Assembly: GCF_006715225.1 (NCBI RefSeq)
Contig: NZ_VFMU01000001.1
Span: 930,001-994,000, forward strand
DNA length: 64,000 bases
Direction of reading: 5' to 3'
From: Arthrobacter sp. SLBN-112
GTDB taxonomy: Bacteria; Actinomycetota; Actinomycetes; Actinomycetales; Micrococcaceae
The stretch's first letter is position 1. Each line of letters begins with the position of its first letter. The position numbers were made by a program, and so were the translations under genes. Shown here piece by piece: positions 1 to 64,000 of the stretch. The notes under the pieces were generated by a model. It searched no databases. It was not told the DNA's origin and saw nothing but the letters and a program-made list of their open reading frames with translations.

Positions 1-1183
1 CGAACGCGACCAGGATGGCGATCGCCATGGCCAGCGCCCCGGCAAAGAACGGAACCTGCGGGCCAAAGTGCTCACCGAGCTGTGCCGCCGCGAATGGGGC
101 CAGGGCGCCGCCCATCCAGCGGACGAAGTTGTAGCCGGAGGAAGCCACCGGCCGCGGCGAATCAGAGACGCCCATGGCCAGTTCCGTGTAGATGGTGTTG
201 TTGATGCCCAGCAGCGCACCGGCAACAATGACCAGGACGACGACGGCCGGGACCGAGTGCCCCGCCGCCAGTCCCAGCCCGGCCAGGTCCAGCATGAGGA
301 CGAACAGGGTGCCGGTGAGAACCTTGACGGCGCCGAAGCGGCGCTGCAGCACCGGTGCCACGAAGACGGAGAAGACGGCCACGGCCACACCCCAGCCAAA
401 GAAGACGCCGCCGATGCCATAGGCGTTCATGCCCAGGATGAACGGGGTGAAAGCCAGGATGGTGAAGAAGCCGTAGTTGTAGAACAAGCCGCTTGCCGCC
501 GTCGTCCGCAGTCCCTTGTGGCCCAGTGCCAGCAGGGGGTCGCGCAGCCGCACTTTGCGCTCAGGCAATGGGGTTTTGGGGAGCAGGGCGATCAGGGCGA
601 CGAAGGCGGCGGCCATCAGGACGGCGGTGCCGAAGAACGGGGCGCGCCACTGCCAGCCGCCAAGGAGTGCGCCCAGCAGCGGGCCGAGCGAGATGCCCAG
701 GCCCAGTGCTGCCTCGTAAAGGATGATGGCCGTGCCGGCGCCGCCGCTGGCCACGCCTACGATCACGGCGAGCGCGGTGGCGACGAACAGGGCATTGCCC
801 AGTCCCCAGCCGGCCCGGAAGCCCACCAGTTCACCGACACTGCCGGACAGCCCCGAGAGCGACGCAAAGACGACGATGACGGCCAGGCCGATCAGCAGGG
901 TCCGCTTGCCGCCAATCCGCGAGGAGACGTACCCCGTAATCAGCATGGCCAGAGCGGTGACCAGGAAGTAGCTGGTGAAAAGCAGGGACACCTGGCTGGG
1001 GCTGGCGTCCAGGTTGGTGGCGATGGCCGGCAGGATGGGATCCACCAGCCCGATGCCCATGAAGGCGAACACTGCGGCGAGGGCGGTGGCCCACACCGCC
1101 TTGGGCTGCTTCAGGAATGAGGCCTTTTCAGCCTTCAACGTTGATTCTGGTGCTTGCAGGGTTTCTGCGAGCTGGCCGTCCAT
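1..1183 (-). CDS. MFS transporter, drug-exporter type (3' end beyond window)
   Basis: An integral membrane major facilitator of the drug:H+ antiporter type, cut by the window edge, so the C-terminus is missing. The reading frame is open from 1183 to base 1. The ATG at 1183 has AGGAG eight bases upstream. After a roughly 27-residue cytoplasmic N-terminus, hydrophobic segments follow one another, with a motif-A-like loop (GYVSSRIGGKR) between TM2 and TM3, typical of proton-driven multidrug exporters. It lies 28 bp behind the MarR gene on the same strand, so the two are probably one operon in which the regulator senses an exported compound. The substrate cannot be told from the sequence. Confidence 0.85.
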   Translation of the reverse strand, partial: MDGQLAETLQAPESTLKAEKASFLKQPKAVWATALAAVFAFMGIGLVDPILPAIATNLDASPSQVSLLFTSYFLVTALAMLITGYVSSRIGGKRTLLIGLAVIVVFASLSGLSGSVGELVGFRAGWGLGNALFVATALAVIVGVASGGAGTAIILYEAALGLGISLGPLLGALLGGWQWRAPFFGTAVLMAAAFVALIALLPKTPLPERKVRLRDPLLALGHKGLRTTAASGLFYNYGFFTILAFTPFILGMNAYGIGGVFFGWGVAVAVFSVFVAPVLQRRFGAVKVLTGTLFVLMLDLAGLGLAAGHSVPAVVVLVIVAGALLGINNTIYTELAMGVSDSPRPVASSGYNFVRWMGGALAPFAAAQLGEHFGPQVPFFAGALAMAIAILVAF

Positions 1184-1211
1184 GGAGGATGCTCCTAAGT
1201 TCGTGGCTGGA

Positions 1212-1655
1212 TCAGTTCTGGAGGGATGCATTGATTTTGTCGATGACCGGCAGGGCCTCCGCCAGGGCCTTGCGGTCCCGGTCCGTGAGGGTGCTGAGGA
1301 TGTCGGCCATCACCTGGTTCCGCCGTCGGTCGGCAGAGTCGACGGCGGCCCTGCCTTCGTCGGTCAGGATCACTCTGACCGCGCGGGAGTCCGCCGGGTC
1401 CGGCTCGCGGCGGACCAGGCCCGCGCGCTCGAGCTTGATGATCTGTTCGGTGGCACTGGGCACGCGGACCCCCAGGTTCCGGGCGATCTCACCGACGCGC
1501 TGGCCTTCGCCGAGCAGCATCTTGAGCGTGCTGAGCTGGGCGGCGCTAAGTTCGCCGTCCGCGTCGAGCCGCCGGACCAGGTACACGCTGTGGCGCAGGG
1601 CTTCGCGGAAGCCGCTGGCGAGCTCCTGCAGTTGGGTATCGTCGTCATTCATCAT
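1212..1655 (-). CDS. MarR family transcriptional regulator
   Basis: A small winged-helix repressor of about 147 residues. The core HTH (SAAQLSTLKMLLGEG...VGEIARNLGVRVPSATEQIIKLERAGLVRR) is followed by the DPADSRAVRVILTDEGR wing, the MarR signature. The frame could start at 1670, 1655 or 1652. The 1670 codon lies between two operator-like palindromes, so I prefer the paired ATGs at 1655/1652, but no clear ribosome site decides it. It precedes the MFS exporter on the same strand and probably represses itself and the exporter through the twin TTAGGN3CCTAA sites at its start. The ligand is unknown. Confidence 0.88.
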   Translation of the reverse strand: MMNDDDTQLQELASGFREALRHSVYLVRRLDADGELSAAQLSTLKMLLGEGQRVGEIARNLGVRVPSATEQIIKLERAGLVRREPDPADSRAVRVILTDEGRAAVDSADRRRNQVMADILSTLTDRDRKALAEALPVIDKINASLQN

Positions 1656-1683
1656 TAGGTAGCCTAACATTTAGGGCACCTAA
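1655..1683 (-). promoter_or_regulatory. Twin palindromic operator for MarR-MFS operon
   Basis: Two perfect 13-bp palindromes of the form TTAGGN3CCTAA sit side by side: TTAGGTAGCCTAA (1655-1667) and TTAGGGCACCTAA (1671-1683). Their centres are 16 bp apart. They overlap the start region of the MarR gene, the usual place for autoregulation. Binding by this MarR protein is inferred from position and symmetry. Confidence 0.7.
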
Positions 1684-1694
1684 CGGTCAAGGGT

Positions 1695-2213
1695 TTACAG
1701 TGCCAGCTTCATGCCCACGTGGCTGGCCTCGAACCCCAGCTGCCCATAAAACCTGTGGGCGGCCGAGCGGCTTGTGTGGGTGGTCAACTGCATTAGGCTG
1801 CAGCCGCGGCTCCGGGACTCACCGATGGCCCATCTCACCATCAGCTTGCCGATGCCCTGCCCGCGCAGGGACGATGCCACCCGGACTCCCTCCAGCTGCG
1901 AGCGCCATGCCCCCTGCCGGGAGATTCCCGGGAGGAAACTCAGCTGGAACGTGGCAACCACCGGCCCGGCTTCTTCGCCGGGTGCTGCCAGCTCCCCCAC
2001 CAGCAGCAGGTGAGCCGGATCGGCCTCGATCGCCGCGAAGGCGCGCTCGTAGGGCTCCATGTCCGCGGCTGCTTCGCGGCCGGCCCCCAGGGCATCGTCC
2101 GCCAGCAGGCGCACCATAGCGGGCAGGTCCGCCCGGTTGGCATGGCGGAGGCGGAACATCCCGCCGTCGACGTCGGCGGTGAGCAAGGCGGCGGCATCCG
2201 TATTCTGGTTCAC
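1695..2213 (-). CDS. GNAT family N-acetyltransferase
   Basis: A soluble acetyl-CoA-dependent acetyltransferase of about 172 residues. The GNAT fold is visible: MFRLRHANRADLPAMVRLL at the N-terminus, the beta4 strand (VATFQLSFLPG), the acetyl-CoA loop VASSLRGQGIGKLMVRWAI (motif R/Q-x-x-G-x-G), and the C-terminal HRFYGQLGFEASHVGMKL typical of motif B. The GTG at 2213 is chosen as start; a shorter form from the ATG at 2159 would still hold the whole domain, and neither has a strong ribosome site. The substrate is unknown. The gene is co-directional with the MarR-MFS operon, but the twin operators lie between them. Confidence 0.8.
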   Translation of the reverse strand: MNQNTDAAALLTADVDGGMFRLRHANRADLPAMVRLLADDALGAGREAAADMEPYERAFAAIEADPAHLLLVGELAAPGEEAGPVVATFQLSFLPGISRQGAWRSQLEGVRVASSLRGQGIGKLMVRWAIGESRSRGCSLMQLTTHTSRSAAHRFYGQLGFEASHVGMKLAL

Positions 2214-2293
2214 CCGCCCAGCTTTGCACAGGATCTGCGCGGGGGTTCGGGAAGAACGCGTCAAAGGTGAGCGGGCGTTGGATGGGGCACAGC

Positions 2294-2335
2294 AAAAGGG
2301 CGACGCCGGCACTCTGCTGAGTGCCGACGTCGCCC
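2294..2335 (-). terminator. Rho-independent terminator of mtlAD
   Basis: A near-perfect hairpin (2298-2335; arms GGGCGACG...GGCACTC and GAGTGCC...CGTCGCCC around a 4-base loop). On the minus strand it is followed by a TTTT run (2294-2297). It stands 40 bp past the mtlD stop codon. Confidence 0.85.
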
Positions 2336-2374
2336 TCTCTGCAGTACGTCGATTGGTTCGGAAGGCGGACCCGG

Positions 2375-3538
2375 TCAGGCGGGAGTGCCGGCCATTTCCG
2401 CCTGCCGCTCCTCCACAAGGGTGGCAACGGCGGCAAACAGCGGGTGGCCAGGCGCCAGCCCGGTGATCCTTTCGGTGGCAGCGGTGGGGCTGGCCGAGCC
2501 GAGGATGGCTGCCAGCTCGGTGGCCTCGGCATCAGCGGGATCGTTGAACCGGAGCGCTGCCGCGATGGCACCCAGCAGGGCCTCCGGCACCACGCCGCGT
2601 TCTGCCAGTTCCGCCGCCGGGCCGATGAACCGCTCGTTCCGGCTCAGCTTCCGCAGCGGAGCCCGGCCCACGCGGTTGACGGTGTCCGGCAGGTACGGGT
2701 TGGAGAACCTGACCAGGATCTTCTGTACATAGGCTTCCTGCTCGTCGTTGCTGAACCCGTGCTTGGTCACCAGGAGCTGCTTGGTTTCCTCCAGCACCGC
2801 CCGGACATCTTCAGCCACATCCTGGTCCGCCATGGCGTCGGAGATCTTCTCCAGGCCCGCCTCGAACCCGAAGTACGCCGCCGACGCGTGGCCGGTGTTC
2901 ACGGTGAAGAGCTTCCGCTCGATATAGGGCGAGAGGTCGTCCACGAAGGTGGCACCGGGGATCGCGGGAGCGGAGTCACCGAAGGCGGTGCGGTCGATGA
3001 CCCATTCGTAAAAAGTCTCCACGGTGACGTCCAGGCCCTGGCCGGCTTCCTGGTTGGGCACGATCCGGTCGACAGCAGTGTTGGCGAACACCGCTTTGCC
3101 GTCCAGGACTGCCGCGGTGGCACCGGGCTGGGCCGCCACTTCCTTGGCCAGGAGGTCCGTGGCATTGATCGCGTTCTCGCAGGCCATGACCTGCAGGGGA
3201 GCCCGGCCGGGCTCCCGCGCAACGATGCCCTTGGCGATCACGGGCGCCACGAACTTCAGGATGTGCGGACCCACCGCCGTGGTGACGATGTCCGCCGTCG
3301 CGATCTCGGAGACGAGTTCCGCTTCCTGGGCGTTGGAGTTCAGCGCCCGGAAGTTGTCCACCGTCCGCACGGCGGGGTCCTCCCCCACCTCGTGCACGGC
3401 GTAGCTGTCCGCTTCCTTGAGCCGGTTGATCAGGTCCTCGGCCACGTCCGCGAACACCACCTCGTAGCCGGCGTCATGCAGGAGCAGCCCCACGAAGCCG
3501 CGGCCGATGTTGCCGGCCCCAAAATGTACTGCCTTCAC
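2375..3538 (-). CDS. mtlD: Mannitol-1-phosphate 5-dehydrogenase
   Basis: Oxidises mannitol 1-phosphate to fructose 6-phosphate with NAD+, feeding PTS-imported mannitol into glycolysis; cytoplasmic. The 387-residue protein begins with the MtlD nucleotide-binding signature MKAVHFGAGNIGRGFVGLLL. It carries the polyol-dehydrogenase core (VVTTAVGPHILK, ACENAINATD, NTGHASAAYFG) with the expected length. The start is GTG: the mtlA stop TAG and this GTG share one base (TAGTG), so translation is probably coupled. A strong terminator follows. Assignment is secure from both motifs and the mtlA neighbour. Confidence 0.97.
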   Translation of the reverse strand: MKAVHFGAGNIGRGFVGLLLHDAGYEVVFADVAEDLINRLKEADSYAVHEVGEDPAVRTVDNFRALNSNAQEAELVSEIATADIVTTAVGPHILKFVAPVIAKGIVAREPGRAPLQVMACENAINATDLLAKEVAAQPGATAAVLDGKAVFANTAVDRIVPNQEAGQGLDVTVETFYEWVIDRTAFGDSAPAIPGATFVDDLSPYIERKLFTVNTGHASAAYFGFEAGLEKISDAMADQDVAEDVRAVLEETKQLLVTKHGFSNDEQEAYVQKILVRFSNPYLPDTVNRVGRAPLRKLSRNERFIGPAAELAERGVVPEALLGAIAAALRFNDPADAEATELAAILGSASPTAATERITGLAPGHPLFAAVATLVEERQAEMAGTPA

Positions 3539-5595
3539 TATGCGTTGACCTTTCCGAAGAGTTCCAGGACTTCATCCTCGGACGTGGCGGCCTCGAGCCG
3601 GGCAACCTGTTCCTTGTTTGTGAAGACCTTGGCGATGGAGGACAGGATGTGCAGGTGCTCGTTGTTGATGCCGGCAACGCCCACCACGAACTTGACCTGC
3701 TTGCCGTTCCAGTCAATGCCTTCCGGGTAGCGGATCACGGACACGGCCGACTTGCGGATGTGGTCCTTGGCGGCGTTGGTGCCGTGCGGGATGGCCAGGA
3801 AGCTGCCCATGTAGGTGGACACGGATTCTTCCCGCTCGTGCATGGCGGCGATGTAGCCCTCATCCACGGCTCCGCGGGCCAGCAGCAGCCGGCCGGCTTC
3901 GTCAATGGCGGCGTCGCGGGTGGTGGCGGAGCCCCGCATGACCACGCTCTCGCGGGCCAGGATGTCCGAGCTTCCGCTCGCCGCGGCTCCGCTTCCGGCT
4001 GCACCTGCCGCGGCAGGGGCTGCGTCCACCGGGGCATCGGCGGCATGCGCACCGTGGGTGGTGCCGGCGTCGGACGTTCCGCTCTCGGTGTTGCTCTCGC
4101 GGACCAGCTCGACGATCTCGTCATAGCGCGGGCTGCTCATGAAGTTGTCCACGGAGTAGTGGACGGCGCTGGACGTGGCAGGCTTGGCCCGTTCGGTCAG
4201 GTCCTGGTGGGTGACCACCACGTCATAGGTGTCACTGAGGTTGGCAATGGAGGCGTTGGTGACCTTGACGTCCGGGAAGCCGGCCGCCTTGATCTTGTTC
4301 CGCAGCACCGAGGCGCCCATGGCGCTGGAGCCCATGCCGGCGTCACATGCAAACACGACGTTGCGGACGGGGCCGGCCAGGACGCCCACTCCGCCACGGC
4401 CGCCGGACTCGGCACCTGCGGAAGCGCCTGCACCGGTGAGGGTGGAGGACACCGAGCTCTTCTTGCCCTTCATTGCCTCCATGCGGGCGGTGGCGTCGCC
4501 CAGGTCGGCTTCGTCGCTGTGCTTGGTGGTCTTCATGATGACGGAGGCCACCAGGAAGGACGCCGTGGTGGCGAGCACCACCGACAGGATCACGCCGAGG
4601 TAGCTGTCACGGGACGTCTGGGCCAGCACCGCGATGATGGAACCCGGGGCGGCGGGGGCGACGAGTCCTGCGCCGGTGACGGCCAGGGTGGCGATGCCGG
4701 TCATGCCGCCGGCGATGGCCGCCAGGATCAGCAGCGGGCGCATCAGCACGTACGGGAAGTAGATTTCGTGGATGCCGCCCAGGAAGTGGATGATCGCAGC
4801 ACCGGGGGCCGACGCCTTGGCGGCACCGCGGCCGAAGAACATGTAGGCCAGCAGGATGCCCAGGCCCGGACCCGGGTTGGCCTCGAGCAGGAACAGGATG
4901 GACTTGCCCTGGTCCAGCGACTGCTGGACGCCCAGCGGGGTGAGCACACCGTGGTTGATGGCGTTGTTCAGGAACAGCACCTTGGCAGGTTCGATGAAGA
5001 TGCTGGTCAGCGGCAGGAGGCCGTTGTTGACCAGGAACTGCACCACGTTTCCGGCGGCGGTGCTGAACGCCGTCACCAGCGGCGAGATGCCGAAGAATCC
5101 CAGCATGGCGAGCAATGCGCCCCAGATGCCGGCGGAGAAGTTGTTGACCAGCATTTCGAAGCCGGGGCGGATCTTGCCGTCCCAGAGCATGTCGATCTTC
5201 TTCATGGTCCAGCCGCCCAGCGGGCCCATGATCATGGCGCCGATGAACATGGGGATGCCGGCACCGACGATCACGCCCATGGTGCCGATGGCTCCCACCA
5301 CGCCGCCGCGGACGTCATAGACGTTCTTGCCGCCGGTGTAGCCGATCAGGAGTGGCAGGAGGTAGGTGATCATCGGTCCAACCAGGCCGATGTTCGTCTT
5401 GCCGGCGGCGTTGGTGCCGAACCCGCCAAGCTCCGGAACAGGCAACCAGCCCTTCTCGATGAAGAGGGCCGTGATGATGCCCCAGGCGATGAACGCCCCG
5501 ATATTGGGCATGATCATGCCGGACAGGAATGTCCCGAACTTTTGGACGTGCACGCGCGCGCTGGTGCGGGGTTTTGCAACTGTCTCTGTTGCCAT
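3538..5595 (-). CDS. mtlA: PTS mannitol transporter, fused EIICBA
   Basis: Imports mannitol across the membrane while phosphorylating it. The 685-residue protein holds all three domains. EIIC spans about residues 1-350 (many membrane segments; LLEANPGPGLGILLAYM and IHFLGGIHEIYFPYVLMRP motifs). EIIB has its phosphorylated cysteine in VFACDAGMGSSAMG (Cys417). EIIA at about 545-685 has the phospho-histidine in LAIPHGTNAAKDH (His604). An Ala/Gly/Asp-rich linker joins B and A. In many Gram-positive bacteria EIIA is a separate protein, so the fully fused form is notable but known, as in E. coli. It follows the TetR gene by 87 bp and is coupled to mtlD. Confidence 0.97.
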   Translation of the reverse strand: MATETVAKPRTSARVHVQKFGTFLSGMIMPNIGAFIAWGIITALFIEKGWLPVPELGGFGTNAAGKTNIGLVGPMITYLLPLLIGYTGGKNVYDVRGGVVGAIGTMGVIVGAGIPMFIGAMIMGPLGGWTMKKIDMLWDGKIRPGFEMLVNNFSAGIWGALLAMLGFFGISPLVTAFSTAAGNVVQFLVNNGLLPLTSIFIEPAKVLFLNNAINHGVLTPLGVQQSLDQGKSILFLLEANPGPGLGILLAYMFFGRGAAKASAPGAAIIHFLGGIHEIYFPYVLMRPLLILAAIAGGMTGIATLAVTGAGLVAPAAPGSIIAVLAQTSRDSYLGVILSVVLATTASFLVASVIMKTTKHSDEADLGDATARMEAMKGKKSSVSSTLTGAGASAGAESGGRGGVGVLAGPVRNVVFACDAGMGSSAMGASVLRNKIKAAGFPDVKVTNASIANLSDTYDVVVTHQDLTERAKPATSSAVHYSVDNFMSSPRYDEIVELVRESNTESGTSDAGTTHGAHAADAPVDAAPAAAGAAGSGAAASGSSDILARESVVMRGSATTRDAAIDEAGRLLLARGAVDEGYIAAMHEREESVSTYMGSFLAIPHGTNAAKDHIRKSAVSVIRYPEGIDWNGKQVKFVVGVAGINNEHLHILSSIAKVFTNKEQVARLEAATSEDEVLELFGKVNA

Positions 5596-5682
5596 GTGAT
5601 TTCCTAACCTTATTCCTGCTGCTCCGCAGGAGTGGTCCGATGATTACGACGACGTACTGTTGGGTATTACGGGGTTGCGGGG

Positions 5683-6411
5683 CTAACCGGCGGGGCTGGT
5701 GGAGATCCGGTGCAGCCATTCGAGGAAGAGCTTGAGTTCCGAGCTGGAAAGCTGGTCAGAGTGCGAAGCCTGAAGTGCGGCGTTCAGGGCGATCGCTGCC
5801 ACCACCACCGAGGACTTTCCAGTGCCGCCCGGGGCCGGGCCGCTGGCGGGCTCGGCGGACACCGCGAAGATCATGGCGTCCCGGGTCATGGTGGACAATT
5901 CGAGGTTGCGTTCGGAAGCGGGCTCCGCAATCAGCATCAGCGTCACGCCCACGTTGGCGGCCAGGATGGACCTGGCTGCCTCCCTGGGCTGGACGTTCAG
6001 CTGGCCCGCCGCCGCTGCCTTGTTCAGCATCTCCTCCATGAGCGCCTCGGCGTCTGCCACGATGGCAGGCCTGCTCTCCGGGCGGATATTGCCGAACATC
6101 ACCAGGTACAGCTCAGGCTGGTTCAGTCCGAACTGGACGTGGTTGTCCCACATTCTCCGGATGTCCTCGAGCGGCCGTCCGGAGGGGGCGAAATCCCTTT
6201 CGCCCGCGACATATTCTTCAAACCCTGCGGCGACGACGGCGTCGAACAGACCTTCCTTGTCACCGAAGTGGTGGTACAGGGTGGGCGCCGAAACCCCCGC
6301 CAGCTGGGTGATCTGGCGGGTGGACACCGGAGCTCCCGCGGATTTTGCCAGCAGTTCCGCGGCAGCACGGAGCAGCCGCATTTTGGGGGGAAGCTGGCCA
6401 TCCAAACTCAT
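5683..6411 (-). CDS. TetR family regulator of the mannitol PTS locus
   Basis: A 242-residue dimeric repressor. The N-terminal HTH (LLRAAAELLAKSAGAPVSTRQITQLAGVSAPTLYHHFGDKEGLFDAVV) is classic TetR; the remainder is a variable ligand domain with an Ala/Gly/Pro-rich stretch near residues 187-200. A TAGGGT box seven bases before the ATG suggests a leaderless transcript. It lies directly upstream of mtlA on the same strand and divergent from ptsI; a perfect palindrome lies in the shared 160-bp gap. It probably controls mannitol uptake, itself and perhaps ptsI. The usual Firmicute mannitol activator MtlR is not present here. Confidence 0.87.
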   Translation of the reverse strand: MSLDGQLPPKMRLLRAAAELLAKSAGAPVSTRQITQLAGVSAPTLYHHFGDKEGLFDAVVAAGFEEYVAGERDFAPSGRPLEDIRRMWDNHVQFGLNQPELYLVMFGNIRPESRPAIVADAEALMEEMLNKAAAAGQLNVQPREAARSILAANVGVTLMLIAEPASERNLELSTMTRDAMIFAVSAEPASGPAPGGTGKSSVVVAAIALNAALQASHSDQLSSSELKLFLEWLHRISTSPAG

Positions 6412-6429
6412 AACCGCTACCCTAGCACC

Positions 6430-6444
6430 TATAGCGTTGCTATA
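6430..6444. promoter_or_regulatory. TetR operator candidate
   Basis: A perfect inverted repeat TATAGC-GTT-GCTATA, 19 bp upstream of the TetR start and in the divergent region with ptsI. Position over the expected TetR promoter suggests autorepression; this is inferred. Confidence 0.6.
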
Positions 6445-6571
6445 TGAACTGAATCACATACAATTTTTTCAGGCACGTTTCCCACCCCGGACGTAGCAGT
6501 CCCCGGGCGGACCCGGCACGGCGCCGGAGAATTTGGCGGGCCTGTCTACCGGCAGAGAATGAGGACCTTCA

Positions 6572-8257
6572 GTGCAGAACTTCCCAGGAGTAGGCGTCAG
6601 CCCAGGCCGCGTCATCGGCACCGTCCGGCAGATGCCCAAACCGATCAGTGAGCCTCCCGCCGGTGAACAGCTGGCCCCGGGCACCACTGCCGAGGAAGCC
6701 ACCGCGGCACTGAAGGCAGCCTCACAGGCCGTGCACGACGAGCTGAAGGACCGCGCCGCCCACGCCACCGGCGACGGCAAGGCCGTCCTGGAGGCCACCG
6801 CGCTGATGGCCAAGGACACCATGCTGATCAAGGGGGCAGCCAAACTGGTGGCGCGGGGCACCTCCGCCGAACGCGCCATCTGGGAATCCGGTTCCTCCGT
6901 ATCCGAGATGCTCCACAACCTGGGCGGCTACATGGCCGAACGCGCCACCGATGTCCTGGACGTCCGCGCCCGGATCGTGGCCGAACTCCGGGGGGTTCCA
7001 GCACCCGGCATTCCCGCCTCCAACACCCCGTTCGTCCTGGTGGCAGAGGACCTGGCCCCCGCGGACACGGCGACACTCGACCCGAACAAGGTCCTGGCGC
7101 TGGTTACTGCAGGCGGCGGCCCGCAGTCGCACACCGCCATCATCGCCCGGTCCCTCGGCCTGCCCGCAGTGGTGGCCGCCGTGGGCGTGGACGAGCTCCC
7201 GGACGGCATCGAGGTGTACGTGGATGGAGCGGCCGGCCTCATCACCGCCGACCCCGACGAATCCCTCCGGGCAACAGCGGAAGCATGGGCCGCCACGGCA
7301 TCTTTGCTGGCTGAATTCACCGGCACGGGTACGACGGCGGACGGCCACGAAGTGCCGCTGCTCGCCAACGTGGGCGGCGGCAAGGACGCCGAAGCGGCGG
7401 CAAAGCTGGGCGCCCAGGGCGTGGGCCTGTTCCGTACCGAGTTCTGCTTCCTGGAACGGGACACCGAACCCAGCGTTGAGGAGCAGGCCGCAGCCTACAA
7501 GAGCGTTTTCGATGCCTTCCCGGGCAAGAAGGTGGTCCTGCGCACGCTGGACGCCGGCGCCGACAAGCCGCTGCCGTTCCTGACGGACTCCACCGAGCCC
7601 AACCCCGCCCTGGGTGTCCGCGGCTACCGCACCGACTTCACCACTCCGGGCGTCCTGGACCGCCAGCTGGAAGCCATCGCCCTGGCCCAGAAGAAGTCCG
7701 AGGCGGACGTCTGGGTCATGGCGCCGATGATCTCCACTGCGGAAGAAGCCTCGCGTTTCGCTTCCATGTGCGCCGATGCCGGCATCCAGACCCCCGGCGT
7801 GATGGTGGAAGTCCCCTCTGCTGCCCTCACGGCCGAGGCCATCCTGCGTGAAGTGGGCTTTGCCAGCCTTGGCACCAACGACCTGACGCAGTACGCCATG
7901 GCCGCCGACCGCCAGCTCGGGCCGCTGGCCAACTTGAACACCCCGTGGCAGCCCGCCGTCCTGCGCCTCGTGGGCCTTACCGTTGAAGGATCACGGGCGG
8001 AGGGACACAACAAGCCCGTGGGCGTCTGTGGGGAGGCTGCCGCCGATCCCGCCCTCGCCGTCGTCCTCACGGGCCTTGGCGTCAGCACCCTGTCCATGAC
8101 GGCACGCTCACTCGCCGCCGTGGCAGCGGTCCTGAAGACGGTGACCCTCTCCGAAGCCCAGGAGCTGGCGAAGCTGGCCCTGTCCGCACCGAGTGCCACC
8201 GAGGCACGGGCGTGGGTCCGGGAAAAGCTGCCGGTATTGGAGGAGCTGGGACTCTGA
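6572..8257 (+). CDS. ptsI: Phosphoenolpyruvate-protein phosphotransferase (PTS enzyme I)
   Basis: Takes phosphate from phosphoenolpyruvate and passes it to HPr, the first step of every PTS sugar import; cytoplasmic. The 561-residue protein has the phospho-histidine signature GGGPQSHTAIIARSLGLPAV (His187), then the PEP-binding barrel with GLFRTEFCFLER, RTLDAGADKPLPF and the C-terminal FASLGTNDLTQYAMAADR. Length is normal. The start is GTG at 6572 with GAGGA just upstream. It is divergent from the mtl operon. The partner HPr gene (ptsH) is not in the window. Confidence 0.96.
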   Translation: MQNFPGVGVSPGRVIGTVRQMPKPISEPPAGEQLAPGTTAEEATAALKAASQAVHDELKDRAAHATGDGKAVLEATALMAKDTMLIKGAAKLVARGTSAERAIWESGSSVSEMLHNLGGYMAERATDVLDVRARIVAELRGVPAPGIPASNTPFVLVAEDLAPADTATLDPNKVLALVTAGGGPQSHTAIIARSLGLPAVVAAVGVDELPDGIEVYVDGAAGLITADPDESLRATAEAWAATASLLAEFTGTGTTADGHEVPLLANVGGGKDAEAAAKLGAQGVGLFRTEFCFLERDTEPSVEEQAAAYKSVFDAFPGKKVVLRTLDAGADKPLPFLTDSTEPNPALGVRGYRTDFTTPGVLDRQLEAIALAQKKSEADVWVMAPMISTAEEASRFASMCADAGIQTPGVMVEVPSAALTAEAILREVGFASLGTNDLTQYAMAADRQLGPLANLNTPWQPAVLRLVGLTVEGSRAEGHNKPVGVCGEAAADPALAVVLTGLGVSTLSMTARSLAAVAAVLKTVTLSEAQELAKLALSAPSATEARAWVREKLPVLEELGL

Positions 8258-8301
8258 TGCGTCCGCGGCCAGGCCGGCCGGGGCCGGGATAGGCTACGTC
8301 C

Positions 8302-8724
8302 ATGGCACTGATCGCTCCCCGCGTCACGGCCGGCCTGCCTGCCGGCGACGCCCACAGCCTTGCGCGCGCCCTGGTGGACAGCAATGACATCACCGTCTTC
8401 GTGGACGGCACCGTCCACCGCCTGCCCGGCCAGGCACGGGACGCCGTCGTGGATCTTCTTGCCCGGCTCAGCCGGGGCGAGACGGTGACGGTGAGCAGCG
8501 TGGAGGAAATGCTGACCACGTCGCAGGCGGCCGAGCTGGCTGGGATCTCCCACACCTACCTGCGCAACATGACGGACCGCGGTGAGATCCCGGTGGAGTA
8601 CCGCGGCTCGCACCGGCGGATCCGGACAGCCGACATCATGGCGTGGCTCGAGGCCCAGAAACTCGCAGAACAAAAACGCAGGCATGACAAGACCGCCGGG
8701 GCCGACGCCGGCGGGGGCGAATAG
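8302..8724 (+). CDS. Excisionase-type helix-turn-helix DNA-binding protein
   Basis: A 140-residue protein. The C-terminal half is a MerR/excisionase-like HTH (MLTTSQAAELAGISHTYLRNMTDRGEIPVEYRGSHRRIRTADIMAWLEAQ), a fold used by phage excisionases and some antitoxins. The N-terminal half (VDSNDITVFVDGTVHRLPGQARDAVVDLLARLSRGETVTV) is a short regulatory domain seen in antitoxin-like members. The ATG lies six bases after a TAGGCT box, suggesting a leaderless transcript. The stop codon shares one base with the start of the next gene, an alpha/beta hydrolase, not the PIN-domain toxin that often follows such genes. Its role is unknown. Confidence 0.75.
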   Translation: MALIAPRVTAGLPAGDAHSLARALVDSNDITVFVDGTVHRLPGQARDAVVDLLARLSRGETVTVSSVEEMLTTSQAAELAGISHTYLRNMTDRGEIPVEYRGSHRRIRTADIMAWLEAQKLAEQKRRHDKTAGADAGGGE

Positions 8725-9542
8725 TGCGCACCCGTATGGCCTGGACCCGGACCCGGAACGAGCCACTGAGGTCAGCCGACGTGGAGGCCGGCGGGCTCCA
8801 CGGGCGCATCCTCTGGGCTGACGGTACACCTGCGCCGGGGCCGGAAAGCGCCGGCAGCCAGGCCGCGCCCGCCTACATCCTCATCCACGGCATCGGGGTT
8901 TCCCACCGCTACCTTCGGCGCCTCCACGACGAGCTCGCCGCCGTTGCCCCCACCTATTCCCTGGACCTGCCGGGTTTTGCCGGCACCCCCAAGCCCGGGC
9001 GGCAACTGTCGGTGGAGGACTACGGGGCCTTCATCGCGCAGGCATTGAAGGCCTGCGGCATTGGCTCGTATGTCCTGGTGGGACATTCGATGGGGGTCCA
9101 GTTCGCCATCGAAGCCGCGCTTGACGCACCGGAGCAGGTGCGCCGGCTGGTGCTGATGGGTCCGGTGGTGGACGCGCGGCACCGCAGCGTCCGGCGGCAG
9201 GGTTTGGCGCTGTTCCTGGACTCACTCCTCAGGGAAAGCGCCTCCTCCAACTGGCTGGTGTTCTCGGACTATTTCCGCTGCGGTCCGCGCTGGTACTTCA
9301 CCATGCTGCCCGTGATGATGGCGTACCCCACCGAGCTGCGGCTGGCGGGCATCAATGTGCCTGTGCTGGTGCTGCGCGGAAAACATGACCCGGTGGCGGG
9401 TACGGATTGGTCGCTCCGGCTCTCGCAGGTTGTGCCGCAGGGAAGCTTCGTTGAGATTGGCCGGGCGGGACACGTGGCCCAGCACCTGCGCCCGGGGCAG
9501 GTCGCGGACGCCATCAAGTCTTTCGCCGGGGCCTCCGCCTAG
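8724..9542 (+). CDS. Alpha/beta hydrolase
   Basis: A soluble serine hydrolase of 272 residues. The oxyanion strand YILIHGIGVSHRY, the nucleophile elbow VGHSMGVQFAIEAAL, the acid in LVLRGKHDPVAG and the histidine in IGRAGHVAQHLRP form a complete catalytic triad. The substrate cannot be told. The GTG start shares one base with the upstream stop (TAGTG), so it is translated with the excisionase-type HTH protein, which may regulate it. Confidence 0.85.
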   Translation: MRTRMAWTRTRNEPLRSADVEAGGLHGRILWADGTPAPGPESAGSQAAPAYILIHGIGVSHRYLRRLHDELAAVAPTYSLDLPGFAGTPKPGRQLSVEDYGAFIAQALKACGIGSYVLVGHSMGVQFAIEAALDAPEQVRRLVLMGPVVDARHRSVRRQGLALFLDSLLRESASSNWLVFSDYFRCGPRWYFTMLPVMMAYPTELRLAGINVPVLVLRGKHDPVAGTDWSLRLSQVVPQGSFVEIGRAGHVAQHLRPGQVADAIKSFAGASA

Positions 9543-9558
9543 CGTCGGGTTCCGGGCC

Positions 9559-10779
9559 TCAAATCCTGGGCCTTCCCGCCCAGCGCCGCATCTTGAGGGC
9601 GGCGTGCAGTTCCAGGCGGAGCATGCCCTTCAGCGGGTCCACCCCCAGCAGCTGCCGGATCCGGCCCAGCCTGTTATAGATGCTGCTGCGGTGCAGGTGG
9701 AGCTTGCCGGCTACGTCCTGCACGGATCCGTCGTTGTCATACAGGAGTTCAAGGACCGGGATGAGTTCGTCGTTGCGGTCGTGGTCCTCAAGCATGCGGA
9801 AGTAGACCGAGCCGGAGTCCGCCCAGGCTCCCACGCCGCCCCCGGCCGACGCGAGCAGCTGATAGACGCCCGTTGCGCGGCAGTCCACCAGTTCGCCCAG
9901 TTGCGGGTCCACCGCCGCCGCCTGCGCCGCCACCCGAGACTGCCGGTATGCCTCTGAAAGCTGGCGGGTTTTCGAGAAACCCTCGCTGATGCCAAGGATT
10001 ATCCGGTGGACGGGACGGCCGGAGCGCTTGGCAAGCTCCAGCTGGTAGTGCACCAGGACCTGGGCGTGGTTCGCCCGGCCCGTGGACTCGCGGAACAGCA
10101 CCACGGAATGCGTCTCCGTCCCGGCGCTGAACAGGGCGGCGTCCACCCCAACGGTTGCCTGGAGCGCCGTTGAGCGGTGGATCAGGGTGGACGCAATGGG
10201 GTCCGGTCCGCTGGCCCAGCCGTCTGCATCGAGTACCGTAACCATCTGCCACGGGCCCCGGCCCTGGACTTCCTTCCAGCCGGCCACGGCGGCCACGGCA
10301 TTGGGTTCCCCTGCACAGGCGGCGAGGAACTCCCGCTCCCGGCCGCGCCGGAACTCGGATTCCGCCGTATTGGAGTCGAGCAGGAGGCCGGAGAGCAGCT
10401 CAAGCTCGTGGTTTACGCCCGGCAATTGGGTGAGGATCGCCGTCGGGCTTTCCTCCGCGGAGTCCTGCTGCACCCAGAGGTAGCCCACGCGGAATCCCCG
10501 CACCATGAGCGGAACGCAAACCCGGCCCAGCATGCCCAGGTCCGGGTTGGCGGGAACCACAACGGGCCGCACGGCAGTGGCGATGCCGTGGGAGAGCTGC
10601 CATGCGCTCACGTCCGCCGAAACCTTCTTGCTAAGGAGGAAGTTCACCCGCACCCGGTCTGCATGGGACTGGTTGGAGCTGTACGCAAGCAGCAGGCCGT
10701 CCAGGTCCTCGAGGGAAAGGCCGCGTCCCAGCTTCTGTCCCACCTGTTCCACAAGCTGTTCCACACCCTGCTGCTGCAT
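9559..10779 (-). CDS. PucR/CdaR-type regulator, likely controls ald
   Basis: A 406-residue transcription regulator. The N-terminal about 270 residues form a GAF-like sensor region without a motif I can name. The C-terminus has the PucR helix-turn-helix (ELLYDNDGSVQDVAGKLHLHRSSIYNRLGRIRQLLGVDP). It is divergent from ald with 232 bp between them. In Bacillus subtilis the PucR-type protein AdeR activates ald, so the same pairing here suggests alanine-responsive control. That function is inferred from family and position; the sequence itself shows only the HTH and the gene order. Confidence 0.82.
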   Translation of the reverse strand: MQQQGVEQLVEQVGQKLGRGLSLEDLDGLLLAYSSNQSHADRVRVNFLLSKKVSADVSAWQLSHGIATAVRPVVVPANPDLGMLGRVCVPLMVRGFRVGYLWVQQDSAEESPTAILTQLPGVNHELELLSGLLLDSNTAESEFRRGREREFLAACAGEPNAVAAVAGWKEVQGRGPWQMVTVLDADGWASGPDPIASTLIHRSTALQATVGVDAALFSAGTETHSVVLFRESTGRANHAQVLVHYQLELAKRSGRPVHRIILGISEGFSKTRQLSEAYRQSRVAAQAAAVDPQLGELVDCRATGVYQLLASAGGGVGAWADSGSVYFRMLEDHDRNDELIPVLELLYDNDGSVQDVAGKLHLHRSSIYNRLGRIRQLLGVDPLKGMLRLELHAALKMRRWAGRPRI

Positions 10780-10942
10780 GGGCCAACACTACTGCTCCGG
10801 AAGCCCGCTGGACGAACGGACACGAGGCGACACCTGACGCCCCACAACTCGACAGATGTCTACCTGGAAGCCGCAAAAACCGCGGAACTGCGCGGTCCCT
10901 GCGCAGGGCTTCAGGCTCCCTCGTGTCATGTGGCTCACAGCC

Positions 10943-10968
10943 GGATTTATCGTTGAAACACGAAATCC
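10943..10968. promoter_or_regulatory. Imperfect inverted repeat upstream of ald
   Basis: In the divergent gap, GGATTT (10943-10948) pairs with AAATCC (10963-10968), and inner CGT/ACG triplets also match. The repeat lies about 45-70 bp before the ald start, where an activator would sit. It is a candidate site for the divergent PucR-type regulator; binding is unproven. Confidence 0.4.
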
Positions 10969-11011
10969 TTTCCGTTTTACGGCCCACCGGCCCCACACCC
11001 TGGAGCAGACG

Positions 11012-12130
11012 ATGATCATCGGCGTCCCCAAAGAAATCAAGAACAACGAGTTCCGCGTGGCCATCACCGCGGCCGGCGTCCACGAGTTCCTTACTCACGG
11101 GCACACCGTCCTGGTGGAGCGCGGGGCCGGCCTGGGCTCAGGTATTACCGACGAGGAATACTCGATCGCCGGTGCCGAAATCGTCAACGAGGCCGATGAC
11201 GTCTGGGGCCGCGCGGACATGGTCATGAAGGTCAAGGAACCCATCAAGGCCGAGTACCACCGCTTCCGCAAGGGCCTGATCCTCTTCACCTACCTGCACC
11301 TGGCTGCCGAGCCGGAACTGACCAGGGAGCTCATCAACTCCGGCGTCACCGCCATCGCCTACGAAACCGTGCAGGAGGGCCGGTCGCTGCCGCTGCTCGC
11401 CCCGATGTCCGAGGTTGCAGGCCGCCTGTCCGTCCAGGTGGGCGCCACCTCGCTCATGGCTCCGGCCGGCGGCAAGGGCGTGCTGCTGGGCGGCGTTCCC
11501 GGCGTTCGCCCCGCCAAGGTGGTTGTCCTCGGCGCCGGTGTCGCCGGCACCAACGCCGCCGCCATGGCCCTTGGCCTGGGTGCCGACGTCACCATCCTGG
11601 ACATCAACATCAACCGCCTGCGCGAACTGGACGCCCAGTACCAGGGGCGGCTGAAGACGGTCGCTTCCAACAAGTACGAGATCGAAAAGTCAGTGGTGGA
11701 CGCGGACCTGGTGATCGGTTCCGTCCTGATCCCGGGCGCCAAGGCCCCCAAGCTGGTCACCAACGACCTCGTGGCCCGGATGAAGCCCGGCTCGGTCCTG
11801 GTGGACATCGCGGTGGACCAGGGCGGCTGCTTCGAGGACACCCACCCCACCACGCACCAGGAACCCACGTACAAGGTGCACAACACCATCTTCTACTGCG
11901 TGGCCAACATGCCCGGCGCCGTGCCCAACACCTCCACCTATGCGCTGACCAACGTCACCCTGCGCTACGCGGTGTCCCTCGCCAACCTGGGCGTCAAGGC
12001 CGCCTTCGACCGCGACCCCGCCCTCGCCGCCGGCCTGAACATCGCCGCCGGCCACGTGGCACACCACTCCGTGTCCGAGGCCCACGACCTGCCCCTCGTC
12101 GCCGACTGGCACGAGCTGGTTTCCGCCTAG
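11012..12130 (+). CDS. ald: Alanine dehydrogenase
   Basis: Reversibly converts L-alanine to pyruvate and ammonia with NAD+; cytoplasmic hexamer in the family. The 372-residue protein has the AlaDH/PNT signature at the N-terminus ([19 protein letters not shown]), the catalytic-lysine region [13 protein letters not shown], and the Rossmann motif [29 protein letters not shown]. Length matches known enzymes. The frame is open 156 bp further upstream, but the ATG at 11012 has GGAG six bases before it and begins exactly where the family begins. It is divergent from a PucR-type regulator and ends in a long hairpin. Confidence 0.97.
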
Positions 12131-12133
12131 TCC

Positions 12134-12202
12134 ACTCCATCGATTGCTCCGTACTTGTCCTTTTGAACGCTCAGAACGACAAGTACGGAGCAATCGATGA
12201 GT
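12134..12202. terminator. Very long perfect hairpin between convergent genes
   Basis: Two 22-base arms (12138-12159 and 12178-12199) are perfectly complementary across an 18-base spacer. With a single bulged C (12137) the stem extends three more pairs (ACT 12134-12136 with AGT 12200-12202). A TCTTTTAA tract follows on the plus strand. It lies 3 bp past the ald stop and 3 bp before the stop of the convergent oxidoreductase gene, so it probably terminates both. Its length is far above a normal terminator. Confidence 0.8.
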
Positions 12203-12205
12203 CTT

Positions 12206-13267
12206 TTAACCCAGTTCCCGGGCGGTCTCGATGATTTTGATGACCTCGACGGCGTCTTCCGGGTTTACGGGGAGGGGCAGGGCTGACGCCGTGCCGCCGT
12301 CGAGGATCTTCGCCGCCAGGATCCGGTAGAACTCCGGGTAGGCGCCGCGTTCGGTGGGGAGCCGGTCCAGGTGGCCGTCGCGGCCCAGGAGCCCTGCCCA
12401 TTCCGGCGTCTCCTGGCCGTAGGCTGGGTCCTGGGGACTGCCGCCTGCCGCAATATAAGGCTCCTGCGGGTCCACGCCATTCTTGGTGAAGCCGCCTATT
12501 GAGCCCAGCACCCGGAAGCGCGGCCCCTGCTGCGCGCACAGCATGTTCATGGTCAGATGGCTGGTTACACCGGAATCGTGGCGGAGGACCAGGAAGACGT
12601 CATCATCCGCCCGCTCGTCGGACCGCCGGGCCTTCAGCTCCGCGTGCAGCACCGTGGCCGGGCCGAACAGCTGCAGCGCCTGGTCGATCAGGTGGCTGCC
12701 GAGATCGAACAGGGCCCCTCCCCCGTCGGCGGCCGTGGCCCTCGCCTTCCAGGCTTTTGCGATGGCCGGGGACCAGCGCTCGAAGCGGGATTCGAACCGG
12801 ATCACGTTTCCCAAGGCCTGGGCCACCAGGAGCTTCCGCAAAGTGAGGAAGTCACCGTCCCACCGCCGGTTATGGAACACCGTGAGCACCCGGCCCCGCT
12901 GCTGCGCCAGCTCAATCAGTTCCTGCCCCTGGCCGCTGGTGACCGCGAAGGGCTTGTCCACCACCACGTCCAGCCCCGCCTCCAGCGCCGCCCTGGCCAC
13001 CGGATAATGCGTCGCGGGCGGCGTCGCCAGGACCACAAGGTCAAGGTTGGCTGCGCGCCCCAGGACAGCATCGGCGTCGCGCACCACTGCCGCGCCCGGA
13101 AGCCGGGATGAGGCCGCCGCGCTCCGTCCGGCGTCAGACGTGGCCACGACGTCCAGCGAGTAATCGCTGTTGGCGGCCAGCAACGGCACGTGGAACACAC
13201 TGCCGGCAAGCCCGTAGCCGACGACGGCGGTACGGATGGTGCGGGGGTCGCCTTCAGTTCCGGTCAT
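12206..13267 (-). CDS. Gfo/Idh/MocA family NAD(P)-dependent oxidoreductase
   Basis: A 353-residue sugar or polyol dehydrogenase-like enzyme. The Rossmann motif TAVVGYGLAGSVFHVPLL starts the protein. The family motif LDVVVDKPFAVTSGQGQEL (the EKP-like loop, here DKP) and the C-terminal GALFDLGSHLIDQALQLFGP with its conserved histidine follow. Substrate is not predictable; relatives act on inositol, sugars and their derivatives. It is convergent with ald, sharing a long hairpin, and stands alone in its orientation. Confidence 0.88.
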   Translation of the reverse strand: MTGTEGDPRTIRTAVVGYGLAGSVFHVPLLAANSDYSLDVVATSDAGRSAAASSRLPGAAVVRDADAVLGRAANLDLVVLATPPATHYPVARAALEAGLDVVVDKPFAVTSGQGQELIELAQQRGRVLTVFHNRRWDGDFLTLRKLLVAQALGNVIRFESRFERWSPAIAKAWKARATAADGGGALFDLGSHLIDQALQLFGPATVLHAELKARRSDERADDDVFLVLRHDSGVTSHLTMNMLCAQQGPRFRVLGSIGGFTKNGVDPQEPYIAAGGSPQDPAYGQETPEWAGLLGRDGHLDRLPTERGAYPEFYRILAAKILDGGTASALPLPVNPEDAVEVIKIIETARELG

Positions 13268-13304
13268 GGAAGCAACGCTACCCCCGTCCCCGCGTGGTTA
13301 AAGA

Positions 13305-13338
13305 AGCCGGCACCCCTGGTAATCCAGGGGTGCCGGCT
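13305..13338 (-). terminator. Hairpin after the peptide ABC operon
   Basis: A perfect 15-bp stem (AGCCGGCACCCCTGG and its complement) with a 4-base loop, 34 bp past the stop of the binding-protein gene. On the minus strand it is followed by TCTTTAA. A strong intrinsic terminator. Confidence 0.85.
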
Positions 13339-13372
13339 CTCCGCTACGCGGGCAAGGCCGCGGGAGTGGTGG

Positions 13373-15088
13373 CTACTTCTTTTCCCAGCCGATGGTGGTC
13401 CAGTCCGGAACCTGCGAGAGGCTCTGGAACAGGGACGGGCCGTAGTTGGCCAGGCCGGTGCGGACGAAGGAGATCTGCGGGCCGTTCATGACCACGCCCA
13501 TGGAGAAGTATTTCGCCATGTGCTCCTTCTCTACGTCCATGGCAGCCTTGTTGCGGGCTGCGTTGTCCTCGATGGAGGCGAGGTCCGCGATCTTCTTGTC
13601 CAGCTCGGCGTCGCCCAGCTTGTTCTCGTTTGTCTTGGAGTCGTAGTACTGCTTGACGGCGTCGGTGGCGTCCGCGCCCACGGTGTAGCCGGAGACGCTC
13701 ATGTCGAATTCGCGGGAACCGAGAACCTTACCGAAGTCGGCGGAGGCGCGCTGATCGATGCCCACGTCCATGCCGCCTGCCTGGAGCTGCTTCTGCAGGG
13801 TCTGGGTGAAGGCGAGGGTGGTGGGATCGTCGCCGAAGTTGCTGATCTTGAAGGCGGCGGCCTTGCCGTCCTTCTCCATGATGCCGTTGGCGTTGGCCGT
13901 GTAACCGGCGTCGGTGAGGACCTTCTTGGCGGCGTCCGGCCCCGTTTCCTTGACCGGGTAGTTGTCCTGGTAGTAATCCGAGAACGGCAGCAGCATCATG
14001 GAGCCGGAGCTGGGCTCTTCCCAGTTGAGGCCGTTGAAGCGCACCTTGCGGAGGGCTTCGCGGTCGACGGCGGCGAAGATGGCCTTGCGGACGGCAACAT
14101 CGGTGATGCGCTGGGCGTTCAGGTTCATGCCGCCGGCGAAGAGGCGCTGGCCGCGGCGGATGTCTGAATCCTTGGTGCCGTCAAGCTGCTTGTAGAGAGA
14201 GATGGTGTTGGCGGACATGGCGTCGATCTCGCCGTTCTTGAATGCCGCAATCTGCGCGCTCGTTTCCAGCTGGCGGAAGGTGACATTGGCCAGGACCGGC
14301 TTCTGGCCCCACCACTTGTCATTCGGCACCAGGGTTACGGTCTTTGCGGCGGTGTCGTACTGGTCCAGCTTGAACGGACCGGCCATCCACTCGGGGTGCA
14401 GGTTGCCGTTGTAGCCCTCGTTGAAGATTTCAGGGGTGTTGACGGCAGGGTGGATGAGGCCGAAGAAGAGGGAATCCACCGGGAAGACCGGGCGGCTCGT
14501 CTTAACGATGACTTCCTTGTCGTTGCTGCCTGCCTCGACAGAATCAACGAACTCGTAGGCACCCGAGCTGACGATGTCGTAGCCGGCATCGGGGCTCTTG
14601 AGGGTGTTCCAGGTGTTCTTGAAGGCCTTCACGTCGATGGGCGTGCCGTCGTTGTAGGTGGCCTTGGGGTTCACCTTGATGGTGATGGTCTGCTTGCCGT
14701 CCTTGACTTCGCTGTCCACTGATTCACAGAAGTCAGTGTTGGGCGTGACCTTGCCCTTGAAGTCAACCTTCCAGCAGCCGCCGATGCCGCCGCTGTTCAT
14801 CCCGACGGGGTTCATCGGAACCTGCAGGGCGGAGTTGTCCGCGCTGTTGCCGTTGTTGGAGAACCCGTTGAAATCCGGGCCAATGTTGCCCAGCGGAAGG
14901 GTGACCTTGCCGCCCTGCTGGAGGTCGGCTGCCGGCTTCTCGTTGATGCTGATCAGCTTGGACAGGTCACTTCCGGATTCCTGGCCCTTGGCCGTTTCGG
15001 GGCCGCTGGCACCGCCACCGCCGCAGGCCGTCAGCGCCAGGGCCGCAGCAACGGCTGCAGCTCCGCCGATCCTGTTCAGTTTCCTCAT
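13373..15088 (-). CDS. ABC transporter substrate-binding lipoprotein, peptide type
   Basis: A family 5 extracellular solute-binding protein of 571 residues, anchored outside the membrane. The signal peptide ends in a lipobox (ALALTACGGGG). The body has family features such as ITIKVNPKATYNDGTPIDVKAFKNTWN and TDVAVRKAIFAAVDREALRK. Relatives bind oligopeptides, dipeptides, nickel or glycosides, so the exact ligand is open. It is the last gene of the operon, 51 bp after the fused ATPase gene, and is followed by a terminator. A gene-final position for the binding protein is less common than gene-first. Confidence 0.92.
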   Translation of the reverse strand: MRKLNRIGGAAAVAAALALTACGGGGASGPETAKGQESGSDLSKLISINEKPAADLQQGGKVTLPLGNIGPDFNGFSNNGNSADNSALQVPMNPVGMNSGGIGGCWKVDFKGKVTPNTDFCESVDSEVKDGKQTITIKVNPKATYNDGTPIDVKAFKNTWNTLKSPDAGYDIVSSGAYEFVDSVEAGSNDKEVIVKTSRPVFPVDSLFFGLIHPAVNTPEIFNEGYNGNLHPEWMAGPFKLDQYDTAAKTVTLVPNDKWWGQKPVLANVTFRQLETSAQIAAFKNGEIDAMSANTISLYKQLDGTKDSDIRRGQRLFAGGMNLNAQRITDVAVRKAIFAAVDREALRKVRFNGLNWEEPSSGSMMLLPFSDYYQDNYPVKETGPDAAKKVLTDAGYTANANGIMEKDGKAAAFKISNFGDDPTTLAFTQTLQKQLQAGGMDVGIDQRASADFGKVLGSREFDMSVSGYTVGADATDAVKQYYDSKTNENKLGDAELDKKIADLASIEDNAARNKAAMDVEKEHMAKYFSMGVVMNGPQISFVRTGLANYGPSLFQSLSQVPDWTTIGWEKK

Positions 15089-15139
15089 GGTTTTCCCTTC
15101 ATTGTGGTGCGAGTGGTGGTGCTTGTGGGTCGAGAAATT

Positions 15140-17338
15140 CTAGGGCGCATGGTGGTCCGCCGTTTCGTGGACCACCAGCATGTCCTCATCCAGCTCCCCG
15201 TCCGGGAAGAAACAGGCGAACTGCTGGTCCGTGGCGGACACCGCTGCTTCCAGGGGCGGTTCCAGGGTCAGGCACTTCTCCTGCTTGGCCGGCGGCAGCG
15301 CCGCGAAGACAGGACAACGGGTGGCGAAGTTGCAGCCTTTGGGCGCCTGCAGCGGTGAGGGCAGGTCGCCCTGGAGGATGATGCGTTCGCGGGTGCGTTC
15401 CAGCTGGGGGTCCGGCACGGGGATGGCCGAGAGGAGCGCACGGGTGTAGGGGTGGCGGGGGTTGTCGAAGACGCGGTCCACCGCCCCGATCTCCACGATC
15501 TTCCCCAGGTACATCACGGCCACGCGGTTGGAGATGTGGCGCACCACCGAGAGGTCGTGCGCCACCAGCAGGTAGCTCAGGCCCAGTTCGGCGCGCAGGT
15601 GGTCCAGCAGGTTGATGACGCCGGCCTGGACCGACACGTCGAGGGCCGAGACGGGCTCGTCCAGGACCACCAGCTTGGGGTTCACCGCCAGTGCGCGGGC
15701 AATGCCGATCCGCTGGCGCTGGCCGCCGGAGAACTGGTTGGGGAAGCGGTTGACGTGGTCCGGCTGCAGGCCCACGAGCTTCATCAACTCCATGATCCGC
15801 TTCCTGATGGCGGCGCGGTCCATGCCCGCGTTCTGCAGGGGTTCGGCAAGGACTTCATAGACTGTGAACCGCGGGTCCAGGGCGCCGGTGGGGTCCTGGA
15901 ACACCATCTGGAGTTCGCGCCGCATTTTGGCTTTGGTCTTGGCGTCAGCCGCCTGCTTGTTGCTCAGGCCGCCGATCACCACCTCACCGTCCTGGTCCGG
16001 GTGGAACTCCATGATTTCCAGGAGCGTGGTGGTCTTTCCCGATCCCGATTCGCCCACGATGGAGAAGCATTCGCCTTCGCGGATGTCGAAGCTCAGGCCG
16101 TCCACGGCCTTGACGGTGCCGATCCTGCGCTTGATCAGGGCGCCCCTGGTCAGCGGGAAGTGTTTCCGCACGTCCGTGAGCTGCAGTACCGTGGACCGCT
16201 CATTCCTTGGGATCGCATCGAAGCGGGACACCGGCACCGGCGGGGCGGCGAACACGTCGTGCACATCCATGCTTCCGCCCAGTGAATCGGACTTGATGCA
16301 GGCGGCCCGGTGCAGGGCCGCGCCGGCAACGGGTGTCAGGGCGGGCTCGCCGTCCAGGCAGGCGTCCGAGGCGAGGGGGCAGCGGGGCGCGAACGAGCAC
16401 CCTGTGGGGGCGTGCAGCAGGTTCGGCGGCATGCCCTCGATGGGAACAAGCGAGGATTTTTCCGCCACATCCACGCGGGGCACGGCGCCGAGCAGGCCCA
16501 TGGTGTAGGGCATCCGGGGGTTGTAGTAGATGTCATCAACGGCGCCGGTTTCCACCGGTTTGCCGGCATACATGACCATGATGTCGTCTGCCATCCCGGC
16601 CACCACGCCAAGGTCGTGCGTGATCATGACGACGGCGGCGCCGGTTTCCTCCTGTGCCGTGTGCAGCACCTCGAGGACCTGGGCCTGGATGGTGACGTCC
16701 AGGGCCGTCGTGGGCTCATCGGCGATCAGGACGCGGGGGTTGTTGGCGATGGCGATGGCGATCATGACGCGCTGCCGCATGCCGCCGGAAAATTCGTGCG
16801 GGAAGGCTTTCAGCCTGTCCCTGGGGCTGGGAATTCCCACCATGGCCAGCAGCTCGACGGCGCGGGCTTCTTTGGCTGTCCTGCTCATGGTGGGGTGGTG
16901 GATGGTCAGCGCCTCGACGATCTGGGTGCCCACCGTGAACACAGGGGTGAGGGAAGACAGGGGATCCTGGAAAACCATGGCGAGATCGTTGCCGCGGTAC
17001 TTGCACATGTCCTTGTCGCTGAGCCCCAGCAGCTCCCGGCCCTTGAGCCGGACGGAGCCGGAGACCTGGGCCGTGGGCGGGAGGAGCCCCATGATGGCCA
17101 GCGAGGTGACCGATTTGCCGGAACCCGATTCACCCACGATTCCCAGCGTCTTGCCCGGCATCAGGTCGAAGTCGACGCCCCTGACGGCCTGGACCACGCC
17201 GTTCTCAGAGTTGAAGCGGACGTTCAGGTCACGGACGGACAGAACTGCGTCGGTGGGGGCGTGCAGTCCCGCCACGTGCAGGCGCTCCACGTCTGAGCGT
17301 GCGGGTTCAATGGCTCCGGTGGTGGTTTCGCTGCTCAT
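15140..17338 (-). CDS. ABC transporter ATPase with two fused domains, peptide type
   Basis: Energises the peptide-type importer. The 732-residue protein holds two complete ATPase modules: the first with Walker A GESGSGKSVTS, LSGGMRQR-like signature (FSGGMRQRVMIAIA) and Walker B VLIADEPTTALD; the second with GESGSGKTTTL, FSGGQRQRIGIARA and LVVLDEPVSALD. Each is followed by the OppD/F C-terminal cysteine-containing motif (APTGCSFAPRCP, APKGCNFATRCP). Thus OppD and OppF, usually separate, are one chain. The start overlaps the upstream permease stop by four bases (ATGA). Confidence 0.95.
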   Translation of the reverse strand: MSSETTTGAIEPARSDVERLHVAGLHAPTDAVLSVRDLNVRFNSENGVVQAVRGVDFDLMPGKTLGIVGESGSGKSVTSLAIMGLLPPTAQVSGSVRLKGRELLGLSDKDMCKYRGNDLAMVFQDPLSSLTPVFTVGTQIVEALTIHHPTMSRTAKEARAVELLAMVGIPSPRDRLKAFPHEFSGGMRQRVMIAIAIANNPRVLIADEPTTALDVTIQAQVLEVLHTAQEETGAAVVMITHDLGVVAGMADDIMVMYAGKPVETGAVDDIYYNPRMPYTMGLLGAVPRVDVAEKSSLVPIEGMPPNLLHAPTGCSFAPRCPLASDACLDGEPALTPVAGAALHRAACIKSDSLGGSMDVHDVFAAPPVPVSRFDAIPRNERSTVLQLTDVRKHFPLTRGALIKRRIGTVKAVDGLSFDIREGECFSIVGESGSGKTTTLLEIMEFHPDQDGEVVIGGLSNKQAADAKTKAKMRRELQMVFQDPTGALDPRFTVYEVLAEPLQNAGMDRAAIRKRIMELMKLVGLQPDHVNRFPNQFSGGQRQRIGIARALAVNPKLVVLDEPVSALDVSVQAGVINLLDHLRAELGLSYLLVAHDLSVVRHISNRVAVMYLGKIVEIGAVDRVFDNPRHPYTRALLSAIPVPDPQLERTRERIILQGDLPSPLQAPKGCNFATRCPVFAALPPAKQEKCLTLEPPLEAAVSATDQQFACFFPDGELDEDMLVVHETADHHAP

Positions 17339-18324
17339 GCCGTCTTCTTTTCCGCCGTGGTTTTCCGGGCTTTGGCCTTCTGGGCTTTGCCGGTGGAACT
17401 GGAGCTGGGGTCGAAGGCGTCGCGCAGGCCGTCGTTCATCATGGCCAGGGACCCGGTCAGCAGGAACATGACGGTGAGCGGAACCCAGAACATCCAGGGA
17501 AAGGTCTGCACCTGGGAGGTGGCGCCGCCGATCAGTACGCCGAGGCTGACGTCCGGGACCTTGATTCCGATGCCGATGAAGGAAAAGGCGACTTCGGCGA
17601 GGATGGCCGCGGTGACGCCGCGGGTGATGTCCAGGATCAACAGGGAGCCGATGTTCGGCACCAGGTGCCGCCAGACAATGCGCCGCGGGGGGACGCCCAT
17701 GTACTGGGCTGCTTTGACGAAGTCCCGCTGCATCAGGGACATGGACATGGAGCGGATCAACCGGGCGGTGCCCATCCAGCTGAACACCAGCAGGACGATG
17801 ATGAGCAGCAGCCAGGAGGGAAGGTTCCGCTTCAGGCCTTCACCTCCGCCGCTGGTGGCCACAGCAACCACCAGGAGTGCCGGCATCATGATCAGCGCTT
17901 CCAGGATGAACAGCATGACCTTATCCACTTTGCCGCCGAAGTAGGCCATGGTGCAGCCGTAGACGGCGGCGACCAGGACCGATACCAGGCCTACCACCAG
18001 GCCGATGAGGATGGAGATCCTGGTGCCCTCCACGGTCATGGCGTACAGGTCGATGCCCGCCTGTGACGTGCCGAGGTAGTGGTCGGCCGACGGCGGCATC
18101 CCGATGTTGAAGGGGTCGATGGTTTCCTTGTCCCACGGGGTGAGGAACCCCCCGATGAACGAGAAAACGGTCAGGGCCAGGAAGATGGCCAGGCCCGCCA
18201 CAGCGGTCTTGTTCCGCAGGAAGCGGCGGAAAATGATGGTGTTCTTGCCAATGACGACGTCGGCGCTTTCCAGGTGCGCGTCCTGCGCCACGGCTGCCGG
18301 GTCAACGGCGTTCAGGTTGGTCAT
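17335..18324 (-). CDS. ABC transporter permease, DppC/OppC type
   Basis: One of the two membrane subunits of the peptide-type importer. The 329-residue protein has the OppC-type N-terminal domain (FLRNKTAVAGLAIFLALTVFSFIGG), several membrane segments, and the EAA-like loop YMGVPPRRIVWRHLVPNIGS that docks on the ATPase. A Lys/Ala-rich tail ends it. It begins 2 bp after the upstream permease gene and overlaps the ATPase gene by four bases. Confidence 0.93.
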   Translation of the reverse strand: MTNLNAVDPAAVAQDAHLESADVVIGKNTIIFRRFLRNKTAVAGLAIFLALTVFSFIGGFLTPWDKETIDPFNIGMPPSADHYLGTSQAGIDLYAMTVEGTRISILIGLVVGLVSVLVAAVYGCTMAYFGGKVDKVMLFILEALIMMPALLVVAVATSGGGEGLKRNLPSWLLLIIVLLVFSWMGTARLIRSMSMSLMQRDFVKAAQYMGVPPRRIVWRHLVPNIGSLLILDITRGVTAAILAEVAFSFIGIGIKVPDVSLGVLIGGATSQVQTFPWMFWVPLTVMFLLTGSLAMMNDGLRDAFDPSSSSTGKAQKAKARKTTAEKKTA

Positions 18325-18326
18325 GG

Positions 18327-19310
18327 CTACTGCACCCGCACTCTCGGGTCGACAAGCGTGGTGGCGAAGTCCGCCAGGATGGCGCCCAGTGCAAAGATCA
18401 CGGAGCCGTAGGCCAGGGTGGCCGTGGCGGCATTGACGTCCTGCAACGAGATGGCATCGATGCTCCAGGACCCCACGCCTGGCCAGGCGAAGATCTTTTC
18501 AGCGAAGAAGCCGCCGGCGAAGATGGCCGGGATGGTGAAGGCGATGCTTTGGGCCACCGGAATGAAGGACACACGAAGCGCGTGCCGGGCAATGGCCTGG
18601 TTCCGGGTGAGCCCCTTGGCCCGCGCGGTGCGGACAAAGTCGGCGTTGACGTTGTCCAGCAGGTATTGCCGCTGCGCAATCTGGTACGCGCCCCAGCCGA
18701 CGAGTGTGATGGCCACCGTGGGCACTACATAGTGCGCCACCATGTCAACGAAGTGGGCCCAGCCGGGGGCGATGCCGGGGGTGGAAATGCCGGTGACGAA
18801 AAAGATCCGCTCACCCACGGATTCGTTGATGTTGATGGCTCCCAGCTGCACCAGGAAGTAGGCGATGGGCGCCGGCACGATGTAGGCCAGGTAGCTGTAG
18901 GACGTGATGACACGGTCCTGGAACTTGTACTGCCGTGCCGCCGAATAGACGCCGAGTGCGACGCCGATGACCAGGGTCAGGATGATGGAAGCCAGGAAAA
19001 GCCGGGTTGAGATCCAAACGCGGTCCCCGAATTCGGCATTGATGTAGGCACCGTTGGGGCTGCGCCCCCAGTCCCAGCGGGTGACAATGCCGGTGAGCCA
19101 GTCAACGTAGCGCTCCCACGGGCTAAGGTCCGGGTCCAGACCCTTGAGCCGCATTGAGTTGGCAACCTGCTCCGGGGTTGGCCGCGGGATCCGCTCCTGC
19201 TCGAGCAGTGCCGGCTTGAGCGAGCTGACAGCCAGGAAGTAGCCGGCGGACGTGGTGAGGAAGATCATCACCACATAGGTGATGCCGCGCTTGGCAAGGT
19301 ACTTGAGCAT
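18327..19310 (-). CDS. ABC transporter permease, DppB/OppB type
   Basis: The other membrane subunit of the importer and first gene of the operon. It begins MLKYLAKRGITYVVMIFLTTSAGYFLA, the usual OppB first membrane segment. A long extracellular insert follows (residues about 38-90), then further membrane segments and the EAA-like loop ARAKGLTRNQAIARHALRVSFIP. The frame extends 13 codons upstream, but the ATG at 19310 fits the family start. The 267 bp before it (to the TetR stop) contain an 8-bp inverted repeat, TGCACCAG/CTGGTGCA, on the coding strand but no clear promoter. Confidence 0.92.
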   Translation of the reverse strand: MLKYLAKRGITYVVMIFLTTSAGYFLAVSSLKPALLEQERIPRPTPEQVANSMRLKGLDPDLSPWERYVDWLTGIVTRWDWGRSPNGAYINAEFGDRVWISTRLFLASIILTLVIGVALGVYSAARQYKFQDRVITSYSYLAYIVPAPIAYFLVQLGAININESVGERIFFVTGISTPGIAPGWAHFVDMVAHYVVPTVAITLVGWGAYQIAQRQYLLDNVNADFVRTARAKGLTRNQAIARHALRVSFIPVAQSIAFTIPAIFAGGFFAEKIFAWPGVGSWSIDAISLQDVNAATATLAYGSVIFALGAILADFATTLVDPRVRVQ

Positions 19311-19577
19311 GGGCGCTGCTGGATCCTTCCGTCTCCCCCGGACAAGCACGGGTTGTGCCGCCTCACCGGGTCCTGCACCAGCGGGTAGCTGGCCTCCCGC
19401 AGCCCCAAGGGCAGGTCCTGGTGCACTATGTCGCGGGTCACATTCCAGAGGAAACTATCACAAGCCGTCACCGGAAAAGTGCCGCAATCCCCGGAAACCA
19501 GGCGGGCCGTATCAGATCGTTATGAATAGTTCTGTGAAGTTGGTTTGACTGGACGCAAGGGCTCTGAACCGCGTAAT

Positions 19578-20189
19578 CTACGCGCCGCCCGCCACCCGTG
19601 TGACAAGATCGCGCCAGGAAGCCGCCAGCCGCCCACTGGTGACTCCGTGCCCGCGGACGAGGTGCAGGAGCCGTTCAGCGTCCAGCGTGGCATTGAGGGA
19701 TCCCGCCATCAGCCACGGTTCAGGGGAATCGACGCCGGCTTCGCGCAGGAGCATCTCCACGTGCTGGTTCCAGAGCGCGGCGGCCGGGACGTCAAACCTG
19801 TCGCGGGAGGCATGGCCGGCGGCGAGGACCAGGTCCCCGTATTCCAGCACGTAGGCGATCCGCTCGGCGCCAAAGGCGACGAGCCGGTCGAGTGGCGCGG
19901 CGCCTGGCCCCAGGGGCGGGGGGCCGAACAGGACGCGGGCCTGGAAGGCGGCCTCCGAGTCGTTCAGCAGCGTCAGCATCAGTCCGGCCCGGCTGCCGAA
20001 GCGGCGGAAGACAGTGCCCTTGCCGACACCGGCGTGTTCCGCCAGGCGGTCCATGGTGAGTGCCGCCACCCCGCCCTGGCCGATCAATTCCCGGGCGGCC
20101 ACCAGGAGCCGTTCCCGGTTCCGGGCAGCATCGCTGCGTTCCGCGGCCGTTACCGGTGTCATTCCCGGCCGCACTGGGATGGAACTCAC
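19578..20189 (-). CDS. TetR family regulator of the flavin reductase gene
   Basis: A repressor of about 203 residues. The HTH region (ERLLVAARELIGQGGVAALTMDRLAEHAGVGKGTVFRRFGSRAGLMLTLL) is clear; the ligand domain is variable. The GTG at 20189 lies six bases after a TACACT box, suggesting a leaderless start; the ATG at 20162 is the alternative. It is divergent from an NADPH-dependent FMN reductase and separated by a palindrome that fits TetR binding. A redox-active or quinone-like inducer would be logical, but this is inference. Confidence 0.88.
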   Translation of the reverse strand: MSSIPVRPGMTPVTAAERSDAARNRERLLVAARELIGQGGVAALTMDRLAEHAGVGKGTVFRRFGSRAGLMLTLLNDSEAAFQARVLFGPPPLGPGAAPLDRLVAFGAERIAYVLEYGDLVLAAGHASRDRFDVPAAALWNQHVEMLLREAGVDSPEPWLMAGSLNATLDAERLLHLVRGHGVTSGRLAASWRDLVTRVAGGA

Positions 20190-20215
20190 AAAGACAGTGT
20201 AGCCACCGGGAATAG

Positions 20216-20235
20216 AACCGGACTGCGGTCCGTTT
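20216..20235. promoter_or_regulatory. TetR operator candidate
   Basis: AACCGGACTGCGGTCCGTTT is a 20-bp inverted repeat with arms matching at 7 of 8 positions around TGCG. It sits between the TetR gene and the reductase gene, upstream of both starts, the normal site for control of a divergent pair. Confidence 0.65.
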
Positions 20236-20307
20236 AGTCCAGTGATGGCTCTCGAGCCTCTCTCTAACCACACGCGGTCCCCGCCGCGACCCTAGCCAGG
20301 AGTTTCC

Positions 20308-20865
20308 ATGACCAAGAGCACCGTCCTTACCCTTGTTGGCAGCCTCCGCGCCGAGTCCACCAACCAGAAGCTGGCCGAAGCCATCCAGCTCAACGCCCCC
20401 GAGCAGGTGGACGTGGTGATCCACGAGAGCCTGGGCAACATCCCGTTCTACAACGAGGACATCGACGTGGAGGGCCAGGTGCCGGCTGCCGCCGCCGCAC
20501 TGCGCGCCGCCGCCGAAGAGGCCGACACCCTCCTGCTGGTCACGCCCGAACACAACGGCACCGTTCCCGCCGCCCTGAAGAACGCCATCGACTGGCTGTC
20601 CCGCCCCTTCGGTGCCGGCGCCCTGGCAGGCAAGCCGACCGCCGTCGTCGGTACCGCGTTTGGCCAGTACGGCGGCGTGTGGGCCCAGGACGAGGCACGC
20701 AAGGCCGCCGGCATTGCCGGCGCTCAGATCCTGGACGACGTCAAGCTGGCTGTTCCCGGCTCCATGGTGCGTTTCGCCGAAGTGCACCCCAAGGACGACG
20801 CCGAGGTGGTGGAGCAGATCAAGGGCATCTTCGACGCCCTGGCCGCCGCAGCACCGGCAGCCTGA
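20308..20865 (+). CDS. NADPH-dependent FMN reductase family protein
   Basis: A flavodoxin-fold oxidoreductase of 185 residues that reduces FMN, quinones or chromate in related proteins. The FMN-phosphate loop VGSLRAESTNQKLAEAI, the LLLVTPEHNGTVPAALKNAIDWLSRPF segment (P-E-x-N, typical of the ChrR/YieF/SsuE group) and the GTAFGQYGG motif are all present. It is divergent from a TetR regulator and ends in a strong terminator, so it is a single-gene unit. A role in oxidative or quinone stress is inferred. Confidence 0.9.
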   Translation: MTKSTVLTLVGSLRAESTNQKLAEAIQLNAPEQVDVVIHESLGNIPFYNEDIDVEGQVPAAAAALRAAAEEADTLLLVTPEHNGTVPAALKNAIDWLSRPFGAGALAGKPTAVVGTAFGQYGGVWAQDEARKAAGIAGAQILDDVKLAVPGSMVRFAEVHPKDDAEVVEQIKGIFDALAAAAPAA

Positions 20866-20881
20866 CCCCACCCACAACCCG

Positions 20882-20919
20882 GCCGCGCCCGGCACGCAAC
20901 TCCGCGTGCCGGGCGCGGC
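20882..20919 (+). terminator. Terminator after flavin reductase gene
   Basis: A perfect 16-bp stem (20882-20897 with 20904-20919) around the loop AACTCC, followed by TTCGTT. It lies 17 bp past the stop codon. Confidence 0.85.
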
Positions 20920-21048
20920 TTCGTTAAGGGGCACTTCCCGGGCCGTGACCAACTCTTGTCCCAACCGGTACCTTCCGGACATCCGGGCGGGCAAGGGCAG
21001 CCGTAGCGTTAATCCACTGGAAACTACCGGATCGGATTGCGGTGCCGC

Positions 21049-21723
21049 ATGGCAAAAAGACGGAGTTGGGGCGGCGGTGGCCCCGGCAGCCTGACGGCGG
21101 CCGCAGGCTGCCTTGCGCTGCTGCTCTCCGCTTGCAGTGCTCCGCTCCCCCAGCCCGAAGGGTCTCCCCTGCCCGCGGCCAGTGGAACTGCCGGAACCAG
21201 TGCCGCCCCGCTGGCCCTCCTGCCGGCCACGATGGGCAGCAGTACCACTGGCGCGCAGTATGGACGGGCGGCAGGAAAGCCGGAAAACACCCCGCAGGCA
21301 ACGGCAGCGCCCACGGCCCCACCGGTAACGGCCTACATGGTGATGGTGGACGACGGCGGGAGGCACGGCGTCCGCTTCGGCTGCAACGACAGCCTGGTTG
21401 GCTCCGCCCCGGCGGGCAGCGCCGGGGATGCACGGCTTAAGGCGGCGATCGTAGCCCTGCTTGACGGCGAACAACAGCACGGCGGGCTGTTCAACGCAGT
21501 AGGCGGTTCCCGGCTGAAGTTCCTGTCCGGGAGTTTTGACGGCACCACGGTCACGGTTTACCTGGCGGGCAACCTGAAGCCCGGCGGGACCTGCGACCTT
21601 CCCCGCATAGAGGCCCAGCTCACCCAGACGGCCCTTCAGGCGGTGGGGGCGATCAGGGCCGACATCTACATCAACGGCGAGACCCTCGCCGATTTCCTGA
21701 AATTGAAGCAGGTCAGCCGGTAA
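21049..21723 (+). CDS. Lipoprotein with GerMN-like domain
   Basis: A secreted, membrane-anchored protein of 224 residues. After basic residues (MAKRRSW) a hydrophobic stretch ends in the lipobox LLLSACS. A Pro/Ala/Thr-rich linker leads to a C-terminal domain (DDGGRHGVRFGCNDSLV...LKFLSGSFDGTTVTVYLAGNLKPGGTCDLPRIEAQLTQTALQAVG...INGETLADF) that resembles the GerMN/sporulation-germination domain found in actinobacterial lipoproteins. Two cysteines in that domain could pair. Function in non-sporulating actinobacteria is unknown. The ATG at 21049 is chosen over an upstream TTG. Confidence 0.7.
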   Translation: MAKRRSWGGGGPGSLTAAAGCLALLLSACSAPLPQPEGSPLPAASGTAGTSAAPLALLPATMGSSTTGAQYGRAAGKPENTPQATAAPTAPPVTAYMVMVDDGGRHGVRFGCNDSLVGSAPAGSAGDARLKAAIVALLDGEQQHGGLFNAVGGSRLKFLSGSFDGTTVTVYLAGNLKPGGTCDLPRIEAQLTQTALQAVGAIRADIYINGETLADFLKLKQVSR

Positions 21724-21739
21724 ATCGTTGATAAACAAC

Positions 21740-21758
21740 TGTTGCTTTTCAAGCAACA
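21740..21758. promoter_or_regulatory. Palindromic operator at aminotransferase promoter
   Basis: TGTTGCTTTTCAAGCAACA is a perfect 19-bp inverted repeat. A smaller one (GTTG-ATAAA-CAAC, 21727-21739) lies just before it. It overlaps the expected -35 region of the aminotransferase promoter; a TATCCT box (21767-21772) lies six bases before the GTG, implying a leaderless mRNA. No regulator gene is adjacent. Confidence 0.55.
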
Positions 21759-21778
21759 AGTAGCTGTATCCTGACTCT

Positions 21779-23071
21779 GTGACCCACGAAACACTTGACG
21801 CTTCCGCAGGCACGCTGCCCGCAGAAGCCATCGACGCGATCGAGCGTGCCGCCACCTCCGCGCACCGGCACGAGGAGCTGTTCTCCGAGCGCGCGGCAAA
21901 CATCCGGCAGTCGGCAGTCAGGGATGTCTTCGACATCTCCCTGCGGCCCGGCCTGGTGTCCCTGGCGGGGGGAAGCCCCTACCTGCAGTCGCTGCCCCTG
22001 GACCGGCTGGCAGCAACGGCAGCCAAAATCATCGCGGAGGATGGCCTGACCGCCCTCCAGTACGGGGCCGGGCAGGGAACGCCGGAGCTCCGCGCGCAGA
22101 TCTGCGAGGTCATGGCCGCCGAAGGCATCCTGGATGCCCGCCCGGAGAACGTGGTGATCACCGCAGGTTCGCAGTCGGCCCAGGACGTGGCCACCAAACT
22201 CTTCTGCAATCCGGGGGACGTGGTGCTGGTGGAGGACCCCACGTACGTGGGCGCGCTCAACACGTTCGAGTCCTACCAGGTCCTGGTGGAGACGGTGGAG
22301 ATGGACGAATACGGGCTGGTTCCGGATCTGCTGGAGGCTCGGATCGCCGCCCTGCAGCTGGCCGGCAAAAGCGTCAAGTTCCTCTACACCATTCCCAACT
22401 TCAACAATCCGTCCGGCATCACCCTAGCCAGGGAGCGCCGGCAGCAGGTGGTGGATATATGCCGCAGGGCGAATATTCTGGTCCTGGAGGACAACCCGTA
22501 CGGCCTGCTCCGCTTCGAGGGGGAGCCGCTGCCGCCCTTGCGTGCCGCCAATCCTGACGACGTCATCTACCTCGGGTCCTTCTCCAAGATTTTCGCGCCC
22601 GGCCTGCGCATTGGCTGGGCGCTTGTGCCGGAGCACCTGCAGCGCCGCTACTACCTGGCGGCGGAGTCGGTGACGCTCTGCCCGCCCGCCCTGAACCAGA
22701 TGCTGGTCTCGGCCTACCTGCGGGATTACGACTGGAAGGGCCAGATCGGAACCTACCGCGGGCTGTACGCGGAGCGCTGCCGTGCCATGCTGGCCGCCCT
22801 CAAGGAATACATGCCCGCGGGGACCACCTGGACCAGCCCGCAGGGCGGCTTCTTCGTCTGGGTCACGCTGCCCGAGGGCGTTGATACCTACCCGCTGCTG
22901 CACAAGGCGATCGATGCGGGCGTCGTGTTTATCCCCGGTGCCGCCTTCACGCCGTCGGACGATCCGTCCAACAAGCTCCGGCTCGCCTTCAGCGCCGTAC
23001 CTCCCGACGCCATCGCCGAGGGAGTGCGCCGCTTGGCGCCGGTGCTGCAGGAAGCCATCGCCGCGCTGTAG
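21779..23071 (+). CDS. PLP-dependent aminotransferase, class I/II
   Basis: A fold-type I aminotransferase of 430 residues, of the group that includes 2-aminoadipate, aromatic and valine-pyruvate aminotransferases. Visible landmarks are SLAGGSPYLQSLPL, LQYGAGQGTPELR, ITAGSQSAQDV, the YTIPNFNNPSGITL substrate/cofactor loop, VLEDNPYG (PLP-binding Asp) and the Schiff-base lysine in LGSFSKIFAPGLRIGW. No N-terminal GntR domain is present, so it is an enzyme and not a MocR regulator. The GTG start follows a -10 box closely, and the promoter carries a perfect palindrome. Substrate is not predictable. Confidence 0.9.
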   Translation: MTHETLDASAGTLPAEAIDAIERAATSAHRHEELFSERAANIRQSAVRDVFDISLRPGLVSLAGGSPYLQSLPLDRLAATAAKIIAEDGLTALQYGAGQGTPELRAQICEVMAAEGILDARPENVVITAGSQSAQDVATKLFCNPGDVVLVEDPTYVGALNTFESYQVLVETVEMDEYGLVPDLLEARIAALQLAGKSVKFLYTIPNFNNPSGITLARERRQQVVDICRRANILVLEDNPYGLLRFEGEPLPPLRAANPDDVIYLGSFSKIFAPGLRIGWALVPEHLQRRYYLAAESVTLCPPALNQMLVSAYLRDYDWKGQIGTYRGLYAERCRAMLAALKEYMPAGTTWTSPQGGFFVWVTLPEGVDTYPLLHKAIDAGVVFIPGAAFTPSDDPSNKLRLAFSAVPPDAIAEGVRRLAPVLQEAIAAL

Positions 23072-23115
23072 CGTAAGCCACACGAGTGCCGAAAACCGAG
23101 CAAAGGAGCATGCAT

Positions 23116-23544
23116 ATGGCTGGAATCATCGTTGTAGGGGTTGACGGCAGCGAGACCGCGAAGAGGGCGGCGCAGTCAGCCAAGGACCTGGCGGCAGCCC
23201 TGGGCGCATCCCTGCACGTCGTGTCCGCCTTCGACAGCGACAAGACCGAAGTGTTCGGCAGCGGCAGCGACCGTTGGATCGTCTCGGACGCCGACGCCGC
23301 GGAACAGGTTGCCAGGACGGTGGCGGAATCGTTGGGCCGCGACATCACGGTGACGTACTCTGCCGCCCGGGGACGGCCGGCAGATGCCCTCATCAAGGAA
23401 GCCCTGCGGATGGATGCGCGGATCATCGTGGTGGGAAACCGGCGCATGCAGGGCATCGGGCGCGTCCTTGGCAGCGTGGCCAACAGCGTGGCCCACAACG
23501 CGCCCTGCGACGTGTACATAGCCAACACCTACGACGCCGACTAA
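23116..23544 (+). CDS. Universal stress protein (UspA family)
   Basis: A single-domain UspA protein of 142 residues. The N-terminal strand IIVVGVDGSETAKRAAQSAKDLA and the ATP-binding-type motif IIVVGNRRMQGIGRVLGSVANSVAHNAPCDVYI (G2xG9xGS/N pattern) are both present. Members bind ATP or AMP and aid survival under stress. Of two nearby ATGs, the one at 23116 has AGGAG seven bases before it. A terminator hairpin follows. Confidence 0.92.
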   Translation: MAGIIVVGVDGSETAKRAAQSAKDLAAALGASLHVVSAFDSDKTEVFGSGSDRWIVSDADAAEQVARTVAESLGRDITVTYSAARGRPADALIKEALRMDARIIVVGNRRMQGIGRVLGSVANSVAHNAPCDVYIANTYDAD

Positions 23545-23572
23545 CCCCCGGGACGGTCTGCCGGCGTAACGC

Positions 23573-23616
23573 CGGACACGCCCCGTGGTGGCGGATATCG
23601 CTGCGGGGGGTGTCCG
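23573..23616 (+). terminator. Terminator after universal stress gene
   Basis: CGGACACGCCCCG (23573-23585) pairs with CGGGGGGTGTCCG (23604-23616) with one mismatch, followed by TTCT. A smaller hairpin, CCGGCG-TAA-CGCCGG, lies just before it. Confidence 0.7.
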
Positions 23617-23683
23617 TTCTCACCGCTATATCACCGTTTCGGCTGCCGGCGCAAAGATAAAATTGAGGGAGGGCCCCAAAGGC

Positions 23684-24058
23684 GTGGACACTGACGAATC
23701 CACTCCCAGCGAAGGGCTCCCCTTGATTACCTTGCAGCGCCGCCAGCTCGTTGGCCACGACATCCTCCTGGCCCGCCACGGCAACCACATCTCCTCCATG
23801 CGGGTGGACCGCAGCAACGGCAGGGTTGTCGCCCTCCTTGATGACGGCACCCTGGACAGCGCCCCCAACCTCATCGCGCCGGGGCTTGAGCTTCCCCAGA
23901 CCGTGCGGAGCGTCCTGCGCGAGGACTGGAAGCTCCTGGGCGCCTGGGCCGGAATGGCCGCCCTCATGGGCGGCCTGATGACCGCAGCCGCGGTGGTTTT
24001 GGGAACCACGGCTGATCCTGCCCTGCTTGAGGCACTCACCGCCTACTCCGCGTACTAA
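23684..24058 (+). CDS. Small membrane protein of unknown function
   Basis: A protein of about 124 residues that I do not recognise. The first 75 residues are soluble (LITLQRRQLVGHDILLARHGNHISSMRVDRSNGRVVALLDDGTLDSAPNLIAPGLELPQTV). One membrane segment follows near the C-terminus (LLGAWAGMAALMGGLMTAAAVVLGT). The frame is open to 23585, but a TAAAAT -10 box (23658-23663) and a GAGGGAGG ribosome site fit a GTG start at 23684. It stands between the stress protein and the IS110 element and has its own terminator. Confidence 0.55.
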   Translation: MDTDESTPSEGLPLITLQRRQLVGHDILLARHGNHISSMRVDRSNGRVVALLDDGTLDSAPNLIAPGLELPQTVRSVLREDWKLLGAWAGMAALMGGLMTAAAVVLGTTADPALLEALTAYSAY

Positions 24059-24091
24059 TATGTAGTTGATTCTGTCAAGAGGGCCAGGGGA

Positions 24092-24127
24092 AAGCGGTCC
24101 CGGGTTGAGAGCCCGTGGGCCGCTTTT
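24092..24127 (+). terminator. Terminator after small membrane protein gene
   Basis: AAGCGG (24092-24097) pairs with CCGCTT (24120-24125), and the adjoining CC/GG and GGG/CCC runs extend the stem around a short loop; TTTTC follows. It marks the left edge of chromosomal sequence before the insertion element. Confidence 0.75.
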
Positions 24128-24393
24128 CTGATGTTGGCCATGGCGGGTTGGGCGTGGCCGCATCTTGTGTTGGTCCGGGGCGTCTGGTGGGGTTGGTCAG
24201 CGTGTCGTTGGCGACGTGGCGTTGTCAGACTAATATGCGCGGGTTGGTTACCGCAGGACGAGGTGTTCGGCTGGAGCGGATCGCTTCTCTAGGGTCGAGC
24301 GTGGCCCCATTTTGGGGTTACTCATAGTCGCGACGCGAGTTCACTCCACGCGCTGCCTTGTGGCCCAACCTGTTCCCAGACGTCCCGGACGTT

Positions 24394-25497
24394 TCATGGA
24401 GCTGGTTGGCTTGTGGCCTTCTGTGCTTCGCTGGCCAATGACCAGCACCAGCTTGCCAGTTCGCGTGCGATGGCGACGTTGGCGATTACAGGCCTTTTCC
24501 GGTGTTCCAGGTAGACCAGCCAGCGTTCGTGCAGCCGGCGGTTGCCGGCCTGTCCGCGGGTTCTGGCTGCGGGGGTTGCTGCTTCCCAGCGGGCACGCAT
24601 TTGCATGGAAGGCCGCGTGTAGGCTCGTCGGTGGTGCCAGGCCGCCTCAATCAGAAGTCGACGCGCGTGGGTGTTTCCGGTCTTCGTGATGCTGCCCTGG
24701 GACCGGTGCTGGCCGGACGAGTTTTCGCTGGGGACAAGGCCGAGGTAAGCACCGATGGTGCGCCCTGTGAAGCGGTTCCAGTCTCCGATCTCGACGGCCA
24801 GGCCGAATGCTGTGAGTGTGGAGATCCCGCGCAAGCATTCCAGTGCCCTGACGACGGGCGTGTATTCGCTTTCGTAGGCGATTTTAGTGATGGCTTTATC
24901 GAGGCGATCGCGCCGGTTCAGTGTTTCTGTGACGGTTTCGACGGCGAGGTCATAGGTCAGTTGCAGGGCCGGGGAGTCGAAATGCTGTTGATAGAGCCAG
25001 CCCATATGGGCTTGGGTCCAGGTGTCGCCGCTGTAGCGCAGACCTTGGCGCAGCAAAAGTTTGGAGACCCGGTGTCGGGCGCGCATCAGGTCCCCGCGGG
25101 TGTCTTCTCTTGCCCGCACCAGGTCCCGGGCCGCTTCCTGCCCGGGGCTCGGGACGGTGACCTCGGTGATTTGGTCGAGTTTGAGCAGCCGCGCCAGATG
25201 CAGGGCGTCGTTCTTGTCGGTTTTGACGCGGTCTCCGCTCGGTCGCTGAAGCTTGGAGGGGGCCGCGACCACGCAATCAATGCCTGCTGCCCGAAGTGCC
25301 CTGGCCAGGACAAAGCCAGTAGGACCTGCCTCATAGACCACTCGGGATGGGCCCGGCAGTGCTTTGATCCAGGCGAGAATTTCACCATGATCCGGTGTCA
25401 GCCGGTCCCGGAGTATCTCACCCGTCTGGCCGTCGATCGCGCAGGCGACGACCGTGAGCGCGTGGACATCCAGGCCGACGTGAGTACGCTCGTGCAT
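24394..25497 (-). CDS. IS110-family DEDD transposase/recombinase
   Basis: A 367-residue recombinase. The N-terminal RuvC-like DEDD site is complete: Asp10 (HVGLDVHAL), Glu56 (VVYEAGPTG), Asp94 and Asp97 (KTDKNDALHLARLL). A helical stretch follows, then the C-terminal Transposase_20 domain (LRGISTLTAFGLAVEIGDWNRF...YLGLVPSENSSGQHRSQGSITKTGNTHARRLL), which carries the catalytic serine of the family, probably Ser260 or Ser261. In IS621 this enzyme is guided by a bridge RNA from its own noncoding end. The ATG at 25497 has GGAGG eight bases upstream; that site lies in one arm of an inverted repeat and may be masked in the mRNA. Confidence 0.93.
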   Translation of the reverse strand: MHERTHVGLDVHALTVVACAIDGQTGEILRDRLTPDHGEILAWIKALPGPSRVVYEAGPTGFVLARALRAAGIDCVVAAPSKLQRPSGDRVKTDKNDALHLARLLKLDQITEVTVPSPGQEAARDLVRAREDTRGDLMRARHRVSKLLLRQGLRYSGDTWTQAHMGWLYQQHFDSPALQLTYDLAVETVTETLNRRDRLDKAITKIAYESEYTPVVRALECLRGISTLTAFGLAVEIGDWNRFTGRTIGAYLGLVPSENSSGQHRSQGSITKTGNTHARRLLIEAAWHHRRAYTRPSMQMRARWEAATPAARTRGQAGNRRLHERWLVYLEHRKRPVIANVAIARELASWCWSLASEAQKATSQPAP

Positions 25498-25598
25498 AGC
25501 TGGAACCTCCAAACTTCAATTGTGGCTCTGTCCCCAATGGATTAAGTCTGGGGAAAATCCACGTCGTCTTGAAGAGAAGGTTCCAGCCTCCAAAGCGA
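25498..25598 (-). promoter_or_regulatory. Structured transposase leader masking the ribosome site
   Basis: Reading toward the transposase, GCTGGAACCT near the RNA end pairs with AGGTTCCAGC beside the start (25578-25587 with 25499-25508). Inner matches (TTCAA/TTGAA, GTGG/CCAC, CCCC/GGGG) lie between. The pairing would cover most of the GGAGG ribosome site of the transposase, suggesting that its translation is held low. Confidence 0.45.
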
Positions 25599-25733
25599 CC
25601 AGGTCCTTCTGATAGAGGCCATCACCGGCCCGGTGACAGGATCCGGAACGCGTCGCTCCCACGATACAAGCGTCGAGCACTAAAGCTCGCGGTCCGGATC
25701 CGCCGGGCCAGTATGGACTCCAGAAGGACCTGG
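25599..25733 (-). ncRNA. Candidate IS110 bridge RNA
   Basis: This noncoding stretch 101 bp upstream of the transposase start shows nested pairing. The outer stem is a perfect 13 bp (25599-25611 with 25721-25733). A middle stem GGCCCGG/CCGGGCC (25627-25633 with 25703-25709) and an inner stem GGATCCGGA/TCCGGATCC (25639-25647 with 25693-25701) follow. An apical hairpin CGAGC-ACTAAA-GCTCG lies at 25674-25689. Between outer and middle stems lies an internal loop of 15 and 11 nt, the type of place where bridge RNAs hold target guides. Length and position match the family; transcription is not shown. An alternative pairing uses the palindrome at 25622-25636. Confidence 0.5.
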
Positions 25734-25797
25734 CCCCCTTCCCCTCAAGGCGCCCACCCATATCGTCTAGGACGGGCGCATCCCGGCAACGGTGCGT

Positions 25798-26427
25798 TCA
25801 GGCCAGCAGCAAGCCCTGCAGCAGCCACCAGATTCCGGCCATCACCATCCCGCCGAACAGCGAGCCGGCCACCACCTGCGCAGGGGTATGAGCCCTCAGG
25901 ACCACGCGTGACCAACTGACCGCGGGAACCAGGAGCAGCAGCGGCGCCCAGGCGGGGCCGAGCATCAGCACCAAGACGACGGCGGCGCAGGACACGGCAG
26001 CGGCGTGGCCGCTCATTTTCCAGAAAGGACTGACGGCCGCCAGGACGGCTACTCCGCCCACCACCGCCAGGACCATCGCGGTCACACTCCGGGGCGCGTC
26101 CACAGCGTTCAGCACCAGCAAACCCACCGCAATGCAGCCCAGCGCCATGAGGAGTACAGGGGCGCGCTGCTTCCGGTCGCTCACGTGGTGGTCGGTGACC
26201 TTCCCCAGCCGGACCAGCACCAGCAACACCAGGAGCGGAACCACACACACAAAAAGTGCCGCCAGTGCCCCGTAACCGATGGTCCTGGGGAATCCGGCCT
26301 CCGGCAAGGGGCTGATCAGCAGTTGGATGCTGACCACCACCGGGGGCTGGAGGACCTCCGTCAGCCACTTGGCGGTGTGGTTCCTGACCCGGATGGAGCC
26401 GCTGCTTACCGTCACGTCCTTGTCCAA
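25798..26427 (-). CDS. PAP2-like membrane phosphatase
   Basis: A polytopic membrane protein of about 209 residues. It carries two parts of the PAP2 phosphatase signature: KMSGHAAAVSCAAVV (SGH motif) and SWSRVVLRAHTPAQVVAGSLFG (R-x5-H-x3-D-like, here with Gln for the last acid). The first motif is only loosely matched (DRKQRAPVLL). Relatives remove phosphate from undecaprenyl pyrophosphate or phosphatidate. It begins about 20 bp after the E2 gene and may be transcribed with the dehydrogenase operon. The start (TTG 26427 or GTG 26415) is uncertain. The IS110 element lies just past its stop. Confidence 0.7.
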   Translation of the reverse strand: MDKDVTVSSGSIRVRNHTAKWLTEVLQPPVVVSIQLLISPLPEAGFPRTIGYGALAALFVCVVPLLVLLVLVRLGKVTDHHVSDRKQRAPVLLMALGCIAVGLLVLNAVDAPRSVTAMVLAVVGGVAVLAAVSPFWKMSGHAAAVSCAAVVLVLMLGPAWAPLLLLVPAVSWSRVVLRAHTPAQVVAGSLFGGMVMAGIWWLLQGLLLA

Positions 26428-26446
26428 GACCCCTGGCCCTAAGGCC

Positions 26447-27937
26447 CTAGTCCAGGAGGAGCGCGGGCTCTTCCAGGATGGCTGCGACGTCGGCCATGAA
26501 ACGGGCAGACAGGTCACCATCCACCACGCGGTGGTCGAAGGACCCTCCCAGCGTGGTGATCCAGCGCGGAATCACCTCACCGTCCAGGACCCACGGCTTC
26601 TGCTTGATGGTTCCGAAGGCAACGATGGCCACCTCGCCCGGGTTGATGATGGGCGTGCCCGTGTCGATGCCCAGGGCGCCGATGTTGGTAATGGTGAGTG
26701 TGCCGCCCTGCATCTCGGCCGGCTGGGTCTTCCCTGCCCGGGCGGTGGTGGCCAGGTTGTTCAGCGCCAGCGCCAGCTCCTTCAGGGAGAGGTCCTGGGC
26801 GTTCTTGATGTTGGGGACCATCAGTCCGCGCGGGGTTGCAGCGGCAATGCCGAGGTTCATGAAGTGCTTGACATGGATTTCAGCGGTGTCGGAGTCCTCG
26901 TTGTCCACCCATGAGGCATTCACGCTGGGGTTCCGGGCGGCCGCCCAGATGACGGCCTTGGCCAGGATGAGCAGCGGCGAGACCTTGACCCCCTCGAAGT
27001 CCCGGGAAGCCTTGAGCCGTTTGACGAATTCCATGGTGCGGCTGGCATCGACGTCCACGAAGATGCTGACATGCGGCGCGGCGAAGGCGGATTCCACCAT
27101 CGCCTTTGCCGTGGCCTTGCGGACGCCCTTGACCGGGATCCGCTCCACGCGCTGGTCCTGCGGCTTACCGGCCTTGCCCCAGAAACCCTCTGCCTTGTCC
27201 AGTTCGGCGTCGCGCTGCGCCTGGTAGCTGACCAGGTCCTCGCGCGTCACCTCGCCCCGTGAACCGGTAGCAACAACATCCGCGAGGTCGATGCCGAGAT
27301 CCCGGGCGATCTTGCGCACCGGCGGCTTGGCCAGCACCCGGTTGACCAGGCCCGTAATGGTGCCGCCAAGGGTGGGCCGGTAGTCGACGGCGGCGGGTTC
27401 GGTAGCAGCAGTTACAGCGGCGGGCGTGTGCGGCTGGACGGGCTCGACCTGCGGGGCGTTGACCGTCACGGCGGTGGCGGGCGTGGTCTTCCGCGGGCGT
27501 CGCTTGACGGCATCGGCTTTGGGGCCGGAACCCACCAGCGGACCGGCGGCCGGGGCACTTCCACCAGTGCCGCCGTCGGCCGCCGTGTCCTCTGCCGCGT
27601 CCTCCGGGAGCTTGCCGTAAAGCGGCTGCACCGGCGTTTCACGGGCAACGGGCGTCTCCGGCGCGCGGACGTCTGCCGGCGTCGGATCGCCGGAGACGTC
27701 GTCGCTGACGCTGATGATGGCGGTGCCGACGTCCACGGTCACCCCTTCGTCCACCAGCAGTTCGGTGACCGTCCCGGCAAACGGGGAGGGCAGTTCCACG
27801 ATGGACTTGGCGGTTTCAATCTCGCAAAGGACGTCATTGATGGCGACGGCGTCGCCCGGCTTGACCTTCCAGGAGACGATTTCCGCCTCGGTGAGGCCCT
27901 CGCCGACATCAGGCAGGTTGAACTTGTTCAGGGTCAT
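26447..27937 (-). CDS. 2-oxoacid dehydrogenase E2, dihydrolipoamide acyltransferase
   Basis: Core enzyme that moves the acyl group from E1 to coenzyme A. The 496-residue protein has one lipoyl domain (lipoyl Lys44 in [12 protein letters not shown]), a long Pro/Ala/Thr linker, the E3-binding domain ([29 protein letters not shown]) and the catalytic domain ending in SFDHRVVDG. Gene order E1-alpha, E1-beta, E2 matches the branched-chain keto acid dehydrogenase of actinobacteria (as in Mycobacterium), although annotators often call such genes pdhABC. It starts 7 bp after the E1-beta stop. No E3 gene (lpd) is in the window. Confidence 0.95.
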
Positions 27938-27944
27938 GGTGTCC

Positions 27945-28925
27945 TCAGTAGGAGAGGGCGCGGTCCAGCGCCTCCAGGATGCGGTCGATGTCCGGAAGGT
28001 AGTCTTCCTCCACCTTGGCAACGGGATAGGGCATGTGGAATCCGCCGACGCGGATCACCGGCGCCTCGAGCGAGTGGAACGCACGTTCACTGATGCGCGC
28101 GGCGATTTCACCGCCGATTCCACCGAACGTGGGTGCCTCGTGCGCCACGATCAGCCGGCCGGTCTTCTGGACGGACGCGGTGACGGTGTCGAAGTCGATC
28201 GGCGAGATGGACCGGAGGTCGATGACCTCCACACTCCTGCCGTCCTCCGCCGCGGCGTTGGCGGCGGCAAGCGCAACGGGAACCAGGGGACCGTACGCAA
28301 CCACCGTGGCGTCAGTGCCTTCGCGCAGCACGTGGGCCTTGAACGGGTCTTCAGACGGGCCCGGCGTCTGGACGTCGACGTCGCCCTTGAGCCAGTAGCG
28401 GCGCTTGGGCTCGAAGATGATCACCGGGTCCTGGCATTCCACGGCCTGCTGGATCATCCAGTAGGCGTCGTGCGGGTTGGAGGGGGTGATGATGCGCAGG
28501 CCTGCCGTATGGGCGAACAATGCCTCGGGGGATTCGGAGTGGTGCTCCACGGAGCCGATGCCGCCGCCGTACGGGATGCGGATGACGACGGGAACGGTGA
28601 GGTTGCCGTGGCTGCGGGCGTGCATCTTGGCCAGCTGCGTGGTGATCTGGTTGAAGCCGGGGAAGACGAACCCGTCGAACTGGATCTCGCAGACCGGGCT
28701 GTACCCGCGCAGGGCCAGGCCGATGGCGGTGCCGATGATGCCGGATTCGGCCAGCGGTGTGTCCACCACCCGGTCCGGGCCGAACTCGCCGATCAGGCCG
28801 TCCGTCACCCGGTAGACGCCACCCAGGGGGCCAATGTCCTCGCCCATCAGCAGCGACTTGGGGTTGGCGGCCAGGGTGGCCCGAAGGCCCTCATTAATGG
28901 CCTTGGCGATGGTCATGGTGGTCAT
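27945..28925 (-). CDS. 2-oxoacid dehydrogenase E1 beta subunit
   Basis: With the alpha subunit it decarboxylates a 2-oxoacid using thiamine diphosphate. The 326-residue protein has the transketolase-like motifs [43 protein letters not shown], and [25 protein letters not shown] with the conserved His pair. The C-terminal transketolase domain ([34 protein letters not shown]) is complete. The ATG shares one base with the E1-alpha stop (TGATG), so equal translation is likely. Confidence 0.95.
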
Positions 28926-30157
28926 CAGTGGCCTGCCTTTGCTGCCTGCCCGGCGGACTCTTCCCCGCCGGCGAATCCTGCACTGTACTCCTCGAACCAC
29001 GCCAGTTCCTCGGCCACCAGCGGGTGCGCCTGGGCATAGACGTTGGCGAAGGCCTGCCGGATGTCCGGGTTTTCAAGGTCATGGGCGGTGCGCCGGACAT
29101 ACGCGGCCAGCTCGTCGCCGTCGGCTTTGACCTTGGCGAAGAAGTCATCGTCCGCAAGATCCTGGCCCCGCAGGTACTTCTCGAGCCGTGTTAACGGATC
29201 CTTGGCGCGCCAGGCGTCTTCCTCTGTTGACGGGCGGTATTTGGTGGGGTCGTCGGCGGTGGTGTGGGCACCCACGCGGTAGGTGAACGCCTCGATGAGG
29301 ACGGGCCCGTTGCCCTGGCGCGCATGCTCCAGCGCCCACTCGGTGACCGCGTGCACGGCGATCACGTCATTGCCATCCACCCGGATCCCGGGGAAACCGT
29401 AGCCCTTGGCGCGGTTGGAAAGCGGCACCCGGGTCTGGACGTTGGTGGGTACCGAGATGGCCCAGTGGTTGTTCTGGCAGAAGAACACCACCGGCGCTTT
29501 GTAGGAGGACGCGAACACCATGGACTCGTGCACATCGCCTTCAGAGCTGGCGCCGTCGCCAAAGTAGGCAATGACGGCAGCATCGGGCTGCCGGCCGGCC
29601 GCGTCCGATGCTGCGGCAAGCTTCTGGTCGCGCTGGATCCCCATCGCGTAGCCCACGGCGTGGAGGGTCTGGGCAGCCAGAACCAGGGTGTAGAGGTGGA
29701 AGTTGGTGTCCTTGGGGTTCCAGCCGCCGTTGGAGACTCCCCGGAACTGGCGCAGGAGTTCGGCCAGATCCACGTTGCGGGTCAGCGCGACACCGTGCTC
29801 GCGGTAGGTGGGGAAGATGTAGTCCTGCGGCTGGCTGGCCCTGCCCGAGCCGATCTGCGCTGCTTCCTGGCCCGTCAACGGTACCCACAGTGCCAGTTGG
29901 CCCTGGCGCTGAAGGGCGGTGGCTTCAACGTCGAACCTGCGGATCGCAGCCATGTCCGCGTACAGCCCGCGCAGGTCCTCCTGGGTCAGTTTGTCCGCGT
30001 AGGCACTGAAGACCGGGTCGGTGCCCAGCTTCCCGTCGGGGCCGAGCAGTTGCACCATCTGGGCCGCGGGCTCGCCCATCACGGCCTCAGCATCGGCTTC
30101 CCGCTGGTCGTCTACCGCTGTTCCGTCGAACTCGGTGGAAGGCAGATGAGTGCCCAT
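28925..30157 (-). CDS. 2-oxoacid dehydrogenase E1 alpha subunit
   Basis: The thiamine diphosphate-binding E1 subunit, first gene of the operon. The 410-residue protein has the GDGASSEGDVHESMVFASSYKAPVVFFCQNN motif (GDG...NN) for the cofactor and YREHGVALTRNVDL and AFTYRVGAHTTADDPTKYR loops typical of branched-chain and heterotetrameric E1 alpha. A 50-residue N-terminal extension precedes the domain. Branched-chain substrate preference is inferred from the family in actinobacteria, which use a homodimeric AceE for pyruvate. A nested palindrome lies in the promoter region. Confidence 0.94.
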   Translation of the reverse strand: MGTHLPSTEFDGTAVDDQREADAEAVMGEPAAQMVQLLGPDGKLGTDPVFSAYADKLTQEDLRGLYADMAAIRRFDVEATALQRQGQLALWVPLTGQEAAQIGSGRASQPQDYIFPTYREHGVALTRNVDLAELLRQFRGVSNGGWNPKDTNFHLYTLVLAAQTLHAVGYAMGIQRDQKLAAASDAAGRQPDAAVIAYFGDGASSEGDVHESMVFASSYKAPVVFFCQNNHWAISVPTNVQTRVPLSNRAKGYGFPGIRVDGNDVIAVHAVTEWALEHARQGNGPVLIEAFTYRVGAHTTADDPTKYRPSTEEDAWRAKDPLTRLEKYLRGQDLADDDFFAKVKADGDELAAYVRRTAHDLENPDIRQAFANVYAQAHPLVAEELAWFEEYSAGFAGGEESAGQAAKAGH

Positions 30158-30206
30158 ACCGTCTCCTTGCTTGCCGCATCCGGATGCAATGCAAATGTCG
30201 CTGGGA

Positions 30207-30246
30207 TATATGCCTCACAAGGAATACATTCCCTTTACGGCATATA
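30207..30246. promoter_or_regulatory. Nested palindrome upstream of the E1/E2 operon
   Basis: TATATGCC (30207-30214) and GGCATATA (30239-30246) are perfect inverted arms. Between them AAGGAAT (30219-30225) and ATTCC(C)TT (30228-30235) form an inner inverted repeat. The 40-bp structure lies 50-90 bp before the E1-alpha start and is much more AT-rich than its surroundings. It is probably the binding site of a regulator encoded elsewhere. Confidence 0.6.
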
Positions 30247-30307
30247 CATTGGCTTACTGATCCTAACTTTATCTTCGGTAGGTAGCGGGAGGGCTACTTG
30301 TTAAGTG

Positions 30308-31426
30308 CTAGGAAGTTGCCGGTGCCTTTGTATAGTCGGCACACAACTGGAGGAATCGCGTGTTCGCGTCCGGTTCCCCTATGCTGACTCTCACACCCTC
30401 CCCGGGGAAGGCCCGCACGGAGAGCGCGCGGGTCCCTGCCAGTTCCGCGAATGCGGCACTTTCGGCACCCAGTGCAAGCCATACGAAGTTGCCCTGGGCA
30501 TCCGGAATATTCCATCCGAGCTCCCGGAGACCTGCTGTTACCCTCGCGCGTTCATCCACCAGTTTTTGTACCCTTTCCACAACCTGGGCGTAATTCCCAA
30601 GGGAAACAATTGCGGCTTTTTCGGCTATTTGGGAGACGGCGAACGGGGTAGCGGCAACCCTGAGGTACTGGGCCAACTCCGGATGGGAGACGCTGTAGCC
30701 CACACGCAGGCCAGCCAGGCCGTGTGCCTTGGAAAAGGTCCGGAGCACCACCACGTTCGCGTATTTGCGGTAGAGGTCGATTCCGTCGACGGCGTCGGCG
30801 GCCCTGACAAATTCCTGGTAGGCCTCGTCGATGACCACCACGACGTCGGCCGGCACGGACCGGATGAAGGCTTCGGTTTCAGCCGCGGCAAGGGCCGGCC
30901 CGGTGGGATTGTTGGGGGTGCAGAGAAGAATGACTTTGGTGCGGGCGCTCACGGCGGCCGCCATCGCCTGCAGGTCATGCCGCCCGTCAGCGGTCACGGG
31001 GACGCGCACGCTTTCGGCACCTGCCAGGCCCACGCTGATGGGGTACGCCTCAAAGGAGCGCCAGGCATAGATGACTTCGTCCGCCTTGCCGTCCTCGTTC
31101 TGGCCGGCAAAGGCGGCAAGGATCTGGTTCAAGGCGCCCAGGCTTCCAGCCCCGGTGACGATGTCTTCGGCGGGCACGTCAAGGAATTCCGCGAGGGCCG
31201 CCCGGAGTTTGCTGCTCAGCGGATCCGGGTACCTGTTGAAGTCCGTCTGGTTGGCAATCGCCTCAAGGACGGCCGGAATCGGCGGCAGCGGGTTTTCGTT
31301 GGATGACAGCTTGTAGCTGGCGAGTCCAGCAACGGCGGCCGGCGGCTTTCCTGCGGCGTAGCGGGGCAGCCGGTCCAGCACGGGGCGGGGTGCGATGCCG
31401 CCGGCCCTGGTCTCAGGTGAAGTCAT
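30308..31426 (-). CDS. Histidinol-phosphate/aromatic aminotransferase
   Basis: A PLP-dependent enzyme of 372 residues in the HisC family. Markers are YKLSSNENPLPPIPAVLEAI, the RYPDP motif, GAGSLGALNQIL, LLCTPNNPTGPAL, VIDEAYQEF and the Schiff-base lysine in LRTFSKAHGLAGLRVGY. No other his genes are near, and the PNNPTGPALAAAET region resembles the actinobacterial aromatic aminotransferase Pat, so a role in phenylalanine or tyrosine synthesis is as likely as histidine. It is on the same strand as the E1/E2 operon, 150 bp ahead of it. Confidence 0.88.
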   Translation of the reverse strand: MTSPETRAGGIAPRPVLDRLPRYAAGKPPAAVAGLASYKLSSNENPLPPIPAVLEAIANQTDFNRYPDPLSSKLRAALAEFLDVPAEDIVTGAGSLGALNQILAAFAGQNEDGKADEVIYAWRSFEAYPISVGLAGAESVRVPVTADGRHDLQAMAAAVSARTKVILLCTPNNPTGPALAAAETEAFIRSVPADVVVVIDEAYQEFVRAADAVDGIDLYRKYANVVVLRTFSKAHGLAGLRVGYSVSHPELAQYLRVAATPFAVSQIAEKAAIVSLGNYAQVVERVQKLVDERARVTAGLRELGWNIPDAQGNFVWLALGAESAAFAELAGTRALSVRAFPGEGVRVSIGEPDANTRFLQLCADYTKAPATS

Positions 31427-31531
31427 GGCTTATAGCCTACTTCCAGGGCACCGGGGGGCTCCGGGAGCAACCCGGGAAATTGAGGGTATGCCGCCAGCCA
31501 CCCACCAGGACCCGTATGGAAGCATGGTGCC

Positions 31532-31957
31532 ATGGGTTCACTTATCCTCCGGGTCATTGTCAATGCCGCAGCTCTTTGGGTGGCCAGCTGGATCCTGCCG
31601 GGAATGGACATCTCCAGCACGGCGGCATCGGATGCGGTGGCCAGGACAGGCATTTCGCAGGACACTGACACCATTGGGATTGTCGTGGCCTACCTCTTCA
31701 TCGGCCTCATCTTCGGTTTGGTGAACGCCTTCGTGCGGCCACTGGTCAGGCTCATGGCGCTTCCCATCACCATTCTGACCCTCGGCCTGTTCGCGATCGT
31801 GATCAACGCCGCCATGCTGTACCTGACAGCCTGGATCAGCAGTTACACGCCCGTACACCTCACCATCGATTCCTTTTTCTGGACCGCTGTCCTTGCCGCG
31901 ATCATCATCTCCCTGGTCTCACTGGTGGCGGGCTTGCTGCCGGGCGGCAGGCGCTGA
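31532..31957 (+). CDS. YvlD/phage-holin-like four-helix membrane protein
   Basis: A 141-residue membrane protein with four hydrophobic segments: LILRVIVNAAALWVASWIL, IGIVVAYLFIGLIFGLVNAFV, LPITILTLGLFAIVINAAMLYL and FFWTAVLAAIIISLVSLVAGLL. The sequence LVNAFVRPLVRLMALPITILTLGLF is the hallmark of the YvlD/phage holin 4 superfamily. Despite the name it is a common chromosomal gene in bacteria, and its function is not settled. It stands alone. Confidence 0.85.
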   Translation: MGSLILRVIVNAAALWVASWILPGMDISSTAASDAVARTGISQDTDTIGIVVAYLFIGLIFGLVNAFVRPLVRLMALPITILTLGLFAIVINAAMLYLTAWISSYTPVHLTIDSFFWTAVLAAIIISLVSLVAGLLPGGRR

Positions 31958-32151
31958 CTACAGGGCCGGATGAGAACCCCCAAGTAGGCGGGCGGGCGGA
32001 AACAGGTACCCGACAGGTGCGTCCCCGTGGGCTATTCCCAAAACTTCAGTACCCGCCACCCATGACCCCCAAGGTACGGCCCGCTTAGGCTGCCAAACGG
32101 GCCCCTCCAGAGGCCTGCTTGCTGCCAGTTTCCACACACGGGGGGCCACGA

Positions 32152-33063
32152 ATGAAGCCCATCAGAATCCTGCTTGCCGCCTGCCTGCTTTTGGCTTGGC
32201 AGGCTGGCCCGGCCCAGGCGGACGCCGAAACATGGCCGGGCCCGCACGGCGCCGCCGCGCTGGGCAATGACATCTCGTGGCCCCAGTGCGGGGGCGATCT
32301 CCCGGCACCCCCGGCGTTCGCCGTGGTGGGTGTCAACGGCGGGAGGCCGGAAACCGTCAACCCCTGTCTGGCGGCCCAACTGGCCTGGGCGGACCAAACG
32401 TCAGATGCAGCCGGGGGAACTCCCGCGGCGGTCTACGTGAACACCGCCGCGACAGGACCTGTGGATTCGCTATGGTGGCCGGCAGGCAACACTTACCACG
32501 GTAGGGACATTAATAATCCCTACGGGGTGTGTGATGGCAGTGATACACCTGCCTGCGCCTACGTCCACGGCTACGCCATGGCCCTCACTGACGTGGCGAT
32601 CCTGAAGGAATCGGGCGATGCCGGGGAGCGGCGCATGTGGTGGCTGGACGTGGAAACCGGAAACAGCTGGCTGTGGGACAAGGCCGTCAACGCTGCCGAA
32701 CTGGAAGGCATGACCGCGTACCTGGAGAGCACCGGCGTGGACGTGGGCATCTATTCCACCGAGTACCAATTCGACGAAATTGTGGGCGAGGTGGGTCCCG
32801 GCAGTAACCTCTACCGGCTGCGGAATTGGCTGGCGGGTGCGGAATCCACATCCTCTGCCCAGGAATACTGCACCGCTTCCCCCCTCACGTCCGGCGGCAC
32901 CGTCGCGCTGACCCAGTTCACTGAAGGCGACCTCGACTACAACTACCGTTGCCCCGCCGCCGCCCCGGCAACGGCTCAGCACCCGGAGCCGCAGCCGGCT
33001 CCGCAACCGGAGAAGCCGCGCAGCAGAGCGCACGCGGAATTGCATGCCGCGCAGATCTCTTGA
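32152..33063 (+). CDS. Secreted glycoside hydrolase-like protein
   Basis: An exported protein of 303 residues. The signal peptide MKPIRILLAACLLLAWQAGPAQADA is cut after AQA. The mature part resembles GH25/DUF1906-type muramidase-like barrels: NDISWPQCGG, AVVGVNGGRPETVNPCLAAQLAWA, WWLDVETGNSW and VDVGIYSTEYQFDEIVG, with DVE acidic residues that could be catalytic. Six cysteines could pair. A Pro/Gln/Glu-rich tail ends the protein. A cell-wall lytic role is possible. The ATG at 32152 follows a GGGGGG ribosome site. Confidence 0.72.
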   Translation: MKPIRILLAACLLLAWQAGPAQADAETWPGPHGAAALGNDISWPQCGGDLPAPPAFAVVGVNGGRPETVNPCLAAQLAWADQTSDAAGGTPAAVYVNTAATGPVDSLWWPAGNTYHGRDINNPYGVCDGSDTPACAYVHGYAMALTDVAILKESGDAGERRMWWLDVETGNSWLWDKAVNAAELEGMTAYLESTGVDVGIYSTEYQFDEIVGEVGPGSNLYRLRNWLAGAESTSSAQEYCTASPLTSGGTVALTQFTEGDLDYNYRCPAAAPATAQHPEPQPAPQPEKPRSRAHAELHAAQIS

Positions 33064-33124
33064 ACCCTGCTGACCTGGATGGCTGCAAGGTTCCCCCCGG
33101 CGCCCGCTCCTGACAGGCACATTC

Positions 33125-34471
33125 CTACTTGGCACCCGGCTGCACCCGGCCTGAAAACGGGTCCCTGCGTTCCCTCGGAAGGGCAGGCGGTGGCGGCTTG
33201 GTCAGGGAAAACCGGGTGGCAGTGGCAGCACCGCCCGCGCCCAGGACCCCGCCCAGCACGGCCGTGGACTGCATCAGGGAAGGGTCCCTGCTGGCGGTTA
33301 CCAGCCGGGCCGCCTCCTGGTAACCGCCGAGATTGTGGCCCGGTCCCAGTCCGGCCTTTTCTCCCCCGCGGACATAAAGGTCGTTGGTCACTGTCACCGT
33401 GACTTGGTTCCGGGCGTCCCGGTTGGCCACGCCGTCGCTGCCCGGCACCCAGTCCGTGCGGTGTTCCAGGTGCAGGGTGCTGACGTCGGGGGGAGGCATG
33501 ATGCGTGAAATGGGCGATCCGGCAGTCAGGACGTACTTCATGTCGTACTCCTTCAGGAACTCCCGGTCTGCCGCCAAGTTCATGGCGTGGATGCCGCCCT
33601 GGCTGTAACCCACCGCCACCACGTCCGCTCCCGGCTCGGCACCGGCCGCCCGGAGCGCCTGGAGGACAGCGGCATTCACCTGCCGGGAGCTGCTGCCCAG
33701 GCCATCGGCAATCCCGGCAAGATCGAAAGGATTGGTGCCCTCGTCTTCGTCATGCACCTGGGTTCCCGGTACCACCACCACGTATGCCTTCGCACCCCTG
33801 TTGTCCACCTCGATGACTTCGATGTAGCCGCTGCCGCGCTCCTCGATCAGCCTCACCCGTTCAAGCAGGCCGGCAGGAGTGGCATCCAGATCGATGGGCA
33901 CCTGTTCCTGCTGCCGGGCCGTGACCATGCCCGGTCGCAGCGCGGGGTTGACTCCCTCAACCAGTGACTTAAGCATCGGAAGGCTGGTTACTGCATTCGC
34001 CACCAGCATCTCCATGGCATCTCCATTGAGGAATCCTGTGCGCCAGAAGTCCACATGCTTTTGGAGTTCAACATCCGGATCCGACAGGCCCAGCATCCAC
34101 TGCGTGTGGGCAGCCGATTCAGCGATCTCGTAGTCCCGCCTGCAGGTCCGCACCTGGCTGCTGATCCGCTGCAGCTCCAGCCGGACTTTGACGACCGCCT
34201 CGCGCGCATCCCCCACGGCAATGAGCGCGGCCGTCCCCGTGGTTCGCGGCTGGTTCTGGTAGGAACCAAGCTCCTGCCACGTCCCGGAAAGTTCCGCCTC
34301 GATCGCGGCGAGGCTGCCGGCGAGTTCATCGAGCTTTCCGGCCCCCACATCCAGTTCCTCCAATTGGACGGTGATGCCACCCACGCCACCTGAAACTGTC
34401 AGGATCCCGTCCGGGGGCGGGGGTGAGACGTGGATGGATCCTCCTGAGCCGGAGGGTGTTGCATCGGCCAT
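33125..34471 (-). CDS. Alpha/beta hydrolase with WXG100-like N-terminal region
   Basis: A 448-residue protein. Residues about 35-125 are helical (ITVQLEELDVGAGKLDELAGSLAAIEAE...AELSGTWQELG...VKVRLELQRISSQVRTCRRDYEIAES), like a WXG100/LXG-type export or pairing domain. Residues 215-420 form a lipase-like domain with nucleophile GYSQGG (Ser290), an acid likely in the HRTDWVPGSDG stretch and a later histidine (GLGPGHNLGG). No classical signal peptide is visible. The start ATG shares one base with the stop of the WXG100-like gene (TGATG). Together they look like a type VII secretion effector pair or surface hydrolase; no secretion genes lie in the window. Confidence 0.7.
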   Translation of the reverse strand: MADATPSGSGGSIHVSPPPPDGILTVSGGVGGITVQLEELDVGAGKLDELAGSLAAIEAELSGTWQELGSYQNQPRTTGTAALIAVGDAREAVVKVRLELQRISSQVRTCRRDYEIAESAAHTQWMLGLSDPDVELQKHVDFWRTGFLNGDAMEMLVANAVTSLPMLKSLVEGVNPALRPGMVTARQQEQVPIDLDATPAGLLERVRLIEERGSGYIEVIEVDNRGAKAYVVVVPGTQVHDEDEGTNPFDLAGIADGLGSSSRQVNAAVLQALRAAGAEPGADVVAVGYSQGGIHAMNLAADREFLKEYDMKYVLTAGSPISRIMPPPDVSTLHLEHRTDWVPGSDGVANRDARNQVTVTVTNDLYVRGGEKAGLGPGHNLGGYQEAARLVTASRDPSLMQSTAVLGGVLGAGGAATATRFSLTKPPPPALPRERRDPFSGRVQPGAK

Positions 34472-34773
34472 CAGAAACGGTTGCCAGGCGAACAATCGGC
34501 GGTCAACGCCGCCCGCGCGTGGGCGGCCACTGCGGCAGAGGCTTCCCGCAGCCGGTCCAGCGCCCTCCGGACCGCCACCGCCTGCAGGCTTACCGAATCG
34601 CGGTACGCCTGCCCGGCGGGCGATTCCCAGTTCGCCAACTGAATCTCGTGAAATCCTGCAAGTACCTCTTCCGTCCTGTCAGAGCATTGGGCCACCCTTC
34701 GGGCCAGCTCCTGGACTTCAAGGCTGACGCCCAGCCCGCGGCCCCATATTCCGTCCGTCAGATCGTTCCCCAT
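34471..34773 (-). CDS. WXG100-like small protein
   Basis: A 100-residue, mostly helical protein. Two helices (SLEVQELARRVAQCSDRTEEVLAGFHEIQLANW and QAYRDSVSLQAVAVRRALDRLREASAAVAAHARAAL) flank a turn with Trp49-Glu-Ser in place of the classic W-x-G. This fits ESX/WXG100 helical-hairpin partners. AGGAAG precedes the ATG. It is the first gene of a two-gene operon with a lipase-like hydrolase and could pair with that protein's N-terminal helical region. Assignment is by shape and context. Confidence 0.62.
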   Translation of the reverse strand: MGNDLTDGIWGRGLGVSLEVQELARRVAQCSDRTEEVLAGFHEIQLANWESPAGQAYRDSVSLQAVAVRRALDRLREASAAVAAHARAALTADCSPGNRF

Positions 34774-34939
34774 GCCAGCTTCCTGTCGCCGCCTCCCGGG
34801 CGCATGATTCGCCCTGACCTTGCCGATACCAACGCTAGGGAGGCCTCCTCCCCGGGGTAAGCACCGCCGCCCGCTATGTGGATAAGTAACGTGGTTGCCC
34901 GGCTTAAGGCCGCGCCGGACTTCGTGAAAGAATCAGCAC

Positions 34940-36382
34940 ATGCCTGAAACTGCCGCCACAGCTGATACCCGTACGCCCTCAGGACGCCTGGCCCTCGCCG
35001 CGTCATCGGAAAAAATCGCGCTCGGACCCCTGGACGGCCGCTACCAGTCCGCCGTCGCCCCCCTCGTTGACTACCTGTCCGAGGCAGCCCTGAACCGTGA
35101 CCGCGTTGCCGTTGAAGTCGAATGGCTCATCCACCTGACCAGCAACAATGTGCTGCCGGGCGCCGGGCCCCTGACCCGGGAGCAGCAGGACCAGCTCCGC
35201 GCCATCGTCACCGAGTTCGACGCCGCCTCCGTGGCCGAACTCGCAGAGATCGAGGCCGTCACAGTCCACGATGTGAAGGCCGTGGAGTACTACATCGGCC
35301 GCCGCCTGCCCGTGATCGGCATTGAAAACCTGACCGCCATGGTGCACTTCGGCTGCACCTCCGAGGACATTAACAACCTGTCCTACGCGCTCGGGATCAA
35401 GGGTGCTGTGGAGGACGTGTGGCTGCCCGCAGCCCGCGCCCTGGTGGGACAGATCAGCAAAATGGCGGAAGACAACCGAGCCGTCCCCATGCTGTCCCGG
35501 ACCCACGGGCAGCCGGCCACCCCCACCACGCTGGGCAAGGAGCTGGCTGTCATCGCGCACCGGTTGACCCGCCAGCTGGACCGGATCGCAAAGACGGAGT
35601 ACCTGGGCAAGATCAACGGCGCCACCGGCACCTACGCCGCCCACGTGGCCTCCGTACCGGGCGCCGACTGGCAGCACGTCTCCAAGTCCTTCGTTCAAGG
35701 GCTCGGGCTGACCTGGAACCCACTCACCACGCAGATCGAGAGCCACGACTGGCAGGCAGAACTGTACGCCGACGTGGCCCGCTTCAACCGCATCCTCCAC
35801 AACGTCTGCACGGACATCTGGAGCTACATCTCCATTGGCTACTTCGCGCAGATCCCTGTTGCCGGCGCCACGGGTTCGTCCACGATGCCGCACAAGGTCA
35901 ACCCCATCCGCTTCGAGAACGCCGAGGCCAACCTGGAGATCTCCAACGGACTGCTGGACACGCTGGGCGCAACGCTGGTTACCTCCCGCTGGCAGCGCGA
36001 CCTCACAGACTCCTCCAGCCAGCGCAACATCGGCGTGGCGTTCGGCCACTCGCTGCTCGCCATTTCCAACGTGGCCAAGGGCCTGGAACGCCTGGACGTC
36101 GCTGAGGACGTGCTCGCGGCGGACCTCGACACCAACTGGGAAGTCCTGGGCGAGGCAATCCAGATGGTTATGCGCGCCGAGGCGATTGCCGGCGTCGAAG
36201 GCATGGAAAACCCGTACGAGCGGCTCAAGGACCTTACGCGCGGCCAGCGCGTGGACGCTGCCCGCATGCAGGAGTTTGTGCAGGGCCTGGGCCTTTCACC
36301 GGAGGCTGAGGCACGCCTCCTGGCCCTCACGCCGGGCAAGTACACGGGCATCGCTGACCAGTTGGTGGACCACCTGAAGTAA
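34940..36382 (+). CDS. purB: Adenylosuccinate lyase
   Basis: Cleaves SAICAR and adenylosuccinate in purine synthesis, releasing fumarate; cytoplasmic tetramer in the family. The 480-residue protein has LGPLDGRYQSAVAPLVDYLSEAAL at the N-terminus, SRTHGQPATPTTLGKELAV, and the superfamily signature GSSTMPHKVNP (from residue 312). Length is normal for the longer PurB type seen in actinobacteria and E. coli. A clear terminator follows. The ATG lies close to an AAGAAT box, so the mRNA may be leaderless. Confidence 0.97.
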   Translation: MPETAATADTRTPSGRLALAASSEKIALGPLDGRYQSAVAPLVDYLSEAALNRDRVAVEVEWLIHLTSNNVLPGAGPLTREQQDQLRAIVTEFDAASVAELAEIEAVTVHDVKAVEYYIGRRLPVIGIENLTAMVHFGCTSEDINNLSYALGIKGAVEDVWLPAARALVGQISKMAEDNRAVPMLSRTHGQPATPTTLGKELAVIAHRLTRQLDRIAKTEYLGKINGATGTYAAHVASVPGADWQHVSKSFVQGLGLTWNPLTTQIESHDWQAELYADVARFNRILHNVCTDIWSYISIGYFAQIPVAGATGSSTMPHKVNPIRFENAEANLEISNGLLDTLGATLVTSRWQRDLTDSSSQRNIGVAFGHSLLAISNVAKGLERLDVAEDVLAADLDTNWEVLGEAIQMVMRAEAIAGVEGMENPYERLKDLTRGQRVDAARMQEFVQGLGLSPEAEARLLALTPGKYTGIADQLVDHLK

Positions 36383-36414
36383 GCCCCGCAGGAGGGCAGG
36401 AACGTACGACGGCG

Positions 36415-36445
36415 GCGCCGGGCTCCCAAGGGGCCCGGCGCTTTT
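36415..36445 (+). terminator. Terminator of purB
   Basis: GCGCCGGGCTCCC pairs with GGGGCCCGGCGC through a tight loop with one mismatch, followed by TTTT (36442-36445). Confidence 0.88.
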
Positions 36446-36513
36446 CTGCGCCCCGGCAGCGTGACGGCCCTCCGCCGTACCTCGGCCACCTTCCGGGGTG
36501 CGAAACTGGAATC

Positions 36514-37191
36514 ATGAAGTTGCTCCTGATCCGCCACGGCGAAACCCCCGGCAACGTGCTGGGCCAGTTGGATACCGACCACCCCGGCCCCGGACTGACC
36601 GAACTGGGCGAACGCCAGGCGGAGGCCATGGCACGCTCCCTTGCCAACGAGCGCATCGGCGCCCTCTATGCCTCCACGCTTATCAGGACCCAGATCACCG
36701 CTGCACCGCTGGCGCGGCTGCATACCCTTGATATCGAGGTGCTGGACGGGCTGCACGAAATCGAGGCGGGGTCGCTGGAAAAACTCACTGACCACGAATC
36801 CCACAAGCGCTACATGGGGACGGTCATCTCCTGGGCCGCCGGGGACCTGGATCTTCGGATGCCTGCAGGTCCGAACGGCCACGCCTTTTTTGAACGGTTT
36901 GACGCCGCCATCGCCGAGGTGGCGGAGCGGGCCGAAAGGCAACAGCATGGCACCGTTGCCGTGGTCAGCCATGGTGCCGCGATCCGCACCTGGGCCGGAC
37001 TCCGGGCGGACGGTGCCGACCACGAATTCGCCGCCCGCCACGTCCTAGCCAACACCGGGATCGTGGCTTTGGAGGGCGACCTGCGTGCGGGCTGGAACCT
37101 GATCCACTGGGACGGGAGCCCGGTGGGTGGCCTTGCCCTGGCAGACCCCACCGCCGAGGACCCTACGGGGCGGGACGTGTCCGCGCCCTAA
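36514..37191 (+). CDS. Histidine phosphatase (phosphoglycerate mutase-like)
   Basis: A 225-residue phosphatase. The catalytic motif LLLIRHGETPGNVLGQLDT holds the phospho-accepting histidine and arginine; the second arginine is in LYASTLIRTQITA, the acid in LHEIEAGSLE, and the second histidine in VAVVSHGAAIRTW. Substrate is unknown; family members act on small phosphates. Its 3' end overlaps the end of the convergent kinase gene by four bases, so there is no room for a separate terminator. Confidence 0.9.
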   Translation: MKLLLIRHGETPGNVLGQLDTDHPGPGLTELGERQAEAMARSLANERIGALYASTLIRTQITAAPLARLHTLDIEVLDGLHEIEAGSLEKLTDHESHKRYMGTVISWAAGDLDLRMPAGPNGHAFFERFDAAIAEVAERAERQQHGTVAVVSHGAAIRTWAGLRADGADHEFAARHVLANTGIVALEGDLRAGWNLIHWDGSPVGGLALADPTAEDPTGRDVSAP

Positions 37192-38171
37192 ACCCGCTGC
37201 CGGTGGCGCCGGGGCGAAAATATGCCCATTGCCCTGCACGGGACTGCGTCCGCATGCACCCGCGGGGGGCTGTAGCTGCGCTGGCCGTCCCGGCTGCCTT
37301 CTCCGGGCACTGGCACCAGGGGAATCAGGCGCGCGGCCATCCCCGCGGCGCCTGCCGCCGTCGGCCGTTCCCTGGGATCCATGGCGGTGAGGGCACGCAG
37401 CAGGACCGCCCATTCACCGAGCTGGTCGGGAACGTCCGGGGACCGAAGGGTCCGCGCCACGAGGGATTCGATGGCGGTGCCCGGAAACGCCTTGGAGCCG
37501 GTGAGAAGCTCCAGCAGGACCAGGCCCATGGAGTACACATCCCAGGAGGGCTCAACTGCGCCGCCGGATGCCTGCTCGGGGCTCATGTAGTGCACGGTGC
37601 CGGAGGAAATTCCGGGTTCGGGCGCAGACCCCGCCGCGGCGGCGATGCCAAAATCAATGATCCGGACGGGACTTCTCCGCAGGCCGCTCAGCATCAGGTT
37701 GGCCGGCTTGATGTCCCGGTGAACAAGTCCGTTGGAGTGAACGTGCGCCAGCGCAGCGAAAAAATTCCGTGCCCACAGCGCAACATCGGCCGGACCGGGG
37801 TTCTGTACCCGGATGGTTTCGGCCAGGCTCGTGCCAAAAGCCAGTTCCTCCACCAGAAAGGGGCGCCCGGAATGAGGGCCGCCCTGAGGCATGACGCCCT
37901 GGGCAAGAAGCCGAGCAATGGAGGGGTGGTTGAGCCTGGCCAGCACGTCGGCCTCATTGCGGAGCCGCTGGTGCTGCTTCCGGCCATTGGCTGAGGCGAT
38001 CTTTACTGCCGCATCAGGACCGCCCTCCAGGTCAACCGCGCGAAAGACCTCGGCAGCAGCCCCACGGCCCAAGCGTTCCCTGAGCTGGTAGCGGCCGGCA
38101 ATAAGACCGCCGGCCCCAGTTTTCATCGGGTCAAGCGGCAGTGTCGGCGCTGCTGTCGCCGCGATGCTCAT
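37188..38171 (-). CDS. Serine/threonine protein kinase
   Basis: A 327-residue Hanks-type kinase. The glycine-rich loop (LGRGAAAEVFRAV), ATP lysine (Lys57 in AAVKIAS), catalytic HRDIKPANLML (Asp153) and DFG (Asp173) are all intact, as is SSGTVHYMSPEQASGG in the activation segment. There is no membrane segment and no PASTA or other sensor domain after the kinase; the tail is short and basic, so this is a soluble kinase. The ATG overlaps the upstream small gene by four bases, so the two are translated together. Confidence 0.92.
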   Translation of the reverse strand: MSIAATAAPTLPLDPMKTGAGGLIAGRYQLRERLGRGAAAEVFRAVDLEGGPDAAVKIASANGRKQHQRLRNEADVLARLNHPSIARLLAQGVMPQGGPHSGRPFLVEELAFGTSLAETIRVQNPGPADVALWARNFFAALAHVHSNGLVHRDIKPANLMLSGLRRSPVRIIDFGIAAAAGSAPEPGISSGTVHYMSPEQASGGAVEPSWDVYSMGLVLLELLTGSKAFPGTAIESLVARTLRSPDVPDQLGEWAVLLRALTAMDPRERPTAAGAAGMAARLIPLVPVPGEGSRDGQRSYSPPRVHADAVPCRAMGIFSPRRHRQRV

Positions 38172-38482
38172 GCGGAAAGGGCGACGGAGGCGCGCGGTGC
38201 GCCGAGATCGGCGGCAGGCCACGCGTCCAGCTGGAATCCGCAGGCGCAGCGCCATACTGGCGGAAGCTCAACGCCTCCCGTATCGGTTGGCCCGAACGTG
38301 TAGCTGGCACCTTCCCATCCCACGGCCGGGGTCACCAACCGCATGGCGGCACCGCAGTGAACCGCGGGCTCTCCCTGCGGCGCAATGGTGCCGTCCAGGG
38401 GAACTTGCAGCAGCCCGCCCGTCACGTACGTCACGGCAGCGCCGGGACTGGGCGGTGAAACTTCGGTGAAAGTAACCAACAC
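38168..38482 (-). CDS. Small protein co-translated with the kinase
   Basis: A protein of about 104 residues that I do not recognise. It is beta-rich (VLVTFTEVSPPSPGAAVTYVTGGLLQVPLDGTIAP) and has a possible metal-binding set: a His-Cys pair (AVHCGAAM) and a Cys-Ala-Cys (WRCACGFQLDAW). The GTG at 38482 is eight bases after GGAG; starts a few codons further up are possible. It overlaps the kinase start by four bases (ATGA), so it may be a substrate, partner or sensor for that kinase. A cluster of AGCTAGT repeats lies upstream. Confidence 0.6.
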   Translation of the reverse strand: MLVTFTEVSPPSPGAAVTYVTGGLLQVPLDGTIAPQGEPAVHCGAAMRLVTPAVGWEGASYTFGPTDTGGVELPPVWRCACGFQLDAWPAADLGAPRASVALSA

Positions 38483-38535
38483 ACTCACGACTCCGTTGGG
38501 AAGCAACTTCGGGAACGATCGTAAGCTTACATATA

Positions 38536-38563
38536 ACTAGCTGATCTAGCTAGTCCAGCTAGT
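38536..38563. promoter_or_regulatory. AGCTAGT repeat cluster, MarR-type operator
   Basis: ACTAGCT-N5-AGCTAGT (38536-38554) is a perfect inverted repeat, and a third AGCTAGT follows at 38557-38563. A separate perfect palindrome GTAAGCTTAC lies at 38521-38530. The cluster lies upstream of the small-protein/kinase operon and just past the stop of the MarR gene, which is the obvious candidate to bind it. Confidence 0.6.
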
Positions 38564-38576
38564 GAATTTTGTTGTG

Positions 38577-39074
38577 TCAGGCTTCAGGAGCTTGAAGGGC
38601 GTCCGTCATCCGCTGGAGGAAATCCACCACCACGCGCGCCTCGTCCACGGTCAGACCTTCGGCCACCTGCATCATCCGGCGATGCATTGCACCAAGCGTC
38701 TCGCGGACTTCCTTGTCCGATTCACCCGTGGGGATGACAACGACGGAACGGCGGTCGGTGGGGTGTGGCTCGCGGCGGACATGTCCGCTGGCAACCAGCC
38801 GGTCGATCAGGGAGGTAGTGGAGGCGCTAGTAATATTGAGGAAATGGCTCAGGTCCTTGGGGACAACCTGCTTGCCGGAGGCCTGGACGCGCAAGAGGTA
38901 CCGGAGTGCAAGAATGTCGGTTTCCCCCATGCCCATGGAGTCCCTGGTGGACCGGCGGATTTCCGTCTCGGCTGCCCGATAGTCCCGGAGCGACTTCAAT
39001 ACCGCAGCACTGTAGTCCAGCTGCCCATCGGGTCCGTACCAGTAGCCGGATCCCTCGTTGCCCATGGAAACCAT
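38577..39074 (-). CDS. MarR family transcriptional regulator
   Basis: A 165-residue MarR protein. The HTH (TDILALRYLLRVQASGKQVVPKDLSHFLNITSASTTSLIDRLVASGHVRREPHPTDRRSVVVIPTGESD) is complete with its wing. A TAAAAT box six bases before the ATG suggests a leaderless transcript, and TAGTTAC occurs twice around that promoter. It lies ahead of the small-protein/kinase operon on the same strand, with the AGCTAGT cluster between them. Ligand unknown. Confidence 0.88.
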   Translation of the reverse strand: MVSMGNEGSGYWYGPDGQLDYSAAVLKSLRDYRAAETEIRRSTRDSMGMGETDILALRYLLRVQASGKQVVPKDLSHFLNITSASTTSLIDRLVASGHVRREPHPTDRRSVVVIPTGESDKEVRETLGAMHRRMMQVAEGLTVDEARVVVDFLQRMTDALQAPEA

Positions 39075-39230
39075 GTAACTATTTTAGACCACCTGGTAAC
39101 TAGGCGACCGAGCAATCCTGAAAAGGCCCTCCCCGTTCACGTTATCCAGGTGCTAACCGCCAGGAAACACCTCCGTAACTCCTCGCGCCTAGCCTTGTGA
39201 GGCATACCCCTCCGGCGAATCGAGGCAGAT

Positions 39231-39734
39231 ATGCAGACCAACCCAAGGCTGAACATCCGGCAGGTCTCCTGGTCCCACCCGGTTGGCGCCGACCTCCGCC
39301 GGGCCCAGCAGGCCGAACTTGACGCCCGCTTTGGCCGGCCTGACCACGAACCCGGCCAGCCGCCGTCGGGCGCCGACTGCGCAGTCTTCCTGGTGGCATA
39401 CGACAAGGGCTCCGGGCAGCCCGTGGGCTGCGGGGGACTGCGGCTCCTCGATTCATCAACAGCCGAAATCAAGCGTCTCTACGTACTGCCCTATACCCGC
39501 GGGTCCGGCGTGGCCAGCTCCATCCTGGCAGCCCTCGAAGCGGAGGCACACAAGCAGGGGATCACCCGCATCAAGGCGGAGGCAGGGTCCGCGCAGCCGG
39601 ACGGCCGGAACTTCTACGAGAATTCGGGGTTCGAGGCCATCCCGAACTTCGGGCCCTACGTCGGAGTGGAACACTCCTACTGCTACGCCAAGAGCATCAA
39701 TGCCCGCAGCGCGGCCCACACCGCCATGGCCTAG
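39231..39734 (+). CDS. GNAT family N-acetyltransferase
   Basis: A 167-residue acetyltransferase. VAYDKGSGQPVGCGGLRLLDSSTAEIKRLYVLPYTRGSGVASSILAALEAEAHKQG is the standard acetyl-CoA core (R-G-x-G-x-A loop with Ser in place of Gln/Arg). NFYENSGFEAIPNFGPY is the C-terminal motif. GAGG lies five bases before the ATG. Substrate unknown. Confidence 0.85.
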   Translation: MQTNPRLNIRQVSWSHPVGADLRRAQQAELDARFGRPDHEPGQPPSGADCAVFLVAYDKGSGQPVGCGGLRLLDSSTAEIKRLYVLPYTRGSGVASSILAALEAEAHKQGITRIKAEAGSAQPDGRNFYENSGFEAIPNFGPYVGVEHSYCYAKSINARSAAHTAMA

Positions 39735-39825
39735 CACCGGAGCCCTGGCATCGCGCGTCCCGCATGCCATCGCTTGGCACCGTCACACTGGGATTGCATG
39801 CAGCCCCGTCAGCTAATCTCAGCCT

Positions 39826-40260
39826 ATGGAAACAGCGGACATCACCTTCCGGACCCGCAAGTGGGTCCGGCCTGAGGACCTCAACGCCAACGGGACACTC
39901 TTTGGCGGCAGCCTGCTGAAGTGGATTGACGAAGAGGCCGCCATCTACGCCATCCTCCAGCTGGGAAACGGCCGTGCCGTCACCAAATACATCTCGGAGA
40001 TCAACTTCGTCAGCTCCGCCGTCCAGGGCGACCTCATCGAAATGGGCCTCACGGCCACCCGGTTCGGGCGGACCTCGCTGACCATGCGCGCGGAAGTCCG
40101 CAACATGATCACCCGGCAAAGCATCCTCACCATCGAGGAGATCGTCTTCGTGAACCTGAACCAGGACGGCAAGCCCGAACCGCACGGCTACACGGAGATC
40201 ACCTACGACAGGGATCGGATCCCCACGCATCACCTGATTGGCACTGTCGCCAAGGACTAA
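39826..40260 (+). CDS. Acyl-CoA thioesterase, hotdog fold (YciA type)
   Basis: A 144-residue cytoplasmic thioesterase that frees CoA from acyl-CoAs. The active-site stretch NANGTLFGGSLLKWIDEEAAIYA with its Asn and Asp is exactly the YciA/BFIT type, and VTKYISEINFVSSAVQGDLIEMGLTATRFGRTSLTMRAEVRN is the central strand region. A TAATCT box six bases before the ATG points to a leaderless mRNA. A terminator follows. Confidence 0.92.
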   Translation: METADITFRTRKWVRPEDLNANGTLFGGSLLKWIDEEAAIYAILQLGNGRAVTKYISEINFVSSAVQGDLIEMGLTATRFGRTSLTMRAEVRNMITRQSILTIEEIVFVNLNQDGKPEPHGYTEITYDRDRIPTHHLIGTVAKD

Positions 40261-40322
40261 CGTTCGCCCCTGGTTCACACCCAGGGCCTCCGCCGTTTCC
40301 CCAACTGGACCAATGTGGGCAG

Positions 40323-40365
40323 CCGGGCTGTTTATCGAATCGATAGCTATAACAGCCCGGTTTTT
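40323..40365 (+). terminator. Terminator of thioesterase gene
   Basis: CCGGGCTGTT (40323-40332) pairs with AACAGCCCGG (40351-40360), followed by TTTTT. The 18-base loop contains its own small inverted repeat TATCG-AAT-CGATA. Confidence 0.85.
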
Positions 40366-40428
40366 GTCATGCCCGGCTATAGGCTGTGCGGACATGCTCC
40401 GATTCCAGTCCAGAAATGAGTCCTGATC

Positions 40429-41505
40429 GTGCGTAAATTGCAGACTTTGGTTGCCGCCGCCGTCGCCGTCACCCTCCTCGCCGGATGCGGTGGTGGTTCC
40501 ACTCCACCGACGTCATCGGGGGAAGCAACCGGCGCGCCGGCAGGTGGTTCCGGGGACACTTTGGTTGTCTATACCAACTCCAACGGAGAGGGCCGGGGCG
40601 ATTGGCTGGCCGGCAAGGCGGCCGAGGCCGGGTTCAAGATTGAGATCGTGGGGGCCGGCGGCGCCGATGCCACCAACAAACTCATTGCCGAGAAGAACAA
40701 TCCCATTGCGGACGTCGCATTTGGCCTGAACAACATGTACTTCTCGCAAATCAAGAACGAGGGCGCATTGGAGGCCTACCAGCCCGCCTGGGCCGGTGAC
40801 GTGGACAAGGGACTTGGCGACGGGGAGACGTACTGGCCCCTGGTGAAGCAGGCCATCCTCCTCGGCTACAACTCTGACAAGTTCACCAAGGAAGCAGCAC
40901 CGAAGGACTGGACCGACCTGTGGACCAAGGACGAGTTCAAGGACCGTTATGAAAGGGTCACAGGCCTGGGAACGGCCACAGCCCAGTTGGTCTTTGCCGG
41001 CATCCTCTCCCGGTACCGTGACGACTCGGGTGATTTGGGTATCTCGGACGACGGTTGGAAGCAGGTTGAGCAGTACTTCAAGAACGGCAGTCCCGCTGTT
41101 GCAAAAACCGACCTGTTTGCCCGCATCGCGTCCGGCGAAGTGGACATGGGGCAGATGCCGTCCTCGATCATCGCCGAGCGCGAAAAGTCCTTCAAGGTGA
41201 ACGTCGACACGGTCATCCCTACCGTTGGCGTCCCGCTGGCAGTGGAGCAGATCGCACTGGTGAAGGGCACCAAGAAGAAGGAGCAGGCGCAGAAATTCAT
41301 CGACTGGTTCGGCAGCGCCGAAGTTCAGGGCGAGTTCGCCCAAAAGTTCAATTCCATGCCCGTCAACAAGGCGGCCCAGGCAAAGGCAAACCCCGACGTC
41401 GTGGGCTTCTTTGCCGACCTTAAGCAGCAGGACATCGACTGGGGCTTCGTCCAGAAGAACATGGGTGCCTGGGTGGAGAAGATCGAGCTCGAATACATGA
41501 CGTAA
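40429..41505 (+). CDS. ABC transporter substrate-binding lipoprotein, iron/phosphonate type
   Basis: An external binding protein of 358 residues. The signal peptide MRKLQTLVAAAVAVTLLAGCGGG carries a lipobox. The body belongs to the FbpA/AfuA/thiamine/2-aminoethylphosphonate group: TLVVYTNSNGEGRGDWLAGKAAEAG, ADVAFGLNNMYFSQIKNEGALEAYQP and GTKKKEQAQKFIDWFGSAEVQGEFAQKFNSMPVN. The paired tyrosines usual in iron-binding members are not evident, so phosphonate or another ligand is as likely as ferric iron. First gene of a three-gene operon, GTG start. Confidence 0.88.
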   Translation: MRKLQTLVAAAVAVTLLAGCGGGSTPPTSSGEATGAPAGGSGDTLVVYTNSNGEGRGDWLAGKAAEAGFKIEIVGAGGADATNKLIAEKNNPIADVAFGLNNMYFSQIKNEGALEAYQPAWAGDVDKGLGDGETYWPLVKQAILLGYNSDKFTKEAAPKDWTDLWTKDEFKDRYERVTGLGTATAQLVFAGILSRYRDDSGDLGISDDGWKQVEQYFKNGSPAVAKTDLFARIASGEVDMGQMPSSIIAEREKSFKVNVDTVIPTVGVPLAVEQIALVKGTKKKEQAQKFIDWFGSAEVQGEFAQKFNSMPVNKAAQAKANPDVVGFFADLKQQDIDWGFVQKNMGAWVEKIELEYMT

Positions 41506-41552
41506 CCTGCCCTGCCAGCCGCCGTTCCCGCGTTCCATCAGACAGGTATGCC

Positions 41553-42617
41553 ATGATCCGTTTGGAAAACATTGAAGTTACCTTTGGCGATTTCACCGCC
41601 ATTCCGCATCTGGACCTGCATGTCCGGCCCGGCGAGTTCTTCACCCTCCTGGGACCCTCCGGTTGCGGAAAGACGACGGCGCTGCGCACCCTGGCCGGCT
41701 TCATCCAGCCGTCCACGGGTACGGTCCGTGTCGATGGCAAGGATGTGACCCGCCTTCCCAGTGATAAGCGGCAGGTGGGCATGGTGTTCCAGAACTATGC
41801 CCTGTTCCCCAGCATGAGTGTGTGGGAGAACATCGCCTTCGGACTCCGGGTCCGGAAGGAAAAACCGGCAGACAGCGACCGTCTTGTGCGGGACATCGCA
41901 CGGCGCGTGGAGCTCAGCGATGAGCAGCTGGCGAAGAACGTGGCGGAGCTGTCCGGTGGCCAGCAGCAGCGGGTTGCCGTTGCGCGGGCCCTGGTGCTGC
42001 GGCCAAAGATCCTGCTGCTGGACGAGCCACTGTCCAATCTTGACGCCAAGCTCCGCCACCAGCTGCGCCAGCAGCTCAAGGACCTGCAGAGCGAGTTTGG
42101 CATCACTACCGTCTATGTCACCCATGACCAGGACGAGGCACTTGCCATGAGTGACCGCGTCGCCGTCTTCAACAAGGGCGTTATAGAGCAAGTGGGGACG
42201 CCACAGGACATTTACGACCATGCGGCCACTGAATTTGTCTGCAATTTCATCGGTGACAGCTCTGCACTTACACCTGGGTTTGTCTCGGAGGTCAGCAGGC
42301 TCTCAGGTGCCGGTCTCAGCGCCGACGCCAAATCCTACCTCCGTGTGGAAAAGGCCTCCCTTGACCGGCCCGCTGACGGGGGCACCGCCGTCGGACTTCC
42401 CGCCACCGTTGTTTCCCGCACCTATCACGGCCTGCACAGCCGCTACGTGGTGTGCAGCCACGGCGCGGAAATCCGTCTCCTGGTCAGGGAGGATGGAAGC
42501 ACGCACCCGGAGTCCGGCACGAACACCACCGTCTACGTCCAGCCTGAGCACATCCTCCAGTACCATCCGGGGACTGGAGTCTCACTGCGCCAGGACCAGG
42601 CGGTTGCGCTGCCATGA
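41553..42617 (+). CDS. ABC transporter ATPase, iron/phosphonate/polyamine type
   Basis: The 354-residue ATPase of the importer. Walker A GPSGCGKTTALRTLAG, the Q-loop VFQNYALFPSMSVWENIAFGLRVR, signature LSGGQQQRVAVARAL and Walker B ILLLDEPLSNLDAKLR are intact. The C-terminal TOBE-type domain (VEKASLDRPADGGTAVGLPATVVSRTYHGLHSRYVV) is typical of FbpC, PotA and PhnT. Its last codons overlap the permease start by four bases. Confidence 0.94.
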   Translation: MIRLENIEVTFGDFTAIPHLDLHVRPGEFFTLLGPSGCGKTTALRTLAGFIQPSTGTVRVDGKDVTRLPSDKRQVGMVFQNYALFPSMSVWENIAFGLRVRKEKPADSDRLVRDIARRVELSDEQLAKNVAELSGGQQQRVAVARALVLRPKILLLDEPLSNLDAKLRHQLRQQLKDLQSEFGITTVYVTHDQDEALAMSDRVAVFNKGVIEQVGTPQDIYDHAATEFVCNFIGDSSALTPGFVSEVSRLSGAGLSADAKSYLRVEKASLDRPADGGTAVGLPATVVSRTYHGLHSRYVVCSHGAEIRLLVREDGSTHPESGTNTTVYVQPEHILQYHPGTGVSLRQDQAVALP

Positions 42618-44434
42618 GCACCAACACCACAGCGCGCAGCATGGGCCGATCACCCTTCGTCCTGGTGGTGGGCGTGGTCCTCACCTGGTTTATTGCCGCG
42701 TTCCTGGTATGGCCCAACGTCAACATCCTGATTGCCACCTTCTTTCCTGACGGGAGCTTTTCGGGCCGCGCCGCGGAGAAACTGTTTTCCTCGCAACGGG
42801 CCATGAAGGCATTGGGCAACAGCTTCCTCCTGGCCGTGGCTCTGTCTGTCACCGTCAACCTGGTGGGCGTCTTCATTGTCCTGGTCACCCACTACTTCCG
42901 GATTTGGGGCTCGCGCATCCTCTTCCTGGGCTACGCCTCCACCTTCATCTACGGCGGCATCGTGCTGGCCGCCGGGTACAAATTCATTTACGGGGACAAG
43001 GGCATCGTCACCTCGCTGCTGACCAAGCTGATCCCCGGAATGGACCCGGCGTGGTTCTCCGGGTTTTTCGCCGTCCTGGTGGTCATGACCTTTGCCACCA
43101 CCACCAACCACATGCTGTTCGTCGCGAACGCGCTGAAGGGCATCGACTACCAGACCATCGAGGCCGCGCGGAATCTTGGCGCCTCCACCTGGACCATCCT
43201 GCGGCGCATCGTCCTCCCAATGCTCAAGCCCACGCTGTTCGCCGTCACCATCCTGTCGTTCCTCACCGGCCTGGGCGCCTTGAGTGCCCCGCAGGTGCTG
43301 GGCGGCCGCGACTTCCAGACCATTACGCCGATGATCCTGACCTTCACCAACAGCCCCACCTCCAGGGACCTCGCGGCGCTGCTTGCCGTCATCCTGGGCC
43401 TGGCCACCATGCTGATGCTCGCCGTCATGTCCCGGCTGGAGAAGGGCGGCACCTACTTCTCGGTGTCCAAGGTGTCCTCAGAGCTGCAGAAGCAGGACAT
43501 CACCAACCCCGCAGCCAATGTGGCCGTACATGCTGTGGCATATCTCCTGTTTGCCATCTACACGCTCCCTGTGGTGTTGATCGTGCTGTACTCGTTCGCC
43601 GACGGCGCGGCCATCCAAACGGGACAGCTCTCGCTGGCCAATCTGACGCTCGACAACTACATCCGCGTCCTCACCCAGCAATCCGGGCTCCGTCCCTTTA
43701 TCGTCAGTGTTGTTTACAGCGCCCTGGCCGCCGTCATCGCCGTTGGCGGACTGCTCTTCGTGGCCCGGCTGCTGCAGAAATACAAAAACTGGGTGGCCTC
43801 GGCCTTCGAATACCTGCTGCACATCCCATGGATCCTGCCGTCCGCGCTGCTGGCTTTGGGCCTGATTGTCAGCTACGACCACCCGAACCCACTGGTGGGC
43901 GGAGCCGTGCTCACCGGAACAACGGTGATCCTGCTCATCGCATTCGTCACCGTGAAGATTCCATTCACCCTTCGGATGCTCAAAGCGTCCTTCGCCTCCG
44001 TGAACTCTTCCCTGGAGGAGGCTGCTGTCATCATGGGCGCCAAGACCCTGTACGTCTTTCGGCGTATCCTCCTGCCGTTGGTGCTCCCGGCGGCAGCAGC
44101 CATTACGGCCCTGAACTTCAACAGCCTCCTGGATGACTACGACACCGCGATCTTCCTGGCCCATCCGCTGGTACAGCCGCTGGGCCTGGTGATCAAGGCC
44201 AACACCGACGGCGCAGAAGGCACTGAAGGTATTGCGAACACCTTCGTTTACACCGTGCTCCTCATGATCATCACCGGCGTAACGATGTACCTGGTCTACG
44301 GCAGGTCAGGGCGAAGGCGGAACAGGAAGCGGCTTGCTCCGGTAGCGCCCGTCCCGCAAGGCGCCGGGGTGCTTCCCGGCGCCCAGGCTCCAGGTGGGGA
44401 CGACGCTACACGGCCCGCCGCTGCCATCCGCTGA
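42614..44434 (+). CDS. ABC transporter permease, fused double type
   Basis: A 606-residue membrane protein with two copies of the permease module, each with an EAA loop: EAARNLGASTWTILRRIVLPML in the first half and EEAAVIMGAKTLYVFRRILLPLVLP in the second. This duplicated build is typical of FbpB, ThiP and aminoethylphosphonate permeases. The protein serves as the whole membrane channel of the importer. Its stop codon (TGA, 44432-44434) directly abuts the stop of the convergent FAD gene, so no intergenic bases exist. Confidence 0.94.
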   Translation: MSTNTTARSMGRSPFVLVVGVVLTWFIAAFLVWPNVNILIATFFPDGSFSGRAAEKLFSSQRAMKALGNSFLLAVALSVTVNLVGVFIVLVTHYFRIWGSRILFLGYASTFIYGGIVLAAGYKFIYGDKGIVTSLLTKLIPGMDPAWFSGFFAVLVVMTFATTTNHMLFVANALKGIDYQTIEAARNLGASTWTILRRIVLPMLKPTLFAVTILSFLTGLGALSAPQVLGGRDFQTITPMILTFTNSPTSRDLAALLAVILGLATMLMLAVMSRLEKGGTYFSVSKVSSELQKQDITNPAANVAVHAVAYLLFAIYTLPVVLIVLYSFADGAAIQTGQLSLANLTLDNYIRVLTQQSGLRPFIVSVVYSALAAVIAVGGLLFVARLLQKYKNWVASAFEYLLHIPWILPSALLALGLIVSYDHPNPLVGGAVLTGTTVILLIAFVTVKIPFTLRMLKASFASVNSSLEEAAVIMGAKTLYVFRRILLPLVLPAAAAITALNFNSLLDDYDTAIFLAHPLVQPLGLVIKANTDGAEGTEGIANTFVYTVLLMIITGVTMYLVYGRSGRRRNRKRLAPVAPVPQGAGVLPGAQAPGGDDATRPAAAIR

Positions 44435-45490
44435 TCACCTGTCGGAACCGCTGCCGACGGCGGCGCGTTCGTGCCGCCGTCGGGCCAGGTTGAGCAGGCC
44501 GTCACGCAGCGGTTGGGCGCCTTCCGCCAGGGCCACCCGCATCATTGCCGCAGAGGCCATGCTCAGGGCACGGGTCCGCAGCCGCCGCTGCCGGTTGTAG
44601 GCGGCGAGCGCCCTGTCCTGCGGCAGGCTGTTCAACAGATCCGCAAGGGTGACGGCATCCACCAGTGATTCGCAGGCTCCCCGGCCCAGGTTGGGCGTCA
44701 TGGCGTGGGCGGCATCGCCCACCAATACCGCAGTGCCGCGGACGTAGGAGCGCAACGGCGGGGTGGTCCAGATCCGCTGGGCCAGGGAAAGTTCGGGAAC
44801 GGCGGCCGCGAGCACCTGGCGGATGGCGGGGGCGTGGCCCGCAAAACGCAGCCGGGCCTGGTCCAGCGCCTGGGCAACATCGATCCCTGTGGGACCAAGA
44901 TCAGAACGCCAGCTCGCATACCAGTTGGTCCCGCCCGGGGAGGCGGCGATACCAAACAGGTCCCCCCGCCCCCAGTACTCCCCCACCTCCTCGGGATTGA
45001 CCGGTGCCGGGATAGTGCCACGGACTGCAATGCACGACTGGACACGGGCATTCGTGCCGGCACCCCAGATCTCACGGCGGACCATGCTGTGCACGCCATC
45101 GGCGCCAACTACCAGACCATGATCGCCTGGCAGCGCCCGCAGGTGCACAGCGACCCTGCGGACAGCACCAGGGACGGCCGAATCAAGAAGCCTCAGGAGG
45201 TCCACCCGGGACATTCCGAACAGCTCGCCCCCGTTGACCGTGGCCCACGGTTCGCCTGCAGCATTGCGGATGGATCCGCTGCCAAGGACCGGGCTGACCG
45301 CCCGGGCCTGGCCAAGGATCCCCACCCGCGCCAGCGCTCTCTGGGCGTTCGGCCACATCGCGAGCACGGTGCCGACCGTGGGCAATTCCGGCCGCTTCTC
45401 GTAGACCGTCACCTCGAAGCGGTCCGGCTCCAGGCAGGCCGCCAGGGCCAGTCCAGCGATGCCGCCGCCAACGATCGAGACCGTTTCCAT
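44435..45490 (-). CDS. FAD-dependent monooxygenase-like protein
   Basis: A 351-residue flavoprotein. The FAD-binding motif VSIVGGGIAGLALAACLE, the central ADGVHSMVR segment (GADG motif) and the C-terminal LVGDAAHAMTPNLGRGACESLVDAVTLADLL (GDAAH) match the group A aromatic hydroxylase family. It is shorter than pobA-type enzymes. Substrate unknown; proximity to pobA hints at aromatic substrates. A TAACAT box six bases before the ATG suggests a leaderless start. Confidence 0.87.
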   Translation of the reverse strand: METVSIVGGGIAGLALAACLEPDRFEVTVYEKRPELPTVGTVLAMWPNAQRALARVGILGQARAVSPVLGSGSIRNAAGEPWATVNGGELFGMSRVDLLRLLDSAVPGAVRRVAVHLRALPGDHGLVVGADGVHSMVRREIWGAGTNARVQSCIAVRGTIPAPVNPEEVGEYWGRGDLFGIAASPGGTNWYASWRSDLGPTGIDVAQALDQARLRFAGHAPAIRQVLAAAVPELSLAQRIWTTPPLRSYVRGTAVLVGDAAHAMTPNLGRGACESLVDAVTLADLLNSLPQDRALAAYNRQRRLRTRALSMASAAMMRVALAEGAQPLRDGLLNLARRRHERAAVGSGSDR

Positions 45491-45549
45491 GGCATCATGT
45501 TATGCCTCACCCACCGGGCAGTGGACGCAGTCCGGCGGCTGCTGGGTTC

Positions 45550-46737
45550 TTAGGCGCCGACGGGCCAGCCCGTGTAGGCCTCGGCCAGGTAGGCCATGCC
45601 ATGCCGGGAGGAGACCACCGAATTGAGTTCGCCGAGCTGGCGCGCCCGGGAGAAGTCGTCCGCGCCGGCGGGGGTATGCAGCATGGTGGTCATCCAGTAG
45701 GAGAACTGCTGCGCCTTCCACACCCTGTCCAGGGCGCGTTCGCTGTAGGTCTCCAGCAGCCGGTCGGAGCCGGCGTTGTAGTGGCTGTCCAGTCCCTCGA
45801 AGAGGACCTTGACGTCGTTGATGGCCAGGTTCAGTCCCTTGGCACCGGTGGGCGGCACGGTGTGTGCGGCGTCGCCGGCCAGGAAGAGGTTGCCGTGGCG
45901 CATGGGCGTGTGGACGAAGCTGCGGAAGGGAAGCACCATCTTCTCGATGACCGGCCCTTCCTTGAGTTGAAAGCCGTTGCCGTTGACCCGGCTGCGGAAC
46001 TCGGCCCAGATCCTGTCGTCATCCCACTCGGCCACGTTCTCCTTGGGGTCGCACTGGAAATACATCCGCTGCACAGTCTCCGTGCGCTGGCTGATCAGGG
46101 CGAAGCCGTTGGCGGAGTTTGCGTAGATCAGCTCGTCGGAGCTGCGCGGCGCCTCGGCCAGGATGCCGAACCAGGCGAAGGGGTATTCATGGAAGTACCA
46201 CTTGCGGTGGGCCTCCGGGATCTGGAACCGGCAGTGGCTGCGCGATCCGTCTGCACCCACCAGGAAGTCGGCCTGGATCTCGAACTCAACGCCCTCGGAA
46301 TCGGTGAACCAGACCTTCGGCCTGCCCTCAAGATCATGGACGGTGGTGTCCGTGACGCTGTAGCGGACATCGCCGGCGTCGTCCTTCCGGCGTGCCGCGA
46401 GATCCAGGAAGACGTCCGTCTGCGGGTACAGCCACACGGACTCCCCCACAAGGTCCTTGAAGTCGACCCGGTGGCTCTCGCCGTTGAACCGCAGCTCGAT
46501 CCCGTCATGCCGGTCCCCGTCGCGCAGCACCCGGTCCGAGACCCCGCTGTCCACAAGGAGATTGACGGTGCCGTGCTCCAGGATGCCGGCGCGCACCGTG
46601 TGCGAGATTTCCTCATGGCTGCGGACCTCGACCACCGTGGACTCGATGCCTGCCTTCGCCAGGAGGTGGGAGAGCATCAGCCCTGCCGGACCGCCTCCCA
46701 TGATGGCCACTTGGGTGGTGATGACATTTCGTGCCAT
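45550..46737 (-). CDS. pobA: 4-Hydroxybenzoate 3-monooxygenase
   Basis: Hydroxylates 4-hydroxybenzoate to protocatechuate with NAD(P)H and oxygen. The 395-residue flavoprotein has TTQVAIMGGGPAGLMLSHLLAKAGI, the substrate-site region RAGILEHGTVNLL, VGADGSRSHCR, and NLFLAGDAAHTVPPTGAKGLNLAINDV, all hallmarks of PobA. Length matches the Pseudomonas enzyme. The ATG at 46737 is chosen over upstream ATGs. An IclR gene lies upstream on the same strand, and an aromatic-acid transporter beyond that. Confidence 0.95.
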   Translation of the reverse strand: MARNVITTQVAIMGGGPAGLMLSHLLAKAGIESTVVEVRSHEEISHTVRAGILEHGTVNLLVDSGVSDRVLRDGDRHDGIELRFNGESHRVDFKDLVGESVWLYPQTDVFLDLAARRKDDAGDVRYSVTDTTVHDLEGRPKVWFTDSEGVEFEIQADFLVGADGSRSHCRFQIPEAHRKWYFHEYPFAWFGILAEAPRSSDELIYANSANGFALISQRTETVQRMYFQCDPKENVAEWDDDRIWAEFRSRVNGNGFQLKEGPVIEKMVLPFRSFVHTPMRHGNLFLAGDAAHTVPPTGAKGLNLAINDVKVLFEGLDSHYNAGSDRLLETYSERALDRVWKAQQFSYWMTTMLHTPAGADDFSRARQLGELNSVVSSRHGMAYLAEAYTGWPVGA

Positions 46738-46850
46738 GATCTGTTCTCGCTTCATTGCGGGCCCCGCCGTGGGCGGCACCGTATCGGTTCGTCTTCCAAC
46801 AGTGTGGGCGGGAAGCCGTGACTGCCGTTACACCGATTCCGTTCAACGGA

Positions 46851-47603
46851 TCAGGCATCAGCCAGCTGCCGCGCGATTCCGCGGGCAGCAGTCTGCAGTG
46901 CAGGAACCAGAGCCTGCAGGCGCATCTCGCGCAGCGGAACCACGACGCCGAGAGACGCCACAGCGCGCTGCCTCCGGTTCAGGACCGGGACGGCGATGCC
47001 CCAGGTGTCGGGATCCACGACTCCCTTTAGTTGGGCGAAGCCCTGATGGAACGTTTCGGCCAACAGCGTCCTGACGTCGTCCGCTGCCAGCCTTCCATCG
47101 GGATCGGTGAACTGGCCCAGGTACTCCTGCTGCAACGCTTTATCCTGGTGGGCCATCAGCGCCAGGCCGGCGGACGATATATGGATAGGCATCCTTCCCG
47201 CCACCTGCGCCCGGTTGGCCACCGATCCCCTCCTGGACAGCCGCTCCACGAACAACGCCTCCCAGCCTTCCAGCACCGCCAGGTTCACGTTCTGGTGCAG
47301 TACCTGCTGGATGTCCTCCATGAACGGCATGGCCGCCTGGCGCAGGGCGAGCGTGGGCGAGGTCCGGTTCACCAGCTCCCACAGCCTCAACCCGGGCCGG
47401 ACCATGCCGCCCGGCGCCGCCTCGAGCAACCCATGGGCGGCAAGTTGGCCTACCAGCCGGTGCGTTGTGGTCAGCGGCAGGCCCGCACGCTGTGCAAGGT
47501 CGCCCAGTTGCAGGGCGCCGACGTCCTGGGGAAAGGCGGAGATCAGCCGGACGATCCGGTCCACCACGGAGTCGCCGGACGGGGAGTTGGCCAGCGCGAA
47601 CAC
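46851..47603 (-). CDS. IclR family regulator of the pob module
   Basis: A 250-residue IclR protein. The winged HTH (SVVDRIVRLISAFPQDVGALQLGDLAQRAGLPLTTTHRLVGQLAAHGLLE) and the C-terminal ligand domain (VNLAVLEGWEALFVERLSRRGSVANRAQVAGRMPIHISSAGLALMA) are complete. In other bacteria PobR of this family responds to 4-hydroxybenzoate. It lies upstream of pobA on the same strand and divergent from the transporter gene, a position that suits control of both. GTG start. Confidence 0.9.
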   Translation of the reverse strand: MFALANSPSGDSVVDRIVRLISAFPQDVGALQLGDLAQRAGLPLTTTHRLVGQLAAHGLLEAAPGGMVRPGLRLWELVNRTSPTLALRQAAMPFMEDIQQVLHQNVNLAVLEGWEALFVERLSRRGSVANRAQVAGRMPIHISSAGLALMAHQDKALQQEYLGQFTDPDGRLAADDVRTLLAETFHQGFAQLKGVVDPDTWGIAVPVLNRRQRAVASLGVVVPLREMRLQALVPALQTAARGIARQLADA

Positions 47604-47749
47604 CTGCTTCCATTGAATGGGAAAAGTTGTCCCAGATTACACCCCTTAGTGATACAAACCTCACTGGGGATATGGGCAATGCTGCCCACACCACCACCGG
47701 CAAAGCAGCCTGCCGCGAAAACTCCTGGACGATACACCGAGGTATTCCT

Positions 47750-48979
47750 ATGTCATTTGCGCCACATCAGCACCGCTCCAAGTGGCCGGTCTGGCTTTGC
47801 TGGCTGGCGATGGTTCTTGACGGCTTTGACCTGGTGGTTTTGGGCACCGTCATTCCCACGCTGATCAAGACCCATGACCTTGGCTTCGACGCGGTGGGCG
47901 CCACGCTGGCAGCCACAATCTCACTGGTTGGCGTTGGCGCCGGCGCCCTGTTCATCGCCCCCCTGTCCGACCGCTTTGGGCGGCGCCGCCTTCTGGTGGC
48001 CTGCGTCCTGTGGTTTTCAATCTTCACCATCGCCGTGGTGTTCGCACCCAACGTTGCGGTGTTCTGCGCCTTCCGGCTTCTTGCCGGGCTGGGGCTCGGC
48101 GCCTGCCTCCCGGCCGCCCTGGCGTACATGAACGACTACGCTCCGGCAGGTACCGCCGGAAAGTCGACCACCCGGACCATGACCGGCTACCACGCCGGCG
48201 CTGTGGCCACGGCCTTCCTTGCCCTGCTGCTGATCCCGGACTGGCGGATGATGTTCATCGTGGGCGGCCTCGCAGGCTTTGCCCTGGCACCTTTCCTGTG
48301 GTTCAAGCTCCCGGAAACCCTTCCCTTAGCCGCGGAAGGAAAAGAACCTGCCGCAGCCCGCACGGGCTTCCGGGACCTGGCACGGAAGCCCTACCCCCTG
48401 GTGGCGCTGTCCATCGCGGCGGCTTCTTTCATGGGCCTGCTCCTGGTCTACGGCCTGAATACCTGGCTTCCGCAGCTGATGGCCGGCGCCGGGTACACCG
48501 TCAGCACCGGCCTGGTTCTCCTGCTGGTCCTCAACGTGGGGGCAGTGGTGGGCCTGGTGATCGCAGGGATCCTGGCTGACAAGCACGGCACCAAGCGTGT
48601 GGTGCTGCTGTGGTTCGGGCTCTCCGCGGTCTTCCTGGCGGTCCTGAGCGTCAAGATCCAAAGCGAACTGCTACTCAACGCGGCGGTCTTTGTCACGGGC
48701 GTGTTCGTGTTCAGTGCACAAGTACTGGTTTACGCATGGGTCAGCCAACTGTTCCCGGCAACCCTGCGCGCCACCGCGCTTGGTTTTGCAGCCGGTGTAG
48801 GCCGGCTTGGCGCCATTGTGGGCCCTGCCGTGACGGGCACACTGGTGGCTGCGAACATCGCCTACCCGTGGGGTTTCTATGTCTTTGCCGCCGCTGCCGC
48901 GATCGCCGTGGTCGCGCTGATGGCAGTGCCACACACGATCCGAGCCGTGCGGGAAGAAGCAGCCGCGGAACGTCCGTAA
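47750..48979 (+). CDS. pcaK: Aromatic acid:H+ symporter (MFS)
   Basis: Imports an aromatic acid, probably 4-hydroxybenzoate, with protons. The 409-residue protein has 12 membrane segments. It has the AAHS marks: LDGFDLVVLGTVIPTL in TM1 (D-G-x-D), LSDRFGRRRLLVACV in the loop TM2-3, and LLVYGLNTWLPQLM in TM7. GAGG lies seven bases before the ATG at 47750. It is divergent from the IclR gene. The symbol pcaK follows context; benzoate or vanillate relatives are possible. Confidence 0.87.
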   Translation: MSFAPHQHRSKWPVWLCWLAMVLDGFDLVVLGTVIPTLIKTHDLGFDAVGATLAATISLVGVGAGALFIAPLSDRFGRRRLLVACVLWFSIFTIAVVFAPNVAVFCAFRLLAGLGLGACLPAALAYMNDYAPAGTAGKSTTRTMTGYHAGAVATAFLALLLIPDWRMMFIVGGLAGFALAPFLWFKLPETLPLAAEGKEPAAARTGFRDLARKPYPLVALSIAAASFMGLLLVYGLNTWLPQLMAGAGYTVSTGLVLLLVLNVGAVVGLVIAGILADKHGTKRVVLLWFGLSAVFLAVLSVKIQSELLLNAAVFVTGVFVFSAQVLVYAWVSQLFPATLRATALGFAAGVGRLGAIVGPAVTGTLVAANIAYPWGFYVFAAAAAIAVVALMAVPHTIRAVREEAAAERP

Positions 48980-48987
48980 CGGGACAC

Positions 48988-49026
48988 CCGTCCGGCCTGC
49001 CCCTGGGCTGCAGGGCAGGCCGACGG
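48988..49026. terminator. Hairpin between convergent pcaK and FUSC genes
   Basis: CCGTCCGGCCTGCCC (48988-49002) pairs with GGGCAGGCCGACGG (49013-49026) with one bulged base. No T-run follows on either strand, but the position nine bases after one stop and nine before the other suggests it serves both genes. Confidence 0.5.
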
Positions 49027-49035
49027 CAAAGGCGG

Positions 49036-50118
49036 TCAGGCCGCCGTCGTCCGCTGCCTGATGCGGCGCCGCTGCCTGATGCGGCGCCACGCGCCCGGAG
49101 CCAGCACCACGGCGATGCCGACGGCGGCGCCGATCACCGTCTCGATGATGCGGTCCCGCAGCAGGATGGAGGGTGAGGCCGGGACCACCAGCAGTGTTGA
49201 GACCAGCGCGAGGGGTGTCACGAACACCTGGGCCAGCAGGTACTGGCGGATGATGAACATCTCGGCGCCGAACTGGCACAGCGCCATCACCAGCACGGTC
49301 TGCCACGGCTGCAGGCCAACGAGCAGGACGGCAGCCAGGACCAGCAGCCCCAGGACTGTGCCGATGATCCTTTGGACGCCCCGGCGTACCCGGTGCCGCG
49401 TGGTGTGGCCCACCAGCGGCACCACGGCAGCCACCATGGCCCAGTAGTTGTGCCCGAATCCCAGGCGCTCCCCTGCCCAGGTGGCCAGCGCACCGGCAAG
49501 GCCGGCGGCCGCCAGGTAGCCGAATCCCTCAAGCCAGGCCGTGCGCTTCTCCGCGGGAGTGCGCCGGATCCGGGGAGGCCTGGTCCAGGGAGAGCGGTGG
49601 CTGGGAAGGATCCTGGACGAGAAACCCACCAGCAGGGCGAACACCGTGGTGAGGACGGCCACCAGCATGCCCTGCCACAGCGGCGGCTGGTTGGGAATGG
49701 AGGCGATGGCGGCGAAGGCGAAGATATGGAACAGCGAACCCGCAGGGCGCAGTCGAAGCCAGGAAATGGCAACGGAACAGGCGCCGGCCACCAGCGTGGT
49801 GGCCAGGACCAGCAGCCAGGTGTGGGCGGCGGCGTCCAGGCCCCAGGCGGGACCCATCCGGGCCGCGAGCGCCGCCAGGAGCATGACCAGCAGCATCAGA
49901 AGCCCGGCCCGCAGCTGCAGCACAAACCGGACCGCATGCGGTTCACCGCGGCCGTAGATCCCGGTAAAGGCACCGAAGGACGCGAAGATTGCCAGGTCCA
50001 GCCTGCCGAGCAGCACCAGCGTGATCAGTGGAACGAAGACGCCCACGGCACACCTCAACGCGGGGTGGTGGTCCTTGTTGCCGGGGGCAATGCTGAACAT
50101 TTCAGCAAACAACTTCAC
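49036..50118 (-). CDS. FUSC family membrane protein, aromatic acid exporter-like
   Basis: A 360-residue membrane protein of the fusaric acid resistance/AaeB-like group. Two blocks of hydrophobic segments (residues about 25-165 and 205-345) are joined by a basic linker (SSRILPSHRSPWTRPPRIRRTPAEKR), and GHNYWAMVAAVVPLVGHTTRHRVRRGVQRIIGTVLGLL is the typical FUSC motif. A role in efflux of aromatic acids would match the adjacent pob module. The last residues RRIRQRRRIRQR come from an 18-bp tandem duplication. Confidence 0.82.
   Translation of the reverse strand: MKLFAEMFSIAPGNKDHHPALRCAVGVFVPLITLVLLGRLDLAIFASFGAFTGIYGRGEPHAVRFVLQLRAGLLMLLVMLLAALAARMGPAWGLDAAAHTWLLVLATTLVAGACSVAISWLRLRPAGSLFHIFAFAAIASIPNQPPLWQGMLVAVLTTVFALLVGFSSRILPSHRSPWTRPPRIRRTPAEKRTAWLEGFGYLAAAGLAGALATWAGERLGFGHNYWAMVAAVVPLVGHTTRHRVRRGVQRIIGTVLGLLVLAAVLLVGLQPWQTVLVMALCQFGAEMFIIRQYLLAQVFVTPLALVSTLLVVPASPSILLRDRIIETVIGAAVGIAVVLAPGAWRRIRQRRRIRQRTTAA
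49051..49086. repeat. 18-bp tandem duplication in FUSC gene end
   Basis: CCGCTGCCTGATGCGGCG occurs twice in direct succession (49051-49068 and 49069-49086). It adds six residues to the protein C-terminus without breaking the frame. Probably a recent slippage event. Confidence 0.9.
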
Positions 50119-50279
50119 GGGCAGCGCCTTCCTGGGGTTCCTGGGTGGATTCTCACGGGCGGCCGCGCTGACGTTCCTGGTAAATCCTACGGGGCGGGCC
50201 CTGGAAGTACCCCGGCGCGTTCCCCTGAATGGAATCAGGAGGCAACGCGGCGGAAACAGCGCAGGGCGATGCTGGTGTC

Positions 50280-51122
50280 ATGACACGCCCTGCACACAAC
50301 ACGCCCGCTGCCGAACTGCGTTGCGAGGTCTGCGGCCTGATGCCCGAACCGCCCAAGGCGCGTTTGACCTTGGCCAACATCGCAGTGATGCTGCCCATCG
50401 AGCTGCTGGTCCACGCCCTGGTGGTGGAGACCCACCTTCCCTATGTGGCCAAGGTCCTGGTGCTGACACTGACCGCGACAGTGCTGGTGATCTGGGTGGC
50501 CGAGCCCTCAGCGGCCCGGGTGCTGCTGCGCTGGCTGCACGCCCCGGCCCTCCGGCACCGGCGGCAATTGGCGTCGGCGCCGTCCCTCTGGCGGGCGCGC
50601 ACGCTGCTCCGGGACCAGCCGGGCTCGCTGCAGCGGATCACGGGGGCGCTGGCCCGGCTGGACACCAACATCCTGAGCATCCACGTCCACCCGGTTCCGG
50701 ATGGGGTCCTGGATGAGTTTGTCCTTTCGGTTCCTGGGGAGGTGGGCGAGCACGAGCTGCTGGCGGCATTGCACGACGGCGGCGGCGGCAGTCCGCACGT
50801 CTGGCCCACCACTGCGCTGGCCATGGCTGACGGGCAGACCAGGGCGCTCAGCCTGGCAGCGAGGATCGCTGCCGCCCCGGACGAACTGCCCCTGGCGGTG
50901 GCCGAGCTTTTGCACGCACGGATTGTGCCGCCGTCGGACGCCGGCTTGAAGGTGTCCGACGGCGGGACGCACCTTAAGATCCCCACCGCATGGCATGGCC
51001 CCATCACCTTCGCCCGGCCGGGAGAGCCGTTCACACCGGCCGAGTCCGCGCGGGCCCACCGGCTGGCGGAACTGGCCGAGATCATGTCCTACCGGCCGGC
51101 CGGGTCCCCAACAGCGCGTTGA
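50280..51122 (+). CDS. Membrane-anchored ACT-domain protein
   Basis: A protein of about 280 residues. Residues 15-30 contain a Cys-x2-Cys (RCEVCGL). Two hydrophobic segments follow (ANIAVMLPIELLVHALVV and VAKVLVLTLTATVLVIWVA). A basic stretch leads to an ACT domain (LLRDQPGSLQRITGALARLDTNILSIHVHPVPDGVLDEFVLSVP), a small ligand-binding module that senses amino acids in other proteins. The C-terminal 100 residues include a second, ACT-like or variable region. The start is uncertain (ATG 50280 or 50229). Its 3' end overlaps the convergent HPP gene by 41 bp. Function unknown. Confidence 0.68.
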   Translation: MTRPAHNTPAAELRCEVCGLMPEPPKARLTLANIAVMLPIELLVHALVVETHLPYVAKVLVLTLTATVLVIWVAEPSAARVLLRWLHAPALRHRRQLASAPSLWRARTLLRDQPGSLQRITGALARLDTNILSIHVHPVPDGVLDEFVLSVPGEVGEHELLAALHDGGGGSPHVWPTTALAMADGQTRALSLAARIAAAPDELPLAVAELLHARIVPPSDAGLKVSDGGTHLKIPTAWHGPITFARPGEPFTPAESARAHRLAELAEIMSYRPAGSPTAR

Positions 51123-51615
51123 GCCCCCACCCCACAACGGTCACCAGGACGATGGCAGCAGCCATGGACACCAGCTGCATGGGTGCGGACAGGATGCCAA
51201 GGCTGACAATCAGCGTCGTGGCGCCCGCTGGAGGGTGCGGCAGGCCAAGCCAGGTCAGGACAAGGGTGGTCAGCCCAACCGACAACACGCCGCTGAGGAC
51301 ATGCAGCGGCGTCAGTCCGCCCACCGCGGCGGAGGGTTGGTCCTGCAGGCCCAGCGCATACAGGCAGAGCGCACCTGCGGCCAGCCCCACGCCGTGGCCC
51401 ACCAGGGTGTTGGCCGGCCTTGATGCTTTCTGCTCGGGCGATTCGAAGAACAGCATCACCGTGGGGCCGAGGCTTGGGAACAGCCAGGGCAGGTGGAACA
51501 GGAGGCCCACCAGGCCGCTGGCGGCAAGGACCAGGATACTCAGGACTGCGGCGTAAAGGCCGGCACCCAACTTGTCCCAGCGTTGCTTCGCGCGGTCCAG
51601 GAGTGCGGTTTTCAT
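51082..51615 (-). CDS. HPP family membrane protein
   Basis: A 177-residue protein with four or five membrane segments. The family marks FPSLGPTVMLFFESPEQKASRPANTLVGHGVGLAAG and LTWLGLPHPPAGATTLIVSLGIL (the HPP motif itself) are clear. Some relatives transport nitrite in chloroplasts and cyanobacteria; the bacterial role is uncertain. Its 3' end overlaps the ACT-domain gene by 41 bp in convergent orientation. Confidence 0.88.
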   Translation of the reverse strand: MKTALLDRAKQRWDKLGAGLYAAVLSILVLAASGLVGLLFHLPWLFPSLGPTVMLFFESPEQKASRPANTLVGHGVGLAAGALCLYALGLQDQPSAAVGGLTPLHVLSGVLSVGLTTLVLTWLGLPHPPAGATTLIVSLGILSAPMQLVSMAAAIVLVTVVGWGLNALLGTRPAGRT

Positions 51616-51746
51616 GGCTGTTCCTCTCTGCGGGTACGACTGGCGGCCTGGGAGCTTTTAATGCCGCCCTCACCCCGGCCTTACCCCATGCGTGGCGGTC
51701 ACAATCCGTCAGCAAGTCCCCGTCACGTTGCCGGAAGCAAAAACCC

Positions 51747-51808
51747 TTGACAGTGGCCCGAGTCACTTCTACCGTTGTTTTTGGGATCCCAAAACGGGAT
51801 CCCAAAAC
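51747..51808 (+). promoter_or_regulatory. Promoter and GntR operator of the hydantoinase-like operon
   Basis: A consensus -35 TTGACA (51747-51752), a 17-bp spacer and a -10 TACCGT (51770-51775) put the start of transcription near 51782. Exactly there lies the perfect palindrome TTTTGGGATCCCAAAA (51779-51794), and the unit GGGATCCCAAAAC repeats in tandem (51783-51795, 51796-51808). An FCD-type GntR gene is the second gene of the operon and is the obvious repressor. Confidence 0.78.
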
Positions 51809-51939
51809 GGCACTTCCCGTTGCACGCTCCGGATCGTCCAGCGGACCTTTCCCCCCGGCAGGCCACACCTGCACTGCCGGGCATGTACCACAACATTCGC
51901 ATCCTCCCCATCCGTAAACTTCCCCGTGAAGGAGAAGCT

Positions 51940-53298
51940 GTGTCCATCCCAAACACTGAAACAACGGCCACGTCCGACGAGGCCACGCCCGGCACTACCG
52001 AAACGCACGGAAAGGACGGAACGCAACGGCGCACCTCCGTCCGCTGGAAAATGTTCCTGCTCCTGCTCGTCCTGGTTGCCGTCAACTACATCGACCGCGG
52101 CTCCATTTCGGTCGCACTGCCCATCATCCAAAAGGAGTTCAATCTCGCCCCGGAGCTTGTGGGCCTGCTGCTTTCCGCCTTCTTCTGGACCTACGCCCTC
52201 ATGCAGATCCCTGTGGGCCTGCTCATCGACAAGTTCGGTCCCCGCAAAGTGATGACCGCTTCCTGTGTCGGCTGGGGCGCGGCAACTGCCGCATCAGGGA
52301 TGGCAGGAGGCTTCCTGAGCATGTTCATCGCCCGCCTCGGCATCGGCGTGACCGAAGCAGGTGTCATGCCGGCCGGCGGCAAGCTCAACGCCATCTGGAT
52401 GCACAAGTCGGAGCGCGGCCGCGGAGCCACCATTTTGGACGCCGGCGCCCCGCTGGGTGCAGGCCTCGGCGGCATCCTCATCGCCGGCCTCATCGCCGCA
52501 ACGGGCAGCTGGCGCAGTTCCTTCGTCATCGCCGGCGCCGCAACAGTCCTGATGGGCCTGGCCGTCTGGTGGTACGTCCGGGACAACCCGCGGCAGCATC
52601 GCGGTGTCAATGCCGCCGAAGCCGAGTACATCGAAGCGTCGCACGCTGCCGAGGATGCCGAAGCCGAGCTCGACGGCAGCCAGGGCAAGCGCGCGCTGCT
52701 CCCCTACCTTAAGTTCCGCTCCTTCTGGGCGATGTGCTTCGGCTGGCTCGGCTTCAATGGAGTGTTCTATGGCCTGCTGACCTGGGGCCCGCTCTACCTG
52801 GCCCAGGCCAAGGGCTTCGACTTGAAGACCATCGGCTGGTCCACCTTCGTCATCTTCGGTGCCGGCTTCGTGGGTGAAATCCTGGGCGGCACCATTGCGG
52901 ACAAGTGGCGTGCGTCCGGCGCCTCAGCCAACCGGGTGATGCGCACCCTCCTGGGCATCTCCAGCGCCGTGGTGATCGGCGGCCTGGTGGGCGTCACCGT
53001 GGTCCCGGACCCCACCACCGCGGTGGTCCTGCTCTCCCTCGTCATGTTCTTCCTGCGCTGGGTAGGCCTGTTCTGGAGCATCCCCTCCATCCTTGGCGGC
53101 CGCACCAACGCGGGCGTCCTGGGCGGCGCCATGAACTTCAGCGGCAACATCTCCGGGTTCGTCACTCCGATCGCCGTCGGCCTGATCGTAGGGGCCACGG
53201 GTTCCTATACCTGGGCGCTGCTGTACTTCGTCGCTTCCGCGGTGATCATGGGCGCATCAGTGCTCACCCTGAACTACAACAAGCGGCTTCCTGTCTAA
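51940..53298 (+). CDS. MFS transporter, anion:cation symporter type
   Basis: A 452-residue importer with about 12 membrane segments, first gene of a five-gene operon. A 40-residue hydrophilic N-terminus precedes VAVNYIDRGSISVALPIIQKEFNL, the ACS-family TM1, and the loop LLIDKFGPRKVMTASCVGWG follows. Members take up organic anions such as glucarate, hexuronates, phthalate and allantoate. Here the load should be the substrate of the downstream ring-opening and decarboxylase-like enzymes. The GTG at 51940 has AAGGAG five bases upstream. Confidence 0.88.
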   Translation: MSIPNTETTATSDEATPGTTETHGKDGTQRRTSVRWKMFLLLLVLVAVNYIDRGSISVALPIIQKEFNLAPELVGLLLSAFFWTYALMQIPVGLLIDKFGPRKVMTASCVGWGAATAASGMAGGFLSMFIARLGIGVTEAGVMPAGGKLNAIWMHKSERGRGATILDAGAPLGAGLGGILIAGLIAATGSWRSSFVIAGAATVLMGLAVWWYVRDNPRQHRGVNAAEAEYIEASHAAEDAEAELDGSQGKRALLPYLKFRSFWAMCFGWLGFNGVFYGLLTWGPLYLAQAKGFDLKTIGWSTFVIFGAGFVGEILGGTIADKWRASGASANRVMRTLLGISSAVVIGGLVGVTVVPDPTTAVVLLSLVMFFLRWVGLFWSIPSILGGRTNAGVLGGAMNFSGNISGFVTPIAVGLIVGATGSYTWALLYFVASAVIMGASVLTLNYNKRLPV

Positions 53299-53376
53299 GC
53301 TGACCCTCGCAGGGAAACTTGCAAACAACGCCCCCGCAGCCGGGAGCAGTGCCAACAAAAATCCGAATGGAGCATC

Positions 53377-54060
53377 ATGCTGACCGCCGAAGAGACCCAG
53401 GACAAGGACCGCCCCCTCCGCGAAACCGTCCGGGACACCCTCCGCACCAGGATTTTCGAAGGACACTACGCTCCCGGCACGCGGCTGGTGGAGCGCGACC
53501 TGGCAGCCGAATTCTCCGTTTCCCGGCTGCCGGTCCGCGAGGCCCTGCGCATGCTCCGCCAGGAAGGCCTGATCAGCGACCGCGGCGCACGCGGGGCTGA
53601 AGTGAGCAGCCTCAGCCCGAAGGACGTGGAGGACCTCTTCGACGTCCGCCAGTCCCTGGAAGTCCTGGCCTGCCGGCTCGCCGCCAAGCGGGCCACCGCA
53701 GAGGATCTCGCATACCTGGAGGGGCTGCTGGACAACGCCGAAGCCTTCCTGGCCAAGGGTTCCGTGATGGAGGCGCACCGCTCCAACAGCGAATTCCACG
53801 ACGCCATCACCGCCATCGCGGACAACAACTTCCTCAAATCCGCCCTGGAACCCCTCCAGGGCCGAATGCACTGGCTGTTCCGGCACGTCAGCGACCTGCC
53901 CGAACTCATCCGGGAACACCGCGAACTGTACGCCGCGATTGCCAGCGGCGATCCGGACAAGGCAGCCGCCCAGTCCGCATCACACATCGGAAAGTACCGG
54001 GACCAGTTCCCCGAGGACTTCCAGAAGACCGAACCAGAATTCCACCGGAAGAGAAAATGA
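53377..54060 (+). CDS. GntR family regulator, FCD type
   Basis: A 227-residue repressor. The winged HTH is LRETVRDTLRTRIFEGHYAPGTRLVERDLAAEFSVSRLPVREALRMLRQEGLI. The all-helical FCD ligand domain (DVEDLFDVRQSLEVLACRLAAKRAT...NSEFHDAITAIADNNFL...EHRELYAAIASGDPDKAAAQSASHI) carries the metal/carboxylate-binding Asp and His residues. Such regulators respond to organic acids. It lies inside the operon and probably binds the TTTTGGGATCCCAAAA site. It overlaps the racemase gene by four bases. Confidence 0.93.
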   Translation: MLTAEETQDKDRPLRETVRDTLRTRIFEGHYAPGTRLVERDLAAEFSVSRLPVREALRMLRQEGLISDRGARGAEVSSLSPKDVEDLFDVRQSLEVLACRLAAKRATAEDLAYLEGLLDNAEAFLAKGSVMEAHRSNSEFHDAITAIADNNFLKSALEPLQGRMHWLFRHVSDLPELIREHRELYAAIASGDPDKAAAQSASHIGKYRDQFPEDFQKTEPEFHRKRK

Positions 54061-54845
54061 AACTCCTGGTCATCAACCCCAACATCAGCGCCGATGTCAC
54101 GGCGCTGATTGAATCCGAGGCGCTCCGATCCGCCTCCCCCGGCACCGAACTGCTGGTCCGGACGGCCGGCCACGGCGTGGAATACATCGAGACCCGCTTC
54201 GAATCCCTGATCGCCGCCGGTGCCGTGGCAGAGCTCATCGCCGAACACACCCGCCCCGGCGCAGCCCGGGTGGATGCCGTGGTGGTGGCCGCCTTCGGCG
54301 ACCCCGGCATGCCGGCCCTGAAGGAACTGGCGGACGTGCCGGTCATCGGCATCACCGAGGCCGCATTGTGCGCAGCCGCACTGCAGGGCCACCGTTTCTC
54401 CATCATTGCCATCTCGGACCGGATCAAGCCCTGGTACCGGGAGTGCGTGGAGCAGTTCGGCCTTGCCGGGAGGCTGGCCTCCATCCGTTCCATCAATGAC
54501 TCCCTGAACAGCATCGCCTCCGTGCAGCAGGACTTCAGGGAAACCCTGCTGGCACTCAGCCGGCAGGCCGTGGCTGAGGACGGCGCCGACGTCGTCATCC
54601 TTGCCGGCGCCCCGCTTGCCGGCCTTGCCCGCGAACTCAAGGGGCAGATTCCCGTCCCCGTCGTGGACGGGATCTCCGCCGGCGTCCGCATGGCCGAGGC
54701 AGTCGCCGCACTCCAGTCCGGCCCGCACCGGGCCGGCGCCTTCGCCCCGCCCCCGGCCAAGGACCGCAAGGGACTGTCAGGCAACCTGGACTCGGCCCTC
54801 GCCGCCCGCCAGGAACACGCCGGCACTCCCCAGCCCACCCCCTAG
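54057..54845 (+). CDS. Asp/Glu/hydantoin racemase family protein
   Basis: A 262-residue enzyme. The family start MKLLVINPNISADVTALIE, the first active-site region VVAAFGDPGMPALKELADVPVIGITEAALCAAAL (where hydantoin racemases often have a Cys, here Ala-Phe-Gly-Asp) and the second VVILAGAPLAGLARELKGQIPVPVVDG are visible. In this second region family members normally carry a catalytic Cys (AGCA-like), which here reads AGAPLAG. Both catalytic cysteines may thus be replaced, so true racemase activity is uncertain. It overlaps the GntR gene by four bases. Confidence 0.82.
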   Translation: MKLLVINPNISADVTALIESEALRSASPGTELLVRTAGHGVEYIETRFESLIAAGAVAELIAEHTRPGAARVDAVVVAAFGDPGMPALKELADVPVIGITEAALCAAALQGHRFSIIAISDRIKPWYRECVEQFGLAGRLASIRSINDSLNSIASVQQDFRETLLALSRQAVAEDGADVVILAGAPLAGLARELKGQIPVPVVDGISAGVRMAEAVAALQSGPHRAGAFAPPPAKDRKGLSGNLDSALAARQEHAGTPQPTP

Positions 54846-54874
54846 CCAAACCCACCAACTTCAGGAGGACACCG

Positions 54875-56302
54875 ATGTCCCGCCAGCCTCAACTTGTCAT
54901 TGCCAACGCCACCGTGGTGAACAGCCACGGCCGCCAGGAAGCGCACATCGTGGTGCAGGACGGCCGGATCGCCCGGCTCGTCGACGCCGCCCAGCCCGTC
55001 CCCGCGGCGGACAACACCATCGACGCCACGGGCAAACTCGTGATCCCCGGCGGCGTGGACGGACACTGCCACGTGGCCCAGGTGACCGGGCGCTTCCGCA
55101 CCCTGGACGACTACCGGACCACCTCCACCGCAGCGCTGTGGGGCGGGACCACCACCATCATCGATTTCGGCATTCCCCGCGACGCCCAGGAAACCCCGCT
55201 CGCCGCCGCCCTGCACAAAAAGGAACTCGCCACGCAATCCCGCTGCGATGTTGCCCTCCACGGTTCCGTGGTCAGCTGGGACGAAACAGTCCCGTGGCAG
55301 CTTGAGCAGCTGGCAGCGGAAGGCATCAGATCGGTGAAGATGTACACCACCAACCGGGGCAGCACCATGGCCGACGGCGACACCATCCTGAAGGTCATGC
55401 GGGAAATGGTGCGGCTGGACGGGCTGACATACATCCATGCCGAGCACGATCCGATCATTGCCGACTGCACGGGGCAGCACGCCCAGGATGGCCGGATCGG
55501 CATCGAACACCTGCACCGGACCCGGCCGGAGCTGGCCGAGGAGATCTCGGTCAAGGAAACCCTGGCCATGGCCGAATACACCGGCGCCCCGGTCTACTTC
55601 GTCCACCAGTCCACGCCCGGGGCGGTTGACCTGGTGAGCCAGGCACGCGACCGCGGGCTGGAGGCGTACTCCGAGACCTGCCCGCATTACGTGACGCTGG
55701 ACGACTCTGTCTACGGCTCGAGATTCCCCGAGTGGTTCGCCTGCTGCCCGCCCATGCGCAGCGCGGAAACGGTGGCCGCCCTCAAGGAGCGGCTGGTGTC
55801 CGGAGCCATCCACACCATGTCCTCCGACCACTCCTGCTACGACCTGTCCCAGAAGCGCGAGCGCACCGATGACGTGCGCGCCATGCCGCACGGCCTGCCC
55901 GGCGTAGAGACGCGGATGCCGGTCACGTTCACCGCCATGACATCCGCCGGGGCAACCGTGGAGCAGTTCGTGGAGGCCTTCGCCGCCGCGCCTGCACGCA
56001 TCAACGCCGTACCTGCCAAGGGCCGCATCGCTGAGGGGTTCGACGCCGACCTGGTGGTTTTCGACCCCGCCGAGGAACGCACGGTGGACGGCTCAGCCCT
56101 GCACATGGGAACGGACTTCTCACCCTTCGACGGGAAGGCACTCAGGGGCTGGCCCGCCGTCGTTGTTTCCAACGGTCGGGTGGTCCTGGACGCGGACGGC
56201 TTCCATGACCCCGGGTCGGTGGGCCGCTTCATCGACCGCAACGGCTTCCGCGAGCACCGGTCCGGCGCCCCCGAAGCCTCCCAGCTCACTGCCGCCCTCT
56301 AG
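54875..56302 (+). CDS. Dihydropyrimidinase/hydantoinase family amidohydrolase
   Basis: A 475-residue metal-dependent ring amidohydrolase. The metal motif HxH is His64-Cys-His66 (DGHCHVAQ), and the carboxylated lysine is Lys155 (SVKMYTT). Further ligands lie in YIHAEHD and VYFVHQSTP, and the final aspartate in MSSDHSC. In known hydantoinases these open five- or six-membered cyclic diamides. AGGAGG precedes the ATG. Between the racemase-like and decarboxylase-like genes it is probably the ring-opening step of a short catabolic pathway; no carbamoylase follows. Confidence 0.9.
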   Translation: MSRQPQLVIANATVVNSHGRQEAHIVVQDGRIARLVDAAQPVPAADNTIDATGKLVIPGGVDGHCHVAQVTGRFRTLDDYRTTSTAALWGGTTTIIDFGIPRDAQETPLAAALHKKELATQSRCDVALHGSVVSWDETVPWQLEQLAAEGIRSVKMYTTNRGSTMADGDTILKVMREMVRLDGLTYIHAEHDPIIADCTGQHAQDGRIGIEHLHRTRPELAEEISVKETLAMAEYTGAPVYFVHQSTPGAVDLVSQARDRGLEAYSETCPHYVTLDDSVYGSRFPEWFACCPPMRSAETVAALKERLVSGAIHTMSSDHSCYDLSQKRERTDDVRAMPHGLPGVETRMPVTFTAMTSAGATVEQFVEAFAAAPARINAVPAKGRIAEGFDADLVVFDPAEERTVDGSALHMGTDFSPFDGKALRGWPAVVVSNGRVVLDADGFHDPGSVGRFIDRNGFREHRSGAPEASQLTAAL

Positions 56303-56310
56303 GAGCCACC

Positions 56311-57036
56311 ATGCCCGCAACCACACGCCCACGCAGGATCGGCATGATTGTGCCGTCCTCCAACACCTGCCTGGAGCCCCAGACCTACCGCATCCTGGGC
56401 AGCCGCACCGACGTCACCGTGCACTTCACCCGGATCCCGGTCACCCGCATCGCCCTGGACGATTCCTCCGACCGCCAGTTCGACCCCGCAGTCATGCAGG
56501 AGGCAGCAGGGCTGCTGGCGACGGCGGATGTGGACGTGATTGCCTGGAACGGCACGTCCGGCTCATGGCTGGGGTCAGCCCACGACCAGGAACTGGCCGG
56601 CGGAATCACGGCGGCCACCGGCATCCCCGCCACCACCTCCACCCTTGCCTACCTCGAGGCCTTCCGGAGCTTCGGCACGGAGCGGATCGGCTTGTTCACC
56701 CCGTACACGGAGGACGTGAACCACCGGGTCATCGCGTCCTACGAGCGCGAAGGCATCAAGACCGTGGACCACCGGGCGCTGGGCCTCAGCGACAACGAGT
56801 CCTTCGCCCGGGTCACCCACGACGAAATGCGTCCGGGCTCTCTGGAGCTCGCCGCCATGGCCCCCGATGCCCTGGTATACCTGTGCACCAACCTTTACGG
56901 AGCCAACATCACTGCAGAGATCGAGGAAGCCACCGGGGTCCCCGTGCTGGACTCGGTGGCCGTCACGCTCTGGCACGCCCTGAAACTGGCGGGCGCGCCG
57001 CTGCTGGAACCTCGTTGGGGCCGGCTGCTGGCGTAA
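56311..57036 (+). CDS. Maleate isomerase/arylmalonate decarboxylase-like protein
   Basis: A 241-residue protein of the Asp/Glu racemase superfamily (IGMIVPSSNTCLEPQTYRIL start). Maleate isomerases use two cysteines. Here the second is present (Cys192 in YLCTNLYG), but the first position is glycine within WNGTSGSW (Gly81-Thr82-Ser83). Arylmalonate decarboxylase has the same Gly-Thr-Ser plus single-Cys set with similar spacing, so a decarboxylase is more likely than an isomerase. It starts 8 bp after the hydantoinase gene, last in the operon. No terminator fits in the 6 bp before the convergent gene. Confidence 0.82.
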   Translation: MPATTRPRRIGMIVPSSNTCLEPQTYRILGSRTDVTVHFTRIPVTRIALDDSSDRQFDPAVMQEAAGLLATADVDVIAWNGTSGSWLGSAHDQELAGGITAATGIPATTSTLAYLEAFRSFGTERIGLFTPYTEDVNHRVIASYEREGIKTVDHRALGLSDNESFARVTHDEMRPGSLELAAMAPDALVYLCTNLYGANITAEIEEATGVPVLDSVAVTLWHALKLAGAPLLEPRWGRLLA

Positions 57037-57042
57037 GGAAGC

Positions 57043-57963
57043 CTACATCCGCAGGGTCAGGGCACCGGGCTCCATGGTCATGAGCACGTGCTTGCCCTGG
57101 CCCTCGTGGTCCCCGTCCAGCTGGTAGTCGTCCTTGTGCTCCAGCGTGATCTCAACGGTCTTGCCCTGGAAGTACTCCACGGCGGTGTCCTTGCCTCGGC
57201 CCTTGCCGATGATGCCGGCCAGTACGGAGAACCAGCCCAGCTTGCCGTGGTGCGGCGCCAGGACCGCGACGTCCAGCAGGCCGTCGTCCACCTTGGCGTC
57301 CGGGAAGATCTCCAGGCCGCCCTGGACCTTACCGCAGTTGCCCACCATGACGCTGCGGACACCGCGGTGTACCACGTCCTTGCCATCGATGACCACGGTG
57401 GCCTTGATGGGTTTGCCTTGCAGGTTGCGGATGCCCGCGTCCACATAGGCGAGCCAGCCCACCTTGTGCTTCAGTTCCTGGTTGGTGTCAGCCATGATCG
57501 TGGCGTCGTAGCCCACGCCGGCCATGACCAGGAACAGCTGTTCCTCGTCAGGATCGCTGCGGCGGGCCCGGACCACGTCGATCTTCCGTTCGGTGCCCAC
57601 GAGGGCTCCGGACAGGGCGCCGTCATAGTCGGTCACGTCGATGCCCAGGTTGCGGGCCAGCAGGTTTCCCGTTCCCAGCGGCAGCAGGCCCATCGGGATG
57701 TCGCTCCCGGCCAGGACTTCGGCGACGCAGCGCACTGTGCCGTCGCCGCCGGCGGCGATGATAAGGTCCGCCCCCTGCGCCAGGGCTTCCTTCGCCTGCC
57801 CGACGCCGGGATCCTCCTCCGTGGTCTCGAACCAGAGGGTTTCGCCCCAGCCATTTTCCTGGCAGTGCTTGGCCATGAGCTCCCGCACGTCGATGTCCAC
57901 CGTCTTTGCGGGGTTGATGACGACGGCGGCACGTTTGGGTGAAGGGGAATGGTTCTCAGTCAT
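57043..57963 (-). CDS. Diacylglycerol/lipid kinase family protein
   Basis: A 306-residue enzyme of the DagK/YegS type. The ATP motif LIIAAGGDGTVRCVAEVLAGSDIPMGLLPLGTGNLLARNLGID (GGDGT and LGTGN) is complete, and FLVMAGVGYDATIMADTN and FPDAKVDDGLLDVAVL complete the core. It phosphorylates diacylglycerol or related lipids at the membrane. It is convergent with the hydantoinase-like operon and probably unrelated to it. Confidence 0.92.
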   Translation of the reverse strand: MTENHSPSPKRAAVVINPAKTVDIDVRELMAKHCQENGWGETLWFETTEEDPGVGQAKEALAQGADLIIAAGGDGTVRCVAEVLAGSDIPMGLLPLGTGNLLARNLGIDVTDYDGALSGALVGTERKIDVVRARRSDPDEEQLFLVMAGVGYDATIMADTNQELKHKVGWLAYVDAGIRNLQGKPIKATVVIDGKDVVHRGVRSVMVGNCGKVQGGLEIFPDAKVDDGLLDVAVLAPHHGKLGWFSVLAGIIGKGRGKDTAVEYFQGKTVEITLEHKDDYQLDGDHEGQGKHVLMTMEPGALTLRM

Positions 57964-58035
57964 GGCGTCCTCTGATGGCGGATGGAAAGCAAGCTTCTGA
58001 AAGAAGGGTAACCCGCGTCTGGTGCCTTTCCATGC

Positions 58036-59409
58036 CTACAGTGCCTTCACGGCACCCAGCACCTGGGCCAGGGAGTCCTTGGCGTCGCCGAACAGCAGTG
58101 ACGTCTGTGGCTGGTACAGCAGGTCGTTCTCGATGCCGGCAAACCCGGGGCGCATGGACCGCTTGAGGAACACCACCTGCCGCGCCTCCGCCACCTCCAG
58201 GATGGGCATCCCGTAGATCGGTGAGCCGGACGAGGTCTTGGCTGCCGGGTTCACCACATCGTTGGCGCCCACCACCAGGGCCACGTCCGTCGTCTTGAAC
58301 TCCGGGTTGATCTCGCCCATCTCCTTCAGCGACTCGTATGGGACGTTGGCCTCGGCCAGGAGCACGTTCATGTGGCCCGGCATGCGGCCGGCCACCGGAT
58401 GGATCGCGAAGTCCACTTCGATGCCGCGGGCTTCCAAGGCCAGGGCCAGTTCGGCGGCAGTGTGCTGGCCCTGCGCCACCGCCAGCCCGTAGCCGGGGAC
58501 GATGATCACCCGCTGCGCGTAGCCCAGGAGAACCGCCACGTCCTCCGGCGAGGACGAACGGACCGGACGCTCGCTCACTGCGGTGGACCCCGCCGTCGAA
58601 CCTCCCCGGAACGCCCCGAACAGGATGCCCGCCACCTTCCGGCCCATGGCCGCAGCCATGGCACGGGTGAGGATGGTGCCCGAGGCTCCCACCAAGGTGC
58701 CTGCCACCACCAGCAGCACGTTGCCCAGCACCAGGCCGGACGCCGCGACGGCCAGGCCGGTGAAGGCGTTCAGCAGCGAGATAACGATGGGCACGTCCGC
58801 GCCGCCCACGGGCAGCACCAGCAGGACGCCGGCGGCAAGGCCCAGGGCCAGCAGCAGGACCGCGAGGGCCAGCGACCCAGTGAGGACCACAGCCACGCCG
58901 GCGGCCACCGCGGCGAGTAGCACCACGGCCATCACCACGGGGAGCCCGGGGAACATCACGGGACGGGTGGTCATCAGTTCCTGCAGCTTGGCGAACGTGA
59001 CGCCTGAACCCGCGAAGGACACGGCACCCACCAGGAGCGTGAAGACGATGGCCACCCGCACCCAGGGATTCTCCGAATGGGCCAGTTCCAGAAGTGCCAC
59101 GAGGGCGGCCGCGCCGCCGCCCACGCCGTTGAACAGTGCCACCAGCTGCGGCATCTGCGTCATCTTCACACGCCGGGCCACGGGCGCCGCCACCGCGCTG
59201 CCCACGGCGATTGCCGCCAGGATCCAGGGGATGTTGTCCAGCCGGGCGGACAGGAACACCGTGACGACGGCGATCAGCGCTCCGAGTGCGCCCACCAGGT
59301 TTCCCCGCCGGGCCGTCCGCGGGGAGCTGAGGCCGCGCAGGGCCAGGATGAAGCAGACCGCCGCGGCGAGGTAGAGCAGGGAGGTCCAGACGGGGTCAAG
59401 GAGGCTCAT
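58036..59409 (-). CDS. pntB: NAD(P) transhydrogenase beta subunit
   Basis: The NADP(H)-binding and membrane part of the proton-translocating transhydrogenase. The 457-residue protein has about eight membrane segments followed by the domain III NADP(H) fold: AQRVIIVPGYGLAVAQGQHTAAELALALEARGIEVDFAIHPVAGRMPGHMNVLLAEANVPYE and DVALVVGANDVVNPAAKTS. It couples proton flow to hydride transfer from NADH to NADP+. Its ATG overlaps the middle gene by four bases. Confidence 0.95.
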   Translation of the reverse strand: MSLLDPVWTSLLYLAAAVCFILALRGLSSPRTARRGNLVGALGALIAVVTVFLSARLDNIPWILAAIAVGSAVAAPVARRVKMTQMPQLVALFNGVGGGAAALVALLELAHSENPWVRVAIVFTLLVGAVSFAGSGVTFAKLQELMTTRPVMFPGLPVVMAVVLLAAVAAGVAVVLTGSLALAVLLLALGLAAGVLLVLPVGGADVPIVISLLNAFTGLAVAASGLVLGNVLLVVAGTLVGASGTILTRAMAAAMGRKVAGILFGAFRGGSTAGSTAVSERPVRSSSPEDVAVLLGYAQRVIIVPGYGLAVAQGQHTAAELALALEARGIEVDFAIHPVAGRMPGHMNVLLAEANVPYESLKEMGEINPEFKTTDVALVVGANDVVNPAAKTSSGSPIYGMPILEVAEARQVVFLKRSMRPGFAGIENDLLYQPQTSLLFGDAKDSLAQVLGAVKAL

Positions 59410-59726
59410 TTGCCGCCCGCCTTGGGTTCCGTGATGGTCCGGGCAGCGTCCTTCTTGGCGTGGAACATATGCAGCATCCGGTCCGTCACCACGAACCCGC
59501 CCACCAGGTTGGCAGTGGCAAGGACGACGGCGAGCAGCGCCACCGCCAGGACCCACGGGTCTGCCGCCTGGCCCGCCACGATGATGGCACCGACCAGGAT
59601 GATGCCGTGGATGGCATTGGCGCCGGACATCAGCGGAGTGTGCAGGGTGCTGGAGACCTTGGACACCACTTCGAAGCCGACGAACACCGCCAGTACCGTG
59701 ATGGTCAGCAGGGCTGTTCCGTCCAT
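59406..59726 (-). CDS. NAD(P) transhydrogenase alpha subunit, membrane part
   Basis: A 106-residue protein equal to the C-terminal membrane portion of PntA. Three or four hydrophobic segments are seen (LLTITVLAVFVGFEVVSKV, STLHTPLMSGANAIHGIILVGAIIVAG, VLAVALLAVVLATANLVGGFVVTDRMLHMF). The split into two alpha pieces is common in bacteria outside the enterics, where this part is called PntAB or PntA2. It overlaps genes on both sides. Confidence 0.94.
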   Translation of the reverse strand: MDGTALLTITVLAVFVGFEVVSKVSSTLHTPLMSGANAIHGIILVGAIIVAGQAADPWVLAVALLAVVLATANLVGGFVVTDRMLHMFHAKKDAARTITEPKAGGK

Positions 59727-60934
59727 CAGAGCGCTCCTTCCTGCCGGGCCGCAGCCGCGGCAGGCTCTGCGGCTGTACGGGCCCGGGCCACCAGCAGCTC
59801 CGCCGTGGGCTGGTGCCGCACCACGCCATCGTGGGTGAGGCAGGCGCCGGCCACCACTTCGTCGTCGAAATCCAGGTTCAGGATGCCGGCGGCGTCGTCC
59901 GCGCGGACCAGCAGGGCCAGCAGGTTGGCCACGTTCTTGGCGTAGAGGCGGGAGGCGTCCGAGGCCATGGCCGAAGCCGGGTCCTTGAGGCCTACCAGGG
60001 TGATGTGCCCGGTTCCGTCGGCGGTGGGGATCGGGATGTCCTGGCCCGGCACCGACCCTTCCACGTTGCCGCCGGATTCCGCGGCGAGGTCGATCACGAC
60101 GGATCCCGGCCGCATGCCCTGCACCATCTCGCGCGTCACCAAAAGGGGCGCCGGCCGCCCGGGGACTGCCGCCGTCGTAATCAATACGTCCGATTGCGCC
60201 ACGTGCGGCGCCAGCAACTGCCGCTGCCGGGTGCCGGCGTCGGAGCTCAGCTGCCGGGCGTAGCCGCCGGCCGCCTCCGCCGTCTCGAGGTCCAGGCGGA
60301 TGAAGGTGCCTCCCATGGAGGCGACCTCGTCCGCGGAGGCGGGGCGGATATCGTTGGCGAAAACCCGGGCACCCAGGCGCTTGGCGGTGCCGATGGCCTG
60401 AAGTCCAGCCACACCGGCGCCGAGCACCAGGACCCGGGCGGGCGGGACGGTGCCGGCGGCGGTCATGTACAGCGGAAAGAAGCGGGGCAGCCGGATGGCC
60501 GCCTCCAGCACGCAGCGGTACCCGGCCACCAGCGCCTGGGAAGTCAGGGCGTCCATGGACTGGGCGCGGGAAATGCGGGGCACCAGTTCCATGGCAAAGG
60601 AGGTCACCCCGTTGTCCGCGAGCGCCTGCACGGCCGGCAGTTCGGACGACGGCGACGCGAGCCCCACGGTGACGGTGCCCCTTTTCAGGGACGCGGCAGT
60701 GTGCGGGTCAAGGGGGCGGACGTGGGCGAGGATGTGGAGGGCAGCAATGTCCAGCTCCGGGACGATGGTGGCGCCGGCCTTTTCGTATTCCTGATCAGCA
60801 TGCCCCGCGGCGTCCCCTGCCCCGGTTTCCACCAGGACCTCCAGCCCCAAACCTGCCAGTTGCCGGACGGTGTCCGGAGTGGCGGAAACGCGCCGCTCAC
60901 CCTCCCGGCGTTCCCGCGGTATGCCCAGTTTCAC
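59726..60934 (-). CDS. pntA: NAD(P) transhydrogenase alpha subunit, NAD-binding part
   Basis: The soluble NAD(H)-binding domain I, 402 residues, first gene of the pnt operon. VKLGIPRERREGERRVSATP is the AlaDH/PNT N-terminal signature and [32 protein letters not shown] the Rossmann fold; VVIDLAAESGGNVEGS is also typical. The GTG at 60934 has GGGAG seven bases upstream; the frame runs further up but without family residues. Stop and next start share one base (TGATG). Confidence 0.95.
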   Translation of the reverse strand: MKLGIPRERREGERRVSATPDTVRQLAGLGLEVLVETGAGDAAGHADQEYEKAGATIVPELDIAALHILAHVRPLDPHTAASLKRGTVTVGLASPSSELPAVQALADNGVTSFAMELVPRISRAQSMDALTSQALVAGYRCVLEAAIRLPRFFPLYMTAAGTVPPARVLVLGAGVAGLQAIGTAKRLGARVFANDIRPASADEVASMGGTFIRLDLETAEAAGGYARQLSSDAGTRQRQLLAPHVAQSDVLITTAAVPGRPAPLLVTREMVQGMRPGSVVIDLAAESGGNVEGSVPGQDIPIPTADGTGHITLVGLKDPASAMASDASRLYAKNVANLLALLVRADDAAGILNLDFDDEVVAGACLTHDGVVRHQPTAELLVARARTAAEPAAAAARQEGAL

Positions 60935-61029
60935 CTGGCAGCTCCCTCTTCCCGACAAACAGTGCAGCGGCTCTGCTGCACGCAGTTGGCTAGAGTCTAG
61001 GGCCACTGCTGCCGGGACGGGAGTGGGGC

Positions 61030-61157
61030 GGCCCGCTTGGATGGCAAACAGTTATCTCGCGCCGCGTGCCGATCTGCGCAGCGACGGTCCGGTTCGCTGC
61101 GCGGGGACTGTCCCTGCGCAGCGGGACTGGAGGCGGCTGCGCAGTGCGGGGTGCCTG
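61030..61157. repeat. CTGCGCAG repeat and hairpin cluster
   Basis: The octamer CTGCGCAG occurs three times (61074-61081, 61114-61121, 61137-61144), with a variant CTGCGCGG at 61097-61104. A perfect 9-bp stem GCGCAGCGA/TCGCTGCGC (61076-61084 with 61094-61102) stands among them. The cluster lies between the IclR stop and pntA. It could end the pca transcript, but no T-run is present. Confidence 0.6.
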
Positions 61158-61970
61158 CTACCCCCGGGCCGTGAGGTCTGCCGAGATGAGCTTCGCGGTG
61201 GCCACGATCTCCTGCGCAACTGATGCCAGGTAGGCGTCCCGGTCCGGTTTGGCCTCCACGGACTGGGCCTGCAGGGACACGTTCACCGCGGCCACCACTT
61301 TGGACCCGTCGTACACAGGAGCGGCTACGGACATCAGGCCCAGCTCCAGTTCCTGGTCCAGCAGGCACCATCCTTGGGCGCGGACGGTTTCCAGGACAGC
61401 CAGCAGGTCCTGGACAGAGCCGAGGGCACGCGGTGTCAGCGGTTTGATGTCGGCAGCAGCAAGGTAGGCCTTGAGCTCTGCCGGCGGCAGGTGTGCAAGC
61501 AGCACACGGCCCATCGACGTCGCGTAGGCCGGGAAGCGGGTGCCCACCGTGATGCCGATGGTCATGATCCGGCGCGTGGTCACGCGGGCGATGTAGGCGA
61601 TGTCCGTGCCGTCCAGCACGGCGGCGGAGGTGGACTCCCCCAGTTTGAGCGAGAGCTCCTCCAGGTGCGGCTGCGCCAGCTGCGGCAGGGACAGCCCCGA
61701 AAGGTACGCGTACCCCAGCTGGAGGACCTTGGCCGTCAGCGCGAACGTCTTGCCGTCGGTGCGCACATAGCCCAGCTCCACCAGGGTGTGCAGGAACCGG
61801 CGTGCGGTGGCCCGGGTCAGACCGGTGCGGCCTGCCACCTCGGTGAGCGTCATGACCGGACGCTCGGCGTCGAAGGCACGGATTACGGCCAGGCCCCGGG
61901 CCAGCGACTGGACATACTGGTCGCTGGCCTGGGGGGCGGGCTGGTTATCGGTACCTGCGGCGTCGGTCAT
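61158..61970 (-). CDS. IclR family regulator of the pca genes
   Basis: A 270-residue IclR protein. The HTH region is YVQSLARGLAVIRAFDAERPVMTLTEVAGRTGLTRATARRFLHTLVELGYVR. The ligand domain includes LSLKLGESTSAAVLDGTDIAYIARVTTRRIMTIGITVGTRFPAYATSMGRVLLAHLP, the pattern of PcaR, PcaU and PobR. It starts 23 bp after the pcaJ stop on the same strand, so it is probably co-transcribed as last gene and controls the pca operon. Response to beta-ketoadipate or protocatechuate is inferred. Confidence 0.92.
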   Translation of the reverse strand: MTDAAGTDNQPAPQASDQYVQSLARGLAVIRAFDAERPVMTLTEVAGRTGLTRATARRFLHTLVELGYVRTDGKTFALTAKVLQLGYAYLSGLSLPQLAQPHLEELSLKLGESTSAAVLDGTDIAYIARVTTRRIMTIGITVGTRFPAYATSMGRVLLAHLPPAELKAYLAAADIKPLTPRALGSVQDLLAVLETVRAQGWCLLDQELELGLMSVAAPVYDGSKVVAAVNVSLQAQSVEAKPDRDAYLASVAQEIVATAKLISADLTARG

Positions 61971-61993
61971 GGTTACCAATCCTAGGGCCGTCC

Positions 61994-62662
61994 TCAGGCG
62001 CCGGCTTTGAGGGGAACGGGCACCAGTTCCTGGAGCTCCTCGAGGGTGCAGCCGAAGGTTTCACGGACGGTGACGCCCTCGGGGCCGGTGAGGAACACGG
62101 CTTTGTCGGTGTAGACGCGGGTCACGCAGCCGACGCCGGTGATGGGGTAGGTGCAGGACTCGACGATCTTGGAGGCGCCTTCGCGGGTCAGGAGGGTCAT
62201 CATGACGAAGACGTCCTTGGCCCCGGTAGCCAGGTCCATGGCACCGCCGACGGCGGGAATCGCCCCGGGTGCCCCGGTGTGCCAGTTCGCCAGGTCACCG
62301 GTGGCGGATACCTGGAAGGCGCCCAGGACACAGATGTCCAGGTGCCCGCCGCGCATGATCGCGAATGAATCGGCGTGGTGGAAGTAGGACGCCCCGGGGA
62401 GCTCGGTCACGGGGATCTTGCCCGCGTTGATGAGGTCGCCGTCGATCTGGTCCCCTTCAGCAGCAGGGCCCATGCCAAGCATCCCGTTCTCCGTGTGGAG
62501 GGTGATGTTCTGTTCGTCAGTGAGGTAATTGGAGACCAGGGTGGGCTGCCCGATTCCAAGGTTCACGAAGGAGCCCGGTGCGATGTCCCTGGCCACCAGC
62601 CGGGCGAGGTCGTCCCGGCCCAGCGGTGTGGTGGAGGTCTGGAGCGTTGTTGCGGTGCTCAT
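61994..62662 (-). CDS. pcaJ: 3-Oxoacid (3-oxoadipate) CoA-transferase subunit B
   Basis: Beta subunit of the enzyme that moves CoA from succinyl-CoA to 3-oxoadipate. The 222-residue protein has VARDIAPGSFVNLGIGQPTLVSNYL, the catalytic glutamate region LHTENGMLGMGP, and INAGKIPVTELPGASYFHHADSFAIMRGGHLDICVLGAFQV, all standard for PcaJ/ScoB. Its ATG follows the pcaI stop by one base. The neighbouring thiolase of the pathway supports pcaJ rather than a ketone-body scoB. Confidence 0.93.
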   Translation of the reverse strand: MSTATTLQTSTTPLGRDDLARLVARDIAPGSFVNLGIGQPTLVSNYLTDEQNITLHTENGMLGMGPAAEGDQIDGDLINAGKIPVTELPGASYFHHADSFAIMRGGHLDICVLGAFQVSATGDLANWHTGAPGAIPAVGGAMDLATGAKDVFVMMTLLTREGASKIVESCTYPITGVGCVTRVYTDKAVFLTGPEGVTVRETFGCTLEELQELVPVPLKAGA

Positions 62663-62663
62663 C

Positions 62664-63365
62664 TCACGCTGCCTTTTCGGTGGTGGTGGAGGTGCCTGCG
62701 CCGCTGCCGGCAACCTTGACGATGCTGTTGACGTAGATCCCCGGGGTGACGACGTTCTCCGGGTCCAGCGCGCCCGTGGGGACGATCTCCGAGACCTGGA
62801 CGATGGTCTGCTTTGCCGCCGCCGCCATGATGGGGCCGAAGTTCCGGGCGGTCTTGCGGTACACCAGGTTGCCCTTGCCGTCGGCCTTGAGGGCCTTGAT
62901 CAGGGCGACGTCGGCGTGGATGGGGGTTTCGAACACCTGCCATTTGCCGTCCAGGAACCGGGTTTCCTTACCCTCGGCCAGCATGGTGCCGTACCCGGTG
63001 GGGGTGAAGAACCCGCCGATTCCAGCCCCGGCAGCCCGGATCCGCTCGGCGAGATTGCCCTGCGGCACCAGCTCCAGCTCGATCTGCCCGGCCTTGTACT
63101 TGGCGTCGAAGTGCCAGGAATCGGACTGCCGGGGGAAGGAGCAGATCATCTTCTTCACCCGGCCTTCCTTGATAAGGAGGGCCAGACCCTGGTCACCCTG
63201 GCCGGCGTTGTTGTTCACCACGGTCAGGTCCGTGGCGCCGCATTCGAGCAGGGCGTCGATCAGTTCGAACGGCTGCCCGGCGTTGCCGAACCCGCCAATC
63301 ATCACGGTGGAGCCGTCCTTGATACCGGCCACGGCCTCCTGGACGGAATCTACGAAGTTCAGCAT
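62664..63365 (-). CDS. pcaI: 3-Oxoacid (3-oxoadipate) CoA-transferase subunit A
   Basis: Alpha subunit of the same CoA-transferase, 233 residues. VQEAVAGIKDGSTVMIGGFGNAGQPFELIDALLECGATDLTVVNNNAG is the family signature with its glycine-rich CoA-binding loop; RFLDGKWQVFETPIHADVALIKALKAD follows. The start ATG shares one base with the thiolase stop (TAATG), so the three genes are coupled. Confidence 0.93.
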   Translation of the reverse strand: MLNFVDSVQEAVAGIKDGSTVMIGGFGNAGQPFELIDALLECGATDLTVVNNNAGQGDQGLALLIKEGRVKKMICSFPRQSDSWHFDAKYKAGQIELELVPQGNLAERIRAAGAGIGGFFTPTGYGTMLAEGKETRFLDGKWQVFETPIHADVALIKALKADGKGNLVYRKTARNFGPIMAAAAKQTIVQVSEIVPTGALDPENVVTPGIYVNSIVKVAGSGAGTSTTTEKAA

Positions 63366-64000
63366 TACTGGTCCTTTCCAGCGGTGACGTTTTCGAGCAC
63401 GACGGCCAGGCCCTGGCCCACGCCGATGCAGATCGCCGCGACGCCCCAACGTTCGCCGGAGACCTGCAGGGACCGGGCCAGGGTGCCCAGGATCCGGGTT
63501 CCGGAAGCACCCAGCGGGTGGCCCATGGCGATGGCCCCGCCGTGCCGGTTCACAATCGAGGGGTCGATGCCCCAGGCGTTGATGCAGGCGAGGGACTGGG
63601 CGGCAAAGGCTTCGTTAAGTTCGACGGCGCCCACCTGGTCCCAGCCGATGCCCGCCTTCGCGAGCGCCTTGTTTGCCGCCTCCACGGGGGCGTAGCCGAA
63701 GTACTGCGGATCATTCGCATGCGCCCCGCGCCCGGCAATCCGGGCCAGCGGGTCCAGCCCCAGCAGCCCGGCGGCAGCCTCGCTGCCCACCCATGCCGCG
63801 GAGGCGCCGTCGGACAACGGCGAAGCATTCCCGGCAGTGACCGTGCCGCCGACCTCGGCGCCCTCGGGCTCGTTACGGAACACGGTCTTCAGGGCGGCGA
63901 GCTTCTCGGCGGTGGAGCCTGGCCGAATGCCCTCGTCCCGGACCAGGTCCGTGCCTGGCACCGGCGTCACAAGGTTGTCGTAGAACCCCTCGTCCCATGC
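63365..64000 (-). CDS. pcaF: 3-Oxoadipyl-CoA thiolase (5' part beyond window)
   Basis: Splits 3-oxoadipyl-CoA to succinyl-CoA and acetyl-CoA, the last step of the beta-ketoadipate pathway. The frame is open to the window edge, so the N-terminus with the first active-site cysteine is missing. The visible part has ELNEAFAAQSLACINAWGIDPSIVNRHGGAIAMGHPLGASGTRI (thiolase signature 2 with catalytic His) and AICIGVGQGLAVVLENV (signature 3, where the active-site Cys is in AICIG). Coupling to pcaI favours PcaF over a fatty-acid thiolase. Confidence 0.9.
   Translation of the reverse strand, partial: AWDEGFYDNLVTPVPGTDLVRDEGIRPGSTAEKLAALKTVFRNEPEGAEVGGTVTAGNASPLSDGASAAWVGSEAAAGLLGLDPLARIAGRGAHANDPQYFGYAPVEAANKALAKAGIGWDQVGAVELNEAFAAQSLACINAWGIDPSIVNRHGGAIAMGHPLGASGTRILGTLARSLQVSGERWGVAAICIGVGQGLAVVLENVTAGKDQ

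What the first reader, a model, noticed from the sequence alone, without database searches (positions are those of the whole stretch)
25599..25733. Nested hairpin upstream of an IS110 transposase looks like a bridge RNA
Three perfect inverted pairs are nested in the noncoding right flank: 13 bp, 7 bp and 9 bp, with an internal loop of 15/11 nt and an apical hairpin. IS110 recombinases such as IS621 are known to use a bridge RNA from this flank whose internal loops guide DNA target and donor choice. The DEDD residues and serine of the partner enzyme are intact, so this may be a working, not yet described RNA-guided recombinase. The guide loop strands would be GAGTCCATACT and GGTGATGGCCTCTAT.
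Basis: partly seen in the sequence, partly recalled or inferred. Interest (0 to 1): 0.8.

Follow-up and report, generated by a model that had tools for sequence, protein, structure and literature searches.

The report
Leader hairpin of RNA-guided transposon
The hairpin is real but is not the guide RNA: the jumping gene's likely guide RNA lies on the other side of its recombinase gene, and the hairpin is a separate conserved structure in the leader of the recombinase message.

Summary
The element (24057-25768, 1712 bp, ends confirmed by an empty site) is an IS110-family insertion sequence, but its bridge RNA lies downstream of the transposase (24357-24196, minus strand). There the right target guide matches insertion sites at 83 of 92 positions in 23 elements (41 permuted) and 123 of 140 in 35 further elements (60 permuted). 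Donor guides track the element's ends. The hairpin is still a genuine structured RNA: 13 of 28 pairs carry compensatory changes, and the tnp-sense strand folds better in 32 of 34 copies. It lies in the tnp leader, upstream of a more widespread hairpin that buries the ribosome-binding site; it is present in 32 of 33 tree rows of two clades and not found in a sister clade (0 of 21). I read it as a brake on transposase expression, which is inferred. Against: no RNA data, and this copy's own right guide fits its site poorly. New variant of a known kind: downstream bridge RNA, IS1111-type guide order, only a 5-bp subterminal repeat.

The parts
24057..25768 (-). Whole insertion sequence, 1712 bp; core dinucleotide AG (minus strand) at 25767-25768 and again at 24055-24056
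   Evidence: Ends from divergence points of relatives; empty site TACTAGGACGGGCG in a same-genus genome (L066: 96% identical over the gene on one side, 94% on the other)
25596..25735 (-). Leader hairpin 1 (the finding): conserved structured RNA, about 140 nt, between the left terminus and the tnp RBS hairpin
   Evidence: 13 of 28 pairs with change on both sides, 42 such cells vs 12.8 +- 3.5 shuffled (14 copies); sense strand folds better in 32 of 34 copies; model R1 119.8 bits, though the model was built partly from it
25499..25588 (-). Leader hairpin 2: pairs the Shine-Dalgarno GGAGG (25506-25510) of tnp in a stem
   Evidence: 9 of 13 consensus pairs with compensatory changes over 25 elements; GGAGG invariant
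24394..25497 (-). tnp, IS110-family DEDD recombinase, 367 aa; D10, E56, D94, D97 and S261 intact (catalytic roles recalled from family knowledge)
   Evidence: PF01548 and PF02371, NF033542 220.8 bits, conservation in relatives, fold match to IS621 and ISCro4
24196..24357 (-). Bridge RNA in the right end, downstream of tnp: target-binding loop, then donor-binding region
   Evidence: Consensus structure and covariation; guide matches
24326..24333 (-). Right target guide TCGCGACT (ends in the core complement CT); matches this copy's own site only at the core and one further base, but fits L007, which has the same guide, at all four tested bases
24289..24294 (-). Left target guide CCCTAG; the target here is TCCTAG
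24257..24261 (-). Right donor guide TCGTC, complementary to GACGA of the left terminus AGACGATATG
24230..24237 (-). Left donor guide CATATTAG, same letters as the right terminus
24091..24127 (-). GC-rich stem-loop near the right terminus, terminator-like by shape but without a long T run
   Evidence: sequence; stem-loops of other sequence at this place in relatives seen by eye; not listed by the consensus scan
24073..24078 (-). TTGACA, candidate -35 box of a promoter formed when the ends join in a circle
   Evidence: Exact TTGACA 18-19 nt from the terminus in 25 of 27 right ends, but those ends were found with a pattern that already asked for TTGACA with at most one mismatch, so this is only partly independent
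23585..24058 (+). 157-aa ORF whose TAG stop codon was the insertion site; it now ends in TAA supplied by the element

Best explanation
The locus is a complete, probably functional IS110-family insertion sequence guided by a bridge RNA in its right end, not by the reported hairpin. Shown by sequence comparison: ends, core AG, scarless insertion, two target guides, two donor guides and a covarying target loop. The reported hairpin is a conserved structured RNA in the 5' leader of the tnp message, followed by a second hairpin that buries the tnp ribosome-binding site. Inferred: when the ends join in a circle, a junction promoter (TTGACA in the right end) transcribes leader, tnp and bridge RNA as one message, and the leader hairpins hold transposase synthesis down. 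The confidence given is for the shown part; for the role of hairpin 1 as a brake it is about 0.45.
For: Bridge RNA: right target guide matches 83 of 92 vs 41.2 +- 5.3 permuted (23 elements, 0 of 5000) and, in 35 elements not used to find it, 123 of 140 vs 60.2 +- 5.5; one element per distinct guide (24, one of them without a site) 81 of 96 vs 29.1 +- 4.7, 0 of 10000. Left target guide 59 of 69 vs 44.0 +- 2.7 (one of the three positions is fixed by the search patterns, in permuted pairs as well). Donor: the base after AGACG at the left end has its complement in the RNA in 21 of 23 and 28 of 28 elements, with A, G and C all seen; the T/C of ATAT[T/C]AG agrees in 23 of 23 and 28 of 28. Structure. 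Hairpin 1; 10 distinct places in 6 of 295 family genomes, 9 of them directly upstream of a tnp relative; sense strand favoured in 32 of 34 copies against 4 of 17 control windows. RBS burial. ISPpu9, another IS110-family element, has a 244-nt tnp 5'-UTR thought to bury the RBS, and weakening mutations raised a reporter 26-fold (PMC8450116; abstract, section 16 and passages). More than one full-length copy per genome in 1 of 28 genome-clade combinations of the hairpin clades and 5 of 8 of the clade without it (counted by hand; Fisher 8e-4).
Against: No RNA data: transcript, promoter and attenuation are inferred. The consensus scan found no promoter in the integrated element, and by eye the -10 box at the joined ends is weak. 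This copy's own right target guide matches its site only at the core and one base, and its right-end RNA scores below the shuffled mean (5 against 5.65). The donor stems do not vary, the stem closing the donor loop is not resolved, and the consensus fold pairs two bases of the right donor guide. The T variant of the left donor guide is confined to the window's close relatives, so it may be one event. The copy-number contrast is confounded with clade, and draft assemblies may undercount copies. The clade without hairpin 1 keeps the bridge RNA, so the hairpin is not essential.
Confidence: 0.9

Rival explanations
1. The reported hairpin itself is the bridge RNA.
For: Position upstream of tnp is where the IS110 group carries its bridge RNA (PMC11208160, passages); it is a large structured RNA favoured on the tnp-sense strand.
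Against: Loop strands match own targets 4.43 vs 4.91 shuffled and the whole hairpin 4.86 vs 5.68, while the right-end RNA gives 6.71 vs 5.65 (7 elements). Its motifs are kept in 34 of 34 copies within two mismatches while targets differ. Relatives without it carry the right-end RNA.
Confidence: 0.03
2. Hairpin 1 is an RNase III-type processing site or protective 5' structure for a long message from which the bridge RNA is cut.
For: Long near-continuous helix in single-sequence folds. For IS1111 elements the short RNA is thought to come from a longer form (PMC11187229, passages).
Against: The clade without it keeps the same kind of bridge RNA. No processing data.
Confidence: 0.15
3. Hairpin 1 yields a separate stable small RNA that acts in trans, as Asr9 and Ssr9 do for ISPpu9.
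For: Precedent of two flanking small RNAs in ISPpu9 (PMC8450116, abstract and section 16).
Against: No promoter-like site in 24000-25850. The favoured strand is sense, whereas Asr9 is antisense.
Confidence: 0.15
4. Hairpin 1 is a passenger palindromic repeat or MITE that landed in the left end.
For: A different long hairpin sits at the same place in L013, L019 and L029, and a 45-52 bp part of that one recurs elsewhere on plasmids. Model R1 also gave weak short matches elsewhere, such as window 13304-13340 (21.6 bits, E 0.0044), which I take as chance.
Against: All 10 distinct R1 places in 295 family genomes but one (L064, a decayed-looking copy) lie at a tnp relative; in the order 2 of 297 genomes matched, both already seen; blastn of the window hairpin found nothing on plasmids or phages at E 0.01. 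Stems covary across copies whose tnp is as low as 51% identical.
Confidence: 0.08

Closest known systems
IS621 / ISCro4 bridge recombinases (IS110 family)
   Same: Recombinase fold (Foldseek prob 1.00, TM-score to the target 0.69-0.76); dinucleotide core; target and donor guides, a left and a right one each (definitions from PMC11208160 passages)
   Different: Bridge RNA downstream of tnp, right guide before left guide, core AG rather than the CT of IS621, about 19% identity
IS1111 group with seekRNA (ISEc11, ISPa11, ISKpn4)
   Same: RNA in the downstream noncoding region; complement of the top strand precedes the bottom-strand match (PMC11187229 passages)
   Different: Subterminal repeat is 5 bp here (5 bp in 33 of 53 elements, range 0-8) rather than the 7-17 bp reported for IS1111 (PMC11208160 passage)
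IS110-family elements with a downstream noncoding region (a subgroup mentioned by Siddiquee et al., PMC11187229 passages)
   Same: Probably the nearest described category: short or imperfect subterminal repeat with a 3' noncoding region
   Different: No named element was compared here; ISfinder was not available
ISPpu9 (IS110 family) leader control
   Same: Long tnp 5'-UTR thought to bury the RBS; AG repeat at the junctions (PMC8450116, abstract, section 16 and passages)
   Different: Sequences were not compared; an extra conserved hairpin of about 140 nt lies upstream here, and no antisense promoter was found

Membership tests
IS110-family bridge-RNA recombinase element | DEDD RuvC-like domain and Tnp domain with nucleophilic serine | tested here: met
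   D10 76 of 76, E56 75 of 77, D94 80 of 81, D97 80 of 81, S261 81 of 83 in relatives. Roles recalled
IS110-family bridge-RNA recombinase element | Recombinase fold like IS621 | tested here: met
   (mean pLDDT 84.3, pTM 0.80; 257-273 around S261 below 50)
IS110-family bridge-RNA recombinase element | Noncoding RNA whose guides match target and donor | tested here: met
IS110-family bridge-RNA recombinase element | Target and donor guides each in an internal loop of the RNA | tested here: inconclusive
   Target loop lies between covarying stems; donor stems never vary and the closing stem is not resolved
IS110-family bridge-RNA recombinase element | Precise insertion at a short core | tested here: met
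   One empty site
IS110-family bridge-RNA recombinase element | RNA expressed and bound by the recombinase | not testable with these tools
   Needs experiment
IS110 group (bridge RNA in left end) | Bridge RNA upstream of tnp | tested here: not met
IS1111 group | Bridge RNA in right end | tested here: met
IS1111 group | Right guide (complement of top strand) precedes left guide | tested here: met
IS1111 group | Subterminal inverted repeats of 7-17 bp | tested here: not met
   5 bp in the window element; 7 or more in 5 of 53 elements
ISPpu9-type leader control | tnp 5'-UTR folds over the RBS | tested here: met
   By prediction and covariation only
ISPpu9-type leader control | Antisense small RNA against the 5'-UTR | tested here: inconclusive
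   no promoter-like site in 24000-25850 on either strand, by a simple consensus
Any Rfam RNA family | Match above the gathering score | tested here: not met
   (23900-26600): best is MIR918, 26.8 bits against a cutoff of 268

The most novel reading that the evidence does not exclude
A lineage of RNA-guided insertion sequences that spares the genes it enters: its guides pick CTAG at gene ends, so the interrupted TAG stop is rewritten as TGA or TAA by the element's own right end. Some clades add a dedicated leader RNA of about 140 nt that brakes the recombinase and keeps copy number near one.
Probability: 0.3. Interest if true: 0.7.

Novelty: new variant of a known kind. Interest (0 to 1): 0.5.

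Why it matters
It gives a testable natural guide set (24 distinct right target guides, 23 with a site) for a bridge recombinase with downstream RNA, IS1111-type guide order and only a short subterminal repeat, so it sits between the two described groups. It also points to a conserved leader RNA whose absence in a sister clade makes its effect on transposition directly testable. And it shows that a strong hairpin beside a bridge recombinase need not be the bridge RNA.

Tried and rejected
Rejected: the left-end hairpin as bridge RNA. Rejected: my own first idea of the right target guide, next to the left guide; it seemed to fit L007 and L044 by eye, but the guide proved to lie further 5'. Rejected: pairing between the bridge RNA (AACCCGCG) and the leader (CGTGGGTT); short, of a kind that a rough mental estimate puts within chance, and not clearly covarying; no test was run. 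Rejected: MIR918, a chance match of a long hairpin. Led nowhere: viral contigs gave no relative; the sequence search of solved structures gave one weak match, a DNA polymerase, so folds were compared instead.

Stop codons: the flank frame that would end at the TAG is the longest in 34 of 55 right flanks (p 1.4e-5) but 23 of 53 left flanks (p 0.08); repeated targets inflate this, and the TGA/TAA at the right end was partly built into the search pattern, which asked for ACATAT[T/C]AG with at most two mismatches. One search was a first version of that test with wrong orientation for part of the loci; its counts are not used. One search stopped with an error after the counts cited, so its per-position table was not obtained.

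Dropped rows: of 45 loci with a transposase match examined, 31 had the RNA anchor, and 23 of these had both ends and both guides. In one search, 51 new loci, 47 with the anchor; 8 were dropped as duplicates, and of the remaining 43, 35 had right guide and flank and 27 left guide and flank. One of the 35 (L118) has no right flank and counts as misses; some of the 35 share a target. One search used 34 of 39 distinct R1 sense matches (L020, L060, L063, L064 and L139 left out). L065 is a truncated copy of the window element and was set aside. L089 was first labelled by blast similarity only; one search then found no R1 match in it. L047 holds little over 200 bases upstream of tnp, so a hairpin could be cut off there.

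Full report
Observation. The nested inverted pairs are present exactly as described, and the minus strand of 25499-25780 folds far better than shuffled sequence (z -8.0, 0 of 200; a second hairpin lies in the same stretch). The two strands called guide loops are mostly paired with each other in that fold.

What the element is. The gene at 25497-24394 (minus) is an IS110-family recombinase: PF01548 and PF02371, NF033542 at 220.8 bits. D10, E56, D94, D97 and S261 are conserved in nearly all relatives (catalytic roles recalled). A predicted model (mean pLDDT 84.3, with a weak stretch at 257-273) matches IS621 and ISCro4 complexes best. Relatives diverge from the window at about 25768 on one side and 24056 on the other. 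A same-genus genome (L066) has the empty site TACTAGGACGGGCG, with flanks 96% and 94% identical. The element is therefore 1712 bp, with core AG on the minus strand, inserted in the TAG stop of the ORF at 23585-24058, which now ends in TAA.

Where the bridge RNA is. The most widely conserved noncoding part is downstream of tnp, 24357-24196 minus. In its consensus fold 8 of 30 pairs have changes on both sides, 32 such cells against 11.3 +- 3.1 shuffled. The target guides lie in an internal loop between covarying stems. The donor region is less certain: its stems never vary, the closing stem is not resolved, and the fold pairs two bases of the right donor guide. The order along the RNA is right target guide, left target guide, right donor guide, left donor guide. 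In 23 elements the right target guide matches the insertion site at 83 of 92 non-core positions against 41.2 +- 5.3 when guides and sites are permuted; the left target guide matches 59 of 69 against 44.0 +- 2.7, one of its three positions being fixed by the search patterns. In 35 further elements, not used to find the guides though some share targets, the right guide matches 123 of 140 against 60.2 +- 5.5; with one element per distinct guide (24, one without a site) it is 81 of 96 against 29.1 +- 4.7. At the donor, the base after AGACG in the left terminus has its complement in the RNA in 21 of 23 elements (exceptions L016 and L019) and 28 of 28 new ones; the whole 5-mer fits in 19 of 23, four having one mismatch. 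The T or C of ATAT[T/C]AG in the right terminus agrees in 23 of 23 and 28 of 28, but the T form is confined to the window's close relatives. Against the reading: this copy's own right target guide, TCGCGACT, matches its site only at the core and one further base, while L007, with the same guide, matches all four tested positions. The copy may have used a suboptimal site.

What the reported hairpin is. In seven elements with the hairpin and a known target, its loop strands match their own target no better than shuffled sequence (4.43 against 4.91), while the right-end RNA does better (6.71 against 5.65), though not for the window copy itself (5). The hairpin is nonetheless a real RNA structure. 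Over 14 copies 13 of 28 pairs show changes on both sides, with 42 such cells against 12.8 +- 3.5 shuffled, and sliding the partners removes most of the signal (the structure was derived from the same alignment). The tnp-sense strand folds better in 32 of 34 copies, against 4 of 17 control windows from tnp. All 34 keep the motifs CCATTNTCGCC and GGCGNTGATG within two mismatches. A covariance model found 12 places in 6 of 295 family genomes, two of them the opposite strand of others; of the 10 distinct places 9 lie directly upstream of a tnp relative and one (L064) looks like a decayed copy. In the order, 2 of 297 genomes matched, both already seen. blastn of the window hairpin found nothing on plasmids or phages, although an Arthrobacter plasmid relative (L088) carries it by the model. 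Weak short matches elsewhere, such as window 13304-13340 (21.6 bits), I take as chance.

Distribution. On a tree of 71 tnp rows (L065, a truncated copy of the window element, set aside) the hairpin is in 16 of 16 rows of the clade at about 51-56% identity, in 16 of 17 of the window's clade (exception L048), and found in 0 of 21 of the 66-70% clade (one of these, L047, has little upstream sequence) and 0 of 14 of the mostly mycobacterial clade, three of which (L013, L019, L089) have a different long hairpin at the same place (labels). Taking identity bands as clades, the hairpin clades have more than one full-length copy in 1 of 28 genome-clade combinations, the clade without it in 5 of 8 (counted by hand; Fisher 8e-4). 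This fits a brake on transposition but is confounded with clade, and draft assemblies may undercount copies.

The second leader hairpin. Directly upstream of the start codon a stem buries the invariant GGAGG; 9 of 13 consensus pairs show compensatory changes over 25 elements. TTGACA stands 18-19 nt from the right terminus in 25 of 27 right ends, though the pattern that found these ends already asked for TTGACA with at most one mismatch. It suggests a junction promoter in the circle, as reported for IS621 and ISEc11 (PMC11208160 and PMC11187229, passages). No promoter-like site was found within the integrated element. ISPpu9, another IS110-family element, has a tnp 5'-UTR thought to bury the RBS and lower translation (PMC8450116, abstract, section 16 and passages).

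Mechanism. Shown by sequence: ends, core, guides, a covarying target loop, two covarying leader hairpins, a buried RBS. Inferred: a circle-borne message carries leader, tnp and bridge RNA; the leader hairpins keep transposase low; the bridge RNA is released from the 3' part. The role of hairpin 1 as a brake is my best guess, about 0.45; processing site and separate small RNA are the main rivals.

Stop codons. In 61 elements the right end supplies TGA (56) or TAA (5) on the opposite strand, which the search pattern partly presupposes. The flanking frame that would end at the TAG is the longest in 34 of 55 right flanks (p 1.4e-5) but only 23 of 53 left flanks (p 0.08), and repeated targets inflate this. 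The window copy is a directly shown case.

Known or new. The mechanism is that of known bridge RNAs. RNA location and guide order are as described for IS1111, but the subterminal repeat is 5 bp, so I do not file it as IS1111; the RNA location sets it apart from the typical IS110 group. No Rfam family matches. The paper searches (listings, capped) showed no description of this element or of hairpin 1; most subscription journals, preprints and ISfinder were not covered.

Noticed in passing
G000:C1:1450158-1450616 (locus L001): The same genome holds a second, different IS110-family gene (open frame 396 aa).
   Followed up: no
L013:2215-2420, L019, L029, L089: Relatives from Rhodococcus, Prescottella and one Pseudarthrobacter carry a different, longer hairpin at the same place in the leader; a 45-52 bp part of it recurs on other plasmids, in the two IS110-bearing cases looked at 319 and 430 bp downstream of another IS110 gene (L085, L086).
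   Followed up: partly
L036 around 3139-3201: The right-end RNA of a Rhodococcus maanshanensis copy is interrupted inside the left donor guide by about 30 extra bases.
   Followed up: no
G208 (L046, L052, L124-L127): Six copies in one genome of the hairpin-less clade; all six have AG followed by NTGTACT on the right.
   Followed up: partly
23585-24058: The ORF next to the element lost its own TAG stop and now ends at the same codon in TAA supplied by the element (compare L066).
   Followed up: yes
L007: 83% DNA identity to the element but only 68% protein identity in the best segment, so its transposase frame may be shifted in part.
   Followed up: no
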